A model generated the notes under the pieces. It was not told the DNA's origin. It saw nothing but the letters and a program-made list of their open reading frames with translations, and searched no databases. DNA of 36,855 bases from a virus: the IMG/VR virus record IMGVR_UViG_3300036985_001434, positions 1 to 36,855 of that record; one strand, 5' to 3'. How positions within the stretch are numbered: the first letter of the stretch is position 1; each line of letters begins with the position of its first letter. The translations under genes and the position numbers were made by a program. Shown here one piece after another: positions 1 to 36,855 of the stretch.

Positions 1-511
1 TCTCTAAGCAGTCACCAGTCACAGAGTAATAACCTTCAACATCAGTTCCCCATTTACCAATCTCTGCTACGGCTTGAGTCGCAGCAGCAGATGCTACCTT
101 GCGGTCTAACACATCCATAAGACGCATTACAGACTCAAGCACAAAACGGCTATTATCTTGGCAGTGACGAGCGATTTCTGCTGCATTGATTAGTTGAGAT
201 GCTTGATAGGTATCAGTTACATCCAATGTGTAGGTAGTAGTAGAATCCCCATAGGTATTGGTAGATGTACAAGTGAGGATATCTCCTCCCTCTTCTACTT
301 CTGTTTCGGGCAAACGCTGAATCCATCGTGCTTGGATAGTCTTCAACTTACCTCCACTGGGAGATACTTCTTGGCGAATTAGTTTTACGTTTTCGGGAGA
401 GAGCAAAAATTCCAAGAATGGCAATTGCTCACGTTGTCCCACTTCAATGAATAACTCCGATAGTGACATTTGCACATTCGGGCATTCGGATAGTATGCGT
501 GAAATAGACAT
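1..511 (-). CDS. Probable major capsid protein, N-terminal part (runs off left edge)
   Basis: The reading frame opens at ATG 511 (MSISRILSECPNV) and is still open at base 1. It lies downstream of scaffold and small virion genes, which is the usual place for a major capsid protein; I infer capsid from position and from its continuation at 36131-36855, not from a recognised motif. Bases 189-63 are identical to 36855-36729. Joining 511-63 to 36728-36131 gives an uninterrupted 348-codon gene. Bases 62-1 encode a diverged version of the next residues (IGKWGTDVEGYY against IGAWGTEADAYY at the right end), so this edge carries a second allele or paralogue. A terminator and a promoter-like box precede it (608-658), and the leader is about 90 nt. 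Confidence 0.7.
   Translation of the reverse strand, partial: MSISRILSECPNVQMSLSELFIEVGQREQLPFLEFLLSPENVKLIRQEVSPSGGKLKTIQARWIQRLPETEVEEGGDILTCTSTNTYGDSTTTYTLDVTDTYQASQLINAAEIARHCQDNSRFVLESVMRLMDVLDRKVASAAATQAVAEIGKWGTDVEGYYSVTGDCLE
63..189. repeat. 127-bp direct repeat, left copy
   Basis: These bases are identical to 36729-36855, the final bases of the window, and fall inside the capsid coding sequence. The length of exactly 127 with one copy flush with the contig end is what a k=127 de Bruijn assembler leaves when a circular or terminally redundant genome meets itself. The copy here is not flush with the left end: 62 more bases precede it, 39 of which match 36667-36728 in a gap-free alignment. 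Confidence 0.95.
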
Positions 512-607
512 AGTTTCAAAATTGTTTGGTTGTACATTCGTTTATTAGGCTGAATGCTTGTGCCTACAATTGCCATATGAGTTTGGCTAACTACATCATA
601 GATTCTG

Positions 608-615
608 CAAAGATA
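608..615 (-). promoter_or_regulatory. Promoter -7 box before the capsid gene
   Basis: The minus strand reads TATCTTTG, matching the Bacteroidota -7 consensus TAnnTTTG. It lies just downstream of the terminator at 632-658 and about 95 nt upstream of the capsid start. No clean TTTG/TTG is found at the usual 19-20 nt spacing; the nearest TTTG is at 15 nt (631-634). Confidence 0.5.
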
Positions 616-631
616 AGTAATTTATATAAAC

Positions 632-658
632 AAAAAAAAAGAGGGACTCTCATCCCTC
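632..658 (-). terminator. Rho-independent terminator upstream of the capsid gene
   Basis: A 6-bp stem (641-646 with 653-658, GAGGGA/TCCCTC) with a 6-nt loop is followed on the minus strand by nine Ts (632-640). It separates the small gene ending at 702 from the capsid transcript. Confidence 0.75.
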
Positions 659-701
659 CTTAGTCTGCAAATACCAAAACCACTTGGTGATTCAAAGGTA
701 A

Positions 702-986
702 TTAATCGGGCAGTATAAACGTGAATCCTCTCATTTTTTTAGCACAAGAATTGCCGATTGGAAAGCATCCTTGAGATTCAGCACCAGTTAGTTCTTGGCA
801 GTTTTCATCGGTAACAATGTTAGGATTTACTGCTACCCAGTTAGTGTTCATATGCACATAGGATTTCTCCCCTTCAGCCATTGGTTTAAAGCAGCATATA
901 CATTGATTGCCTAAATGTCCATACTTTTCTTCATTGCGCTCCTTCATTGGAGATTCGTAGAGTTCTTTAGTGAGTTGAGTTTTCAT
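702..986 (-). CDS. Small Cys-rich protein (94 aa)
   Basis: Function not recognised. It has six cysteines (C29, C31, C32, C63, C74, C81) arranged as a CxCC cluster, then a G-C-F-P-x-G-x-S-C segment near the C-terminus, suggesting a small zinc-bound fold. The start at 986 is preceded 15 nt upstream by the recurrent TTTAAACAT leader element (1002-1010), whose first Ts are the T-run of the terminator at 1007-1035. The gene lies between scaffold and capsid genes but ends at its own terminator (632-658), so it may be an accessory early gene rather than a virion gene. Confidence 0.75.
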   Translation of the reverse strand: MKTQLTKELYESPMKERNEEKYGHLGNQCICCFKPMAEGEKSYVHMNTNWVAVNPNIVTDENCQELTGAESQGCFPIGNSCAKKMRGFTFILPD

Positions 987-1006
987 TGTATTTCAGTTTG
1001 AATGTT

Positions 1007-1035
1007 TAAAAAAAAGTGGGAGGATTTCTCCTCCC
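1007..1035 (-). terminator. Terminator-like hairpin in the leader of the 94-aa gene
   Basis: A 7-bp stem GGGAGGA/TCCTCCC (1018-1024 with 1029-1035) with a 4-nt loop is followed on the minus strand by nine Ts (1007-1015). It lies immediately after the stop of the 113-aa gene (1044) and only 20 nt before the next start (986), so there is no room for a new promoter. It may be leaky or act as an attenuator. Confidence 0.75.
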
Positions 1036-1043
1036 TTGGTTTG

Positions 1044-1385
1044 TTATTTTAAGTATGCAATGGTATTTAATTTATTAATCATATTTTTTGTTGATTCAAT
1101 CATTTCATCATATGTTGAATATTTTGAATATGCAGAATTTTGATATTCGCTTTCGGTTAATTTCAACTTTTTTTCACAATTGTTTAATCTTTGTCCGTGG
1201 TCGCCTTTACCAATTAAATCTAATCTTCCAAAATAATATGAACAGGAAATAGTACAAGCAACATAATCTCGTGCAGATGTTCTTGATGAAATGACATTGT
1301 TGTCTTGGTCAATAACACAATATTCAAATTTTCCGTTTTTTAATTGTGTTTTTGTTAGCGTGTAGTTGTTAAGAGCAGTGTTCAT
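1044..1385 (-). CDS. Hypothetical protein (113 aa), early-type promoter
   Basis: Function not recognised. I start at ATG 1385 (MNTALNNYTLTKTQ) because the in-frame upstream extension would run through the promoter at 1421-1451. The leader element TTTAAACAT ends 7 nt before the ATG (1393-1401). The protein is polar, with a middle segment YVACTISCSYYFGR and a Lys/Glu/Asn-rich C-terminal half. The same promoter and leader design is found at 4748, 23134, 25353 and 30181, so it is probably expressed with those early genes despite its place among structural genes. Confidence 0.7.
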   Translation of the reverse strand: MNTALNNYTLTKTQLKNGKFEYCVIDQDNNVISSRTSARDYVACTISCSYYFGRLDLIGKGDHGQRLNNCEKKLKLTESEYQNSAYSKYSTYDEMIESTKNMINKLNTIAYLK

Positions 1386-1420
1386 AGTGTGTATGTTTAA
1401 AGAGTGATTGTTTGATGCAG

Positions 1421-1451
1421 TAAAAGTACTACTATCTTTTGAATCTGCAAT
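1421..1451 (-). promoter_or_regulatory. Phage promoter, family member 1
   Basis: The minus strand reads ATTG (1448-1451), 19 nt, then TACTTTTA (1421-1428), a one-base departure from TAnnTTTG. The spacer carries the family word ATTCAAAA, and TTGA lies a further 6 nt upstream of ATTG. It drives the gene starting at 1385. Confidence 0.6.
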
Positions 1452-1514
1452 ACCCAATCAAAAATAATTCAAACTATTTTTTGCATCACTACTTAACTGA
1501 CTATAAATCAGCAC

Positions 1515-1544
1515 AAAAAAAATGGGCAACATCCCTGCTGCCCA
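1515..1544 (-). terminator. Rho-independent terminator after the scaffold operon
   Basis: Stem TGGGCA/TGCCCA (1523-1528 with 1539-1544) is followed on the minus strand by eight Ts (1515-1522). It lies 48 nt past the stop of the 90-aa gene and upstream of the promoter at 1421-1451, so it closes the 2945-1592 operon. Confidence 0.75.
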
Positions 1545-1591
1545 AACCCTAAACTATATATATGAACGAAACTCAGTGCAAAGATAATCAA

Positions 1592-1864
1592 TTATGGCAA
1601 TTCTATCATACCAAAAAATGGTTTATCACTAACTGATTTCTTCCCTTGGCAAGACCATAACTGCCTTGCCCACCAGTTAGGACTACCTTTAGGTGATGGG
1701 ATGCCATTGCTTCTTGCACAATAAGAATCTCCTGCTTGTGTGCCTACCTTAATCCGATATCCACTTGCACCAAAGTGTACTTCATTGCCATCATCATCCA
1801 CTGCCTTATACTTCTTGCCTTCTCTATCAGATGCAGTAATATTGTATCCTTCATACATTGGCAT
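1592..1864 (-). CDS. Small basic protein (90 aa), possible minor virion protein
   Basis: It begins MPMYEGYNITASD and contains the run HFGASGYRIK, then GDSYCARSNGI and NWWARQLWSCQGKKS. This pattern recalls a small conserved phage protein family with HFG and CAR motifs whose role I cannot name with confidence. It follows the 49-aa gene with a 14-nt overlap and is the last gene of the scaffold operon before the terminator at 1515-1544. Position between scaffold and capsid favours a virion or assembly role, but that is inference. Confidence 0.7.
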   Translation of the reverse strand: MPMYEGYNITASDREGKKYKAVDDDGNEVHFGASGYRIKVGTQAGDSYCARSNGIPSPKGSPNWWARQLWSCQGKKSVSDKPFFGMIELP

Positions 1865-2000
1865 ACTTCATAGATTTAATGGTTTCTAAAATCAGTTTCA
1901 ATGCTTTGGTGAGTTCAGTAGAATCAACCATATTTTTATGATATCCCTCCCTCCATCCATTATGCTGCTCAAGAATCTGTATTGCCTTGCTCAATGTCAT
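1851..2000 (-). CDS. Small helical protein (49 aa)
   Basis: This short frame starts at ATG 2000, sharing ATGA with the scaffold stop, and reads MTLSKAIQILEQHNGW and onward to a C-terminal helix LKLILETIKSMKY. The design (Leu-rich helix, His-Asn-x-Trp-Arg, then an STELTKAL segment) matches a small protein often seen in phages of Bacteroidota, with no known function. The tight coupling on both sides (4-nt overlap with scaffold, 14-nt overlap with the 90-aa gene) supports a real gene. Confidence 0.7.
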   Translation of the reverse strand: MTLSKAIQILEQHNGWREGYHKNMVDSTELTKALKLILETIKSMKYANV

Positions 2001-2818
2001 TTGGCAAAGAATCTTGGATTAACTCCTCTTGCTCTCTTCTCAATCCCTCCATCCAATGGTGGGATAACTCCTCCTCTTACCAGTGATGGCATAGGCTTCC
2101 CTGCGTGGGGATTCTTCTGAATGATTCCTGCCTCTGTTGCCTCCTTCAATAAGACATCTGATAGGTTGAGGAATGTCCCTGCCTTATCCTTTGATTTGAG
2201 TCTCTCTCCACTGCTCTTATCCTTCACCACAAATGCACCATCTTCTTCGATGTCTAACAGATACTTGTCAGAGATTGCACTCTTGAATCCTCGTATGGTA
2301 AACTCATTTACCGATGGGTCTAACTTGATGGAGGATAACTCCTTATCAAAGGTATGGTTAATCTTGGATGTCTTTTGCTCTTCTGCCATCTTAATCTTGA
2401 ACTGCTCAAACTGGTTGATAGCATCTTGTCTTGCAGTATCCACTTCTGTTACCTTCTTCTCAAGAGTCTTGTATTTCTTCTCCCAATCCCTAACTAATTC
2501 CTCACTGCCAGTGTTAGTGGCTCGTTTCTCCCAATCCTCTCTCTGCTTCTCATACTCTGTCTTGGCTCGTTCTGATGCAGTACGAATCACCTCCTCTACT
2601 TTCTTATCCTTAAAGTCTTCCTCTGTCAAGGTAATGCCGAATGGCTCAAATGCCTTCCTTGTCACGTTAGAGATAGTCCCAGTAAGTTTGCCAATCTTGG
2701 CACTCATCTCCTTGGACTCAATCCAATTCTCTTGGAATTTCTCCTTTGCTTCTTCTACGTTTTCTGCTTCGTGCAGGTTGAGGAATTTCATCAACTCCAG
2801 TGCTTCTTCTGCTTTCAT
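1997..2818 (-). CDS. Probable capsid scaffold protein (273 aa)
   Basis: The protein is highly charged, with long Glu/Lys-rich heptads from about residue 55 to 155 consistent with coiled coil, no Cys and no transmembrane segment. The C-terminus is basic (RARGVNPRFFAK), as expected for the capsid-binding end of a scaffold. It lies after portal and head genes and before the capsid gene, the standard scaffold position. The start at 2818 is the first ATG after an in-frame stop, and the gene ends in an ATGA overlap with the 49-aa gene. Assignment rests on composition and context, not a sequence motif. Confidence 0.65.
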   Translation of the reverse strand: MKAEEALELMKFLNLHEAENVEEAKEKFQENWIESKEMSAKIGKLTGTISNVTRKAFEPFGITLTEEDFKDKKVEEVIRTASERAKTEYEKQREDWEKRATNTGSEELVRDWEKKYKTLEKKVTEVDTARQDAINQFEQFKIKMAEEQKTSKINHTFDKELSSIKLDPSVNEFTIRGFKSAISDKYLLDIEEDGAFVVKDKSSGERLKSKDKAGTFLNLSDVLLKEATEAGIIQKNPHAGKPMPSLVRGGVIPPLDGGIEKRARGVNPRFFAK

Positions 2819-2945
2819 TGTTGTCTATTATTGGTGTATTGATTTGCTTCAATTTTAACTCCCTTGCTCCCCTCTTAATTAGTTCTTTGGCAAGGATGTC
2901 ATTGGCTCTTTTGATAGTGCCATCAGATAAGATGTAGAATCTCAT
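2718..2945 (-). CDS. Small basic ORF at the head of the scaffold operon (75 aa)
   Basis: This frame starts at ATG 2945, only 4 nt after the -7 box of the promoter at 2950-2981, which is the main reason to accept it. The first 40 or so residues (MRFYILSDGTIKRANDILAK) look like a protein; the rest overlaps the scaffold start by about 100 nt in another frame and is Arg-rich, so the end may not matter. Its main use may be translation of a near-leaderless transcript leading into scaffold. Confidence 0.45.
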   Translation of the reverse strand: MRFYILSDGTIKRANDILAKELIKRGARELKLKQINTPIIDNNESRRSTGVDEIPQPARSRKRRRSKGEIPRELD

Positions 2946-2949
2946 TGCT

Positions 2950-2981
2950 CAAAGGTAAGTAATTTGATTATGCAAATCAAA
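2950..2981 (-). promoter_or_regulatory. Bacteroidota-type promoter of the scaffold operon
   Basis: The minus strand reads TTTG (2978-2981), a 20-nt spacer, then TACCTTTG (2950-2957): a full match to TTTG-N19-20-TAnnTTTG. The next ATG is 4 nt past the box, so the transcript would have little or no leader. The terminator at 2984-3012 abuts it and insulates it from transcription antisense to the glycosyltransferase gene. Confidence 0.7.
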
Positions 2982-2983
2982 AC

Positions 2984-3012
2984 AAAAAAGCCTACTTATT
3001 AGGTAGGCTTTG
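2984..3012 (-). terminator. Terminator, left copy flanking the glycosyltransferase cassette
   Basis: The minus strand has stem AAAGCCTAC/GTAGGCTTT with a 7-nt loop and a T-run. The 29 bases are identical to 4482-4510 in the same orientation. The two copies bracket the only plus-strand gene. Confidence 0.85.
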
Positions 3013-3052
3013 ATAATTTGTTTTTTCATAGATTTACATTTTCATAATCACT

Positions 3053-4435
3053 ATGATAGGTATAGCAATAACCACTCACAATCGAAGAGATACTGCCTTG
3101 CAAACTTTTGATAAGTGGAAATCAATGCTTCCCGATGGAGCAATAATCATAGTAGTTGATGATGCAAGTGATGAACCATATCCAAATGCTGACTATCGCT
3201 TTGATTTAAATGTAGGGATTTCCAAAGCAAAGAACAAGTGTATTGAGTTACTTATTGAACGTGGATGTGATGAATTATTTTTGGCTGATGATGATTGTTA
3301 TCCTACTTCTGCAAACTGGTGGAAAGCATACACTGATAGTCCATATCCATTGCTATCATATACATTCTCTGTTGTGGCAAAAAGGATTCACAATGGCAAT
3401 AGGCTGATTAAAAAAGATGATTCACACAAGTGGTATTCAAATCCTTGTGGATGTATGGTATATATCAACAAGATTGTGGTAGATAAGATTGGTGGATACG
3501 ATGTTGAGTATTCGATGTACGGAGATGAGCATCTTGATTATGCTATTCGTGCAAAGAATGTAGGTCTTATTCCATATCCTTATATGGATGTATCTAATCC
3601 TCTATTCTATTGCCTTGATGAGATTGGTAATTATCGCACATCAAGAATAGATTCAGCAGCACAGAGTTATCTAAGTCATAGAAGACTATCTAAGCAAAAA
3701 GATAGTAAGGCATTTATGACCTATCAAGAATCATCTAATGATTTACAAAAATCATATGTGCTATCCAGTTACTTTAATTATGCCAATTGTCCACAAAGAA
3801 AAGTTCAATTACCTAATTCATTGGATGCACTTTTGCCATTGATAAATAGTTGTAATGATTTGGGCATTCGACTGGTAATCTTAACCAATTGCGAATTTGA
3901 TAATCAAGGCACTACAGAATTTGTAAAGATTGAGAATACAGATAAAGATTTTACTCCAAACGATTTTCGTTGGCTCATTCAATTAGATTACATTCAGAAG
4001 AATAGAGCAAGCCATATATGGTGCGTGGATGCTACTGATGTTGAACTGCTTAAAAATCCATTCGATATTGATAATAACAAAATCTATGTAGGCAATGAAA
4101 AAAAAGAAACACTGGCTAATCGATGGCTATGGGATTATCAATTGAGATACTGCAGGAATCGAAACTATATTAAGATGTTCAGAGATTCAAAGCAATTAAA
4201 TCTTTTAAATTGTGGAGTTGTAGGTGGTAGTTATTCGATTGCTCTTAGATTCTTTCAACTAATGGCAAACGAGATTTATCATAATGCAAGGAATATAAAT
4301 AGAGCAATGGATATGGCTACATTTAATTATGTAGTCTATTCTCATTTTGCCAATCAATTTATTACTGGTGATGATGTTGTAACTGAGTTTAAATCATACC
4401 AAAGAAATAACGTGGCAATGTTTAAGCACAAATAG
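3053..4435 (+). CDS. Two-domain glycosyltransferase, only plus-strand gene (460 aa)
   Basis: Residues 1-200 form a GT-A (family 2-like) glycosyltransferase: ITTHNRRDTA at the start, VVDDASD at 34-40, the NVGISKAKN nucleotide-site segment, and a metal-binding acidic cluster LADDDCYP at 78-84. Residues from about 235 onward look like a second, unrelated transferase domain: LDALLPLINSC, then IWCVDATDVELLKNPF with a DxxD pair, and NCGVVGG. It likely adds sugars to a phage or host glycan. It runs against all its neighbours, is A+T-rich, and lies between identical terminators (2984-3012 and 4482-4510), so it looks like an acquired cassette. No good promoter was found in the 40 nt upstream. Confidence 0.85.
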   Translation: MIGIAITTHNRRDTALQTFDKWKSMLPDGAIIIVVDDASDEPYPNADYRFDLNVGISKAKNKCIELLIERGCDELFLADDDCYPTSANWWKAYTDSPYPLLSYTFSVVAKRIHNGNRLIKKDDSHKWYSNPCGCMVYINKIVVDKIGGYDVEYSMYGDEHLDYAIRAKNVGLIPYPYMDVSNPLFYCLDEIGNYRTSRIDSAAQSYLSHRRLSKQKDSKAFMTYQESSNDLQKSYVLSSYFNYANCPQRKVQLPNSLDALLPLINSCNDLGIRLVILTNCEFDNQGTTEFVKIENTDKDFTPNDFRWLIQLDYIQKNRASHIWCVDATDVELLKNPFDIDNNKIYVGNEKKETLANRWLWDYQLRYCRNRNYIKMFRDSKQLNLLNCGVVGGSYSIALRFFQLMANEIYHNARNINRAMDMATFNYVVYSHFANQFITGDDVVTEFKSYQRNNVAMFKHK

Positions 4436-4437
4436 AA

Positions 4438-4479
4438 TTACTCATAGAATCCTTCTGCCTCTGCTCTTGCCTTTGTGCA
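4438..4479 (-). pseudogene. Possible relic of a gp7-type gene 3' end
   Basis: On the minus strand this short open stretch encodes KARAEAEGFYE and a stop, close to RAKAEGFY at residues 295-302 of the head protein at 5311-6915. It has no start and lies between the right terminator and the glycosyltransferase gene. It may be the tail of a gp7-like gene carried in or left by a recombination. The match is short, so chance cannot be excluded. Confidence 0.35.
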
Positions 4480-4480
4480 T

Positions 4481-4510
4481 AAAAAAAGCCTACTTATTAG
4501 GTAGGCTTTG
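4481..4510 (-). terminator. Terminator, right copy flanking the glycosyltransferase cassette
   Basis: Identical over 29 bases (4482-4510) to 2984-3012, with one extra A at 4481. On the minus strand it is a strong stem-loop followed by seven Ts, just past the stop of the 72-aa gene at 4530. Confidence 0.85.
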
Positions 4511-4529
4511 GCTCAAGTTGGAATTATGA

Positions 4530-4748
4530 TTAGTCCCACAAATCATACACATAGTCTTCGATAATGGACATTGATACATTATCATCATATCCATCATTAA
4601 TAAGATGCTCAATTACTGATTCTACTAATCCTGCATAAGTAGAGTGAGTGAATCCATCATAGTTGTCTTCATATTGCGCTCTTGCATATGATGGTTGATT
4701 GTCTGCCAGTTCAGATACTGCCTTGGTGATTTTCTGTGTAAGTGTCAT
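4530..4748 (-). CDS. Small acidic protein (72 aa), early-type promoter
   Basis: Function not recognised. It is acidic and Tyr/Asp-rich, with a C-terminal half VIEHLINDGYDDNVSMSIIEDY likely to be helical. The start at 4748 is preceded at 7 nt by TTTAAACAT (4756-4764) and then by the promoter at 4777-4807. The gene ends at the terminator 4481-4510, making a self-contained one-gene unit among the head genes. Confidence 0.75.
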   Translation of the reverse strand: MTLTQKITKAVSELADNQPSYARAQYEDNYDGFTHSTYAGLVESVIEHLINDGYDDNVSMSIIEDYVYDLWD

Positions 4749-4776
4749 AGTGTGTATGTTTAAAGGATTAACACTG

Positions 4777-4807
4777 CAAACATACTACCTTTATTTGATT
4801 CTGCAAT
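4777..4807 (-). promoter_or_regulatory. Phage promoter, family member 2
   Basis: The minus strand reads ATTG (4804-4807), 19 nt containing AATCAAA, then TATGTTTG (4777-4784), a full match to TAnnTTTG. It drives the 72-aa gene. Confidence 0.7.
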
Positions 4808-4831
4808 AGTCAATCAAAAATAATTTACTTT

Positions 4832-5083
4832 TTAGTAAATATTATTTGCTGCTTCCCAATTCTTGTATTCAAAGAATCTTTTGAGACTATTCAATTCTGC
4901 CTTATCCTTTAGATTGGATGGTATGCACTTGCTTATCTCTTTGATATAATCTGCATAGTATTCTTCTACATAGGATTTGCAAGATGCAAATGAATACAAT
5001 GCTGAACATTGTCCACTATGCCAGTTGGAGCATATCTCTTGCGCTCTATTCTTCGATATTATTGTGCCAATTGGTTTCTTCAT
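4832..5083 (-). CDS. Hypothetical protein (83 aa), possibly leaderless
   Basis: Function not recognised. I start at ATG 5083 (MKKPIGTIISKNRAQ); the in-frame upstream extension crosses the promoter at 5088-5118. It has three Cys in the first half (EICSNWHSGQCSALYSF, then SCKSYVEEYY) and a charged helical second half. The -7 box ends only 4 nt before the ATG, so the mRNA probably starts at or next to the start codon. Unlike most genes of this promoter family it lacks the TTTAAACAT leader element. Confidence 0.65.
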   Translation of the reverse strand: MKKPIGTIISKNRAQEICSNWHSGQCSALYSFASCKSYVEEYYADYIKEISKCIPSNLKDKAELNSLKRFFEYKNWEAANNIY

Positions 5084-5087
5084 TTGG

Positions 5088-5118
5088 CAAATGTCTAAAC
5101 TTATTTTGATTAGGCAAT
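5088..5118 (-). promoter_or_regulatory. Phage promoter, family member 3
   Basis: The minus strand reads ATTG (5115-5118), 19 nt containing AATCAAAA, then GACATTTG (5088-5095). It sits directly against the start codon at 5083. Confidence 0.6.
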
Positions 5119-5132
5119 ACTTAATCTTAATA

Positions 5133-5321
5133 TTATTTATTTTTTTCTCGTAGTGAATCGGGCAATCTAACCATAAAAACAAAATCTCCCTTCTGTCCCT
5201 TTACTACCTTATCGTGTGATTCAGTTTGCATAAAGAACTTGTTAGGTATCCCATTCGGGAATGCCTTGCAAGTACCAGTGCCATTAACATAATGCTCACA
5301 CATTGCACAATTACTCTGCAT
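5133..5321 (-). CDS. Small Cys-containing protein (62 aa)
   Basis: It begins with CAMCEHYVNGTGTCKAFP, giving three Cys plus a His that could bind metal, then NGIPNKF and KGQKGDFVFMVR. Short proteins of this CxxC-H-C-x-AFPxGIP type are common just after portal and gp7-like head genes in many phages; no biochemical role is known to me. It overlaps the end of the head protein gene by 11 nt, so it is part of the same operon. Confidence 0.75.
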   Translation of the reverse strand: MQSNCAMCEHYVNGTGTCKAFPNGIPNKFFMQTESHDKVVKGQKGDFVFMVRLPDSLREKNK

Positions 5322-6915
5322 CGTTTATCACTTTAATTTTTTTATTGTCAAATATAACTATTTGCTGCCCACCACTATTATCAATTGTATTCGTTTTAAA
5401 AAAGAACGCATCATATCCCACTTTCTCTGCTGCCAATCTTATTGAGTTATAGAAAGTATCCGATGTGCCTACTATATTTTTATTATAAAAATCACTTGAT
5501 TCTCTAACTGCTGCTATTCTTTCGGGAGTGCCTCCTGCATATTTTCTTATCTCTTCTTCCAATTGATAATATTTCTTAAATATTCCTTGTCTAATAGATT
5601 CTTGTTCAGCATATATCTTATTGAATGCATTCTCAAATTTTTTATCTTTCTTAAATAATGTATTCAAGTATACTTCATTCGCTTCTGATTTATTTATATT
5701 ATTTCGTTTTGCTATTTGCAATACCTTATCATAGTCAAATACCAATGGCTTTTTGATATCAACCTTCGTTTGTACTACACTTGGATTATCTATCAAATCA
5801 TTATAGTATTCAGTTACTTTCTTCTCATCTGTAAGATATGTCCCCTTGCCTAAAAACTTACCAAGAGTCACCTCTCCAGTATCTTTGAATCCTTGATTCT
5901 TGATTGAACTAACATTCTTACTTGGTGTAGAATGATAGAAAGTCTGTTTAAGTTCGGAATCCTTCACAAACTCCTCTACTTCTTTCTTGGTATTTAATGA
6001 TGCATTTCTATAGAATCCCTCTGCCTTGGCTCTTTCCTTAATCGTATCGGGAACTTTATTATCGGGAACTGGCACAAGGTAGTGCCTACAATTCCATCCA
6101 CCTACAAAGGTGAATATAGTTTTGCTATCAGTTCCATCCATTCTCCCTGCCCAAGTTCCATCTTTAATATCATTGATGCCTCCACTATTCTTGCCTTCTC
6201 CCCATAGTTGTATCTCGTTTCTATGGAATATCTCTCCTTCTCTATGCTCACAGAATGGTCTTGTTGTAGGTATCTCTCCACCAAGATATTCGTACCACTC
6301 AATATCTAATTGCTCATTAACTGCTGCAGAGTAACTTCTGTCTGCTACTGCTTGAGCAGTATATGCAGTTGTCTTGATGTTGGCAAGTAACTTACCATCC
6401 ATTGTATCACTGCCTAATACCAATGCCTTTAATGAATTAACAGAATCTTTAAGTTGCGCTCTTGCTGCTATGTTAGATGTTAACTGCTCTGCGAATGGTT
6501 GAGTAAATCTTGAATCTAATCCTGCACCAAAGAATGTATTAATGGCATTCTGCTTTGAGATATTTAGTATCTGCTTTTGTATCTCATTTGGCTTAAATCC
6601 TTCTTGAAAATTCTTGGCTATCTCATCAGTTAGTTTTGCTCCTTCTTCTATAGAATTTAAAAATGTTTTAACTGCATCTTTATACTCCCCTCCTGCCAAT
6701 ACCTTCTTTAAATCTTCAGAGATGATTGCAATCCTTCTTATGTTGTTTTCATTCTGCAGAATATTGCCATTGGCATCCACATCCATATCCTGCAGGATTG
6801 GCTCTATTCTTCTCCAAATCTGTGCTTGTGCCTTAATTGCTTCTGTCTGTAATCTATCGGGAACAGATTCAACTAATGCCAGTTTCTTCTTTACCAGTGA
6901 ATCAAGCGATGCCAT
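5311..6915 (-). CDS. gp7-type head morphogenesis protein fused to an ADP-ribosyltransferase-like domain (534 aa)
   Basis: Residues 1-290 match the SPP1 gp7/Mu F-like minor head family: a helical N-terminus, then TTRPFCEHREGEIFHRNEIQ at 217-236 and GGWNCRHYLVPV at 272-283 with paired Cys/His (C222, H224, C276, H278). Residues 322-534 form a second domain resembling ADP-ribosyltransferases of phage polyvalent proteins: FYHST (H328), GKGTYLT (Y360), VGYDAFFF at 499-506 and GGQQIVIFDNKKIKVI at 515-530. The expected H-Y-E/Q triad would be H328, Y360 and Q517 or Q518. gp7-family proteins enter the capsid in a few copies, so the enzyme domain could be carried in the virion and delivered on infection, as T4 Alt is; this is inference. 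The gene overlaps portal by 14 nt. Confidence 0.8.
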   Translation of the reverse strand: MASLDSLVKKKLALVESVPDRLQTEAIKAQAQIWRRIEPILQDMDVDANGNILQNENNIRRIAIISEDLKKVLAGGEYKDAVKTFLNSIEEGAKLTDEIAKNFQEGFKPNEIQKQILNISKQNAINTFFGAGLDSRFTQPFAEQLTSNIAARAQLKDSVNSLKALVLGSDTMDGKLLANIKTTAYTAQAVADRSYSAAVNEQLDIEWYEYLGGEIPTTRPFCEHREGEIFHRNEIQLWGEGKNSGGINDIKDGTWAGRMDGTDSKTIFTFVGGWNCRHYLVPVPDNKVPDTIKERAKAEGFYRNASLNTKKEVEEFVKDSELKQTFYHSTPSKNVSSIKNQGFKDTGEVTLGKFLGKGTYLTDEKKVTEYYNDLIDNPSVVQTKVDIKKPLVFDYDKVLQIAKRNNINKSEANEVYLNTLFKKDKKFENAFNKIYAEQESIRQGIFKKYYQLEEEIRKYAGGTPERIAAVRESSDFYNKNIVGTSDTFYNSIRLAAEKVGYDAFFFKTNTIDNSGGQQIVIFDNKKIKVINDAE

Positions 6916-8812
6916 TGAGCAGTTCTTGTTGTGCTTGTTGGATTGGGTCTAACTGAGTGCCTATCCTATCTGATGCTAATTGATTCAATGCTGCTATCTG
7001 CTCTGCCATTGGTAGGTCTATGAACCTTGGAGCATCTTCTGTTGCAATGTGATTCCGTATCAATTCCATCACTAATTGTGGAGCAGAGTGATGAATCACA
7101 TCTTGATACTTCTCAATAGTGCCATTGGCAATCCTCACTGCGATATCTGCACTATTCATCAGCAGTAATTCATCTGCATTCACAATCAAATCATAGATTG
7201 CTGATGTCTCCTCATCTGTGTAGTGTATCGCACGAATGTAGTTATATACATTGCTAAATGTAATTGATGGTGGGACTCCTGCTTTAACTCCCTCACTGAT
7301 GATTGCAAGATAGTCTGATGGTGTAGAGATATCGAATGATGTAGGATAAACCAAGTTCACTCCACCAAAGTATTCACCATAACGCATCCTGCCCATTGTC
7401 ACCAAGCAGAAATTATAGATATCAAATAGTTGGTCTGATATAGGCTTGATAAAAGCATACAATGCTCTCAGTTTATTCAATGAACCAGTGGCAGTGGATG
7501 CCTCTCCAATACTTCCCGATTCATCAGAAGATGGTAGATGGAGAATCCTTCTTGCCTTGGTCATTTGCATCTCAATCTCACCTCTCAAGAATGTTAAGGT
7601 ATCCATTGGAGGAGAAACAAACTTGATATACTCTCCACTCAAATTACCATCCCCATCACTTAATGATGTCTTTGGCTTGATTAGTAGCAATCCAGTTGGA
7701 GAGAATCGTGAACGTACACCACTACCACTACACGAACCACAAGTACGATAGCCTCCATTGATTGTATCGAATATCTGCCCATCACTACACTTGTTGCCTT
7801 CTCTGTCTACAAAATCACATATCTCACCTAATGCTACCATATATGGGAATGAGGATGTGGCTTTGGATATCTGTAAGTAGGATTGGTCTAACACTACTTG
7901 GTCTAACAATGGGACTGCAGTGATGAATGGAGATTGGAATGCTATCTCGTGACCAATCATCTGTGGCATACCTTTGAGTTTAGTGCAAGGCACATAACCA
8001 AGATTGTGCTGAAAGTATAGCACTGGTTGACCAAATGTCATATCCATCTTTTTGCCATACTGCTCAATTCGATAAATCGCAGTGCTATCATATAATTCAA
8101 GGACTATCCCTGCCTTCTCATCTTTATTGCCCACTCGTACAATTGACCTATCATCAGTAATTACGAGATAGTATTCACCATACTTTTGCCCAACAATACT
8201 CTTGCAGGAATAGTAGTGAGGATATGGCTTGATTAGTTCATTAGATACTACCTCTTCACCAGTGTCCTCAAGTATTGTAGTGTCTACATCTTCGGGTTCA
8301 ATGGCTATGATACCATTGGCATCAATGAGTTTTAATGTAGGTAGCATATCCTTTACGAATGCCTCCAATGATGTGAACTTCTCTATCTCCTCATTGACAT
8401 ATGTTTGGAATGTATCAGCACCAAAGATTGGTTCAGTCTCTTGGTTGTATCTGATGCTCCAGTTTTGGTCTGCGAATGCTCTGCTAATCGTTGCCTTGAA
8501 ATCTTCAAACACTGATAGTGTTGATGGCTTGTAGTTGGCTCTGATGTATTGTGATTGAGCATCACTCTGATTTGGCGCACGAACAGATAGGAGATGTTCG
8601 GGATATACATCGGGTCTTGTATGTGGCAAGATGCTATCATACATCTTGGCTGCATAGTTATATCCACTCCAGTATTCGGGATACTGCGATACTCCCACTC
8701 TCTCCTTTGTGATTGGATTGATAGGATGCTTGGCTGATGCAGTCTCCCAATTCTTGTGTAAGTAGGCAAACTTGCTTACAATCTTGTTTATCTCCTCTAT
8801 TGTCAGTGCCAT
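6902..8812 (-). CDS. Portal protein (636 aa)
   Basis: Portal is called from size, the directly following gp7-type gene, and the middle region typical of portals in phages of Bacteroidota: a long mixed core, then a helical stem region after a Ser/Gly-rich stretch GEASTATGSLNKLRALYAF. It contains four Cys (C332, C342, C358, C361; the last two in TCGSCSGSG) that could form a zinc-finger insert, unusual for a portal. The start at 8812 lies 1 nt after the stop of a 25-codon gene. Confidence 0.75.
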   Translation of the reverse strand: MALTIEEINKIVSKFAYLHKNWETASAKHPINPITKERVGVSQYPEYWSGYNYAAKMYDSILPHTRPDVYPEHLLSVRAPNQSDAQSQYIRANYKPSTLSVFEDFKATISRAFADQNWSIRYNQETEPIFGADTFQTYVNEEIEKFTSLEAFVKDMLPTLKLIDANGIIAIEPEDVDTTILEDTGEEVVSNELIKPYPHYYSCKSIVGQKYGEYYLVITDDRSIVRVGNKDEKAGIVLELYDSTAIYRIEQYGKKMDMTFGQPVLYFQHNLGYVPCTKLKGMPQMIGHEIAFQSPFITAVPLLDQVVLDQSYLQISKATSSFPYMVALGEICDFVDREGNKCSDGQIFDTINGGYRTCGSCSGSGVRSRFSPTGLLLIKPKTSLSDGDGNLSGEYIKFVSPPMDTLTFLRGEIEMQMTKARRILHLPSSDESGSIGEASTATGSLNKLRALYAFIKPISDQLFDIYNFCLVTMGRMRYGEYFGGVNLVYPTSFDISTPSDYLAIISEGVKAGVPPSITFSNVYNYIRAIHYTDEETSAIYDLIVNADELLLMNSADIAVRIANGTIEKYQDVIHHSAPQLVMELIRNHIATEDAPRFIDLPMAEQIAALNQLASDRIGTQLDPIQQAQQELLNGIA

Positions 8813-8813
8813 C

Positions 8814-8891
8814 TTATGCTACTGCTTTGGTTGTTGGTTGAACAATGATGTGTGAACCACACGATTTAGAACGGCAGAATGTAGGTCTCAT
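8814..8891 (-). CDS. Tiny protein upstream of portal (25 aa)
   Basis: This 25-codon frame fills the space between methyltransferase and portal. It reads MRPTFCRSKSCGSHII and then a Pro/Thr/Lys tail. Two Cys and a His suggest metal binding. Its stop is 1 nt from the portal start, a spacing that suggests translational coupling. Too short to be sure, but similar tiny Cys-Gly-Ser-His ORFs before portal genes are familiar from phages of Bacteroidota. Confidence 0.5.
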   Translation of the reverse strand: MRPTFCRSKSCGSHIIVQPTTKAVA

Positions 8892-8893
8892 AG

Positions 8894-9469
8894 TTATTGT
8901 ATTAGTGTTAATCCCCTTCCCTCTGATGTATTCAATGTAATCACATTGTATTGGCAATCTCTTGCATACTTGACCAATTGTGCAACATCATCAATATGTA
9001 ATGAATCGTGATATGCAATAATTCCTCCATTGGCAAGCACTCTTTCTACCTCCTTGAATTCGGGAAGAATGTTATCCCAAGAATGGTCACCATCTACAAA
9101 TATGATATCATAATGTTTAGTAGGCATTTCTTTGATAACTCCGATAGATTCCCCTATGATAAAGTCTACTGCTATACCATCACGTTGTAAATTATATTTA
9201 CGATAATCATTGATGTCAATTCCTGCATAGTATCCACCATTAGGTAGTGCCTCAATTATCTTAACTGATGATTCACCTTCGAATACACCAATCTCAAGAA
9301 CTGCTTTGGCTTGTGTCATTGAGACTAATGCTCCAAGAAATTGACATACATCAATCTCTGAATTCCACTCGTGTCTTGGCAATGGCTCAAGTCCATATAT
9401 CTCCATTGTTTGTTCAACCACTGGGGACTCAGTTGATTCATCAGTTGGCTTATCGCTTTGGGTCTGCAT
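8894..9469 (-). CDS. Class I SAM-dependent methyltransferase (191 aa)
   Basis: Rossmann-type methyltransferase: motif I AVLEIGVFEGESS at 56-68, acidic loop YAGIDIND at 81-88, motif with IIFVDGDHSWDNI at 122-134, and GGIIAYHDS at 148-156. The D-G-D-H and H-D residues resemble the metal site of macrocin-type O-methyltransferases, which act on sugar hydroxyls. It overlaps the glycosyltransferase gene upstream by 20 nt, so the two probably act on the same glycan. Confidence 0.85.
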   Translation of the reverse strand: MQTQSDKPTDESTESPVVEQTMEIYGLEPLPRHEWNSEIDVCQFLGALVSMTQAKAVLEIGVFEGESSVKIIEALPNGGYYAGIDINDYRKYNLQRDGIAVDFIIGESIGVIKEMPTKHYDIIFVDGDHSWDNILPEFKEVERVLANGGIIAYHDSLHIDDVAQLVKYARDCQYNVITLNTSEGRGLTLIQ

Positions 9470-10379
9470 ATTTGTAGTCTGCTATTCGATTGATAAAATA
9501 GTTATGTCTCTTGCCTTCTTGCTTCATCCACACCTTTAGTTGTCTGTCTAACCAATCTGTGTAGAATCTTGGTGTAAATCCCTTGCCACCATAGTAGGAT
9601 TGAAAATAAAAATTATCAATGACATCTTTGATATCTAATCCTCTGTGCATCGCAAAGTGAATCACCTCTTCATCCATTGACGCATCAATGTTCATTATCC
9701 CCAATGCAACATTCATATATAACTCATCGGGCTGCCCACCTCCCCACTTCATCCTCAACTTATTTATGGGCATTGGTTTGTTCACATAATAGTCTAATGC
9801 AATCTGAAATAATCTCTTTGCATCATCGCTCTTGCGTATGAATTGAACAGATGAATTGATGGCATATATCTTGGCATCTTTGGTAAGATTGAAATGCTCC
9901 CATAGATGGTCTGCCCAAGCCCACTGCATCACTCTAAAGTCTCTGCCTTGGTCTATTGTATGTGTGCCAATAACGTGAGTCTGATAGTTCTTATTTGAAC
10001 TTGATAGATGCTTTAGTAGTGGCTCAATATCTTTAAGGCATACTGCATCTACATCCAAGAATAGATTCTGCTCGTATGGCAGTAAATCGTAGACAAGTAG
10101 TTTAGCCTTGGCAGGGTCTAACTTCTTCTCAGTATATATGTTTGATGATGGTAGGTCTACATAGACATCTATCACATCACTTAGTTCGGGGCAATAGTAT
10201 CTTGCACCTTTGTCCAATGGCTCACTGATTAAGGCAATCTGTACTGCCTTATTAAATCTCTTTATCGAATAGGCAAGATTGTATGTTGCCCAATAATATT
10301 GTGGTCTACCAAATGCCATAAGCACCACTCCAATTGGAGCAGTGCCTTGGCTTTGATTTGTTGGTTCGTGCAGATTCAT
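9450..10379 (-). CDS. GT-A fold glycosyltransferase, GT8-like (309 aa)
   Basis: The N-terminal strand GVVLMAFGRPQYY, the nucleotide-sugar region, and the metal-binding DxD in NLFLDVDAVCL (D109-V-D111) mark a GT-A transferase of the GT8-like type. A later segment KWGGGQPDELYMNVAL fits the acceptor side of that fold. It starts in a TAATG overlap with the tail gene upstream and overlaps the methyltransferase downstream. A glycan-modifying pair inside a structural operon suggests action on virion proteins or on host surface sugars late in infection; the acceptor is unknown. Confidence 0.8.
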   Translation of the reverse strand: MNLHEPTNQSQGTAPIGVVLMAFGRPQYYWATYNLAYSIKRFNKAVQIALISEPLDKGARYYCPELSDVIDVYVDLPSSNIYTEKKLDPAKAKLLVYDLLPYEQNLFLDVDAVCLKDIEPLLKHLSSSNKNYQTHVIGTHTIDQGRDFRVMQWAWADHLWEHFNLTKDAKIYAINSSVQFIRKSDDAKRLFQIALDYYVNKPMPINKLRMKWGGGQPDELYMNVALGIMNIDASMDEEVIHFAMHRGLDIKDVIDNFYFQSYYGGKGFTPRFYTDWLDRQLKVWMKQEGKRHNYFINRIADYKYADPKR

Positions 10380-10918
10380 TAACTGAATATTCCTGCAGGA
10401 GCAAGATGTTGTGTTGGAATATCCTTATCTCTCCAAGAGAAAGTTACCTCATATCTCTGCAATTCGTTGTTCTGTTCGGGCAGAATAAAGTTTGCAGATG
10501 TAGTGATACCTACTGGTGGGTCAATGAACAAGACTCTACCACTATCACACATATACGCAAGTATCCATCCGATTCTGCGATTGTTAACATCATTCCAAAA
10601 TGTGTTATTCTCATCAGTCACATTGGCATCGTATAGAGTTGCAGTGCGGTCTTCATTGATACGGATAGGAGTTCCACATCCAATTGGCGAATCCACTTGA
10701 ACTGGTGAACCTGCAGGTAGTGCAAATCGAATATCTTGAATTAAACGTGCTTCACCACTATCCAGTAAATCTTGTACTTCTACGGCATCAGAAGGATTTG
10801 GCAATGTTGTGTTACAAGCACCTACGATAATGGCAGAAACTCCACCTAATTTATATTCGTTGCAGTCTACAAGATTGTGTTCGAAAAGCGATGTATCGCA
10901 ATATGATACGCATCCCAT
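10379..10918 (-). CDS. Probable tail protein (179 aa)
   Basis: Not firmly recognised. It has an N-terminal Cys cluster (MGCVSYC...DC) and a mostly beta-type remainder (LGGVSAIIVG, RFALPAGSP, GWILAYMCDSGRVLF, YEVTFSWRD). The size and place after the tail-tip genes would fit a tail tube or small tail component. A promoter-like box precedes it at 10996-11024, so it may head the unit with the glycosyltransferase, methyltransferase, portal and head genes. Confidence 0.6.
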   Translation of the reverse strand: MGCVSYCDTSLFEHNLVDCNEYKLGGVSAIIVGACNTTLPNPSDAVEVQDLLDSGEARLIQDIRFALPAGSPVQVDSPIGCGTPIRINEDRTATLYDANVTDENNTFWNDVNNRRIGWILAYMCDSGRVLFIDPPVGITTSANFILPEQNNELQRYEVTFSWRDKDIPTQHLAPAGIFS

Positions 10919-10995
10919 AAATGTAGTATTAAATTGTTGGTTTGAGTCTATTACATAGGATGACTCAAGTAGTCCTACTATCTATGATGCTTGAA

Positions 10996-11024
10996 CAAAT
11001 ATACGAATTTATTCTTGATACAAA
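10996..11024 (-). promoter_or_regulatory. Promoter-like box before tail/portal genes
   Basis: The minus strand reads TTTG (11021-11024), 17 nt, then TATATTTG (10996-11003), a full TAnnTTTG. The -33 spacing is shorter than usual. It overlaps the last codons of the 551-aa gene and would yield a leader of about 75 nt before 10918. Confidence 0.45.
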
Positions 11025-12664
11025 TTAATCAAGTTCTCCGTAATAATTCGCTCATTATCTTGCGTTAAAATGAATGGCTCAGAATCGTTATCCAATACTG
11101 ATGGCAAGCAATCAGCAGTTACACCAATGCATATGGTCTTCCTTACCAAATCATTCTGCTTAAACATATCAATGGTTATTGCTCCCAAATCATCAGCAGT
11201 CTCATATTCGATTGTTGGGAATTCAGAATCTACTGGAGAATGCAGCACACCATTGATATAGCAATTATCAAAGAAGACTACTATGCTCAAGAAATCAAAT
11301 ACATATTCGGGCAGTCTTCCAAAGTAGAATGATACCTTCTTTCTTCTGTCCACATAGGTTGATGACCATCTTCCCGATGAGTATCTGAATAGGTCTGCAT
11401 CAGTCTCATATTGTGCTTGAAATCTTCTGCCTTCCAATCTGATTGATGGCAGGAATGAACTGCCATAGAACGATAGTCCAAACTGGTCTTCTCCATTGCA
11501 TCCTTCTACTTTAAAGAATCGGCAAGGGTCTGAATAATCTCCAATGGATATCAAATCACTATACTTATCATACGTTGCCCACTCCTTAAATGCTCGTGCA
11601 TCTACCTTACTAACTACGATTGTACCACCACTAACTGAACCAATCTCAAATCCATACAATGAGAAATTACCACTACTGGTAGGTATGATATTAAATGTAT
11701 AAGTCCCTGCTGAATTGATGGTAAATAAATTAACTCCATCTACTTCTACTCGCAGTCTTGCATCACTCATTGAATCCACCACAATGGTTACACTATACTC
11801 CTTCCCCTCACACATCTCTGTGATGGATATTAATCTACCACTACCTCCAACAGATAGACTAATATCTGCTTGACTATTGGCTATATTCCAGTTGTCAATG
11901 TTAGATATATCATTATCCCATCCCACTGGTGGACATCCAATACATAGTCCCCAATCGTTGAAGAACGGATTGTATATGTAGTATTGTCCACAAGTATTGA
12001 TACAATAATCTGCAATGGCTAACCTATAACATCCTGCATCCAAATCATAATCTGATAAGTCAATGGCAGCAGTTAGGTATTGGTCTTTGGTGATAATGGT
12101 TGGGTCTAATATTTGGACTATTGATAGGTCTTGTGCATCTACTATCCCTGCGAATAATCCACCATTGCACACTGGTACAAACTCATCTAATGTCACTATT
12201 CCAACAAACTCATCTGTAGGTTTTGCGATGAGTAACAAGTCTATGGTAGGTGAATTCAAGTTGGCAGGAATAGCATCTGCCTTCAAATATATAACGTGAG
12301 TTCCTGCTGCACTTACTTCTACAGATGTGCCATTAGTGAATCCCACTATCAATGTACCAGTGAATCCTTGATTGATAGTTATGGTTACACGATAGTCTAA
12401 GCAGTTTTGGAACTTGGCATAAATGAATCCTGCCAAACTATTGCCTACACTATCGGGAAAGGTAACTTCAGTTCCATCAATGGATACTGAGATAACTATA
12501 GTATCAACCAATCTCAAGTATCCGCATTCCCCTGCTTCCAATTGCCAAAATACTTGGTCATTGAAATCCATCAATTGAGCATAGTCCTTATTGCATCCCT
12601 CACATTGTTCGGGCAATTGACTATCAAAGATTATTGGTTGATTCGGGATAGATGTATAACTCAT
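11009..12664 (-). CDS. Large tail protein with a jelly-roll-like middle (551 aa)
   Basis: A largely beta-structured protein rich in Asp, Gly, Ser and aromatic residues. An N-terminal CEGCNKDY pair precedes repeated beta domains; the segment from about residue 245 to 355 (VGWDNDISNIDNWNI, then KEYSVTIVVDS and TYTFNIIPT) resembles carbohydrate-binding jelly rolls seen in phage tail tips. Start ATG 12664 shares ATGA with the previous stop. Following the tape measure and a baseplate-like gene, it is likely part of the tail tip and may bind host surface glycan. Confidence 0.65.
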   Translation of the reverse strand: MSYTSIPNQPIIFDSQLPEQCEGCNKDYAQLMDFNDQVFWQLEAGECGYLRLVDTIVISVSIDGTEVTFPDSVGNSLAGFIYAKFQNCLDYRVTITINQGFTGTLIVGFTNGTSVEVSAAGTHVIYLKADAIPANLNSPTIDLLLIAKPTDEFVGIVTLDEFVPVCNGGLFAGIVDAQDLSIVQILDPTIITKDQYLTAAIDLSDYDLDAGCYRLAIADYCINTCGQYYIYNPFFNDWGLCIGCPPVGWDNDISNIDNWNIANSQADISLSVGGSGRLISITEMCEGKEYSVTIVVDSMSDARLRVEVDGVNLFTINSAGTYTFNIIPTSSGNFSLYGFEIGSVSGGTIVVSKVDARAFKEWATYDKYSDLISIGDYSDPCRFFKVEGCNGEDQFGLSFYGSSFLPSIRLEGRRFQAQYETDADLFRYSSGRWSSTYVDRRKKVSFYFGRLPEYVFDFLSIVVFFDNCYINGVLHSPVDSEFPTIEYETADDLGAITIDMFKQNDLVRKTICIGVTADCLPSVLDNDSEPFILTQDNERIITENLINLYQE

Positions 12665-14640
12665 TGGATTAGTTTGTTTGAACGTAACTCAAATTGTGAA
12701 TTTTTACGCAGCACTGAATCAATCTGCAATCTCTTGATATATGTAGGTATAGTTGCCAGTGCATCATCCTGCCTCCCAAGTAGTATTGGTTTAGATGTCT
12801 CTGATGTAATGGCATTAATCTCTGCCATTGTCAATGGTCTCTTAAACTTATACAAGTAGGCTTGTACATCATCAATGTCTACTGGCTGCAGTGTTGATGG
12901 AGTGAATGGCACACCACTTCCACTGAAAAATGTTATTGATGGCAATTGAAAATTTATACATTGAGTCTCAAGAACTGGTATGCCTACCAATACTGCTGCA
13001 ACATCTCCTCTTACCTTATCACCTTGATTGCATACAAACGTGGCAGATGATGTGCATACAATTGCATTAGTTGCTAAATCTTGAACTACTGCACCTTGGT
13101 AGTCTGCAATAAAGACTCCTGCACCATCATAGTGCTTAATCACTGCTGCTCCCCATCTATCATCTACTGCAAATACTCCTGCAAGACTAACACTTAATTG
13201 AAATGAATATATCCCTGCAGCAGGGACTACATAAGTAAATCCATCAAAATTATTACCAGTATCTGTTATCTCATTTGGGAATGCGAGAAAGCTACCAGTG
13301 AATGCTGCGTAAGATGTAAAGTTCGTATTGACAATATCAAAGCATTGTAGGTTATTTACTGCTCGTGCATTAAAGATTGTATTGGCTGCATCGAATCCGT
13401 TAAGAAACGAGAATAGGCTATTTGGATATCCACTCAACCAATTAGCAGATACTGCCTCATTATTTAGTATGCCATTGTAAACTGATTGCAATCCCAATCC
13501 ATAGATATCAAACTGCTGCGCTATGAATCTATTGGTAATTGTTGAATATCTACAGATGATTATGAATACATTCAAATCATAGGACTCATTATTAAATCTG
13601 ACTACATCCTCAATTACATTCGTATCGAATACTACATCATCTGTCTTTAGTCCAAGTATGTTCGATGTGTTACATTCTCCAGTAAATCCAAATGTCTCAC
13701 TCCTAAATCCTCTGAATGGAGTTTGTGTAAACGAGCAAGCAGTATTACCACTATCGCATTCGTTTGCCTCAAGAACTGGTGAGCATCCAAACTCTGCTGC
13801 TTGGTAGAGTCTTGATGTATCAAACTTCATCTCTATGTTGGATTGGTCATAGAGATTAACTGATGGAGTTGATTGGTTAAAGTATGCAATTGGCTCAATG
13901 CGTAATAAAGGTCTGCCATTGGATTGCTTTTCGAATCCCATACCAAGATTCAACTTCTTTCGCAGACTACCATATAATGATTCAAAATTGGTTACGATAG
14001 TCTGCATTAGATTGCCTCTCATCACATTGCCTTGGCTCAACACATATAACGGATACTCGTTATTGGTATAGTTGGTCAAGAAGAAATTAGATTCGAAATC
14101 AACCAAGTCATCTGTCATACAAGCAATCAAATGCTTGAATACATCATATACGCTATATCCTCTGCTCGCAGGAGTTATTGCATTACCAGTGGCAGGATTG
14201 AACAAACTCAGTGTCCTTAATGTTGGTGGAGTAATAACTACACCATTCTTGGTTGATGCCAGTGTTAATGCGAATGGTATTGATTTGTTATTGTTAATCT
14301 TGGTACTGAATGTCTCATCATATAGTTTAGTCTTCACTTGGCATCTGTCCAAATCAAAAGCAGATTCGGTAACTATAATGTATCCATCAACTAACTTCTC
14401 CCATATCCCAGTTGTACACTTATACTGGACTGATACTCGTACCAATTCGCAGTATCCACTTGTGGCGAGTTTGTTATAGAAATAAGTAAAGATATCCCCA
14501 CCAAAGATTAGTTCATTATCGAATGATACTATTCGTGCGCCAATGGTACTATCCTCTGTAATGGATATGCCAAAATCTTCTGCGTTTAATGGTTGTCCCC
14601 TATCAAGATTATCAATGAGGAATTTTATCTGTTGTGCCAT
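12661..14640 (-). CDS. Distal tail / baseplate protein (659 aa)
   Basis: It follows the tape measure directly (16-nt overlap), where distal tail and tail-associated proteins are encoded. The N-terminus (QIKFLIDNLDRGQPLNAEDF) and the beta-rich first 150 residues fit a tail-tip hub; a later region with SLAGVFAVDDRWGAAV looks like a C1q/TNF-like or jelly-roll domain near residues 475-560. No enzyme motif is evident. The assignment is from position and architecture. Confidence 0.65.
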   Translation of the reverse strand: MAQQIKFLIDNLDRGQPLNAEDFGISITEDSTIGARIVSFDNELIFGGDIFTYFYNKLATSGYCELVRVSVQYKCTTGIWEKLVDGYIIVTESAFDLDRCQVKTKLYDETFSTKINNNKSIPFALTLASTKNGVVITPPTLRTLSLFNPATGNAITPASRGYSVYDVFKHLIACMTDDLVDFESNFFLTNYTNNEYPLYVLSQGNVMRGNLMQTIVTNFESLYGSLRKKLNLGMGFEKQSNGRPLLRIEPIAYFNQSTPSVNLYDQSNIEMKFDTSRLYQAAEFGCSPVLEANECDSGNTACSFTQTPFRGFRSETFGFTGECNTSNILGLKTDDVVFDTNVIEDVVRFNNESYDLNVFIIICRYSTITNRFIAQQFDIYGLGLQSVYNGILNNEAVSANWLSGYPNSLFSFLNGFDAANTIFNARAVNNLQCFDIVNTNFTSYAAFTGSFLAFPNEITDTGNNFDGFTYVVPAAGIYSFQLSVSLAGVFAVDDRWGAAVIKHYDGAGVFIADYQGAVVQDLATNAIVCTSSATFVCNQGDKVRGDVAAVLVGIPVLETQCINFQLPSITFFSGSGVPFTPSTLQPVDIDDVQAYLYKFKRPLTMAEINAITSETSKPILLGRQDDALATIPTYIKRLQIDSVLRKNSQFELRSNKLIQ

Positions 14641-17600
14641 TGATACCTTCCCTCGTTACCGATGTTAACTACAATATTGTTATTACGCATTGTCTTATTC
14701 AACTTATCCAATTTGCGCTCCATTGATTTAGAATTCAGAGATGCCTTCACTACCACTGCCTTGTCTTTGCTCTTCATCGCATAGTCAATGATTGCAGGTC
14801 TTACATACCTATCCTCAATGTATTTCTTAAATGCAGCACTTGATGTGTTCATAGCATCCAATGCCTTCCTATGCTGACTGGTTGCATTCTTGTTCATAAC
14901 AAACTCTCCTCCCTCTGCCTCAATGATAGCACCTCCTGCCTCGTGGCTCTTACCTTTAACCATACCTCCCTTCTTGAACTTAGGGATTGGCTGCGATGTG
15001 ATGATAAGAACTTGTGCTGCTCCTGCTGCTGCTGCTATGGCTGCAGTAACTGGATTAGGTAGTGCCTTGGCAATTGCTACTGCAGTTGCTATGGTTGCTT
15101 GGAAGATTGCTGCTGCTCTTTCATTCAATGCTTGCTTGCGTTTCTCTGCTGCTATCTTCTGCTCTGTTCGTATTCTCAATGCCTCAAGTTTGCGTTCTTT
15201 ATCAGCAGCAGACAATTCGGAGTTCTTAATAGATTCCTCTTCAGTTGTTGCTTGCTGCTCTATCTGCTCCACTCTCTTTTCTGATTGGTTTGCTTGAATC
15301 TCAACAATATCACTGAATAGTTGTGCAGTGGCATTGGCAATCTCTATTGTTTGGTCTAATGTCTTCTGCCTCTCATCTCTGATTGCTTTCTGCGTTTGGG
15401 CATCAAGCAATGCAAGTTTAGCATTCTTCTCCTCCTCACTGATTAACTCCTTCTCAATCTGCTTCCTCCTTATTGATGCCTCGTTCTCTATTTGTCTAAT
15501 CCTATCATCAACAGATGCTTGCTCGTTTACCTTCAGTGCCTCTATTCGCAGATTCTCAATCTCAAGTGATTTAATTGCTCCATCAGTTCTTATCTGTGCT
15601 AACTTCTGCTGCCTATCTGCCTCATTGTTTAATAAGTCAATAGTGAGTTTGTCTTGTCCCTCTTTGGTCTGTGCTGCCTCCTTCTTTAGTTCTTCTGCTC
15701 GTAGGTTGAATTGCTCGTTGGCTATCTTCTCCTCAGTCTCAATTGTGAAATCACCTCTCTTCTGCAGCAATGCCAATCTTGCTAACTCTAACTCAGATTG
15801 CTGCTTGGCTGCATTAAATCGAATAGTAGTTAAATCATTCTGCAGTTGCACCTCTGCTGCCTTCTCTGCATTGGCTCTTGCTACTGGGTCTGTTAGTAAT
15901 GATGCCTCTTGCTTGGCAAGTTCTGCTCTCTTGTTTGCCAATTCCTCTGCTTGTTGAATCTCAAGTTGTCCTGCTGCTTCAAGATTCTGCAATCTGTTAA
16001 TCTCGTTATCAAGAATCCTCTTCTGCTCTTCTACCAGTATCTTCTGCCTCTCTGCTGCTAACTCTGCATCAATACGTTTAATAGTGGCTGCTCGTAGTTT
16101 AGCATCAGTGATACTCTGTTGTGCATCCAGTTTCTGTTGGTCTGCAAGATTCTCAGACAATCGTATGCGCTCACTTACTGCCTCATCTTCGGTTAGCAGT
16201 TCTACCCTAATGGTCTCCTCTATTGTCTTGAGTCTATCTTGTGCTGCTTTCTTGGCTGCTTCATTTGCCTTTTCTGCTGCCTCCTTACGTTTATCTTCTA
16301 ACTCCTTTGCTGCTGCCTTCTCTGCCTCAAGTTCTGATATCCTTGCATTGCTATTAATGGCTGCAGTCTTATCTACTGCCTCTTGTCTGATATCTGCTTG
16401 TTGCTTCTCAAATGATTCTAATGCCTTCTGCTTTAATCCAAATCTTGTTCTCTCGTCAACATCTGCCTCATCCTCAATCTTCTTAAATTCATCCAAGTAT
16501 CTCTGCTTCGCTTCCTCCAGTTTCTTGTTCTTATCTTCCTCTGCTTGCACGATTGCACCATCAGTCTCTATCCTCCGCACTGCTGCATCTGTTGCCTCCT
16601 TTGATAGTCCTTCCTCTAATCCTTTAAGTTTCTCTGCTGCTACTGCTCTCTCATTGGCTGCTGCTCTTGCACTGGCTGCAGTCTCTCTATTGGCTGCATC
16701 TAATCTCTTCAATGATTCAGCAGCATCATCACTTGTCTCACTGGTAGTTAATAGTTTCTCAACCAAGAATCCCAATGCTACCACCAATGCACCTACACCA
16801 GTGGCTACCAATGCTGCTCTGAATGCTTTAGTGGCAGCAGTTGCACCAGTGGTGGCGAATGTATACACCTTCTTTGCAATACTCAAGAATCCAAGTTTGG
16901 CTGCTGCTTGTCCAGTTACTACACTGGCTAACTGCTGCACACCATTGGCAATGGCAGTTACTGCAGTGGTCTTGTTGATGATTTCTTGTAGGTCTTTATT
17001 CTCATCACCAAACAATGCTGCTGCTCCTTGGGCAATCTCAAATCCTGCAGTGAGTCCTTGCACTGCTCCCACTGCTGCATCGAATTTAAAGGTATCTGAT
17101 GCCAATACTCTTACTCGCTCTCTCGTATCTCCAATTTGGTCTTCAAGTTTGGCAGCACTAAATAGTAGTTGCTCAAACTCTGCAGTATTCTCCTTCCCTT
17201 GTTGCTCTAATAATGCTAACTCCTGCTTTAGTGCTTTTAATTGTCCAGTAAGAGATTTCTGCTTACCTTCTGTTTCTTCTGTCTGTGCAGAGAATATTGA
17301 CATCTCACTATTCACATCTGCAAGAGATGATTTCACTTGAGATTGGGCAGCAGCATTATCCTTGTATGCCTTCGACAATCTGTTGCCAGTTGCAAGCAAT
17401 GCTATCTGCTCTTGCTCTAACTTCTTCAGTTGGGCAGTTAACTCCTTCGATTCCTTATTGAGATTGTCTAATGCGTTCTTAACTTGTTGAGAGGAGAATG
17501 CTGCTGCGATTGTCTTACCAGTATTCTTAAATTGATTATTGATATTGGTCGCAGTCTCCTTGGCACTTGCCTCTAACTCATCGTTGGCTTGGTTAATCTG

Positions 17601-17666
17601 ATTAAGAGATGCCTTCAAGTCAGTGGAATCTCCAGTGTATGTAATGAGTACGTTAGCCGATGCCAT
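14625..17666 (-). CDS. Tail tape measure protein (1013 aa)
   Basis: The longest gene in the window. The N-terminal 200 residues and residues 310-850 are Glu/Lys/Ala/Gln-rich coiled coil. Hydrophobic segments lie near residues 280-310 (FRAALVATGVGALVVALGFL) and 875-915 (ATAVAIAKALPNPVTAAIAA), the usual membrane-spanning parts of tape measures. A Gly-rich stretch KKGGMVKGKSHEAGGA follows near the C-terminus. The length sets tail length, suggesting a long-tailed siphovirus. It comes right after the frameshifted chaperone pair. Confidence 0.92.
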   Translation of the reverse strand: MASANVLITYTGDSTDLKASLNQINQANDELEASAKETATNINNQFKNTGKTIAAAFSSQQVKNALDNLNKESKELTAQLKKLEQEQIALLATGNRLSKAYKDNAAAQSQVKSSLADVNSEMSIFSAQTEETEGKQKSLTGQLKALKQELALLEQQGKENTAEFEQLLFSAAKLEDQIGDTRERVRVLASDTFKFDAAVGAVQGLTAGFEIAQGAAALFGDENKDLQEIINKTTAVTAIANGVQQLASVVTGQAAAKLGFLSIAKKVYTFATTGATAATKAFRAALVATGVGALVVALGFLVEKLLTTSETSDDAAESLKRLDAANRETAASARAAANERAVAAEKLKGLEEGLSKEATDAAVRRIETDGAIVQAEEDKNKKLEEAKQRYLDEFKKIEDEADVDERTRFGLKQKALESFEKQQADIRQEAVDKTAAINSNARISELEAEKAAAKELEDKRKEAAEKANEAAKKAAQDRLKTIEETIRVELLTEDEAVSERIRLSENLADQQKLDAQQSITDAKLRAATIKRIDAELAAERQKILVEEQKRILDNEINRLQNLEAAGQLEIQQAEELANKRAELAKQEASLLTDPVARANAEKAAEVQLQNDLTTIRFNAAKQQSELELARLALLQKRGDFTIETEEKIANEQFNLRAEELKKEAAQTKEGQDKLTIDLLNNEADRQQKLAQIRTDGAIKSLEIENLRIEALKVNEQASVDDRIRQIENEASIRRKQIEKELISEEEKNAKLALLDAQTQKAIRDERQKTLDQTIEIANATAQLFSDIVEIQANQSEKRVEQIEQQATTEEESIKNSELSAADKERKLEALRIRTEQKIAAEKRKQALNERAAAIFQATIATAVAIAKALPNPVTAAIAAAAGAAQVLIITSQPIPKFKKGGMVKGKSHEAGGAIIEAEGGEFVMNKNATSQHRKALDAMNTSSAAFKKYIEDRYVRPAIIDYAMKSKDKAVVVKASLNSKSMERKLDKLNKTMRNNNIVVNIGNEGRYQWHNR

Positions 17667-17883
17667 CTTTCTTTGCTTGCTTTATTGACATCTCAAATTT
17701 AAGCAAATAAGTTGATACATCACATCTCATCAGTTCATTGAATTCAATGATGTTACCTTTGCATAGGTTGATGATTTGACTCCTTAACTCTTCTTGTACT
17801 TTTTTTGAACGGAATCTTGGTGAGAATTCAACATAGTTAAACTCTCCATTAGTTTTCTTTGTGCTACTACGTTGTACTCCCAT
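17653..17883 (-). CDS. Tail assembly chaperone, -1 frame (gpT-like part)
   Basis: This frame overlaps the end of the 210-aa gene and stops 14 nt inside the tape measure gene. It is -1 relative to the upstream gene, and the slippery heptamer A AAA AAG lies at 17799-17805. Frameshifting there would give a 254-residue fusion: 206 residues of the upstream protein plus 48 from here (starting VQEELRSQIINLC). Its own ATG at 17883 is therefore probably not used. This is the arrangement of lambda gpG/gpGT, which loads tail subunits on the tape measure. Confidence 0.8.
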   Translation of the reverse strand: MGVQRSSTKKTNGEFNYVEFSPRFRSKKVQEELRSQIINLCKGNIIEFNELMRCDVSTYLLKFEMSIKQAKKDGIG

Positions 17884-18416
17884 AATGTCTGCAATTCTTG
17901 TGGAGACATATTGAGCAATGGCATTAGAGGAGTGATACCCAATTGGGAAAAAAAATCGTGCGATGCCTCCTTACACATCGCATCGAATACTTCAAGTTTA
18001 GATTGGTGGATATCTGAATTGACTATAGTTGGGTCTTCATCATCCCTTACTACCCATATTGCTGCAAAGTTCAATAGTAGGTCTCTATGTATAACACTAT
18101 TCTGCCTCTCCCTAATAACGTGAATGTACCCTGCTACCACTGCTGCATTCTTTGGATTGGATAATCCTGCTGCAAGTGATTTCTCCATACCATCGAGTAT
18201 CTGCTCCATCTCACTCCCACTCAATCCACTGCTGATTCTCTCCATCAGTGACAATGCCATACTGAATCTCTCCAATGGTAATGATGTCTCCTTTGGGAAT
18301 CTATAGTACCTATGTCCCTCGTGCTTGAATACCTCAACGAGATTATGCTTTGGATTGTGCTTCTTACTGGAGACAAACCAAGGCAGTTGCTCTGCGAATC
18401 TTTTGAATAATTGCAT
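17784..18416 (-). CDS. Tail assembly chaperone, 0 frame (gpG-like, 210 aa)
   Basis: A mostly helical protein immediately upstream of the tape measure, with an N-terminal segment MQLFKRFAEQLPWFVSSKK, a long middle helix ERFSMALSLMERISSGL and a C-terminal helix QELQTLWEYNVVAQRKLMES. Frame 0 ends 4 codons past the A AAA AAG slippery site at 17799-17805, as in lambda G. Two products are expected, 210 and 254 residues. No sequence similarity to a named chaperone is claimed; the call rests on position, overlap and slip site. Confidence 0.75.
   Translation of the reverse strand: MQLFKRFAEQLPWFVSSKKHNPKHNLVEVFKHEGHRYYRFPKETSLPLERFSMALSLMERISSGLSGSEMEQILDGMEKSLAAGLSNPKNAAVVAGYIHVIRERQNSVIHRDLLLNFAAIWVVRDDEDPTIVNSDIHQSKLEVFDAMCKEASHDFFSQLGITPLMPLLNMSPQELQTLWEYNVVAQRKLMESLTMLNSHQDSVQKKYKKS
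17799..17805 (-). promoter_or_regulatory. -1 ribosomal frameshift site A AAA AAG
   Basis: The minus strand carries A AAA AAG in phase with the 210-aa frame (codons CAA AAA AAG TAC), the same heptamer as E. coli dnaX. The 0 frame stops four codons later, and the -1 frame stays open to 17653. Confidence 0.85.
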
Positions 18417-18621
18417 CTAAATCGTCTTTTACAAATATTAAACTGCCATTGTTTAGAACTATGCTGCATTTGTTTTCTGCCTCACTAATGTGTGATATAC
18501 TACTGGTGTTAATCACAACATCCATTGTTCCTACTGGATGCTCTGTTAGGTCTCGTAGTTCTTGGTCATCAGTGTCCATTCCATCAAATAAAATCGCAGA
18601 GCAGACAATGAATCCAGTCAT
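18364..18621 (-). CDS. Small protein before the tail chaperones (85 aa)
   Basis: Function not recognised. ATG 18621 (MTGFIVCSAILFDGMD) is 1 nt after the stop of the zinc-ribbon gene; an in-frame ATG 10 codons upstream would overlap it. The second half (ISHISEAENKCSIVLNNGSLIFVKDDLDAIIQKI) reads like a small beta-hairpin protein ending in a helix. It overlaps the 210-aa gene by 53 nt, a long overlap that suggests coupling. Confidence 0.65.
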   Translation of the reverse strand: MTGFIVCSAILFDGMDTDDQELRDLTEHPVGTMDVVINTSSISHISEAENKCSIVLNNGSLIFVKDDLDAIIQKIRRATALVCLQ

Positions 18622-18622
18622 A

Positions 18623-18838
18623 CTACCAATAGTTGTGTGGGCATTGCTCATCCTTCACTCGTGTTTTGGCAGGAAGAAAGCATCCACATTCATTGCAGAT
18701 ATTTAGATGCTTGTTCCTATGTTGGCAGTGCATACATACTGGCAGTCTTGTCTCTGATAGTAGGTTTGCCTTCTTATCTGATGACAGATACAGATACCAT
18801 CCCTTAATGATTGATACTATCCTCCGCATTCGATACAA
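18623..18838 (-). CDS. Zinc-ribbon protein (71 aa)
   Basis: Cysteines C35, C38, C48, C51, C53 and C66 are arranged as CMHC...CNECGC...C, followed by the terminal segment CPHNYW. The phrase CGCFLPAKTR with a final C-P-x-N-x-W is characteristic of a small phage zinc-ribbon family of unknown role, found near structural genes in many phages. It overlaps the previous gene by 22 nt. Confidence 0.8.
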   Translation of the reverse strand: MYRMRRIVSIIKGWYLYLSSDKKANLLSETRLPVCMHCQHRNKHLNICNECGCFLPAKTRVKDEQCPHNYW

Positions 18839-19164
18839 TCCAATAAGTTAATCACTAAGTCTTGTGGGTCTGCATCAGTGTTCACCACACTAAAGGATAT
18901 GCAGTCATACTCAATCTCACATATTGTAAACTTGTCACAATTTAGCGCAATGGTATATCCTTGCAATGGGTCTAACTTTGCTCCAACAATTGTTATGATA
19001 CCATCCACATCTGATGCTGCATTGAACTGCTGAATACGATTGGTTGCGTTATGGGTTATGGTTACGATGTAGTCAGACTCAGCAGGAACTACACCAAAGG
19101 ATATCCCTGCATTGCAAGATGCCACAGATATTCCCGAATCGAAACAAGGACTACATACACTCAT
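18817..19164 (-). CDS. Small Cys-rich beta protein (115 aa)
   Basis: Not recognised. It begins SVCSPCFDSGISVASC and ends LLDCIECGG, with internal C in ALNCDKFTICEIEYDC, so it has nine Cys in all, probably paired. The middle is beta-rich (DYIVTITHNATN, DGIITIVGAKL). It begins in an ATGA overlap with the terminase stop. Position after terminase and before tail genes suggests a small structural protein. Confidence 0.65.
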   Translation of the reverse strand: MSVCSPCFDSGISVASCNAGISFGVVPAESDYIVTITHNATNRIQQFNAASDVDGIITIVGAKLDPLQGYTIALNCDKFTICEIEYDCISFSVVNTDADPQDLVINLLDCIECGG

Positions 19165-20438
19165 AGGTATCGTTTAAGTATCGCATTGACAAAGTAACGG
19201 AAACAATCCAAATAATCCGCACGTTCTGTCAACTTTCTTCGATTGAGTTTGATGATGCTACCATTGGCATCGCATTGTACTTGCTTGGCATCAAACACGA
19301 ATCCCTTGCATCTCTTTGAGTTCACCTTCACATCAAGTCTCCTTAATGCTGCATTGCAGTCCACTCTGCTATTCTCGTGCCTTGGGTTAGCAGGAATGAT
19401 AAACTGGCTATCTGATAACTTTAGTCTACGTTTGATTTGAGTATAGGCAGATGAGTTATCCCTCTGCTGCACACTGCCTCCCCTACCCATAGCATCACCA
19501 GTAATCCTAATCAGTCCACTTGGAATGTTCATTGCCTCTACCACATCGCAGAATGCATCTATGCTTCCCTTCTCAATGCTTACCTCATCCACCACTCTTG
19601 CACCTCTGATGGTCTCTTGTATGACCAATGCACATAGAGGATTAATGTTAAAGTCCACAGAGATGTAGGTAGGTATGTTGGGATTGTGTACTGCTGAATC
19701 ATCAACGTGCCTCTCATCCTGCCATTCGTAGAGGAATGGATTAACCACATCATCCATTACATCCCAGTCTCCCTCTACGAATCGGGCATACTGAATTGGT
19801 GGTAGTTCTTTGAGTGACTCAAGATAGTCTGCAGGAATGTATGGATTATCTGTAATCTTGGATGGGATGAATGCCCATTTAGTTGGCAATGTGCCTTCCT
19901 TGAATCTCTCGTATATGATGGTCTTTACCCAGTTGTGTGCAGGATTGCAAGTGGCAAGACAGATGATTGGTGGTCTGCCTTCTGCCTTATTCCAAGAGCC
20001 AATCCTCTCTTGTACCTTGTAGAATGTCTGCTCCTGCAATTCGTTTACCTCATCAAGCCCTGCACCATTAACTTCCAATCCCTTGAATCGGTTGAGGTCT
20101 TTATCATCTTCATACGATTCTGACATAAAAATTAATTCGCTTCCATTGGCGAATCTCACCACATTGGTCTCCCTATTCCAAGATGATACATAGTCTCCCA
20201 CACCATCAGCCAAGATAGATGCGAATGATGGGAATGTAGTTCGTTTCAAATCGGGCAGACTCTTACGGATAACTACCCACCTACTACGAGCATACTGCAG
20301 TGCAAGGTATGTTATGGTTAGTAGTAGCCAGTATGTCTTACCTCCTCGTATTGCTCCTCCAAATACTACTACCCTATGACTACCATCAATTGAATGATAG
20401 AATGCTTCAGACTGCCTCTCTGTTAACTCAAGCCTCAC
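19161..20438 (-). CDS. terL: Terminase large subunit (425 aa)
   Basis: The packaging motor. Walker A is GGAIRGGKT at 27-35; Walker B is GAGLDE at 125-130 (D129, E130); the coupling motif is ICLATCNPAHN at 159-169. The nuclease domain shows the expected Asp residues in YISVDFNIN (D262) and RITGDAMGRG (D315). Length is typical. It overlaps the small subunit by 11 nt. Confidence 0.95.
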   Translation of the reverse strand: MRLELTERQSEAFYHSIDGSHRVVVFGGAIRGGKTYWLLLTITYLALQYARSRWVVIRKSLPDLKRTTFPSFASILADGVGDYVSSWNRETNVVRFANGSELIFMSESYEDDKDLNRFKGLEVNGAGLDEVNELQEQTFYKVQERIGSWNKAEGRPPIICLATCNPAHNWVKTIIYERFKEGTLPTKWAFIPSKITDNPYIPADYLESLKELPPIQYARFVEGDWDVMDDVVNPFLYEWQDERHVDDSAVHNPNIPTYISVDFNINPLCALVIQETIRGARVVDEVSIEKGSIDAFCDVVEAMNIPSGLIRITGDAMGRGGSVQQRDNSSAYTQIKRRLKLSDSQFIIPANPRHENSRVDCNAALRRLDVKVNSKRCKGFVFDAKQVQCDANGSIIKLNRRKLTERADYLDCFRYFVNAILKRYL

Positions 20439-20910
20439 TTGGTGGATTCTGTTCCTCTGCTTGCTTGGTTGTGACTATCACAAGTGGCTCTGTTGTTTTG
20501 ATGGTATTCTCTCCATTGTTACTCCATCTACCTCTCTGCCTATTGGCTAACCAATGTTTTGCAGCAGCAGTGTCTGATGGTAGTTCCTTGCGTAGTTTTA
20601 CCACATCTCCATCCCTTGTCAATGCCTCCTCTGTGATGGTTACTCCCAATGCTCTCTTGTACATTGCTCGTGCTACTTTAGCATCTGCATCCTCTCTCCC
20701 CTGCGTTAATGACTCTAAAAAAGTTGGGTGCTGCTCTTTCCACACATTAAGTGTTGACTCATCTATGCCAATGATTTTGGCTATCTGCACATCAGTAAGT
20801 CCAAGCAGTGCCATCTCAAATGCTTTCTCATCGTGTGCAGTCTGATATTCCATAGGTCTGCCTAATGGTAACTTGGTTCGTTTGATTGTCTTATTGCCTT
20901 TCTTGTTCAT
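20428..20910 (-). CDS. terS: Terminase small subunit (160 aa)
   Basis: DNA-recognition subunit. After a basic start (MNKKGNKTIKRTKLPLGRP) comes an HTH-like helix set FEMALLGLTDVQIAKIIGID followed by ESTLNVWKEQHPTFLESL, and then DAKVARAMYKRALG and LPSDTAAAKHWLANR, typical for TerS. I start at ATG 20910 because bases 20918-21058 encode another small gene in a different frame. Adjacent terL confirms the call. Confidence 0.9.
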   Translation of the reverse strand: MNKKGNKTIKRTKLPLGRPMEYQTAHDEKAFEMALLGLTDVQIAKIIGIDESTLNVWKEQHPTFLESLTQGREDADAKVARAMYKRALGVTITEEALTRDGDVVKLRKELPSDTAAAKHWLANRQRGRWSNNGENTIKTTEPLVIVTTKQAEEQNPPSEA

Positions 20911-20917
20911 ATGGCTA

Positions 20918-21058
20918 TTATTTTCGTCTCTTGGCTCTATACTTCTCTGCCTCTGCATATGCAATGGCAGTGGCTTGTGATTGGCTATATCCCTCACTGA
21001 TTAGTTTGCGGATGTTCATAGAGATTACCTCTTGTGAGTCACCTTGGAATAGTGGCAT
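20918..21058 (-). CDS. Small conserved phage protein (46 aa)
   Basis: The frame starts at ATG 21058 and ends TAA at 20918, 7 nt before terS. It reads MPLFQGDSQEVISMNIRKLI, then SEGYSQSQATAIAYAEAEK and a basic end. The pattern S-x-x-x-IS-x-NI-x-x-L-x-x-EG-x-x-x-x-QA-x-AIA is that of a widespread small phage protein of unknown function. The clear match makes this a confident small gene. Confidence 0.85.
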   Translation of the reverse strand: MPLFQGDSQEVISMNIRKLISEGYSQSQATAIAYAEAEKYRAKRRK

Positions 21059-21062
21059 AGAG

Positions 21063-21449
21063 TTATGGTTCTTGATTCAAATTTACGAAAGATTCTAATA
21101 CCATTGAATTCTGATACGAGTTGATATGGTGACCAAGTTTGATTAAGTCTTGGTACTGGCTTGGATATATGATTAGGTTGTGGAGTTTGGATGCTGCGAA
21201 TACATTAACTGCATAGATGTCATTGCCATCCCTATCCGAATAGGTTTGTATCATACCTAACTTGAATTCCATCCCTTCGAAATCTACCAACATCTTCTCT
21301 GATGCAATGTACTTGGATAGTTTACTGGTAGGTATTGCTATGGCTATATCATACTCCAGTCCTGCGTGAGTAAGGTAGCCAAAGTAGTAGTCCTTGTCTT
21401 CCTTCATCTTTGACTCAACAAAGAATCCTGCTCGTAGTCTTGTTGTCAT
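21063..21449 (-). CDS. Hypothetical protein (128 aa)
   Basis: Function not recognised. ATG 21449 (MTTRLRAGFFVESKMK) shares ATGA with the stop of the 78-aa gene. It has a mixed alpha/beta look (KDYYFGYLTHAGLEYDIAI, VDFEGMEFKLGMIQTYSD, IYAVNVFAASKLHN), no Cys and no membrane segment. It is the last early gene before the packaging block. Confidence 0.75.
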   Translation of the reverse strand: MTTRLRAGFFVESKMKEDKDYYFGYLTHAGLEYDIAIAIPTSKLSKYIASEKMLVDFEGMEFKLGMIQTYSDRDGNDIYAVNVFAASKLHNLIIYPSQYQDLIKLGHHINSYQNSMVLESFVNLNQEP

Positions 21450-21682
21450 TGGTTGTAGGTTTCGTTGTAGTATTGTTCGGCATCTGTGTATTCTATAGCA
21501 GTCCATTCAGCACTCCCATCATTATAGGCATCCATTATCTGCTGCTTCTCCATCTCCTTGGCTTGTTCGTGTGCCTCTGTTATCAATTCACCAAAATTGA
21601 ATTCACCAGTATCATCCTCTGTGTACTGCATAAATAGGCTGATGAATTGCTCGTATAGGTAATCTATTGCGGTCTTCTTCAT
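21446..21682 (-). CDS. Small acidic protein (78 aa)
   Basis: Function not recognised. It is acidic and Glu/Tyr/Gln-rich, largely helical (YLYEQFISLFMQYTED, ELITEAHEQAKEMEKQQIMD), ending in NETYNQ. The start overlaps the stop of the 127-aa gene by 4 nt. Similar helical small proteins are common downstream of RHH-type genes in phage early regions. Confidence 0.7.
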   Translation of the reverse strand: MKKTAIDYLYEQFISLFMQYTEDDTGEFNFGELITEAHEQAKEMEKQQIMDAYNDGSAEWTAIEYTDAEQYYNETYNQ

Positions 21683-22062
21683 AGTTGGTAGGTATCTATT
21701 CGTTTCTTGACCATATCAATGAATCTCTCCATCATTGACTGGTAGTATGTGTTAAAATCTTGATGTCCCTCGTTGTTGTGTTCGAATAGTACATATAGGC
21801 TTGAGCGCAATCTCTGTGATGGAGTTTTGCCTCCTAACTCTGCTGCATCAATCTTGAGTGAGTTAAGCATCTCCTCATCGTTGTAGTTGAACTGCTCTCC
21901 TTTGAATGCCATCACACCAATACCACCTATCCATTGAGACATTAGTTCTGTCATCTGTGCAGGAGATAGTTCTTGTGTGCCTATCACTACCCTAATGGTC
22001 TTGTCCTTCCTTGTGGCTACAGATTCGATGGCACAAGGGATGGTTAATAGTTTAGCATCCAT
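21679..22062 (-). CDS. Hypothetical protein (127 aa)
   Basis: Function not recognised. It begins MDAKLLTIPCAIESVATRKD and continues TIRVVIGTQELSPAQMTELM, a beta strand then a conserved-looking P-A-x-M helix, followed by GVMAFKGEQFNYNDEEML. Proteins with the TQELSPEQ-like phrase occur in phage early regions, often beside an SSB or nuclease, but I cannot assign activity. It overlaps the RHH-like gene by 11 nt. Confidence 0.7.
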   Translation of the reverse strand: MDAKLLTIPCAIESVATRKDKTIRVVIGTQELSPAQMTELMSQWIGGIGVMAFKGEQFNYNDEEMLNSLKIDAAELGGKTPSQRLRSSLYVLFEHNNEGHQDFNTYYQSMMERFIDMVKKRIDTYQL

Positions 22063-22261
22063 ATTCAGATTCTTGTCTCTTTGATTGAACTGGTTTCTTT
22101 AGTTTGTTTAGGTAGTCCTTGACCATTGCTCTGATTAGTTCCTTGTGGCTCACTGGTACTCTGAACGTGATGTTAGTAGTTGTCTCCTCGTACAATGGTT
22201 TCTTCCCTGCTCCATCTCTCTTGCCTCCCCAAGTATTAGTTGTCTTCTGTTGTGTTTTCAT
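22052..22261 (-). CDS. Ribbon-helix-helix-like DNA-binding protein (69 aa)
   Basis: The N-terminal phrase WGGKRDGAGKKP followed by a strand TTTNITFRVPVSH and helix KELIRAMVKDYLNKLK fits the small RHH-type family with GGxRxGAGRKP leaders. An 8-bp perfect inverted repeat lies at 22271-22289 over its -7 box, so autorepression is plausible. The ATG is 4 nt past the box, so the message is nearly leaderless. It starts an operon running to 21063. Confidence 0.75.
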   Translation of the reverse strand: MKTQQKTTNTWGGKRDGAGKKPLYEETTTNITFRVPVSHKELIRAMVKDYLNKLKKPVQSKRQESEYGC

Positions 22262-22265
22262 TGTG

Positions 22266-22289
22266 CAAATATAATCAAGTTTTGATTAT
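22266..22289 (-). promoter_or_regulatory. -7 box overlapping an inverted-repeat operator
   Basis: The minus strand has TATATTTG (22266-22273), matching TAnnTTTG. Overlapping its upstream edge is a perfect 8-bp inverted repeat, ATAATCAA (22271-22278) and TTGATTAT (22282-22289), with a 3-nt spacer. A -33 box at the usual spacing is not evident. The placement fits repression by the protein encoded next. Confidence 0.5.
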
Positions 22290-22553
22290 GTTGTGCAGTT
22301 CAATCCCTCTTTTTTTAAGGAGAATCAACCATTCATAACATCTAATCAAGTACGTTCTATATACTCCACTACCTCTATGTGTATTGGTAAGTTGGGATGC
22401 ATAGGACTGATGTGTAGCAGTGGTAGAGTGATAGGTAGTATGCCTATCCACTATGGATGACTCCAGTGGCATCTTGGTAGTCATATACTCAATTGTCTTC
22501 TGCTCTATCTCTTGGTGACTCATTCGTGTGCAGTGTAGGATGCTGCTCCCCAT
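22275..22553 (-). CDS. Hypothetical protein (92 aa)
   Basis: Function not recognised. The frame begins 6 nt after the upstream stop (22559) and fills the interval to the next promoter. It is rich in Thr, His, Ser and Tyr (HTTYHSTTATHQSYASQL), with a hydrophobic stretch CYEWLILLKKRGIELHNII at the end. The unusual composition lowers confidence, but no other frame explains the stretch. Confidence 0.55.
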   Translation of the reverse strand: MGSSILHCTRMSHQEIEQKTIEYMTTKMPLESSIVDRHTTYHSTTATHQSYASQLTNTHRGSGVYRTYLIRCYEWLILLKKRGIELHNIIKT

Positions 22554-22558
22554 ATCTA

Positions 22559-23134
22559 TTACTTGGTTGCTAACTTAATTGATTCTGCAATGTATGATTT
22601 TAACACACCTCTCTGAATTCCAGTGCCACCACAATCGAAGCATACTCCTTCTGCATAGTGCATAAATTGAGGAATGATTCCTCTACCACTGCACTTGCCA
22701 CAAGAGCAATCACCATACTTTCCAAATTCTGATGGAGCAAGAAAGTCTCCTTTGCCTTTAAGAATAGATATCAACTTGGCTACACGAATCATAATTTGAT
22801 TAATGTCTAAACTTGAATTATCTATATTAATAACATACTTATCTCCAAAAAAAGTTCTCTCACTTCTTGTCTTTGCAACAAAGTCTCCATTAAATGTTCT
22901 GCCAAATAAGGTTACTTGATAAGCAGTACATCTGCGTTTACCATCTTTGGAATCATACCAAAATGCCCAATTCGAATTTGAATCATTGTATTTATCTGCG
23001 TGACAGAATTTAATTGATAATACTCCTGCGTCAAGAAGGAGATTTAAGTTGCGTATTGCACGTTCACGATTAGTGCCTTGGTTCTTGTATCCTGCTTCAT
23101 TTAGCAATTGGATGATAGTGTTTTGAGTTGCCAT
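22559..23134 (-). CDS. Protein with C-terminal DnaJ-type zinc finger (191 aa)
   Basis: Function not recognised as a whole. Residues 1-40 look like a winged-helix start (IIQLLNEAGYKNQGTNRERA). The C-terminal third has CSCGKCSGRG (C143, C145, C148) and CFDCGGTG (C165, C168), the CxxCxGxG pattern of DnaJ zinc fingers. It starts at 23134 with TTTAAACAT 7 nt upstream (23142-23150) and promoter 23162-23192, so it is an early gene. A nucleic-acid role is possible but not shown. Confidence 0.75.
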   Translation of the reverse strand: MATQNTIIQLLNEAGYKNQGTNRERAIRNLNLLLDAGVLSIKFCHADKYNDSNSNWAFWYDSKDGKRRCTAYQVTLFGRTFNGDFVAKTRSERTFFGDKYVINIDNSSLDINQIMIRVAKLISILKGKGDFLAPSEFGKYGDCSCGKCSGRGIIPQFMHYAEGVCFDCGGTGIQRGVLKSYIAESIKLATK

Positions 23135-23161
23135 AGGTTAAATGTTTAAAGTTTGATTCAA

Positions 23162-23192
23162 CAAATATCTAAATACTTTTTGAATTAGCAAG
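23162..23192 (-). promoter_or_regulatory. Phage promoter, family member 4
   Basis: The minus strand reads CTTG (23189-23192), 19 nt containing AATTCAAAAA, then GATATTTG (23162-23169). The spacer and -7 region are identical to the copy at 25377-25407. Confidence 0.65.
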
Positions 23193-23218
23193 CACTTTTC
23201 AAAAATAATTTTATTTTT

Positions 23219-24625
23219 TTAGAATGGCTTATCTTCATCCTTCTCAAACCAAGACGAGACTGGCATTCTAATTGGTTTGTCTATTGCTGATTGGTTGAAT
23301 ACTGCTTGTGTAGTATCATCGTAAAAGTTGCTCATAGTTGGATTGTGCCTAAACTTCACCATACCTACTGCACCTTGCCTATGCTTTTCAAAGAGATAGA
23401 ATATCTCATTGGTGTAGTCACTGCCATTATCATCTTGCAATTTGTAGTAGGCAGGTCTCCATATGAATATCACACTATCAGCAGTCTGCTCAATCTCGCC
23501 CGATTCTCGTAGGTCTGCAAGGATTGGCATCTTGGTACTTCTCTTCTCTACCTCCCTTGATAATTGGGATAGCAGGATGATAGGTATGCCCAAATCCAAT
23601 TGGCATCGCTTGAGCAGTTTAATCATAGTGGATACCTCCTGCTCCCGATTGCCTTTGTTCATCCCTTCAAGTTGGAGCAGTTGAAGATAGTCAATTACTG
23701 CCCACTTGCACCTACCTTTCTTGTGTGCCTTCTTGATTACTCGTATTGCCTCGTGCAATCCACAAGATGGTTTATGGTACACAAGTAATTTCTTCTGCTC
23801 AATTGTGCCTATGCTCTGCTCCATCTTAATCCTCTCATCTTCCGTTAGCAGTCTCTTCTTGAGTCTGCCTCCATCAATACTACCATCAGATTGGTTTAGG
23901 ATTAATCGTTGTGCTAACTGGCTCTTGGACATCTCACAATTGATGTATACACCATAATCATCTGTAGATAGTGCGTGAAAGATTGCCAGTGCAGTCTTCC
24001 CCATACTTGGTCTTCCTGCTATCACTATTAACTCGTTCTGCCATCCACCAGTGAATTCATTGATTGAATGTATCCCAGTATCTACACCAATGAGTTTTCC
24101 TTGCCTTGCCATCACCTCCTGCTCATAGTATAACTTGCGCTCATCATCCATTAACTCTGCAGTGGATATCAACTTATCCTCTGTGCTATTGGTATCTATC
24201 AACTTGGTCAACTTATCTATGATGCTTGATGCTACCTTGTAACCATCCATATTAGCATCAGAGTTCATCATCTCCTCTGTAATTAGGTTAGGCAGTGTGC
24301 GTGATATGTAGGCATCTTTTAGGATTGCTATGTATTCATCTATTGGCTCACTAAATCGCATTGCTCCCATTGCCTCTGCAAGTATCACTACACATCTGCT
24401 CTTGATGTCTATGCTAAAGTCTGCTCTTACTCGTTGGGATATAGTAAGTCCATTAACTTGCTTCCCCTCCTTAACCATTGTCTCAATGGTAGAGAAGATT
24501 GCTCTGTTGTATTCAGAGTTAAAGTGATTGGCAGTAAGACTGGAGATGATATGGCTCGTACTATCGGGATGATTTACCAGTACAGATATCACTGCTACCT
24601 CAATCTCATTAGTATCTATGCTCAT
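23219..24625 (-). CDS. dnaB: Replicative DNA helicase, DnaB family (468 aa)
   Basis: The N-terminal DnaB domain (EVAVISVLVNHPDSTSHIIS) precedes a RecA-like motor with Walker A AGRPSMGKTALAI at 203-215, Walker B WAVIDYLQLLQL near 306-317, motif H4 region LLSQLSREVEKR and EIEQTADSVIFIWRP, and an Arg-finger-like KHRQGAVG. It unwinds DNA ahead of the phage or host polymerase; no phage DNA polymerase or primase is encoded here, so host enzymes are probably recruited. It overlaps the 103-aa gene by 4 nt, which may encode a partner. Confidence 0.95.
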   Translation of the reverse strand: MSIDTNEIEVAVISVLVNHPDSTSHIISSLTANHFNSEYNRAIFSTIETMVKEGKQVNGLTISQRVRADFSIDIKSRCVVILAEAMGAMRFSEPIDEYIAILKDAYISRTLPNLITEEMMNSDANMDGYKVASSIIDKLTKLIDTNSTEDKLISTAELMDDERKLYYEQEVMARQGKLIGVDTGIHSINEFTGGWQNELIVIAGRPSMGKTALAIFHALSTDDYGVYINCEMSKSQLAQRLILNQSDGSIDGGRLKKRLLTEDERIKMEQSIGTIEQKKLLVYHKPSCGLHEAIRVIKKAHKKGRCKWAVIDYLQLLQLEGMNKGNREQEVSTMIKLLKRCQLDLGIPIILLSQLSREVEKRSTKMPILADLRESGEIEQTADSVIFIWRPAYYKLQDDNGSDYTNEIFYLFEKHRQGAVGMVKFRHNPTMSNFYDDTTQAVFNQSAIDKPIRMPVSSWFEKDEDKPF

Positions 24626-24933
24626 ATGTTTTTGATGCCTTTGGTAACTTCTGCTGCACGTTCTTGCCTCTTCCCATATGATGTGCCTCTCAAGAAAGGA
24701 TTATGCTCCTGCACCTTCGCTCTCGTTCTTCTGATGGTCTCAACTTGTGGTAAGTCTCCATCTACATACATCTGCAGTAATTCTCTTGCAGACATATTAT
24801 CGAATCGTTCCTGCCCAATTGTCTTCGCCCATATGTTAGCAATGAGTTTGGCATCATTATCCCTCAATTCGGGATATCGGATTAGCCAAGATGTTATCAA
24901 GTCCTTGGCATTGGTGAGTTCGTTTAGTTTCAT
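24622..24933 (-). CDS. Conserved phage replication-associated protein (103 aa)
   Basis: The phrase WLIRYPELRDNDAKLIANIW, then LLQMYVDGDLPQVETIRRTR and KVQEHNPFLRGTSYGKRQ match a small basic helical protein common in phage replication regions, with no proven function. Coupling to the helicase gene by a 4-nt overlap makes a helicase-loading or primosome role possible, which is inference only. Confidence 0.75.
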   Translation of the reverse strand: MKLNELTNAKDLITSWLIRYPELRDNDAKLIANIWAKTIGQERFDNMSARELLQMYVDGDLPQVETIRRTRAKVQEHNPFLRGTSYGKRQERAAEVTKGIKNI

Positions 24934-25121
24934 TCTTCGATTCCTAAAATAAAGTTAAATGTTACAGATTCTCCATCTTCATCAACTATCCATCCATCTT
25001 TCATTCTATCCTTCTTGCCAAGTCGCAAGAAAGCATCTTTGAACGATTTTGCTTTGATGTCCATACATCCAATCCCAAACTCTGTTGGAATCCATACTTG
25101 AAATTTTTTAAGTGTTTTCAT
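24930..25121 (-). CDS. Hypothetical protein (63 aa)
   Basis: Function not recognised. It has a beta start (KKFQVWIPTEFGIG) and central KAKSFKDAFLRLGKKDR, then acidic WIVDEDGESVTF. TTTAAACAT lies 7 nt before the ATG (25129-25137), but no family promoter is visible directly upstream, so it is probably read from 25377-25407. It overlaps the next gene by 4 nt. Confidence 0.75.
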   Translation of the reverse strand: MKTLKKFQVWIPTEFGIGCMDIKAKSFKDAFLRLGKKDRMKDGWIVDEDGESVTFNFILGIEE

Positions 25122-25176
25122 CGTGCCTATGTTTAAAGGTTATGCAGTTGGTAGGATGCTGCACCCCTTGGTTCTT

Positions 25177-25353
25177 TTATTTTTTTGACTGAAATGCTTT
25201 TAGGCATTTATGACAACAAGCATTTGGGTAGTTTTCAAGCCACCACTTAAAAGATTCAAAACCATTAGGCATAGATGTTCTGCGATTACAAGCAGTCCTT
25301 GAGCCAATGGTGAAATGTTGTTTTTTTGCTGATTGTCCTAATGTGATGTTCAT
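25177..25353 (-). CDS. Small Cys-containing protein (58 aa)
   Basis: This frame starts at ATG 25353 (MNITLGQSAKKQHFTIGSRT) with TTTAAACAT 7 nt upstream (25361-25369) and promoter 25377-25407, which strongly supports it. Residues 41-58 read WWLENYPNACCHKCLKAF and a basic end; the C-C-x-x-C group and C27 (ACNRR) may bind zinc. Function unknown. It fills most of what would otherwise be a 330-nt gap. Confidence 0.75.
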   Translation of the reverse strand: MNITLGQSAKKQHFTIGSRTACNRRTSMPNGFESFKWWLENYPNACCHKCLKAFQSKK

Positions 25354-25376
25354 AGTTTCAATGTTTAAAGTTTCAG

Positions 25377-25407
25377 CAAATATCTAAATACTTTTTGAAT
25401 TAGCAAT
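25377..25407 (-). promoter_or_regulatory. Phage promoter, family member 5
   Basis: The minus strand reads ATTG (25404-25407), 19 nt containing AATTCAAAAA, then GATATTTG (25377-25384). TTGA lies 6 nt upstream of ATTG, as in most of the family. It drives the 58-aa gene and probably 25121-23219. Confidence 0.7.
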
Positions 25408-25452
25408 AACTTGTCAAGATATTTTTAAATTATTTTTACTTTCCCTTATTTA

Positions 25453-26064
25453 TCAAGCATTCCAAGCACGAGATTTTGGTTCTTCCTTCACTGGTAGTTT
25501 TGCATCCTGCTTGTTGTTTAGTTGCCATCTTACCAATCTTCCCTTGATACTCCAAGTCTTCTCCAGTTGGAATCTCATCTTGCCTTTAGAGTCTGCTTCT
25601 GACCAATAGATGAAGAACTGCCTCAACATCTCATCTGTGAATTCTCCTCTATGTTTGGCTAACTCCTGCTTGAATTGATTTGAATCCATATTCTTATAAT
25701 TAATAATATCACTTACACTTACACTACCATTAACACTTACACTTACACTAACAGGTTTTGTGGGTTCTGAAATAACCGACTGGGTTTTGTGGGTTTCTTC
25801 CAAACCATCTTGGTTTGTCTTTGGTCTACCTCCCTTCAATCCATTAACTCTTGCACGTTCAGCACGTTGCTCCCACTTATCTGCATCTCTATCCATACTT
25901 GTGCGTATGAATCCAAATGCAATGAATAGTGAGTCTGATGTGCTTGGTACTATACCATCAATCTGATATTCGAATATCATTCGCATAAGTTTACCAAACT
26001 GCTCATCTGATAAATGCTTGATGGTCTCGTATGTGTCACAATAAAGTAAGAATGATTTTTTCAT
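25453..26064 (-). CDS. DUF6291-like protein, probable replication role (203 aa)
   Basis: The N-terminal phrase MKKSFLLYCDTYETIKHLSD, then GKLMRMIFEYQIDG and FGFIRTSMDRDADKW with NGLKGGRPK at about 95-103, matches the DUF6291-type family of phages and Bacteroidota. A low-complexity Val/Ser linker (VSVSVSVNGSVSVSD) joins a C-terminal domain with MLRQFFIYWSEADSKG and KTWSIKGRLVRWQL, resembling the DnaD-like end of replication initiators. Placement before the helicase fits replication initiation. Its message carries a long structured leader (26065-26181). Confidence 0.75.
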   Translation of the reverse strand: MKKSFLLYCDTYETIKHLSDEQFGKLMRMIFEYQIDGIVPSTSDSLFIAFGFIRTSMDRDADKWEQRAERARVNGLKGGRPKTNQDGLEETHKTQSVISEPTKPVSVSVSVNGSVSVSDIINYKNMDSNQFKQELAKHRGEFTDEMLRQFFIYWSEADSKGKMRFQLEKTWSIKGRLVRWQLNNKQDAKLPVKEEPKSRAWNA

Positions 26065-26181
26065 TTGGTAAAAAGAATGCCCATCAAAAACTGCAGTGAG
26101 AACGATAGGCTATTACCTCTACCTTGCAGCCTCAATGGGCAATGTTAGAATTTCTTACTATTCGGGTTCTCACATCCGAAT
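26065..26181 (-). ncRNA. Structured, pseudoknotted 5' leader of the DUF6291-like gene
   Basis: The interval between the promoter box (26185-26192) and ATG 26064 is about 120 nt with no ORF. On the minus strand, hairpin P1 pairs ATTCGG (26176-26181) with CCGAAT (26160-26165). Its 10-nt loop holds GTGAGAAC (26166-26173), which is complementary over 8 nt to GTTCTCAC (26096-26103). P2 pairs TGCCCAT (26135-26141) with ATGGGCA (26078-26084), enclosing P3 AGGCT/AGCCT (26128-26132 with 26107-26111) and the loop partner, so the helices interleave as a pseudoknot. P2 ends 13 nt before the start codon, where it could control initiation. Confidence 0.55.
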
Positions 26182-26184
26182 GTT

Positions 26185-26216
26185 CAAATATACTAAAGAT
26201 TCAAATACTTGTCAAT
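26185..26216 (-). promoter_or_regulatory. Promoter of the structured leader
   Basis: The minus strand reads ATTG (26213-26216), 20 nt, then TATATTTG (26185-26192), a full TAnnTTTG. The predicted start point falls at or just before hairpin P1 of the leader. It overlaps the end of the VRR-NUC gene. Confidence 0.6.
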
Positions 26217-26567
26217 CTTGGCTATGCAATCATCAAATCCTACTGCAAACTCTGCTCTATATCCTGCTCTCTCAAGATGTATTAGCATCTCTGATTGCTC
26301 GTGCAGATGCTTGTCGCTCATCAGTTGACCATCCATCTTATGCACTCGCGCCTTCTTAATCTCCAAGTATAGTCCACCATATCCTCCTTTGCACTGGCAT
26401 ATGAATAAATCGGGATATCCTCTATGTGGATTCATCCCTTTATGCTTCCTTGCTTGTCCAAGTGTCATCTTTGTTCCTGCACTAAAATCGAATCTCCAAA
26501 CTACTTGAGGATATTTGATTGCCATAAACTTGGCAATGGCAAAGTATATATCAGATTCCTTTGACAT
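26193..26567 (-). CDS. VRR-NUC domain nuclease (124 aa)
   Basis: A PD-(D/E)XK-type nuclease of the VRR-NUC family, often Holliday-junction or flap nucleases in phages. Visible are RGYPDLFIC (P52-D53), LYLEIKKA with E69 and K71, and HEQSEMLIHLERAGYRAEFAVG with Q91, the family's signature tail. I start at ATG 26567 (MSKESDIYFA) because the only upstream in-frame start is a TTG. It lies beside a RecE-like nuclease and may resolve recombination intermediates. Confidence 0.88.
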   Translation of the reverse strand: MSKESDIYFAIAKFMAIKYPQVVWRFDFSAGTKMTLGQARKHKGMNPHRGYPDLFICQCKGGYGGLYLEIKKARVHKMDGQLMSDKHLHEQSEMLIHLERAGYRAEFAVGFDDCIAKIDKYLNL

Positions 26568-26802
26568 CCTTGAGGAATTCAATACGCTCTACTATGTCAT
26601 TCCTATCATCAATTGCCTCAATGTATACCTCCACTGCTCTTTGATTCTTATGGTCTACATAGACTCTTGAATACTTGTAGTTCACATACTTGCTCTTCTC
26701 AAATCCACAAGCAGTAAGATATGCTGCTAAATTGCGGATATTATGGTGGTATAGTTCAGTCACGTTACCAAGGTCTTCAAATCTATCTACTATAGTTGCC
26801 AT
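26551..26802 (-). CDS. Hypothetical protein (83 aa)
   Basis: Function not recognised. It overlaps both neighbours (20 and 17 nt) between two nuclease genes. The sequence has a helix NIRNLAAYLTACGFEK and a beta part YKYSRVYVDHKNQRAVEVYI, then ends in RIEFLKDVKGI. Tight packing suggests co-translation with the recombination genes. Confidence 0.7.
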   Translation of the reverse strand: MATIVDRFEDLGNVTELYHHNIRNLAAYLTACGFEKSKYVNYKYSRVYVDHKNQRAVEVYIEAIDDRNDIVERIEFLKDVKGI

Positions 26803-27400
26803 CGAATTGTTCTAAAAAATTACCAATCATTTGTACTGCGTAATCCAGTTCATCATCTGAATGTCTGTACAAGAATAAATCACTGCTTGTGCTGCCTTGC
26901 TTCTTTGCTTTTTGAGGGACTCCAATATAGTAAAAATCTCTTGGACTCCATCCCATAAGCATAGCATACCATACTGCTTGAACGTGATTACAATGCTCTA
27001 TCATATCCTTGGCAAACTGCTCAATGGTCTTGCACGTTGTAGTCTTAATGTCCACTATCACCTTGCTCTGATGGTTAACCATATCAAGCATCCCCTTGCC
27101 CATAATCGTTGCAGTGCTTCCGTCAAGGTATGGTATCACTACCTCATCCACCACTATCATCTCCTTCTCTGAACCATTGAATAGTGCCTCAAGCATTGGA
27201 TGTGAGCAGATAGCATTGTATACATTGTATGCATCTTTGGTCATCTCTGATGGGTCTGTTTCAAGTAACTGGTGATGAAATGCAGCACCTTTGTCCAGTG
27301 CTGCTTTAGTTGCCTTATTCTTGGATATATCACCAGTGTAGAATCGTTTGATTCTTGATGCTGATATTGCAGGATAGTTTATATATTCCTCTTTGGTCAT
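26783..27400 (-). CDS. RecE/exonuclease VIII-like PD-(D/E)XK nuclease (205 aa)
   Basis: A 5'-3' exonuclease-like protein for phage recombination. Key residues are in GAAFHHQLLE (H42-H43), MGKGMLDMV (D106), VIVDIKTTT (D117-I-K119) and QAVWY (Q141-x3-Y145), the full order of RecB-type nucleases. I start at ATG 27400, which shares ATGA with the stop of the HTH-like gene. With the SSB-like protein and coiled-coil protein upstream it forms a likely recombination module, though no annealing protein is plainly recognised. Confidence 0.85.
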   Translation of the reverse strand: MTKEEYINYPAISASRIKRFYTGDISKNKATKAALDKGAAFHHQLLETDPSEMTKDAYNVYNAICSHPMLEALFNGSEKEMIVVDEVVIPYLDGSTATIMGKGMLDMVNHQSKVIVDIKTTTCKTIEQFAKDMIEHCNHVQAVWYAMLMGWSPRDFYYIGVPQKAKKQGSTSSDLFLYRHSDDELDYAVQMIGNFLEQFDGNYSR

Positions 27401-27852
27401 ATCTCCTCGTATGTGATAGTTGTGATTGGTCTTTGTAGTTTCCATCCTGCCTTCTTCAGCATAGATACTGCTTGTTCTATGGTCATCACTGGAGCATCTT
27501 GGATTGGCAGTTTAAGTTGTGCATTCTGACCAATCTTATACTGCTCGTTTAACTCTGATGCCTTCTCCATTACTTGAAGAAATGATTTGCGTGAGAATCT
27601 TGCTCCACTGCTCCAAGATTTATAGGCAGTATCTCCATAACCTAATGCCATACTAAACTGCCTACCATTAAGTCCAGTTTTGGTCTTTACTCGTTCAAGC
27701 ATATCAAGTATCTCCTCGTGTTTATACTTGGTAAATGAATAAGCATTGCCTCGTTTAAGGACTCCTTTGAGTGCTGCCTTCGATGGTTTCTTGTGATTAC
27801 TTTGACCATTAAGATGGTTCTTGATTGAGATTGTAGGTCTTGTTGTTTCCAT
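27397..27852 (-). CDS. HTH-like protein (151 aa)
   Basis: The middle of the protein (about 46-92) looks like an XRE-type helix-turn-helix: EEILDMLERVKTKTGLNGRQ, then FSMALGYGDTAYKSWSSG and SRKSFLQVMEKAS. The basic N-terminus and C-terminal MTIEQAVSMLKKAGWKLQRP are extra. It could be a regulator of the early region or a recombination accessory factor; no evidence separates the two. Placed between coiled-coil and nuclease genes. Confidence 0.7.
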   Translation of the reverse strand: METTRPTISIKNHLNGQSNHKKPSKAALKGVLKRGNAYSFTKYKHEEILDMLERVKTKTGLNGRQFSMALGYGDTAYKSWSSGARFSRKSFLQVMEKASELNEQYKIGQNAQLKLPIQDAPVMTIEQAVSMLKKAGWKLQRPITTITYEEI

Positions 27853-27854
27853 TG

Positions 27855-28511
27855 TTATCTGATTGTTTGAGTTTTCTCTTGATAAATTTCAATCCCTGCA
27901 ATCTCATCCACTGCAAGAGCAGACATTGCCTTTGGCAGTCCTTTGATTAGGTCTTCGGGATTTAGGTTGTTGTGTGCGAATTGAACTGATAGTACCTTAA
28001 TCCAATCTACCTCTCCAGTGATTCTTGCCTTGGTAGTAGTGCGAATATTCTTGGTATGGTCAGTGCTTACTGATGTGGCAAATAACTTATCTGTGAATGC
28101 TGCCATAACATCTCCTAATGCCATTGCACTGGCTAATGATGCCTCTGCCTCTGCTTTGAGTTTTGCCTCTGTCTCCTGCTTCTTTCGCTCAAGTTCTTGG
28201 CTATAATCAACCATCTTACGCTTGCCATCTTCTACGAACTGCTTGAGTTCTGCCAGTGTATCTGTCTCAAGTTTGATTAGTTCTTTCTTGAATGCATCTA
28301 TTGGAGCAGTCACATTCTTTCTTGCAATCTCTACCTCTTTGATGGCATCATTCACCTTCTTTAGTGATTCGCCCATCTTATCGTAGGATGATTTGTCTTG
28401 TACTGCTATGTCAAGCAGCAATAGTTGTTGTGCCTTTAGAGTATCGGCAGAATTGATAATTAGATAGAATTCGCTGATAGGAATTTGTATCTTTACAATA
28501 TTGTTGTTCAT
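27855..28511 (-). CDS. Coiled-coil protein of the recombination region (218 aa)
   Basis: Residues 30-135 are a long charged coiled coil (KVNDAIKEVEIARKNV, TLAELKQFVEDGKRKMVD, ELERKKQETEAKLKAEAEA). The C-terminal third (TTKARITGEVDWIKVLSVQF, EIAGIEIYQEKTQTIR) is folded. This design, next to SSB and exonuclease, is that of DUF1351-like phage proteins with suspected recombination roles. A hairpin (28532-28552) lies just before its start. Confidence 0.7.
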   Translation of the reverse strand: MNNNIVKIQIPISEFYLIINSADTLKAQQLLLLDIAVQDKSSYDKMGESLKKVNDAIKEVEIARKNVTAPIDAFKKELIKLETDTLAELKQFVEDGKRKMVDYSQELERKKQETEAKLKAEAEASLASAMALGDVMAAFTDKLFATSVSTDHTKNIRTTTKARITGEVDWIKVLSVQFAHNNLNPEDLIKGLPKAMSALAVDEIAGIEIYQEKTQTIR

Positions 28512-28531
28512 AGTGTTTCTCTGATTGAAGA

Positions 28532-28552
28532 GGGGAGGATGTGTGCCTCCCC
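28532..28552. other. Hairpin before the coiled-coil gene
   Basis: GGGGAGG (28532-28538) pairs with CCTCCCC (28546-28552). The T-run is on the plus-strand side (28553-28558), so as a terminator it would work for plus-strand transcripts, although no plus gene lies nearby. On the minus strand it would be a leader hairpin 20 nt before the start at 28511. Confidence 0.6.
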
Positions 28553-28563
28553 TTTTTTAGTTA

Positions 28564-29262
28564 TTAGAATGGTGGATTAGATGTTGATGTTGAGAAAGAT
28601 GAACCAAAGATATCATCCAAGTCTTGTGTAAGAGATGAATCCACTTGGCTGCGTGACTGCACTGGTTGTCCTTGTGGCATTACCACTGATGGCTCGTACT
28701 TTGGCGCACCTACCAATCTTGCACGATACTCATCTGATTCCATAATCTGAGTCCTAACGAATTCGGGCAGTTGACTGAATGCATCTTGGTTGTGTGCATT
28801 AGTATCGTAAGACAATGATGGATTAATCTGTGCAGGACAAGTGATGCCTTTAGGTAGTGGGGAGATGCTCATAATATTGGCGAATGTACCTGCATCAGTT
28901 ACTCTATGCGATATGTTTAGCATAGCAGGATAAGACAACAAGTCCATAATCTCAAAGTTAGATGCCTCTCTGTCTGTCATTGTCTTGCCTATCCAAGACT
29001 CAATGAACTTCCGTAGGTTCGCCTTCTCCGACATCGAAAGAGTCATAGATGTACGAACATAGAATGGTTGCTCACCTTTGCTCTCATCGAATATTGCCAG
29101 TTCGTTTGGCAGTTCAAAGAGGAATTGTACTTTGCGCTTCCTGCCTCCAAACTTCTTGTCTTCTGTAGTGCCAAGGTCTATGATTTGGTAGCATCTACCA
29201 ATGTGCGCTCCTTGTGGAGCAGTCTTCTTTGTGGCATTGCTGCCAGTTGCATTGATTTTCAT
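28564..29262 (-). CDS. Single-stranded DNA-binding-like protein (232 aa)
   Basis: The opening phrase GAHIGRCYQIIDLGTTEDKK followed by GRKRKVQFLFELP and a long helical/beta core with SEKANLRKFIESWIGK matches phage ssDNA-binding proteins of the type found beside recombination genes. The last third is disordered, Ser/Gln/Asp-rich, and ends in LDDIFGSS...NPPF; the acidic tail and final Pro-Pro-Phe recall the protein-binding tip of SSBs. No OB-fold was verified. Confidence 0.7.
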   Translation of the reverse strand: MKINATGSNATKKTAPQGAHIGRCYQIIDLGTTEDKKFGGRKRKVQFLFELPNELAIFDESKGEQPFYVRTSMTLSMSEKANLRKFIESWIGKTMTDREASNFEIMDLLSYPAMLNISHRVTDAGTFANIMSISPLPKGITCPAQINPSLSYDTNAHNQDAFSQLPEFVRTQIMESDEYRARLVGAPKYEPSVVMPQGQPVQSRSQVDSSLTQDLDDIFGSSFSTSTSNPPF

Positions 29263-29268
29263 AAGTGT

Positions 29269-29574
29269 TTAAATTGATGTGGTTAAAGATTCAAGAGATT
29301 GGTAATGGAGATACTCAGTAACAAGAGCAAACTGCTCGTGAAATTGCTCAATGGTGATTGGGTCATAGAGTCTCTTTTCAGCAGGGACTCCATACTCCAT
29401 AGAGCGATGGAACTGCCTTGCAAGATTGGCTGATTGGCTATCACATCTCGTGTATAGTCCTTTGATGCATCCATCATTTACCACCATCACAAGAGTCCCA
29501 GTGAGATGATTATAGTGGAAGAATTCTGTACCTTTCCAGTTCTGAAAGATGGTACTTGTAGTTGATTGGTTCAT
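29269..29574 (-). CDS. Hypothetical protein (101 aa)
   Basis: Function not recognised. Sequence features include NWKGTEFFHYNHLTGTLVMV and ANLARQFHRSMEYGVPAEK. The leader element TTTAAACAT is 16 nt upstream (29591-29599). Its stop is 6 nt from the SSB-like start. Confidence 0.7.
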   Translation of the reverse strand: MNQSTTSTIFQNWKGTEFFHYNHLTGTLVMVVNDGCIKGLYTRCDSQSANLARQFHRSMEYGVPAEKRLYDPITIEQFHEQFALVTEYLHYQSLESLTTSI

Positions 29575-29594
29575 ATAAATTTAGTTTAGAATGT

Positions 29595-29819
29595 TTAAAT
29601 ATTAGTGGTTGATACAAGTTCATTGGTCTCTGAATCGATTACCTCCATCCATACCTTCTTGATGGCAGGATACTGCTTTGCCTTGAATAGTGCATATACT
29701 AACTCATCTTCTGATGTGTTTGGCACTTCTTGAGCATATGGTACGAAATCTTCTTGAGTCTCGTGCCAAATAAGTAGTGCGCCAGTTGATGATAGTGCGA
29801 TGATTTGAATTGTGTTCAT
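29595..29819 (-). CDS. Small protein (74 aa)
   Basis: Function not recognised. It begins MNTIQIIALSSTGALLIWHE and ends WMEVIDSETNELVSTTNI. The leader element is 16 nt before the ATG (29836-29844) and merges with the T-run of the terminator-like hairpin at 29842-29870, so readthrough or attenuation must feed it. Confidence 0.7.
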   Translation of the reverse strand: MNTIQIIALSSTGALLIWHETQEDFVPYAQEVPNTSEDELVYALFKAKQYPAIKKVWMEVIDSETNELVSTTNI

Positions 29820-29841
29820 ATGGTTTAGAGTTTGAATGTTT

Positions 29842-29870
29842 AAAAAAGATGGGGAGGACTACTCCTCCCC
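29842..29870 (-). terminator. Terminator-like hairpin in the leader of the 74-aa gene
   Basis: An 8-bp stem GGGGAGGA/TCCTCCCC (29851-29858 with 29863-29870) and 4-nt loop precede six Ts on the minus strand (29842-29847). It follows the stop of the 100-aa gene by 8 nt and precedes the next ATG by 22 nt. Confidence 0.8.
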
Positions 29871-29878
29871 TTGGTTGG

Positions 29879-30181
29879 TTAGGCAGGGCAGTTGATTTGT
29901 TCGTTAGTCTTGATACCATTCTTGGTACAATAGTTCAAAAGATTGTCATATAACTTACTACCAGTCCAGTTATAAGCATTTAAAGATTTTTGCATCTCTG
30001 AATCAATGTCTACTATGATTACCTCATTAAAGGCAAAATCACAAGTATCAAATCTGCCTTCACAGATTCTACTTGGGATGCTCAATGCTACAAGATTAGA
30101 GAGGATTTCTTTTACTTCGAACGTATGTCCATTCAAGTAAGACATTCCCGAAGATTTTTTGGTGTTGATGATTGCTTTCAT
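29879..30181 (-). CDS. First early gene, hypothetical protein (100 aa)
   Basis: Function not recognised. ATG 30181 (MKAIINTKKSSGMSYLNGHT) is chosen because TTTAAACAT ends 7 nt upstream (30189-30197) and the promoter lies at 30210-30240; the in-frame upstream extension would cross both. Features: FEVKEILSNLVALSIPSR, three or four Cys (CEGRFDTCDF, NYC, NCPA). It heads the early transcript after the late terminator. Confidence 0.75.
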   Translation of the reverse strand: MKAIINTKKSSGMSYLNGHTFEVKEILSNLVALSIPSRICEGRFDTCDFAFNEVIIVDIDSEMQKSLNAYNWTGSKLYDNLLNYCTKNGIKTNEQINCPA

Positions 30182-30209
30182 TTGATGAATGTTTAAAAGT
30201 TTGATGCAG

Positions 30210-30240
30210 CAAAGATGGAAACTTATTTTGAATTGGCAAT
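30210..30240 (-). promoter_or_regulatory. Phage promoter, family member 6 (head of early region)
   Basis: The minus strand reads ATTG (30237-30240), 19 nt containing AATTCAAAA, then CATCTTTG (30210-30217). TTGA lies 6 nt upstream of the ATTG box. It starts the early transcript just after the terminator at 30252-30317. Confidence 0.7.
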
Positions 30241-30251
30241 AGCCTATCAAG

Positions 30252-30317
30252 AAAAAAGTGAATTATTTTTTGCAGTATTTTATAACTGCTTAATTATGTG
30301 CTAATTAAAATTCACTT
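30252..30317 (-). terminator. Large branched terminator at the end of the late/lysis region
   Basis: Outer stem AAGTGAATT/AATTCACTT (30309-30317 with 30256-30264) encloses an inner hairpin GCAGT/ACTGC (30285-30289 with 30272-30276), and a T-run follows on the minus strand. The outer stem starts inside the last codons of the 229-aa gene. Confidence 0.65.
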
Positions 30318-31001
30318 AGATGCAAATAGCATCAATCCTCCTCCGAAGATTGCACCAAATGCAAACATAAATCCTTTAGATTCCCACCACTTTCGCTCCT
30401 CACGAATGTAGATATTAGACATACCAGTAATAGACATAGTAGGATTATCTATGCTCAAACGCACTACCTTATCCCTTCTGCCAATAATCTTCGAAATAAA
30501 GCCTTCTCTTGCACTATCTCCCACTGCATAGGTCAAAGTACCATATGATGCAATTGAGTCGATTTGAAGCAGTCCTAAACGATTAATCTTGCCATCTATC
30601 GTGAACCACTTATCTACCTTGCTGAATTCTCTTGGCAGTTTAAGATGTGGAAACGAGTCTATGTAGACTGGCTCACCTAACTGAATCTCTGTCTTTACGA
30701 TTGTCTTGGTCTTGACCTTGACCAATTCCTGTAAGTGGGATAGTCTCAGTTTATCTGCCTCTTCTTGCAGCATCTTGATGGCAGTCTCGTTGTTCAGTAT
30801 AGTCTGCTTCTGCGAATACACTACCACTGAATCATCATAGATTCGTTTGGTGAATTCATCATTAGCACTGCTTAGTTCAGTGATATCATCGTGCAGGATT
30901 AGATTGGTCTGACAAGTAGATATCAATACCATCATAAGTATAATTATGATGATTGCCATCAGTATCTTAGTTGGGTCAAAATCAAATTGGGCAGTATCCA
31001 T
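30312..31001 (-). CDS. Membrane protein with coiled coil, possible spanin-like role (229 aa)
   Basis: An N-terminal membrane segment (ILMAIIIIILMMVLISTC, about 14-31) precedes a coiled coil (NETAIKMLQEEADKLRLSHL), a beta domain (KVDKWFTIDGKINRLGLLQI) and a C-terminal hydrophobic helix (FMFAFGAIFGGGLMLFASK). Two membrane anchors flanking a periplasmic coiled coil/beta region in the lysis neighbourhood recall u-spanins or Rz-like proteins, but no lipobox was found. Overlaps the 69-aa gene by 20 nt. Confidence 0.65.
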   Translation of the reverse strand: MDTAQFDFDPTKILMAIIIIILMMVLISTCQTNLILHDDITELSSANDEFTKRIYDDSVVVYSQKQTILNNETAIKMLQEEADKLRLSHLQELVKVKTKTIVKTEIQLGEPVYIDSFPHLKLPREFSKVDKWFTIDGKINRLGLLQIDSIASYGTLTYAVGDSAREGFISKIIGRRDKVVRLSIDNPTMSITGMSNIYIREERKWWESKGFMFAFGAIFGGGLMLFASK

Positions 31002-31191
31002 CAGTGATGTATAACATTAGTTGGTTAATCCTATCTTGCATTATCTCCTTCTGTTTAATGCCATCCATCAGCACATTGATGGCAGTGTTAATTGGCATCC
31101 CTCTTTCAATTACATATAGTGCTGCTACCTTTACCAGTCGCTCATCGCAATCTTCATCAGTCTTTGGTAGATATTTAGCAGCATCAATCAT
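30982..31191 (-). CDS. Small helical protein after the PAS-HisKA gene (69 aa)
   Basis: Function not recognised. Residues 10-60 are helical (DCDERLVKVAALYVIERGMP, INVLMDGIKQKEIMQDRINQ), without an ATP-binding or receiver motif. It overlaps the PAS-HisKA gene by 4 nt and so is probably translated with it, which makes it a possible partner. Confidence 0.65.
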   Translation of the reverse strand: MIDAAKYLPKTDEDCDERLVKVAALYVIERGMPINTAINVLMDGIKQKEIMQDRINQLMLYITDGYCPI

Positions 31192-31754
31192 ATCTGCCTT
31201 GCTGCCTTTCGTACCAGTAACTTAATTACCTCATCCAGTCTGTTAACTGAATCATCAATCATTGCCATTAATTCCTGCTTCTCCTTATCACTTGCTTGTG
31301 CATTATCCTTTAGCATCCTCACCAATCCTCCTATAGATGTCAATGGTTGCCTCAATTCGTGCGATAGCATAAATCTAAACTCCTCCAGTAATATCTTCTG
31401 CCTCTCGTGTTCGTGGGCAGCAATGGATGTAACATCAATAATCTGCATACCAACAAAGTGTAAGCAGTCCAAGATAGTATAAATATTCCAAATGTTATAA
31501 CGCAGACTACCAGTCTTCTGCTTAGTCTTGGCATATACTCGTATTGGTTCGGGAGATTTATTCTTGCTCTTGTTGATGGCAGTAATCAAATCATCCCTAT
31601 CAACATCAGTGGCAGCAATGTCGGCAATGTTTTTTGGCTTGATGTGGCTTATGTATTCTTTGAATAAGTCATTGGATGAGACTATATTGCCATCCTGCGT
31701 TGTGACAAGGTAAAAGACATCTATCGAATTGTCCAGTATGTACAACAATGACAT
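31188..31754 (-). CDS. PAS-HisKA protein lacking a kinase (ATPase) domain (188 aa)
   Basis: Residues 8-108 form a PAS sensor domain (FYLVTTQDGNIVSSNDLF, then NIWNIYTILDCLHFVGMQII). Residues 112-183 form a histidine-kinase dimerisation helix pair with the H-box FMLSHELRQPLTSIGGL; the phospho-acceptor would be H132. The protein ends soon after the second helix (VNRLDEVIKLLVRK), so the N/G1/F/G2 boxes of HATPase_c are absent, and neither the next gene nor other frames supply them. It could form mixed dimers with a host kinase or accept phosphate in trans. It lies in the lysis region with TAA/ATG spacing of 20 nt to the gene upstream. Confidence 0.85.
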   Translation of the reverse strand: MSLLYILDNSIDVFYLVTTQDGNIVSSNDLFKEYISHIKPKNIADIAATDVDRDDLITAINKSKNKSPEPIRVYAKTKQKTGSLRYNIWNIYTILDCLHFVGMQIIDVTSIAAHEHERQKILLEEFRFMLSHELRQPLTSIGGLVRMLKDNAQASDKEKQELMAMIDDSVNRLDEVIKLLVRKAARQI

Positions 31755-31774
31755 ATCACAAAGATAGTTAAAAC

Positions 31775-32224
31775 CTATCCTCTGCTCATCTCTTGCTTCA
31801 AATCATTAATCAAGTTTGCCCAATGTGGCACACAATCTACTGCATATTTGATGGTAAGGTAGATGGTGAATATCAATACTAATCCGTTTACTGGTACATC
31901 ATATGACATAGGCACATTCATATTTGGCTCAATACTTACACTATGAGATTGGGTCTGATACGTTGAGTCTTCAGTTAAAGATACAACATTATTCTGAATC
32001 GTATCTATGGCTATGTGCTTTGGCTCAATGGATTTAATCACTGCTAATGGCTCGTGTTCGATATGTTCAATGTGCTGCGTATCCAGTGCTAATTGATTGG
32101 AAGAATCATTGGTAACTACCATTGCACTGGTTGCATTTATTGCACTATCAATATCAATCTTCTTAACGATTGAATGGTTCTTGCATCTACCATAATGGAT
32201 GCATATGATTGTGTCTTTAGGCAT
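31775..32224 (-). CDS. Membrane-anchored protein of the lysis region (149 aa)
   Basis: I start at ATG 32224 (MPKDTIICIHYGRCKNH), which overlaps the holin-like gene's stop by 8 nt. A polar, Ser/Thr/Asp/His-rich middle (TQHIEHIEHEPLAVIKSIEP) is followed by one C-terminal membrane helix GLVLIFTIYLTIKYAVDCV near residues 112-130. Function unknown; context suggests the cell envelope. Confidence 0.65.
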   Translation of the reverse strand: MPKDTIICIHYGRCKNHSIVKKIDIDSAINATSAMVVTNDSSNQLALDTQHIEHIEHEPLAVIKSIEPKHIAIDTIQNNVVSLTEDSTYQTQSHSVSIEPNMNVPMSYDVPVNGLVLIFTIYLTIKYAVDCVPHWANLINDLKQEMSRG

Positions 32225-32423
32225 CTCCCTCATCTTGGTTTGCTTTAGGTATATATCCTGCTGCCAATAATGCTGCAACAATTCCTGCCAATGTCTCTAC
32301 CTCAATCTTTTTTAGGATAAGCATATAGATGGATACCAGTATTGTCAATGAACCAATGGTAGGTCTCCAATGCTTAACAATGATATCAACTATCCTTCTT
32401 GCTTTAGTAGTCTTCCTTGGCAT
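32217..32423 (-). CDS. Holin-like small membrane protein (68 aa)
   Basis: A basic start (MPRKTTKARRIVDIIVKHW) is followed by two likely membrane helices: TIGSLTILVSIYMLILKK (22-39) and TLAGIVAALLAAGYIPK (44-60), then a short acidic tail. Two-helix size, charge pattern and direct proximity to lysozyme support a class II-type holin. Not confirmed by any motif. Confidence 0.65.
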   Translation of the reverse strand: MPRKTTKARRIVDIIVKHWRPTIGSLTILVSIYMLILKKIEVETLAGIVAALLAAGYIPKANQDEGDA

Positions 32424-32454
32424 ACCTCAAGATACGTTTATTGAATGCCAGTGT

Positions 32455-32472
32455 TGATGCATCTATGCATCA
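32455..32472. repeat. Perfect palindrome at the lysozyme stop codon
   Basis: TGATGCAT (32455-32462) and ATGCATCA (32465-32472) are perfect 8-bp inverted arms with a 2-nt spacer. The lysozyme TGA (32472-32470) lies in one arm. With only 2 nt for a loop, the RNA hairpin would open a few pairs; a protein-binding palindrome or mRNA 3' structure are both possible. Confidence 0.6.
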
Positions 32473-32928
32473 GAAATTACACAATGAGAAATAGAGATTT
32501 GCCTCTTCTCGTCTGCGATTGCTTAAACCAGTAAGCACCTTCCCTGCTGCCTTGTTCCACTTCAAAAACTCATCAAGTATAGATGGGTCATTGGGATTAA
32601 TTTTTGCCTTCTTGAGCAATGTAGATTTAATCAACCCACCAGTACCTACATTATAGGCAAATGATACCAAGGCATCAAATTGGCATTGATTTAGATTAGG
32701 CAGATGCTTATTCACTGCTGACTCGTATGGCTCAAGTGTAGATAGCAGCAGTTGTGTTGCCTCCTTCTCACTGCTCAACTTCTCTCCCAATAATACCTTC
32801 TTGCCATTGGGATACTTGGTTGTCCCATAGCCAATGGTAACTACTGATGCAGGGCAAAGATATGCAGATAGTCGCAGTCCTTCATACTTCTTAATTAGAT
32901 TCAATCCAAGAGAAGATGTGGAGCGCAT
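32470..32928 (-). CDS. Endolysin, T4-type lysozyme (GH24, 152 aa)
   Basis: A peptidoglycan muramidase. The triad region reads E16-x8-C25-x5-T31 (KKYEGLRLSAYLCPASVVTI), so the usual Asp is replaced by Cys as in some phage lysozymes. Family motifs IGYGTTK and LPNLNQCQFDALVSFAYNVG follow, and it ends LTGLSNRRREEANLYFS. No signal peptide or SAR helix is evident, so release likely depends on the holin. ATG 32928 is 1 nt past the fibre stop. Confidence 0.93.
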   Translation of the reverse strand: MRSTSSLGLNLIKKYEGLRLSAYLCPASVVTIGYGTTKYPNGKKVLLGEKLSSEKEATQLLLSTLEPYESAVNKHLPNLNQCQFDALVSFAYNVGTGGLIKSTLLKKAKINPNDPSILDEFLKWNKAAGKVLTGLSNRRREEANLYFSLCNF

Positions 32929-32929
32929 A

Positions 32930-33874
32930 TTATTTGTACCAAAATACATCTATAAATGCACCTTGCAATAATGCATTGGCAGCACCACTATTACCCCTTG
33001 TATAAATAGAAACTTGAACTTGACTTGCAGATATTATCGAAACTTGTGCTGAAATATGCACTCCCGATGTACTGCTACCACTTGTAGCCATTACCTTTAC
33101 TTTATCTGCAGAACTTGGCATAAAAAGAGTAAGCACTCCAACATTATAAGTAATATGATAATGCCCAGTTGCTTGGTAGGTAATAGTTTTAGTAACCAAA
33201 TCCCCTACTTGGGTTTCAAAAACTGCATCTTCAGTTGGCGCACTTGTTCCAGTTTGACTATATTTACAAGAGTCATTAAAATAATGAGTCGGCAATGGAG
33301 TCCAAGATTTTGCAATTGAACCACCATTAGAAATGTATGGAATTCCATTCCTATCCTTAATCTCCCTTCCTGCATCGGCATTTGGATATGATGGTGTTGG
33401 GTTTGTATCAATGCCATATAATACCCTGCTATTATTAAATGCCGCAAAAGATGCAATTATATTACTCGTTCCCGTTCCTAATGTATCATTCCTTAAAATT
33501 AAATCCCCACCCCTCAAATACAATTCAAGAGTTTCTGAAAGGGAAGAATTAAAGAACGTAATAGTAGGATAATCTGCAAAACCATCGTTAAATTCACCCC
33601 CTAATGAAATTGTGTTCCCACTTGGATAAGTAAATATAATTCTTGCACCTTTTGTACCCCCTGCATCACAATCAATAACTCCAGTTACATTGCCTTGTCC
33701 ACCAGTTGTTGTCCCATCTAAATGAATATAAGGTAATGCGGTTGATAAAGCATTGGCAATTGTTTGCAAATCAACTTGCTTGGATTGATTAGCCGATGCT
33801 TCCACAACATAGAAGATGTCTGCTAAATCTGCTGCTGATAATACTGGTAAGTCAGTAACTTTTACTCCTGCCAT
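32930..33874 (-). CDS. Tail-fibre / receptor-binding-like protein (314 aa)
   Basis: The N-terminus (VKVTDLPVLSAADLADIFYV, then SANQSKQVDLQTIANAL) matches the virion-attachment end of fibre proteins common in phages of Bacteroidota. The remainder is beta-rich and Gly/Thr/Ser-rich, ending in a jelly-roll-like domain (YQATGHYHITYNVGVLTLFM, FIDVFWYK), likely the receptor tip. The codon use in the middle of the gene (more CCC, GGG-type triplets) differs from neighbours, hinting at recent exchange. Confidence 0.75.
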   Translation of the reverse strand: MAGVKVTDLPVLSAADLADIFYVVEASANQSKQVDLQTIANALSTALPYIHLDGTTTGGQGNVTGVIDCDAGGTKGARIIFTYPSGNTISLGGEFNDGFADYPTITFFNSSLSETLELYLRGGDLILRNDTLGTGTSNIIASFAAFNNSRVLYGIDTNPTPSYPNADAGREIKDRNGIPYISNGGSIAKSWTPLPTHYFNDSCKYSQTGTSAPTEDAVFETQVGDLVTKTITYQATGHYHITYNVGVLTLFMPSSADKVKVMATSGSSTSGVHISAQVSIISASQVQVSIYTRGNSGAANALLQGAFIDVFWYK

Positions 33875-33908
33875 AGTTTCTTGGTTTTGTACAAATTTAA
33901 TAAATTAA

Positions 33909-34448
33909 TCAACACACATCATAGCATCCATCTTCACTAAATGTAGATACTACTACATCAATCTCCACTGCTACTGCTGCCCACTCCATATTAGGAGGAA
34001 GAACTTTAGAATCTATCTGATATCCACTTGGCAATACCTCGTAGCCTACTACACCAAGAGTCTCCTTAAATGCAGTATCTCTTCCGCTAACTAATCGCAA
34101 TACCTTTGATGCTACCCAATCTACTGCCTCTGCTGAATCGCAAGGTAGATGGCTCTTACGAACCATACAATAGGCAGTCAATGTGTACCTCGTATCATAT
34201 ACAGATTTACAAGCAGCCAATCTTAAACTATCCTGCTTGCTCACTATGGTCTTGCCTCTCCTTGCCCAAAAGATTGTCCCTTGCTTGGCATCATAGTTAG
34301 TTACTGGTAGTGCTTGTCCATCACCAATGTAATAGTAGTATGCCTTCTCCTCCTTGTAGAATTCAGAGATGCCATAGAACTGGTCGAAGATATTACCTTG
34401 GTTAATCCTTTGGTTGAGATGCTCAATGATTTGTGTAAGTATGTTCAT
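33909..34448 (-). CDS. Head-tail or tail terminator-like protein (179 aa)
   Basis: Not recognised by motif. It overlaps the gp10-like gene by 4 nt and follows capsid genes, where tail terminator or connector proteins usually lie. It starts with a helix (MNILTQIIEHLNQRI) and contains beta strands (YTLTAYCMVRKSHL, MEWAAVAVEIDVVVSTF). Position is the main evidence. Confidence 0.55.
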   Translation of the reverse strand: MNILTQIIEHLNQRINQGNIFDQFYGISEFYKEEKAYYYYIGDGQALPVTNYDAKQGTIFWARRGKTIVSKQDSLRLAACKSVYDTRYTLTAYCMVRKSHLPCDSAEAVDWVASKVLRLVSGRDTAFKETLGVVGYEVLPSGYQIDSKVLPPNMEWAAVAVEIDVVVSTFSEDGCYDVC

Positions 34449-34957
34449 CCTTGATTCATTGCATTAGTTATCTGTTCAACTATCTGTTGTGCGTGGTCTT
34501 CCAACATCTCTTCCTGCTCCTCTTTTGTTGGCTCAAAGATTATCCCATATCCCCTAAATGATTTGTATCTTGGATTTACCTCCAATCCAAACTGCAGTCC
34601 TTGTGCCTTCTTGAATTCGTTGGGAGGAAGAATGATACCACAAGATAATCCTTCAGTCTCTATATCAATATTGATAAAGGCAGAGCGCAAGAATCCAGTT
34701 AACTCCAATGGTATTGGTCTCTTCTTTTTCTTCTTCTCGTATTGCGGAGAATAGTCTCCCTTGTAGTCTCCTCCCCTTCTTGCAGGTCTTGGTATCTTCT
34801 GTCCCTCTGTATTCTTATTCCCTCCACTTTTTTCGAAGATACGTTTGAACATTAGCCTCTTCATCTCCCTAACTGCAGAATACAAAGGAGTGAACTGGTT
34901 CTCCCATTCACCATATAGGTTATCAAGATTCTTCTGTATCTCGCTTGGTGTAGGCAT
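34445..34957 (-). CDS. HK97 gp10-like head-tail joining protein (170 aa)
   Basis: A basic helical N-terminus (SEIQKNLDNLYGEWENQF, AVREMKRLMFKRIFEK), a Lys/Arg-rich loop, then FLRSAFINIDIETEGLSCGI, GLEVNPRYKSFRGYGIIFEP and a C-terminal helix recall HK97 gp10-type tail-completion proteins. I start at ATG 34957 (MPTPSE), in a TAATG overlap with the previous stop. Placed two genes after capsid, as usual for that family. Confidence 0.65.
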   Translation of the reverse strand: MPTPSEIQKNLDNLYGEWENQFTPLYSAVREMKRLMFKRIFEKSGGNKNTEGQKIPRPARRGGDYKGDYSPQYEKKKKKRPIPLELTGFLRSAFINIDIETEGLSCGIILPPNEFKKAQGLQFGLEVNPRYKSFRGYGIIFEPTKEEQEEMLEDHAQQIVEQITNAMNQG

Positions 34958-36003
34958 TATGGTAGAGCAGTTACATACTTGATGTTCTTGCGACAATCCC
35001 AACAATGGTTATCATCGGGCAGTCTCATATTCTTAATCAGTGCCTCAATCTCCAAGTTATAATTCTCCATTGCAGTATCCCTTGCTGCCACTATCCCCTC
35101 AAAGGCAGGAGATGTGGCGAATGGCTTACTACCTTTATTGATTGTGATGGTAGTATTCACTCGTTGGTTTGGAGCAATGGTTAGTGCATAGTTGTAAATC
35201 TCCACTGCAGTTAGGTATGCCAATGGCAATGCCATCAATCCTCCCACTGCACACATCCAAGATTCCCTATCACAATTCACATTGTAATTAAGTGACATAC
35301 CAGTAGTGTACTTGGATGTCTTTGATGATAGCACATTAGTACCATCAGTGGTAAGTTCGATACCAATGGCATCAACGAATGGGCAGATATGTGCCTCTCT
35401 CACCTTGCCTCCACAATCGTAGCAAGCACCTTTCTTTGGTATGAACTTTATGGTATCAACTTGAGACTCATAAACAAATGCCAAATCTAACTTGCGTCTC
35501 CCTGCCTTGAACTGCTTACCAATAAACTGCTCAATACCTCCTTGAGCATATGTGATGGTCTCCACTAATTTAAGTGTAGTCATATCGAAGACTAACACTG
35601 GTACGTTTAGATTTAACTCATCAATGGCTATGTTGATATCAGAGATGTAGAGATTAAGGTAGGATAGATTGTTTGGGTCTATCTTGAGTCTTATACCTCC
35701 ATACCTTCCTGCTCCCAATTGAATCTGCACATTGGAGTAATCAGTTAGAACTTGTCCAATCCTCTTGCCTTCAATGATGGTATCTGCCTTCATCGCAGGA
35801 GTTAATCTCAGCAGCACATCAGATGATAATTTGCGCCAAGCAAACTGCCTCTTGTCTACGAATAGGTCTACACCACTCACATATTGGTCTGTGATTGCTT
35901 GACCAAGAAAGGTCTGATTAATGCCTAACTCATCTATGTATAGTCCAGTAGATGGTTCGGGAAGACTGCACTCCTTTAATCCTACAAGTGATTCTATGCA
36001 CAT
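34957..36003 (-). CDS. Cys-rich structural protein after capsid (348 aa)
   Basis: ATG 36003 (MCIESLVGLKEC) is used, as the upstream in-frame stretch is the terminator at 36025-36052. It has Cys pairs GACYDCGG, EAHICPF, NCDRESWMC and NHCWDCRKN, likely zinc-binding. The first half is beta-rich (GGIRLKIDPNNLSYLNLYI). It is a virion component by position (between capsid and joining genes), but I cannot say which. Confidence 0.7.
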   Translation of the reverse strand: MCIESLVGLKECSLPEPSTGLYIDELGINQTFLGQAITDQYVSGVDLFVDKRQFAWRKLSSDVLLRLTPAMKADTIIEGKRIGQVLTDYSNVQIQLGAGRYGGIRLKIDPNNLSYLNLYISDINIAIDELNLNVPVLVFDMTTLKLVETITYAQGGIEQFIGKQFKAGRRKLDLAFVYESQVDTIKFIPKKGACYDCGGKVREAHICPFVDAIGIELTTDGTNVLSSKTSKYTTGMSLNYNVNCDRESWMCAVGGLMALPLAYLTAVEIYNYALTIAPNQRVNTTITINKGSKPFATSPAFEGIVAARDTAMENYNLEIEALIKNMRLPDDNHCWDCRKNIKYVTALP

Positions 36004-36024
36004 CGTATTTGTTTTTTCAAAGAT

Positions 36025-36052
36025 AAAAAAAAGAGGGGATTTTAGTCCCCTC
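36025..36052 (-). terminator. Rho-independent terminator after the capsid gene
   Basis: A 7-bp stem GAGGGGA/TCCCCTC (36033-36039 with 36046-36052), 6-nt loop, then eight Ts on the minus strand (36025-36032). The TGA of the -1 extension frame (36053-36051) overlaps the base of this stem. Confidence 0.85.
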
Positions 36053-36134
36053 ATTCGGTAGTTAGATTATCTATACCATTCTGCTCCAATATGTCCTGCT
36101 CATCTTGAGTCAGTAAACCTATTGGAGCATCTAT
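36051..36134 (-). other. Candidate C-terminal extension of capsid in the -1 frame
   Basis: Past the capsid stop (36133-36131), the -1 frame stays open for 27 codons: IDAPIGLLTQDEQDILEQNG, then IDNLTTE and TGA at 36053-36051. It has no ATG, GTG or TTG start of its own, an in-frame stop 33 nt upstream, and an acidic, protein-like composition. It fills nearly all the space between capsid stop and terminator. Frameshifting at 36134-36140 would attach it to a fraction of capsid subunits. A decayed small gene is the main alternative. Confidence 0.4.
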
Positions 36135-36855
36135 GGGTTTACGATAGAGATGCAGTTAACGTAATTAACTCCTGCATATTTATCTGATGCCTCGTAGATG
36201 TCTGTAGGTAGAGTAACAATCTTACCAGTTGTAGTCAATACAATTGATAGATTACCACAATCATCCTTCATTGTCAAATCAGCAGGCAATCCTGCAGGAG
36301 TAAACACCAAAGTCTTGGAGTAATTGCTTCCTGCTACTGGAGTGATGCCTTGATTCCAATCTGCGAGATTGAACGATAGCCATTGGATTGCTCCTGCAGT
36401 AGTTATCAGTGCAGATGTTTGGTTACCTTGTGCTGCTGCTAAACGAGCATCATAGGCAAATCCAAATCCATTCTGCTGAGAGATTGCAAGTAAGTCAATA
36501 CCAAATTGAGTGCAGCATCCTGCTTGAACGGCATTGGCATAACGCTGCATCTCAGCACCACCAAACGCTACTGGAGCAGCAGGATAGTTTGCCATACGAG
36601 TTGCTTGTAGGATATCTGCCAAGGCAAACTCATTGAGTGCTTGTCCACCAGTTTGACGAGTCGCAATCTGTAAGCAATCCCCAACAATGTTATAGTAGGC
36701 ATCTGCCTCCGTTCCCCAAGCACCAATATCTGCTACGGCTTGAGTCGCAGCAGCAGATGCTACCTTGCGGTCTAACACATCCATAAGACGCATTACAGAC
36801 TCAAGCACAAAACGGCTATTATCTTGGCAGTGACGAGCGATTTCTGCTGCATTGA
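36131..36855 (-). CDS. Probable major capsid protein, C-terminal part (runs off right edge)
   Basis: Open from the right edge to TAG at 36131, ending GVNYVNCISIVNP. With codons from 511-63 it makes a 348-residue protein. The region is Ala/Gln/Asn-rich with helices (MRLMDVLDRKVASAAATQAV, LADILQATRMANYP) and then beta strands (SKTLVFTPAGLPADLTMK), compatible with the HK97 fold. No conserved motif proves it; the call rests on scaffold upstream, size, and terminator and joining genes downstream. Confidence 0.7.
   Translation of the reverse strand, partial: NAAEIARHCQDNSRFVLESVMRLMDVLDRKVASAAATQAVADIGAWGTEADAYYNIVGDCLQIATRQTGGQALNEFALADILQATRMANYPAAPVAFGGAEMQRYANAVQAGCCTQFGIDLLAISQQNGFGFAYDARLAAAQGNQTSALITTAGAIQWLSFNLADWNQGITPVAGSNYSKTLVFTPAGLPADLTMKDDCGNLSIVLTTTGKIVTLPTDIYEASDKYAGVNYVNCISIVNP
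36134..36140 (-). promoter_or_regulatory. Candidate -1 frameshift heptamer at the capsid stop
   Basis: The minus strand reads A AAC CCA directly before TAG, in phase with capsid codons GTA AAC CCA. It fits X XXY YYZ (AAA, CCC, A), and a stop codon next to the slip site would favour slipping. CCC is less common than AAA or TTT in the second triplet, so efficiency is uncertain. Confidence 0.4.
36729..36855. repeat. 127-bp direct repeat, right copy
   Basis: Identical to 63-189 and flush with the right end of the window. See the left copy for interpretation. Confidence 0.95.

Follow-up and report, generated by a model that had tools for sequence, protein, structure and literature searches.

We find that the window, a 36,855-nt stretch of viral DNA that makes up IMG/VR record IMGVR_UViG_3300036985_001434, carries among its lysis genes a gene for a stand-alone 188-aa protein, in which a PAS-fold domain is followed by a DHp (HisKA) domain and no HATPase (Table 1). 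The gene is present in at least about 150 viral contigs, as judged from pattern scans of IMG/VR, and is under strong purifying selection. With modest support, sequence comparison suggests that the phage protein belongs to a class of Bacteroidota sensor proteins that end in a DHp and have no ATPase domain. The ATPase-less form was probably inherited and not made by truncation in the phage, since the closest relatives in cells lack that domain too. We predict that the protein acts as a sensor-gated phospho-accepting or phosphotransfer module in host His-Asp signalling, a reading that we hold at about an even chance.

HisKA was recognized in the window protein (P0001) by Pfam (E=1.8e-10; 41.2 bits, the cut-off being 26.9), the PhoR/PnpS models of NCBIfam cover residues 15-180, and a profile of the protein matched the structure of the ThkA PAS-kinase (3a0r, E 5e-5). 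The PAS domain was not called by Pfam at the sequence level and is seen in the fold: an AlphaFold2 model for which 12 phage sequences were used (mean pLDDT 78) gives a PAS fold and then two long helices, with confident secondary structure and an inter-domain geometry that is not confident (pTM 0.50). The top Foldseek matches of the model are LOV-histidine kinase chimeras, and VIA-align matched the PAS part to PAS structures (ARNT PAS-B; Z 13.9, rmsd 2.2, 94 aligned residues). As the VIA-align matches span the PAS part alone (residues 5-106), the DHp fold is taken from the sequence families and the model. H132 lies within FMLSHELRQPLTSIGGL, in the H-box LSHELRQPL, with an acid at H+1 (E133) and Q136 at H+4 in place of T/N. 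An earlier note on this DNA had described a PAS sensor with an intact H-box around H132 and a protein that stops before any HATPase; we agree on both counts, as Pfam gives HisKA and no HATPase in the gene, and the model gives the PAS fold. The plus strand of 31188-31754 is closed, with stops throughout.

Table 1. Features of the PAS-DHp locus in the window
Feature	Position	Strand	Basis or remark
229-aa protein, N-terminal TM segment, weakly spanin-like	30312..31001	minus	spanin PHROGs E 0.09-0.4
69-aa gene, predicted three-helix bundle	30982..31191	minus	ATG overlaps PAS-DHp stop (ATGA, 31188-31191)
PAS-DHp (HisKA) gene, 188 aa, without HATPase	31188..31754	minus	Pfam, NCBIfam, structure match, AlphaFold2 model
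DHp helix alpha2, residues 156-187	31194..31289	minus	AlphaFold2 model
DHp helix alpha1, residues 113-150, H-box FRFMLSHELRQPLTSIGGL	31305..31418	minus	AlphaFold2 model; conservation
H132 codon, predicted phospho-acceptor	31359..31361	minus	His in all readable relatives listed
PAS-fold domain, residues ~11-106	31437..31724	minus	AlphaFold2 model; Foldseek and VIA-align PAS matches
Bacteroidota -7 promoter box TAnnTTTG, TATCTTTG	31759..31766	minus	first base at -12 from ATG
TM protein, segment near C-terminus, 168 aa from TTG, shorter from ATG	31775..32281	minus	
68-aa holin-like small membrane protein	32217..32423	minus	two hydrophobic stretches, one clear and one weaker
T4-type lysozyme (endolysin)	32470..32949	minus	Pfam Phage_lysozyme E 1.8e-37; PHROG endolysin

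The viral relatives were gathered by two DNA-pattern scans of IMG/VR. All first-pattern matches listed are one phage protein of 188-189 aa, some of them with an alternative upstream start and a few clipped by the contig end, and wherever the C-terminal end is visible among the matches listed it falls 57-58 residues past the His. The first pattern permitted only E/K at H+1, R/S at H+3 and Q/K at H+4, and the residues met at these positions among its matches listed are E, R and Q only, so that part of this invariance could be due to query selection. The second pattern left out the H-box, and the His was thus not preselected; it is kept in 156 of 156 readable members among the matches listed, the other two matches listed being one copy clipped by the contig end and one frameshifted copy. 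The latter (L022, 4994-5353) is the sole broken-frame copy seen among the matches listed and reflects a frameshift or an assembly error. The motif S131-H-E-x-R-Q-P-L-T is invariant in all 95 distinct main-clade proteins listed, at identities down to 51%, and synonymous turnover of the His codon is free (CAT in 52 and CAC in 43 of these proteins); the median dN/dS of the main clade, among the matches listed, is 0.075.

No HATPase_c was found in the six frames of the window or of 17 related phage records, nor in the 53-kb record of a diverged subclade described below. The statement of the earlier note that the neighbours supply no HATPase thus holds for all six frames of the window, and a frameshift hiding such a domain, which it had named as a possible refutation, did not occur in the window or in these 18 further phage records. 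Nor were full-length kinases, its other possible refutation, met among the viral relatives listed, all of which are the same short protein. A search of the related phage records for Response_reg gave no clear match, and the sole signal of this kind was sub-threshold (15.9 bits; L213, in the record of L071, 27355-27537) and confined to one record.

The diverged subclade (subclade B) was found with patterns for the bacterial-type H-box and consists of four viral contigs (L254, L255, L256 and L260), with three complete relatives of 187-189 aa. The L255 protein, the only one compared with P0001, is 37% identical to it. The H-box of the subclade reads (A/S)W(I/V)QSHKVRKPLAN, which means that it retains the His, R(+3) and P(+5) and has K at both H+1 and H+4.

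Cellular matches were collected by one scan of genome contigs, from four seed genomes and by a search of 247 Bacteroidota genomes, and were classed by tail length after the DHp and by the G-box motif, with Pfam confirming six proteins. The 91 sampled matches comprise 36 ATPase-less proteins, 52 HATPase kinases and 3 others; as some of the 91 come from seed genomes that the phage query had itself picked out, 36 of 91 is not a census. The five best-scoring cellular matches are all ATPase-less (Mann-Whitney p=0.015), whereas in a control of 249 Pseudomonadota genomes the best 30 loci held no ATPase-less protein and 29 HATPase kinases (Fisher p=4e-6). The ATPase-less Bacteroidota proteins finish 2-26 residues past the DHp. 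Of the six confirmed by Pfam, three (L185, L186 and L189) are REC-PAS-DHp proteins, an architecture that invites phosphotransfer, as we would suggest; L164 of Filimonas zeae is PAS-PAS-DHp, and L207 is a 209-aa PAS-DHp protein whose DHp lies under the Pfam threshold. Further chromosomal proteins that end with the DHp and lack HATPase were seen with PAS, GAF, REC or other sensors (L159/L164, L185-L190, L207, L214, L217, L237 and others).

T/N at H+4 occurs in none of 35 ATPase-less Bacteroidota proteins as against 15 of 52 HATPase kinases (p=2.5e-4), and H+1 is mixed and often non-acidic in the ATPase-less class, while the His, R(+3) and P(+5) are always kept, in the phage clades as in the bacterial class. 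Trees were built from the DHp alone (79 columns) and have modest support with many forks open; they set phage and ATPase-less proteins apart from the HATPase kinases (84/83), and the tree that includes subclade B places the phage proteins among those without an ATPase (89/86). The term 'truncated kinase', used in the earlier note, does not suit this gene, which is old and conserved in the phages and has its nearest relatives in cells among ATPase-less proteins.

The earlier note had placed the gene in a lysis or late region, which agrees with the T4-type lysozyme and holin-like genes upstream. Counting, among the matches listed, only loci that extend far enough, the lysozyme flanks the PAS-DHp gene in 130 of 130, the 68-aa holin-like gene is present in 147 of 147, the gene for the 229-aa protein with the N-terminal TM segment in 133 of 133, the 69-aa gene in 144 of 145 and the gene for the C-terminal-TM protein in 129 of 149. 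Gene order around the PAS-DHp gene is constant across the loci listed, and the ATGA overlap between its stop and the ATG of the 69-aa gene is found in 129 of 153. The holin-like protein gave no convincing family match in Pfam or PHROG. The C-terminal-TM protein was considered as a unimolecular spanin and dropped, as no lipobox was seen by eye. The 69-aa protein is predicted with confidence to fold as a three-helix bundle, for which a PDB fold search returned no match with E under 1; the protein carries the motif DERLVKVAAxYVxERxMPxxVA. In subclade B, L255 retains the holin-like (E 2e-23) and TM (1e-8) genes, and a gene weakly resembling the 69-aa gene is present in L256 (4e-5) and L255 (0.002), all E-values being for an 11-sequence set. 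No lysozyme was found in the subclade B records searched, and none is adjacent to the PAS-DHp gene in L255. As neighbours are kept in subclade B, the stable unit consists of the holin-like gene, the TM protein gene, the PAS-DHp gene and probably the 69-aa gene. L255 also has two additional small genes (2690-3189, minus strand) between its 69-aa-like and spanin-like genes, one for a TM protein and the other for an HTH protein of Xre-like type.

TAnnTTTG is the -7 element of Bacteroidota sigma-ABfr (PMC7366714), and in Flavobacterium johnsoniae this element occupies positions -12 to -5 relative to the start of transcription (PMC6847099). Among the matches listed, the box has its first base exactly at -12 from the ATG in 44 of 80 distinct upstream regions, that of the window being one of them, and its density is 9.2 per kb in these upstream regions against 0.5-0.7 in the window. 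As the position of the box would put the transcription start at the ATG, the PAS-DHp gene probably has its own promoter and a leaderless transcript. Together with a weak match of the window's terminase to that of Flavobacterium phage 11b (31.8%), the box supports a Bacteroidota host, and the phages carrying the PAS-DHp gene probably infect Bacteroidota. A portal search for phage affinity returned nothing, and a tblastn search of annotated phage records gave no cultured member, its only matches being weak ones to the DHp in four Listeria phage records that lack annotation. Nearly all genes of the window lie on the minus strand; a phage-type glycosyltransferase gene (PHROG 1579, E 4e-96) is on the plus strand at 3053-4435.

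We suggest that the protein would form a dimer via PAS/DHp, and that H132 would receive a phosphoryl group in trans from the ATPase domain of a host kinase, whether or not the two proteins form a mixed dimer, or alternatively from a host response regulator. The phosphate could then be passed on, held or diverted within the host His-Asp network, with the PAS domain gating the module by a host or infection cue. Placement with holin-like and membrane genes suggests late action on envelope or stress signalling; a step in lysis timing is speculation, drawn from gene position. In HisKA proteins, the kinase reaction requires an acid at H+1, and phosphatase activity requires T/N at H+4 (PMC3510030). 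As E133 is kept in the main clade, phosphorylation in trans by a host ATPase domain is possible there, but the H+1 acid is not kept in the bacterial class and subclade B, which argues against such phosphorylation as a general rule; in subclade B, the more likely route seems to be an exchange of phosphate with response regulators. It is conceivable as well that the conserved His could be structural. A wider form of our reading seems doubtful to us: a PAS-gated phosphotransfer module would tap the host His-Asp network and convey host or infection state to the timing of lysis, and it would represent the viral branch of an undescribed signalling class spread throughout Bacteroidota, in which DHp sensors without an ATPase trade phosphate with separately encoded kinases or regulators.

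The main rival is a decoy or dominant-negative role, which is possible although we consider it unlikely. The DHp is a dimerisation and regulator-docking domain, and the phage protein might form mixed dimers with a specific host kinase or occupy a regulator docking surface, the His being kept as part of the interface. Such a role would fit both the absence of an ATPase from the phage and the variation at H+1 and H+4 in subclade B, where the helix core stays, and the targeting of kinase domains by the phage protein PIT4 (PMC10714779) is a precedent. However, the His is invariant at the 37% identity of subclade B and in the bacterial class, beyond what docking needs. The earlier note had proposed a search for host kinases with closely similar HisKA helices; no host kinase with near-identical DHp helices was met among the cellular matches sampled, of which the best were ATPase-less. 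We find it rather improbable that the protein is a phosphate-free sensor for lysis timing, whose PAS would sense redox, oxygen or a metabolite and whose DHp coiled-coil would act on the holin-like, TM or 69-aa protein. The neighbours fixed among the loci listed, the ATGA overlap with the 69-aa gene, and the holin-like, TM and weak 69-aa-like genes kept in subclade B all speak for it, yet it leaves the invariant H-x-x-R-x-P and the kinship to bacterial His-Asp proteins unexplained, and in L255 the lysozyme is neither adjacent nor found in the record. DHp domains are also the phosphatase site of bifunctional kinases. A response-regulator phosphatase draining phosphate from a host pathway, as the phrase 'drain phosphate' of the earlier note could be understood, is nevertheless very unlikely, since T/N is absent from H+4, which is Q in all main-clade members listed and K in subclade B, and since an N-to-Q change at this site of CrdS abolishes phosphatase activity (PMC3510030). 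That the phage picked up a degenerate or broken host kinase without function, to which the missing ATPase domain might point, is hardly credible, and a frameshifted kinase was ruled out, given the same length and the His in at least about 150 contigs, the low dN/dS, the single frameshifted copy among the matches listed and the lack of HATPase in six frames. Of these readings we favor the phosphotransfer module.

The individual parts described here are of known kinds. A literature search, which covered open-licence PMC papers and is no proof of novelty, returned nothing on phage PAS-HisKA proteins or on Bacteroidota HisKA proteins without HATPase; in these papers we have not found a description of the stand-alone conserved phage PAS-DHp protein, its place in the lysis cassette or the ATPase-less DHp class of Bacteroidota. 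Phage proteins acting on two-component systems are hardly known, and the 2023 paper on PIT4 stated that no direct interaction between a phage protein and a two-component system had been reported earlier (PMC10714779); here a whole lineage keeps half a kinase in its lysis cassette. If the PAS-DHp protein plugs into host signalling, it would directly link the sensing of host state to late infection. The analysis also brings to light Bacteroidota sensors that end in the DHp without an ATPase, a sizeable class that is absent from the best 30 loci of the Pseudomonadota sample, and the phage and host copies together amount to natural mutational data, in which H, R(+3) and P(+5) stay constant and H+1 and H+4 are free.

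Compared with HisKA kinases of the PhoR/PnpS and ThkA type (PF00512), the window protein has the same order of PAS and HisKA/DHp hairpin with an H-box, including the His and the H+1 acid, but neither it nor its phage has a HATPase_c, and Q replaces T/N at H+4. With the Spo0B, ChpT and HPt phosphotransferases it shares the lack of an active ATPase, a His on a helical-bundle dimer (Spo0B, ChpT) and, as a prediction for the phage protein, the role in phosphotransfer. Spo0B and ChpT retain a degenerate ATPase-like domain, whereas the phage protein has a PAS and no ATPase-like domain. Split histidine kinases such as Hik36-Hik43 (PMC7656254) likewise spread kinase functions over two polypeptides, but the phage encodes no ATPase partner. 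PIT4 of Pseudomonas phage LSL4, which binds host histidine kinase domains (PMC10714779), is a phage protein engaging host two-component kinases, as we propose for PAS-DHp; it is an early protein, not reported as PAS-DHp, and is likened by role and not by sequence. Viral proteins with a PAS/DHp-like fold match are found in Agrobacterium phage Atu_ph07 (A0A2L0UZB1) and an uncultured Caudovirales (A0A6J5L941), but these are full-length annotated histidine kinases of 528-536 aa with 12-17% identity. The ATPase-less Bacteroidota proteins (Filimonas zeae L159/L164, L207, L185, L186 and L189) resemble the phage protein in finishing near DHp alpha2, in H, R(+3) and P(+5) and in having no T/N at H+4; unlike it, they are chromosomal and usually longer, with more sensor domains and an H+1 that is often non-acidic.
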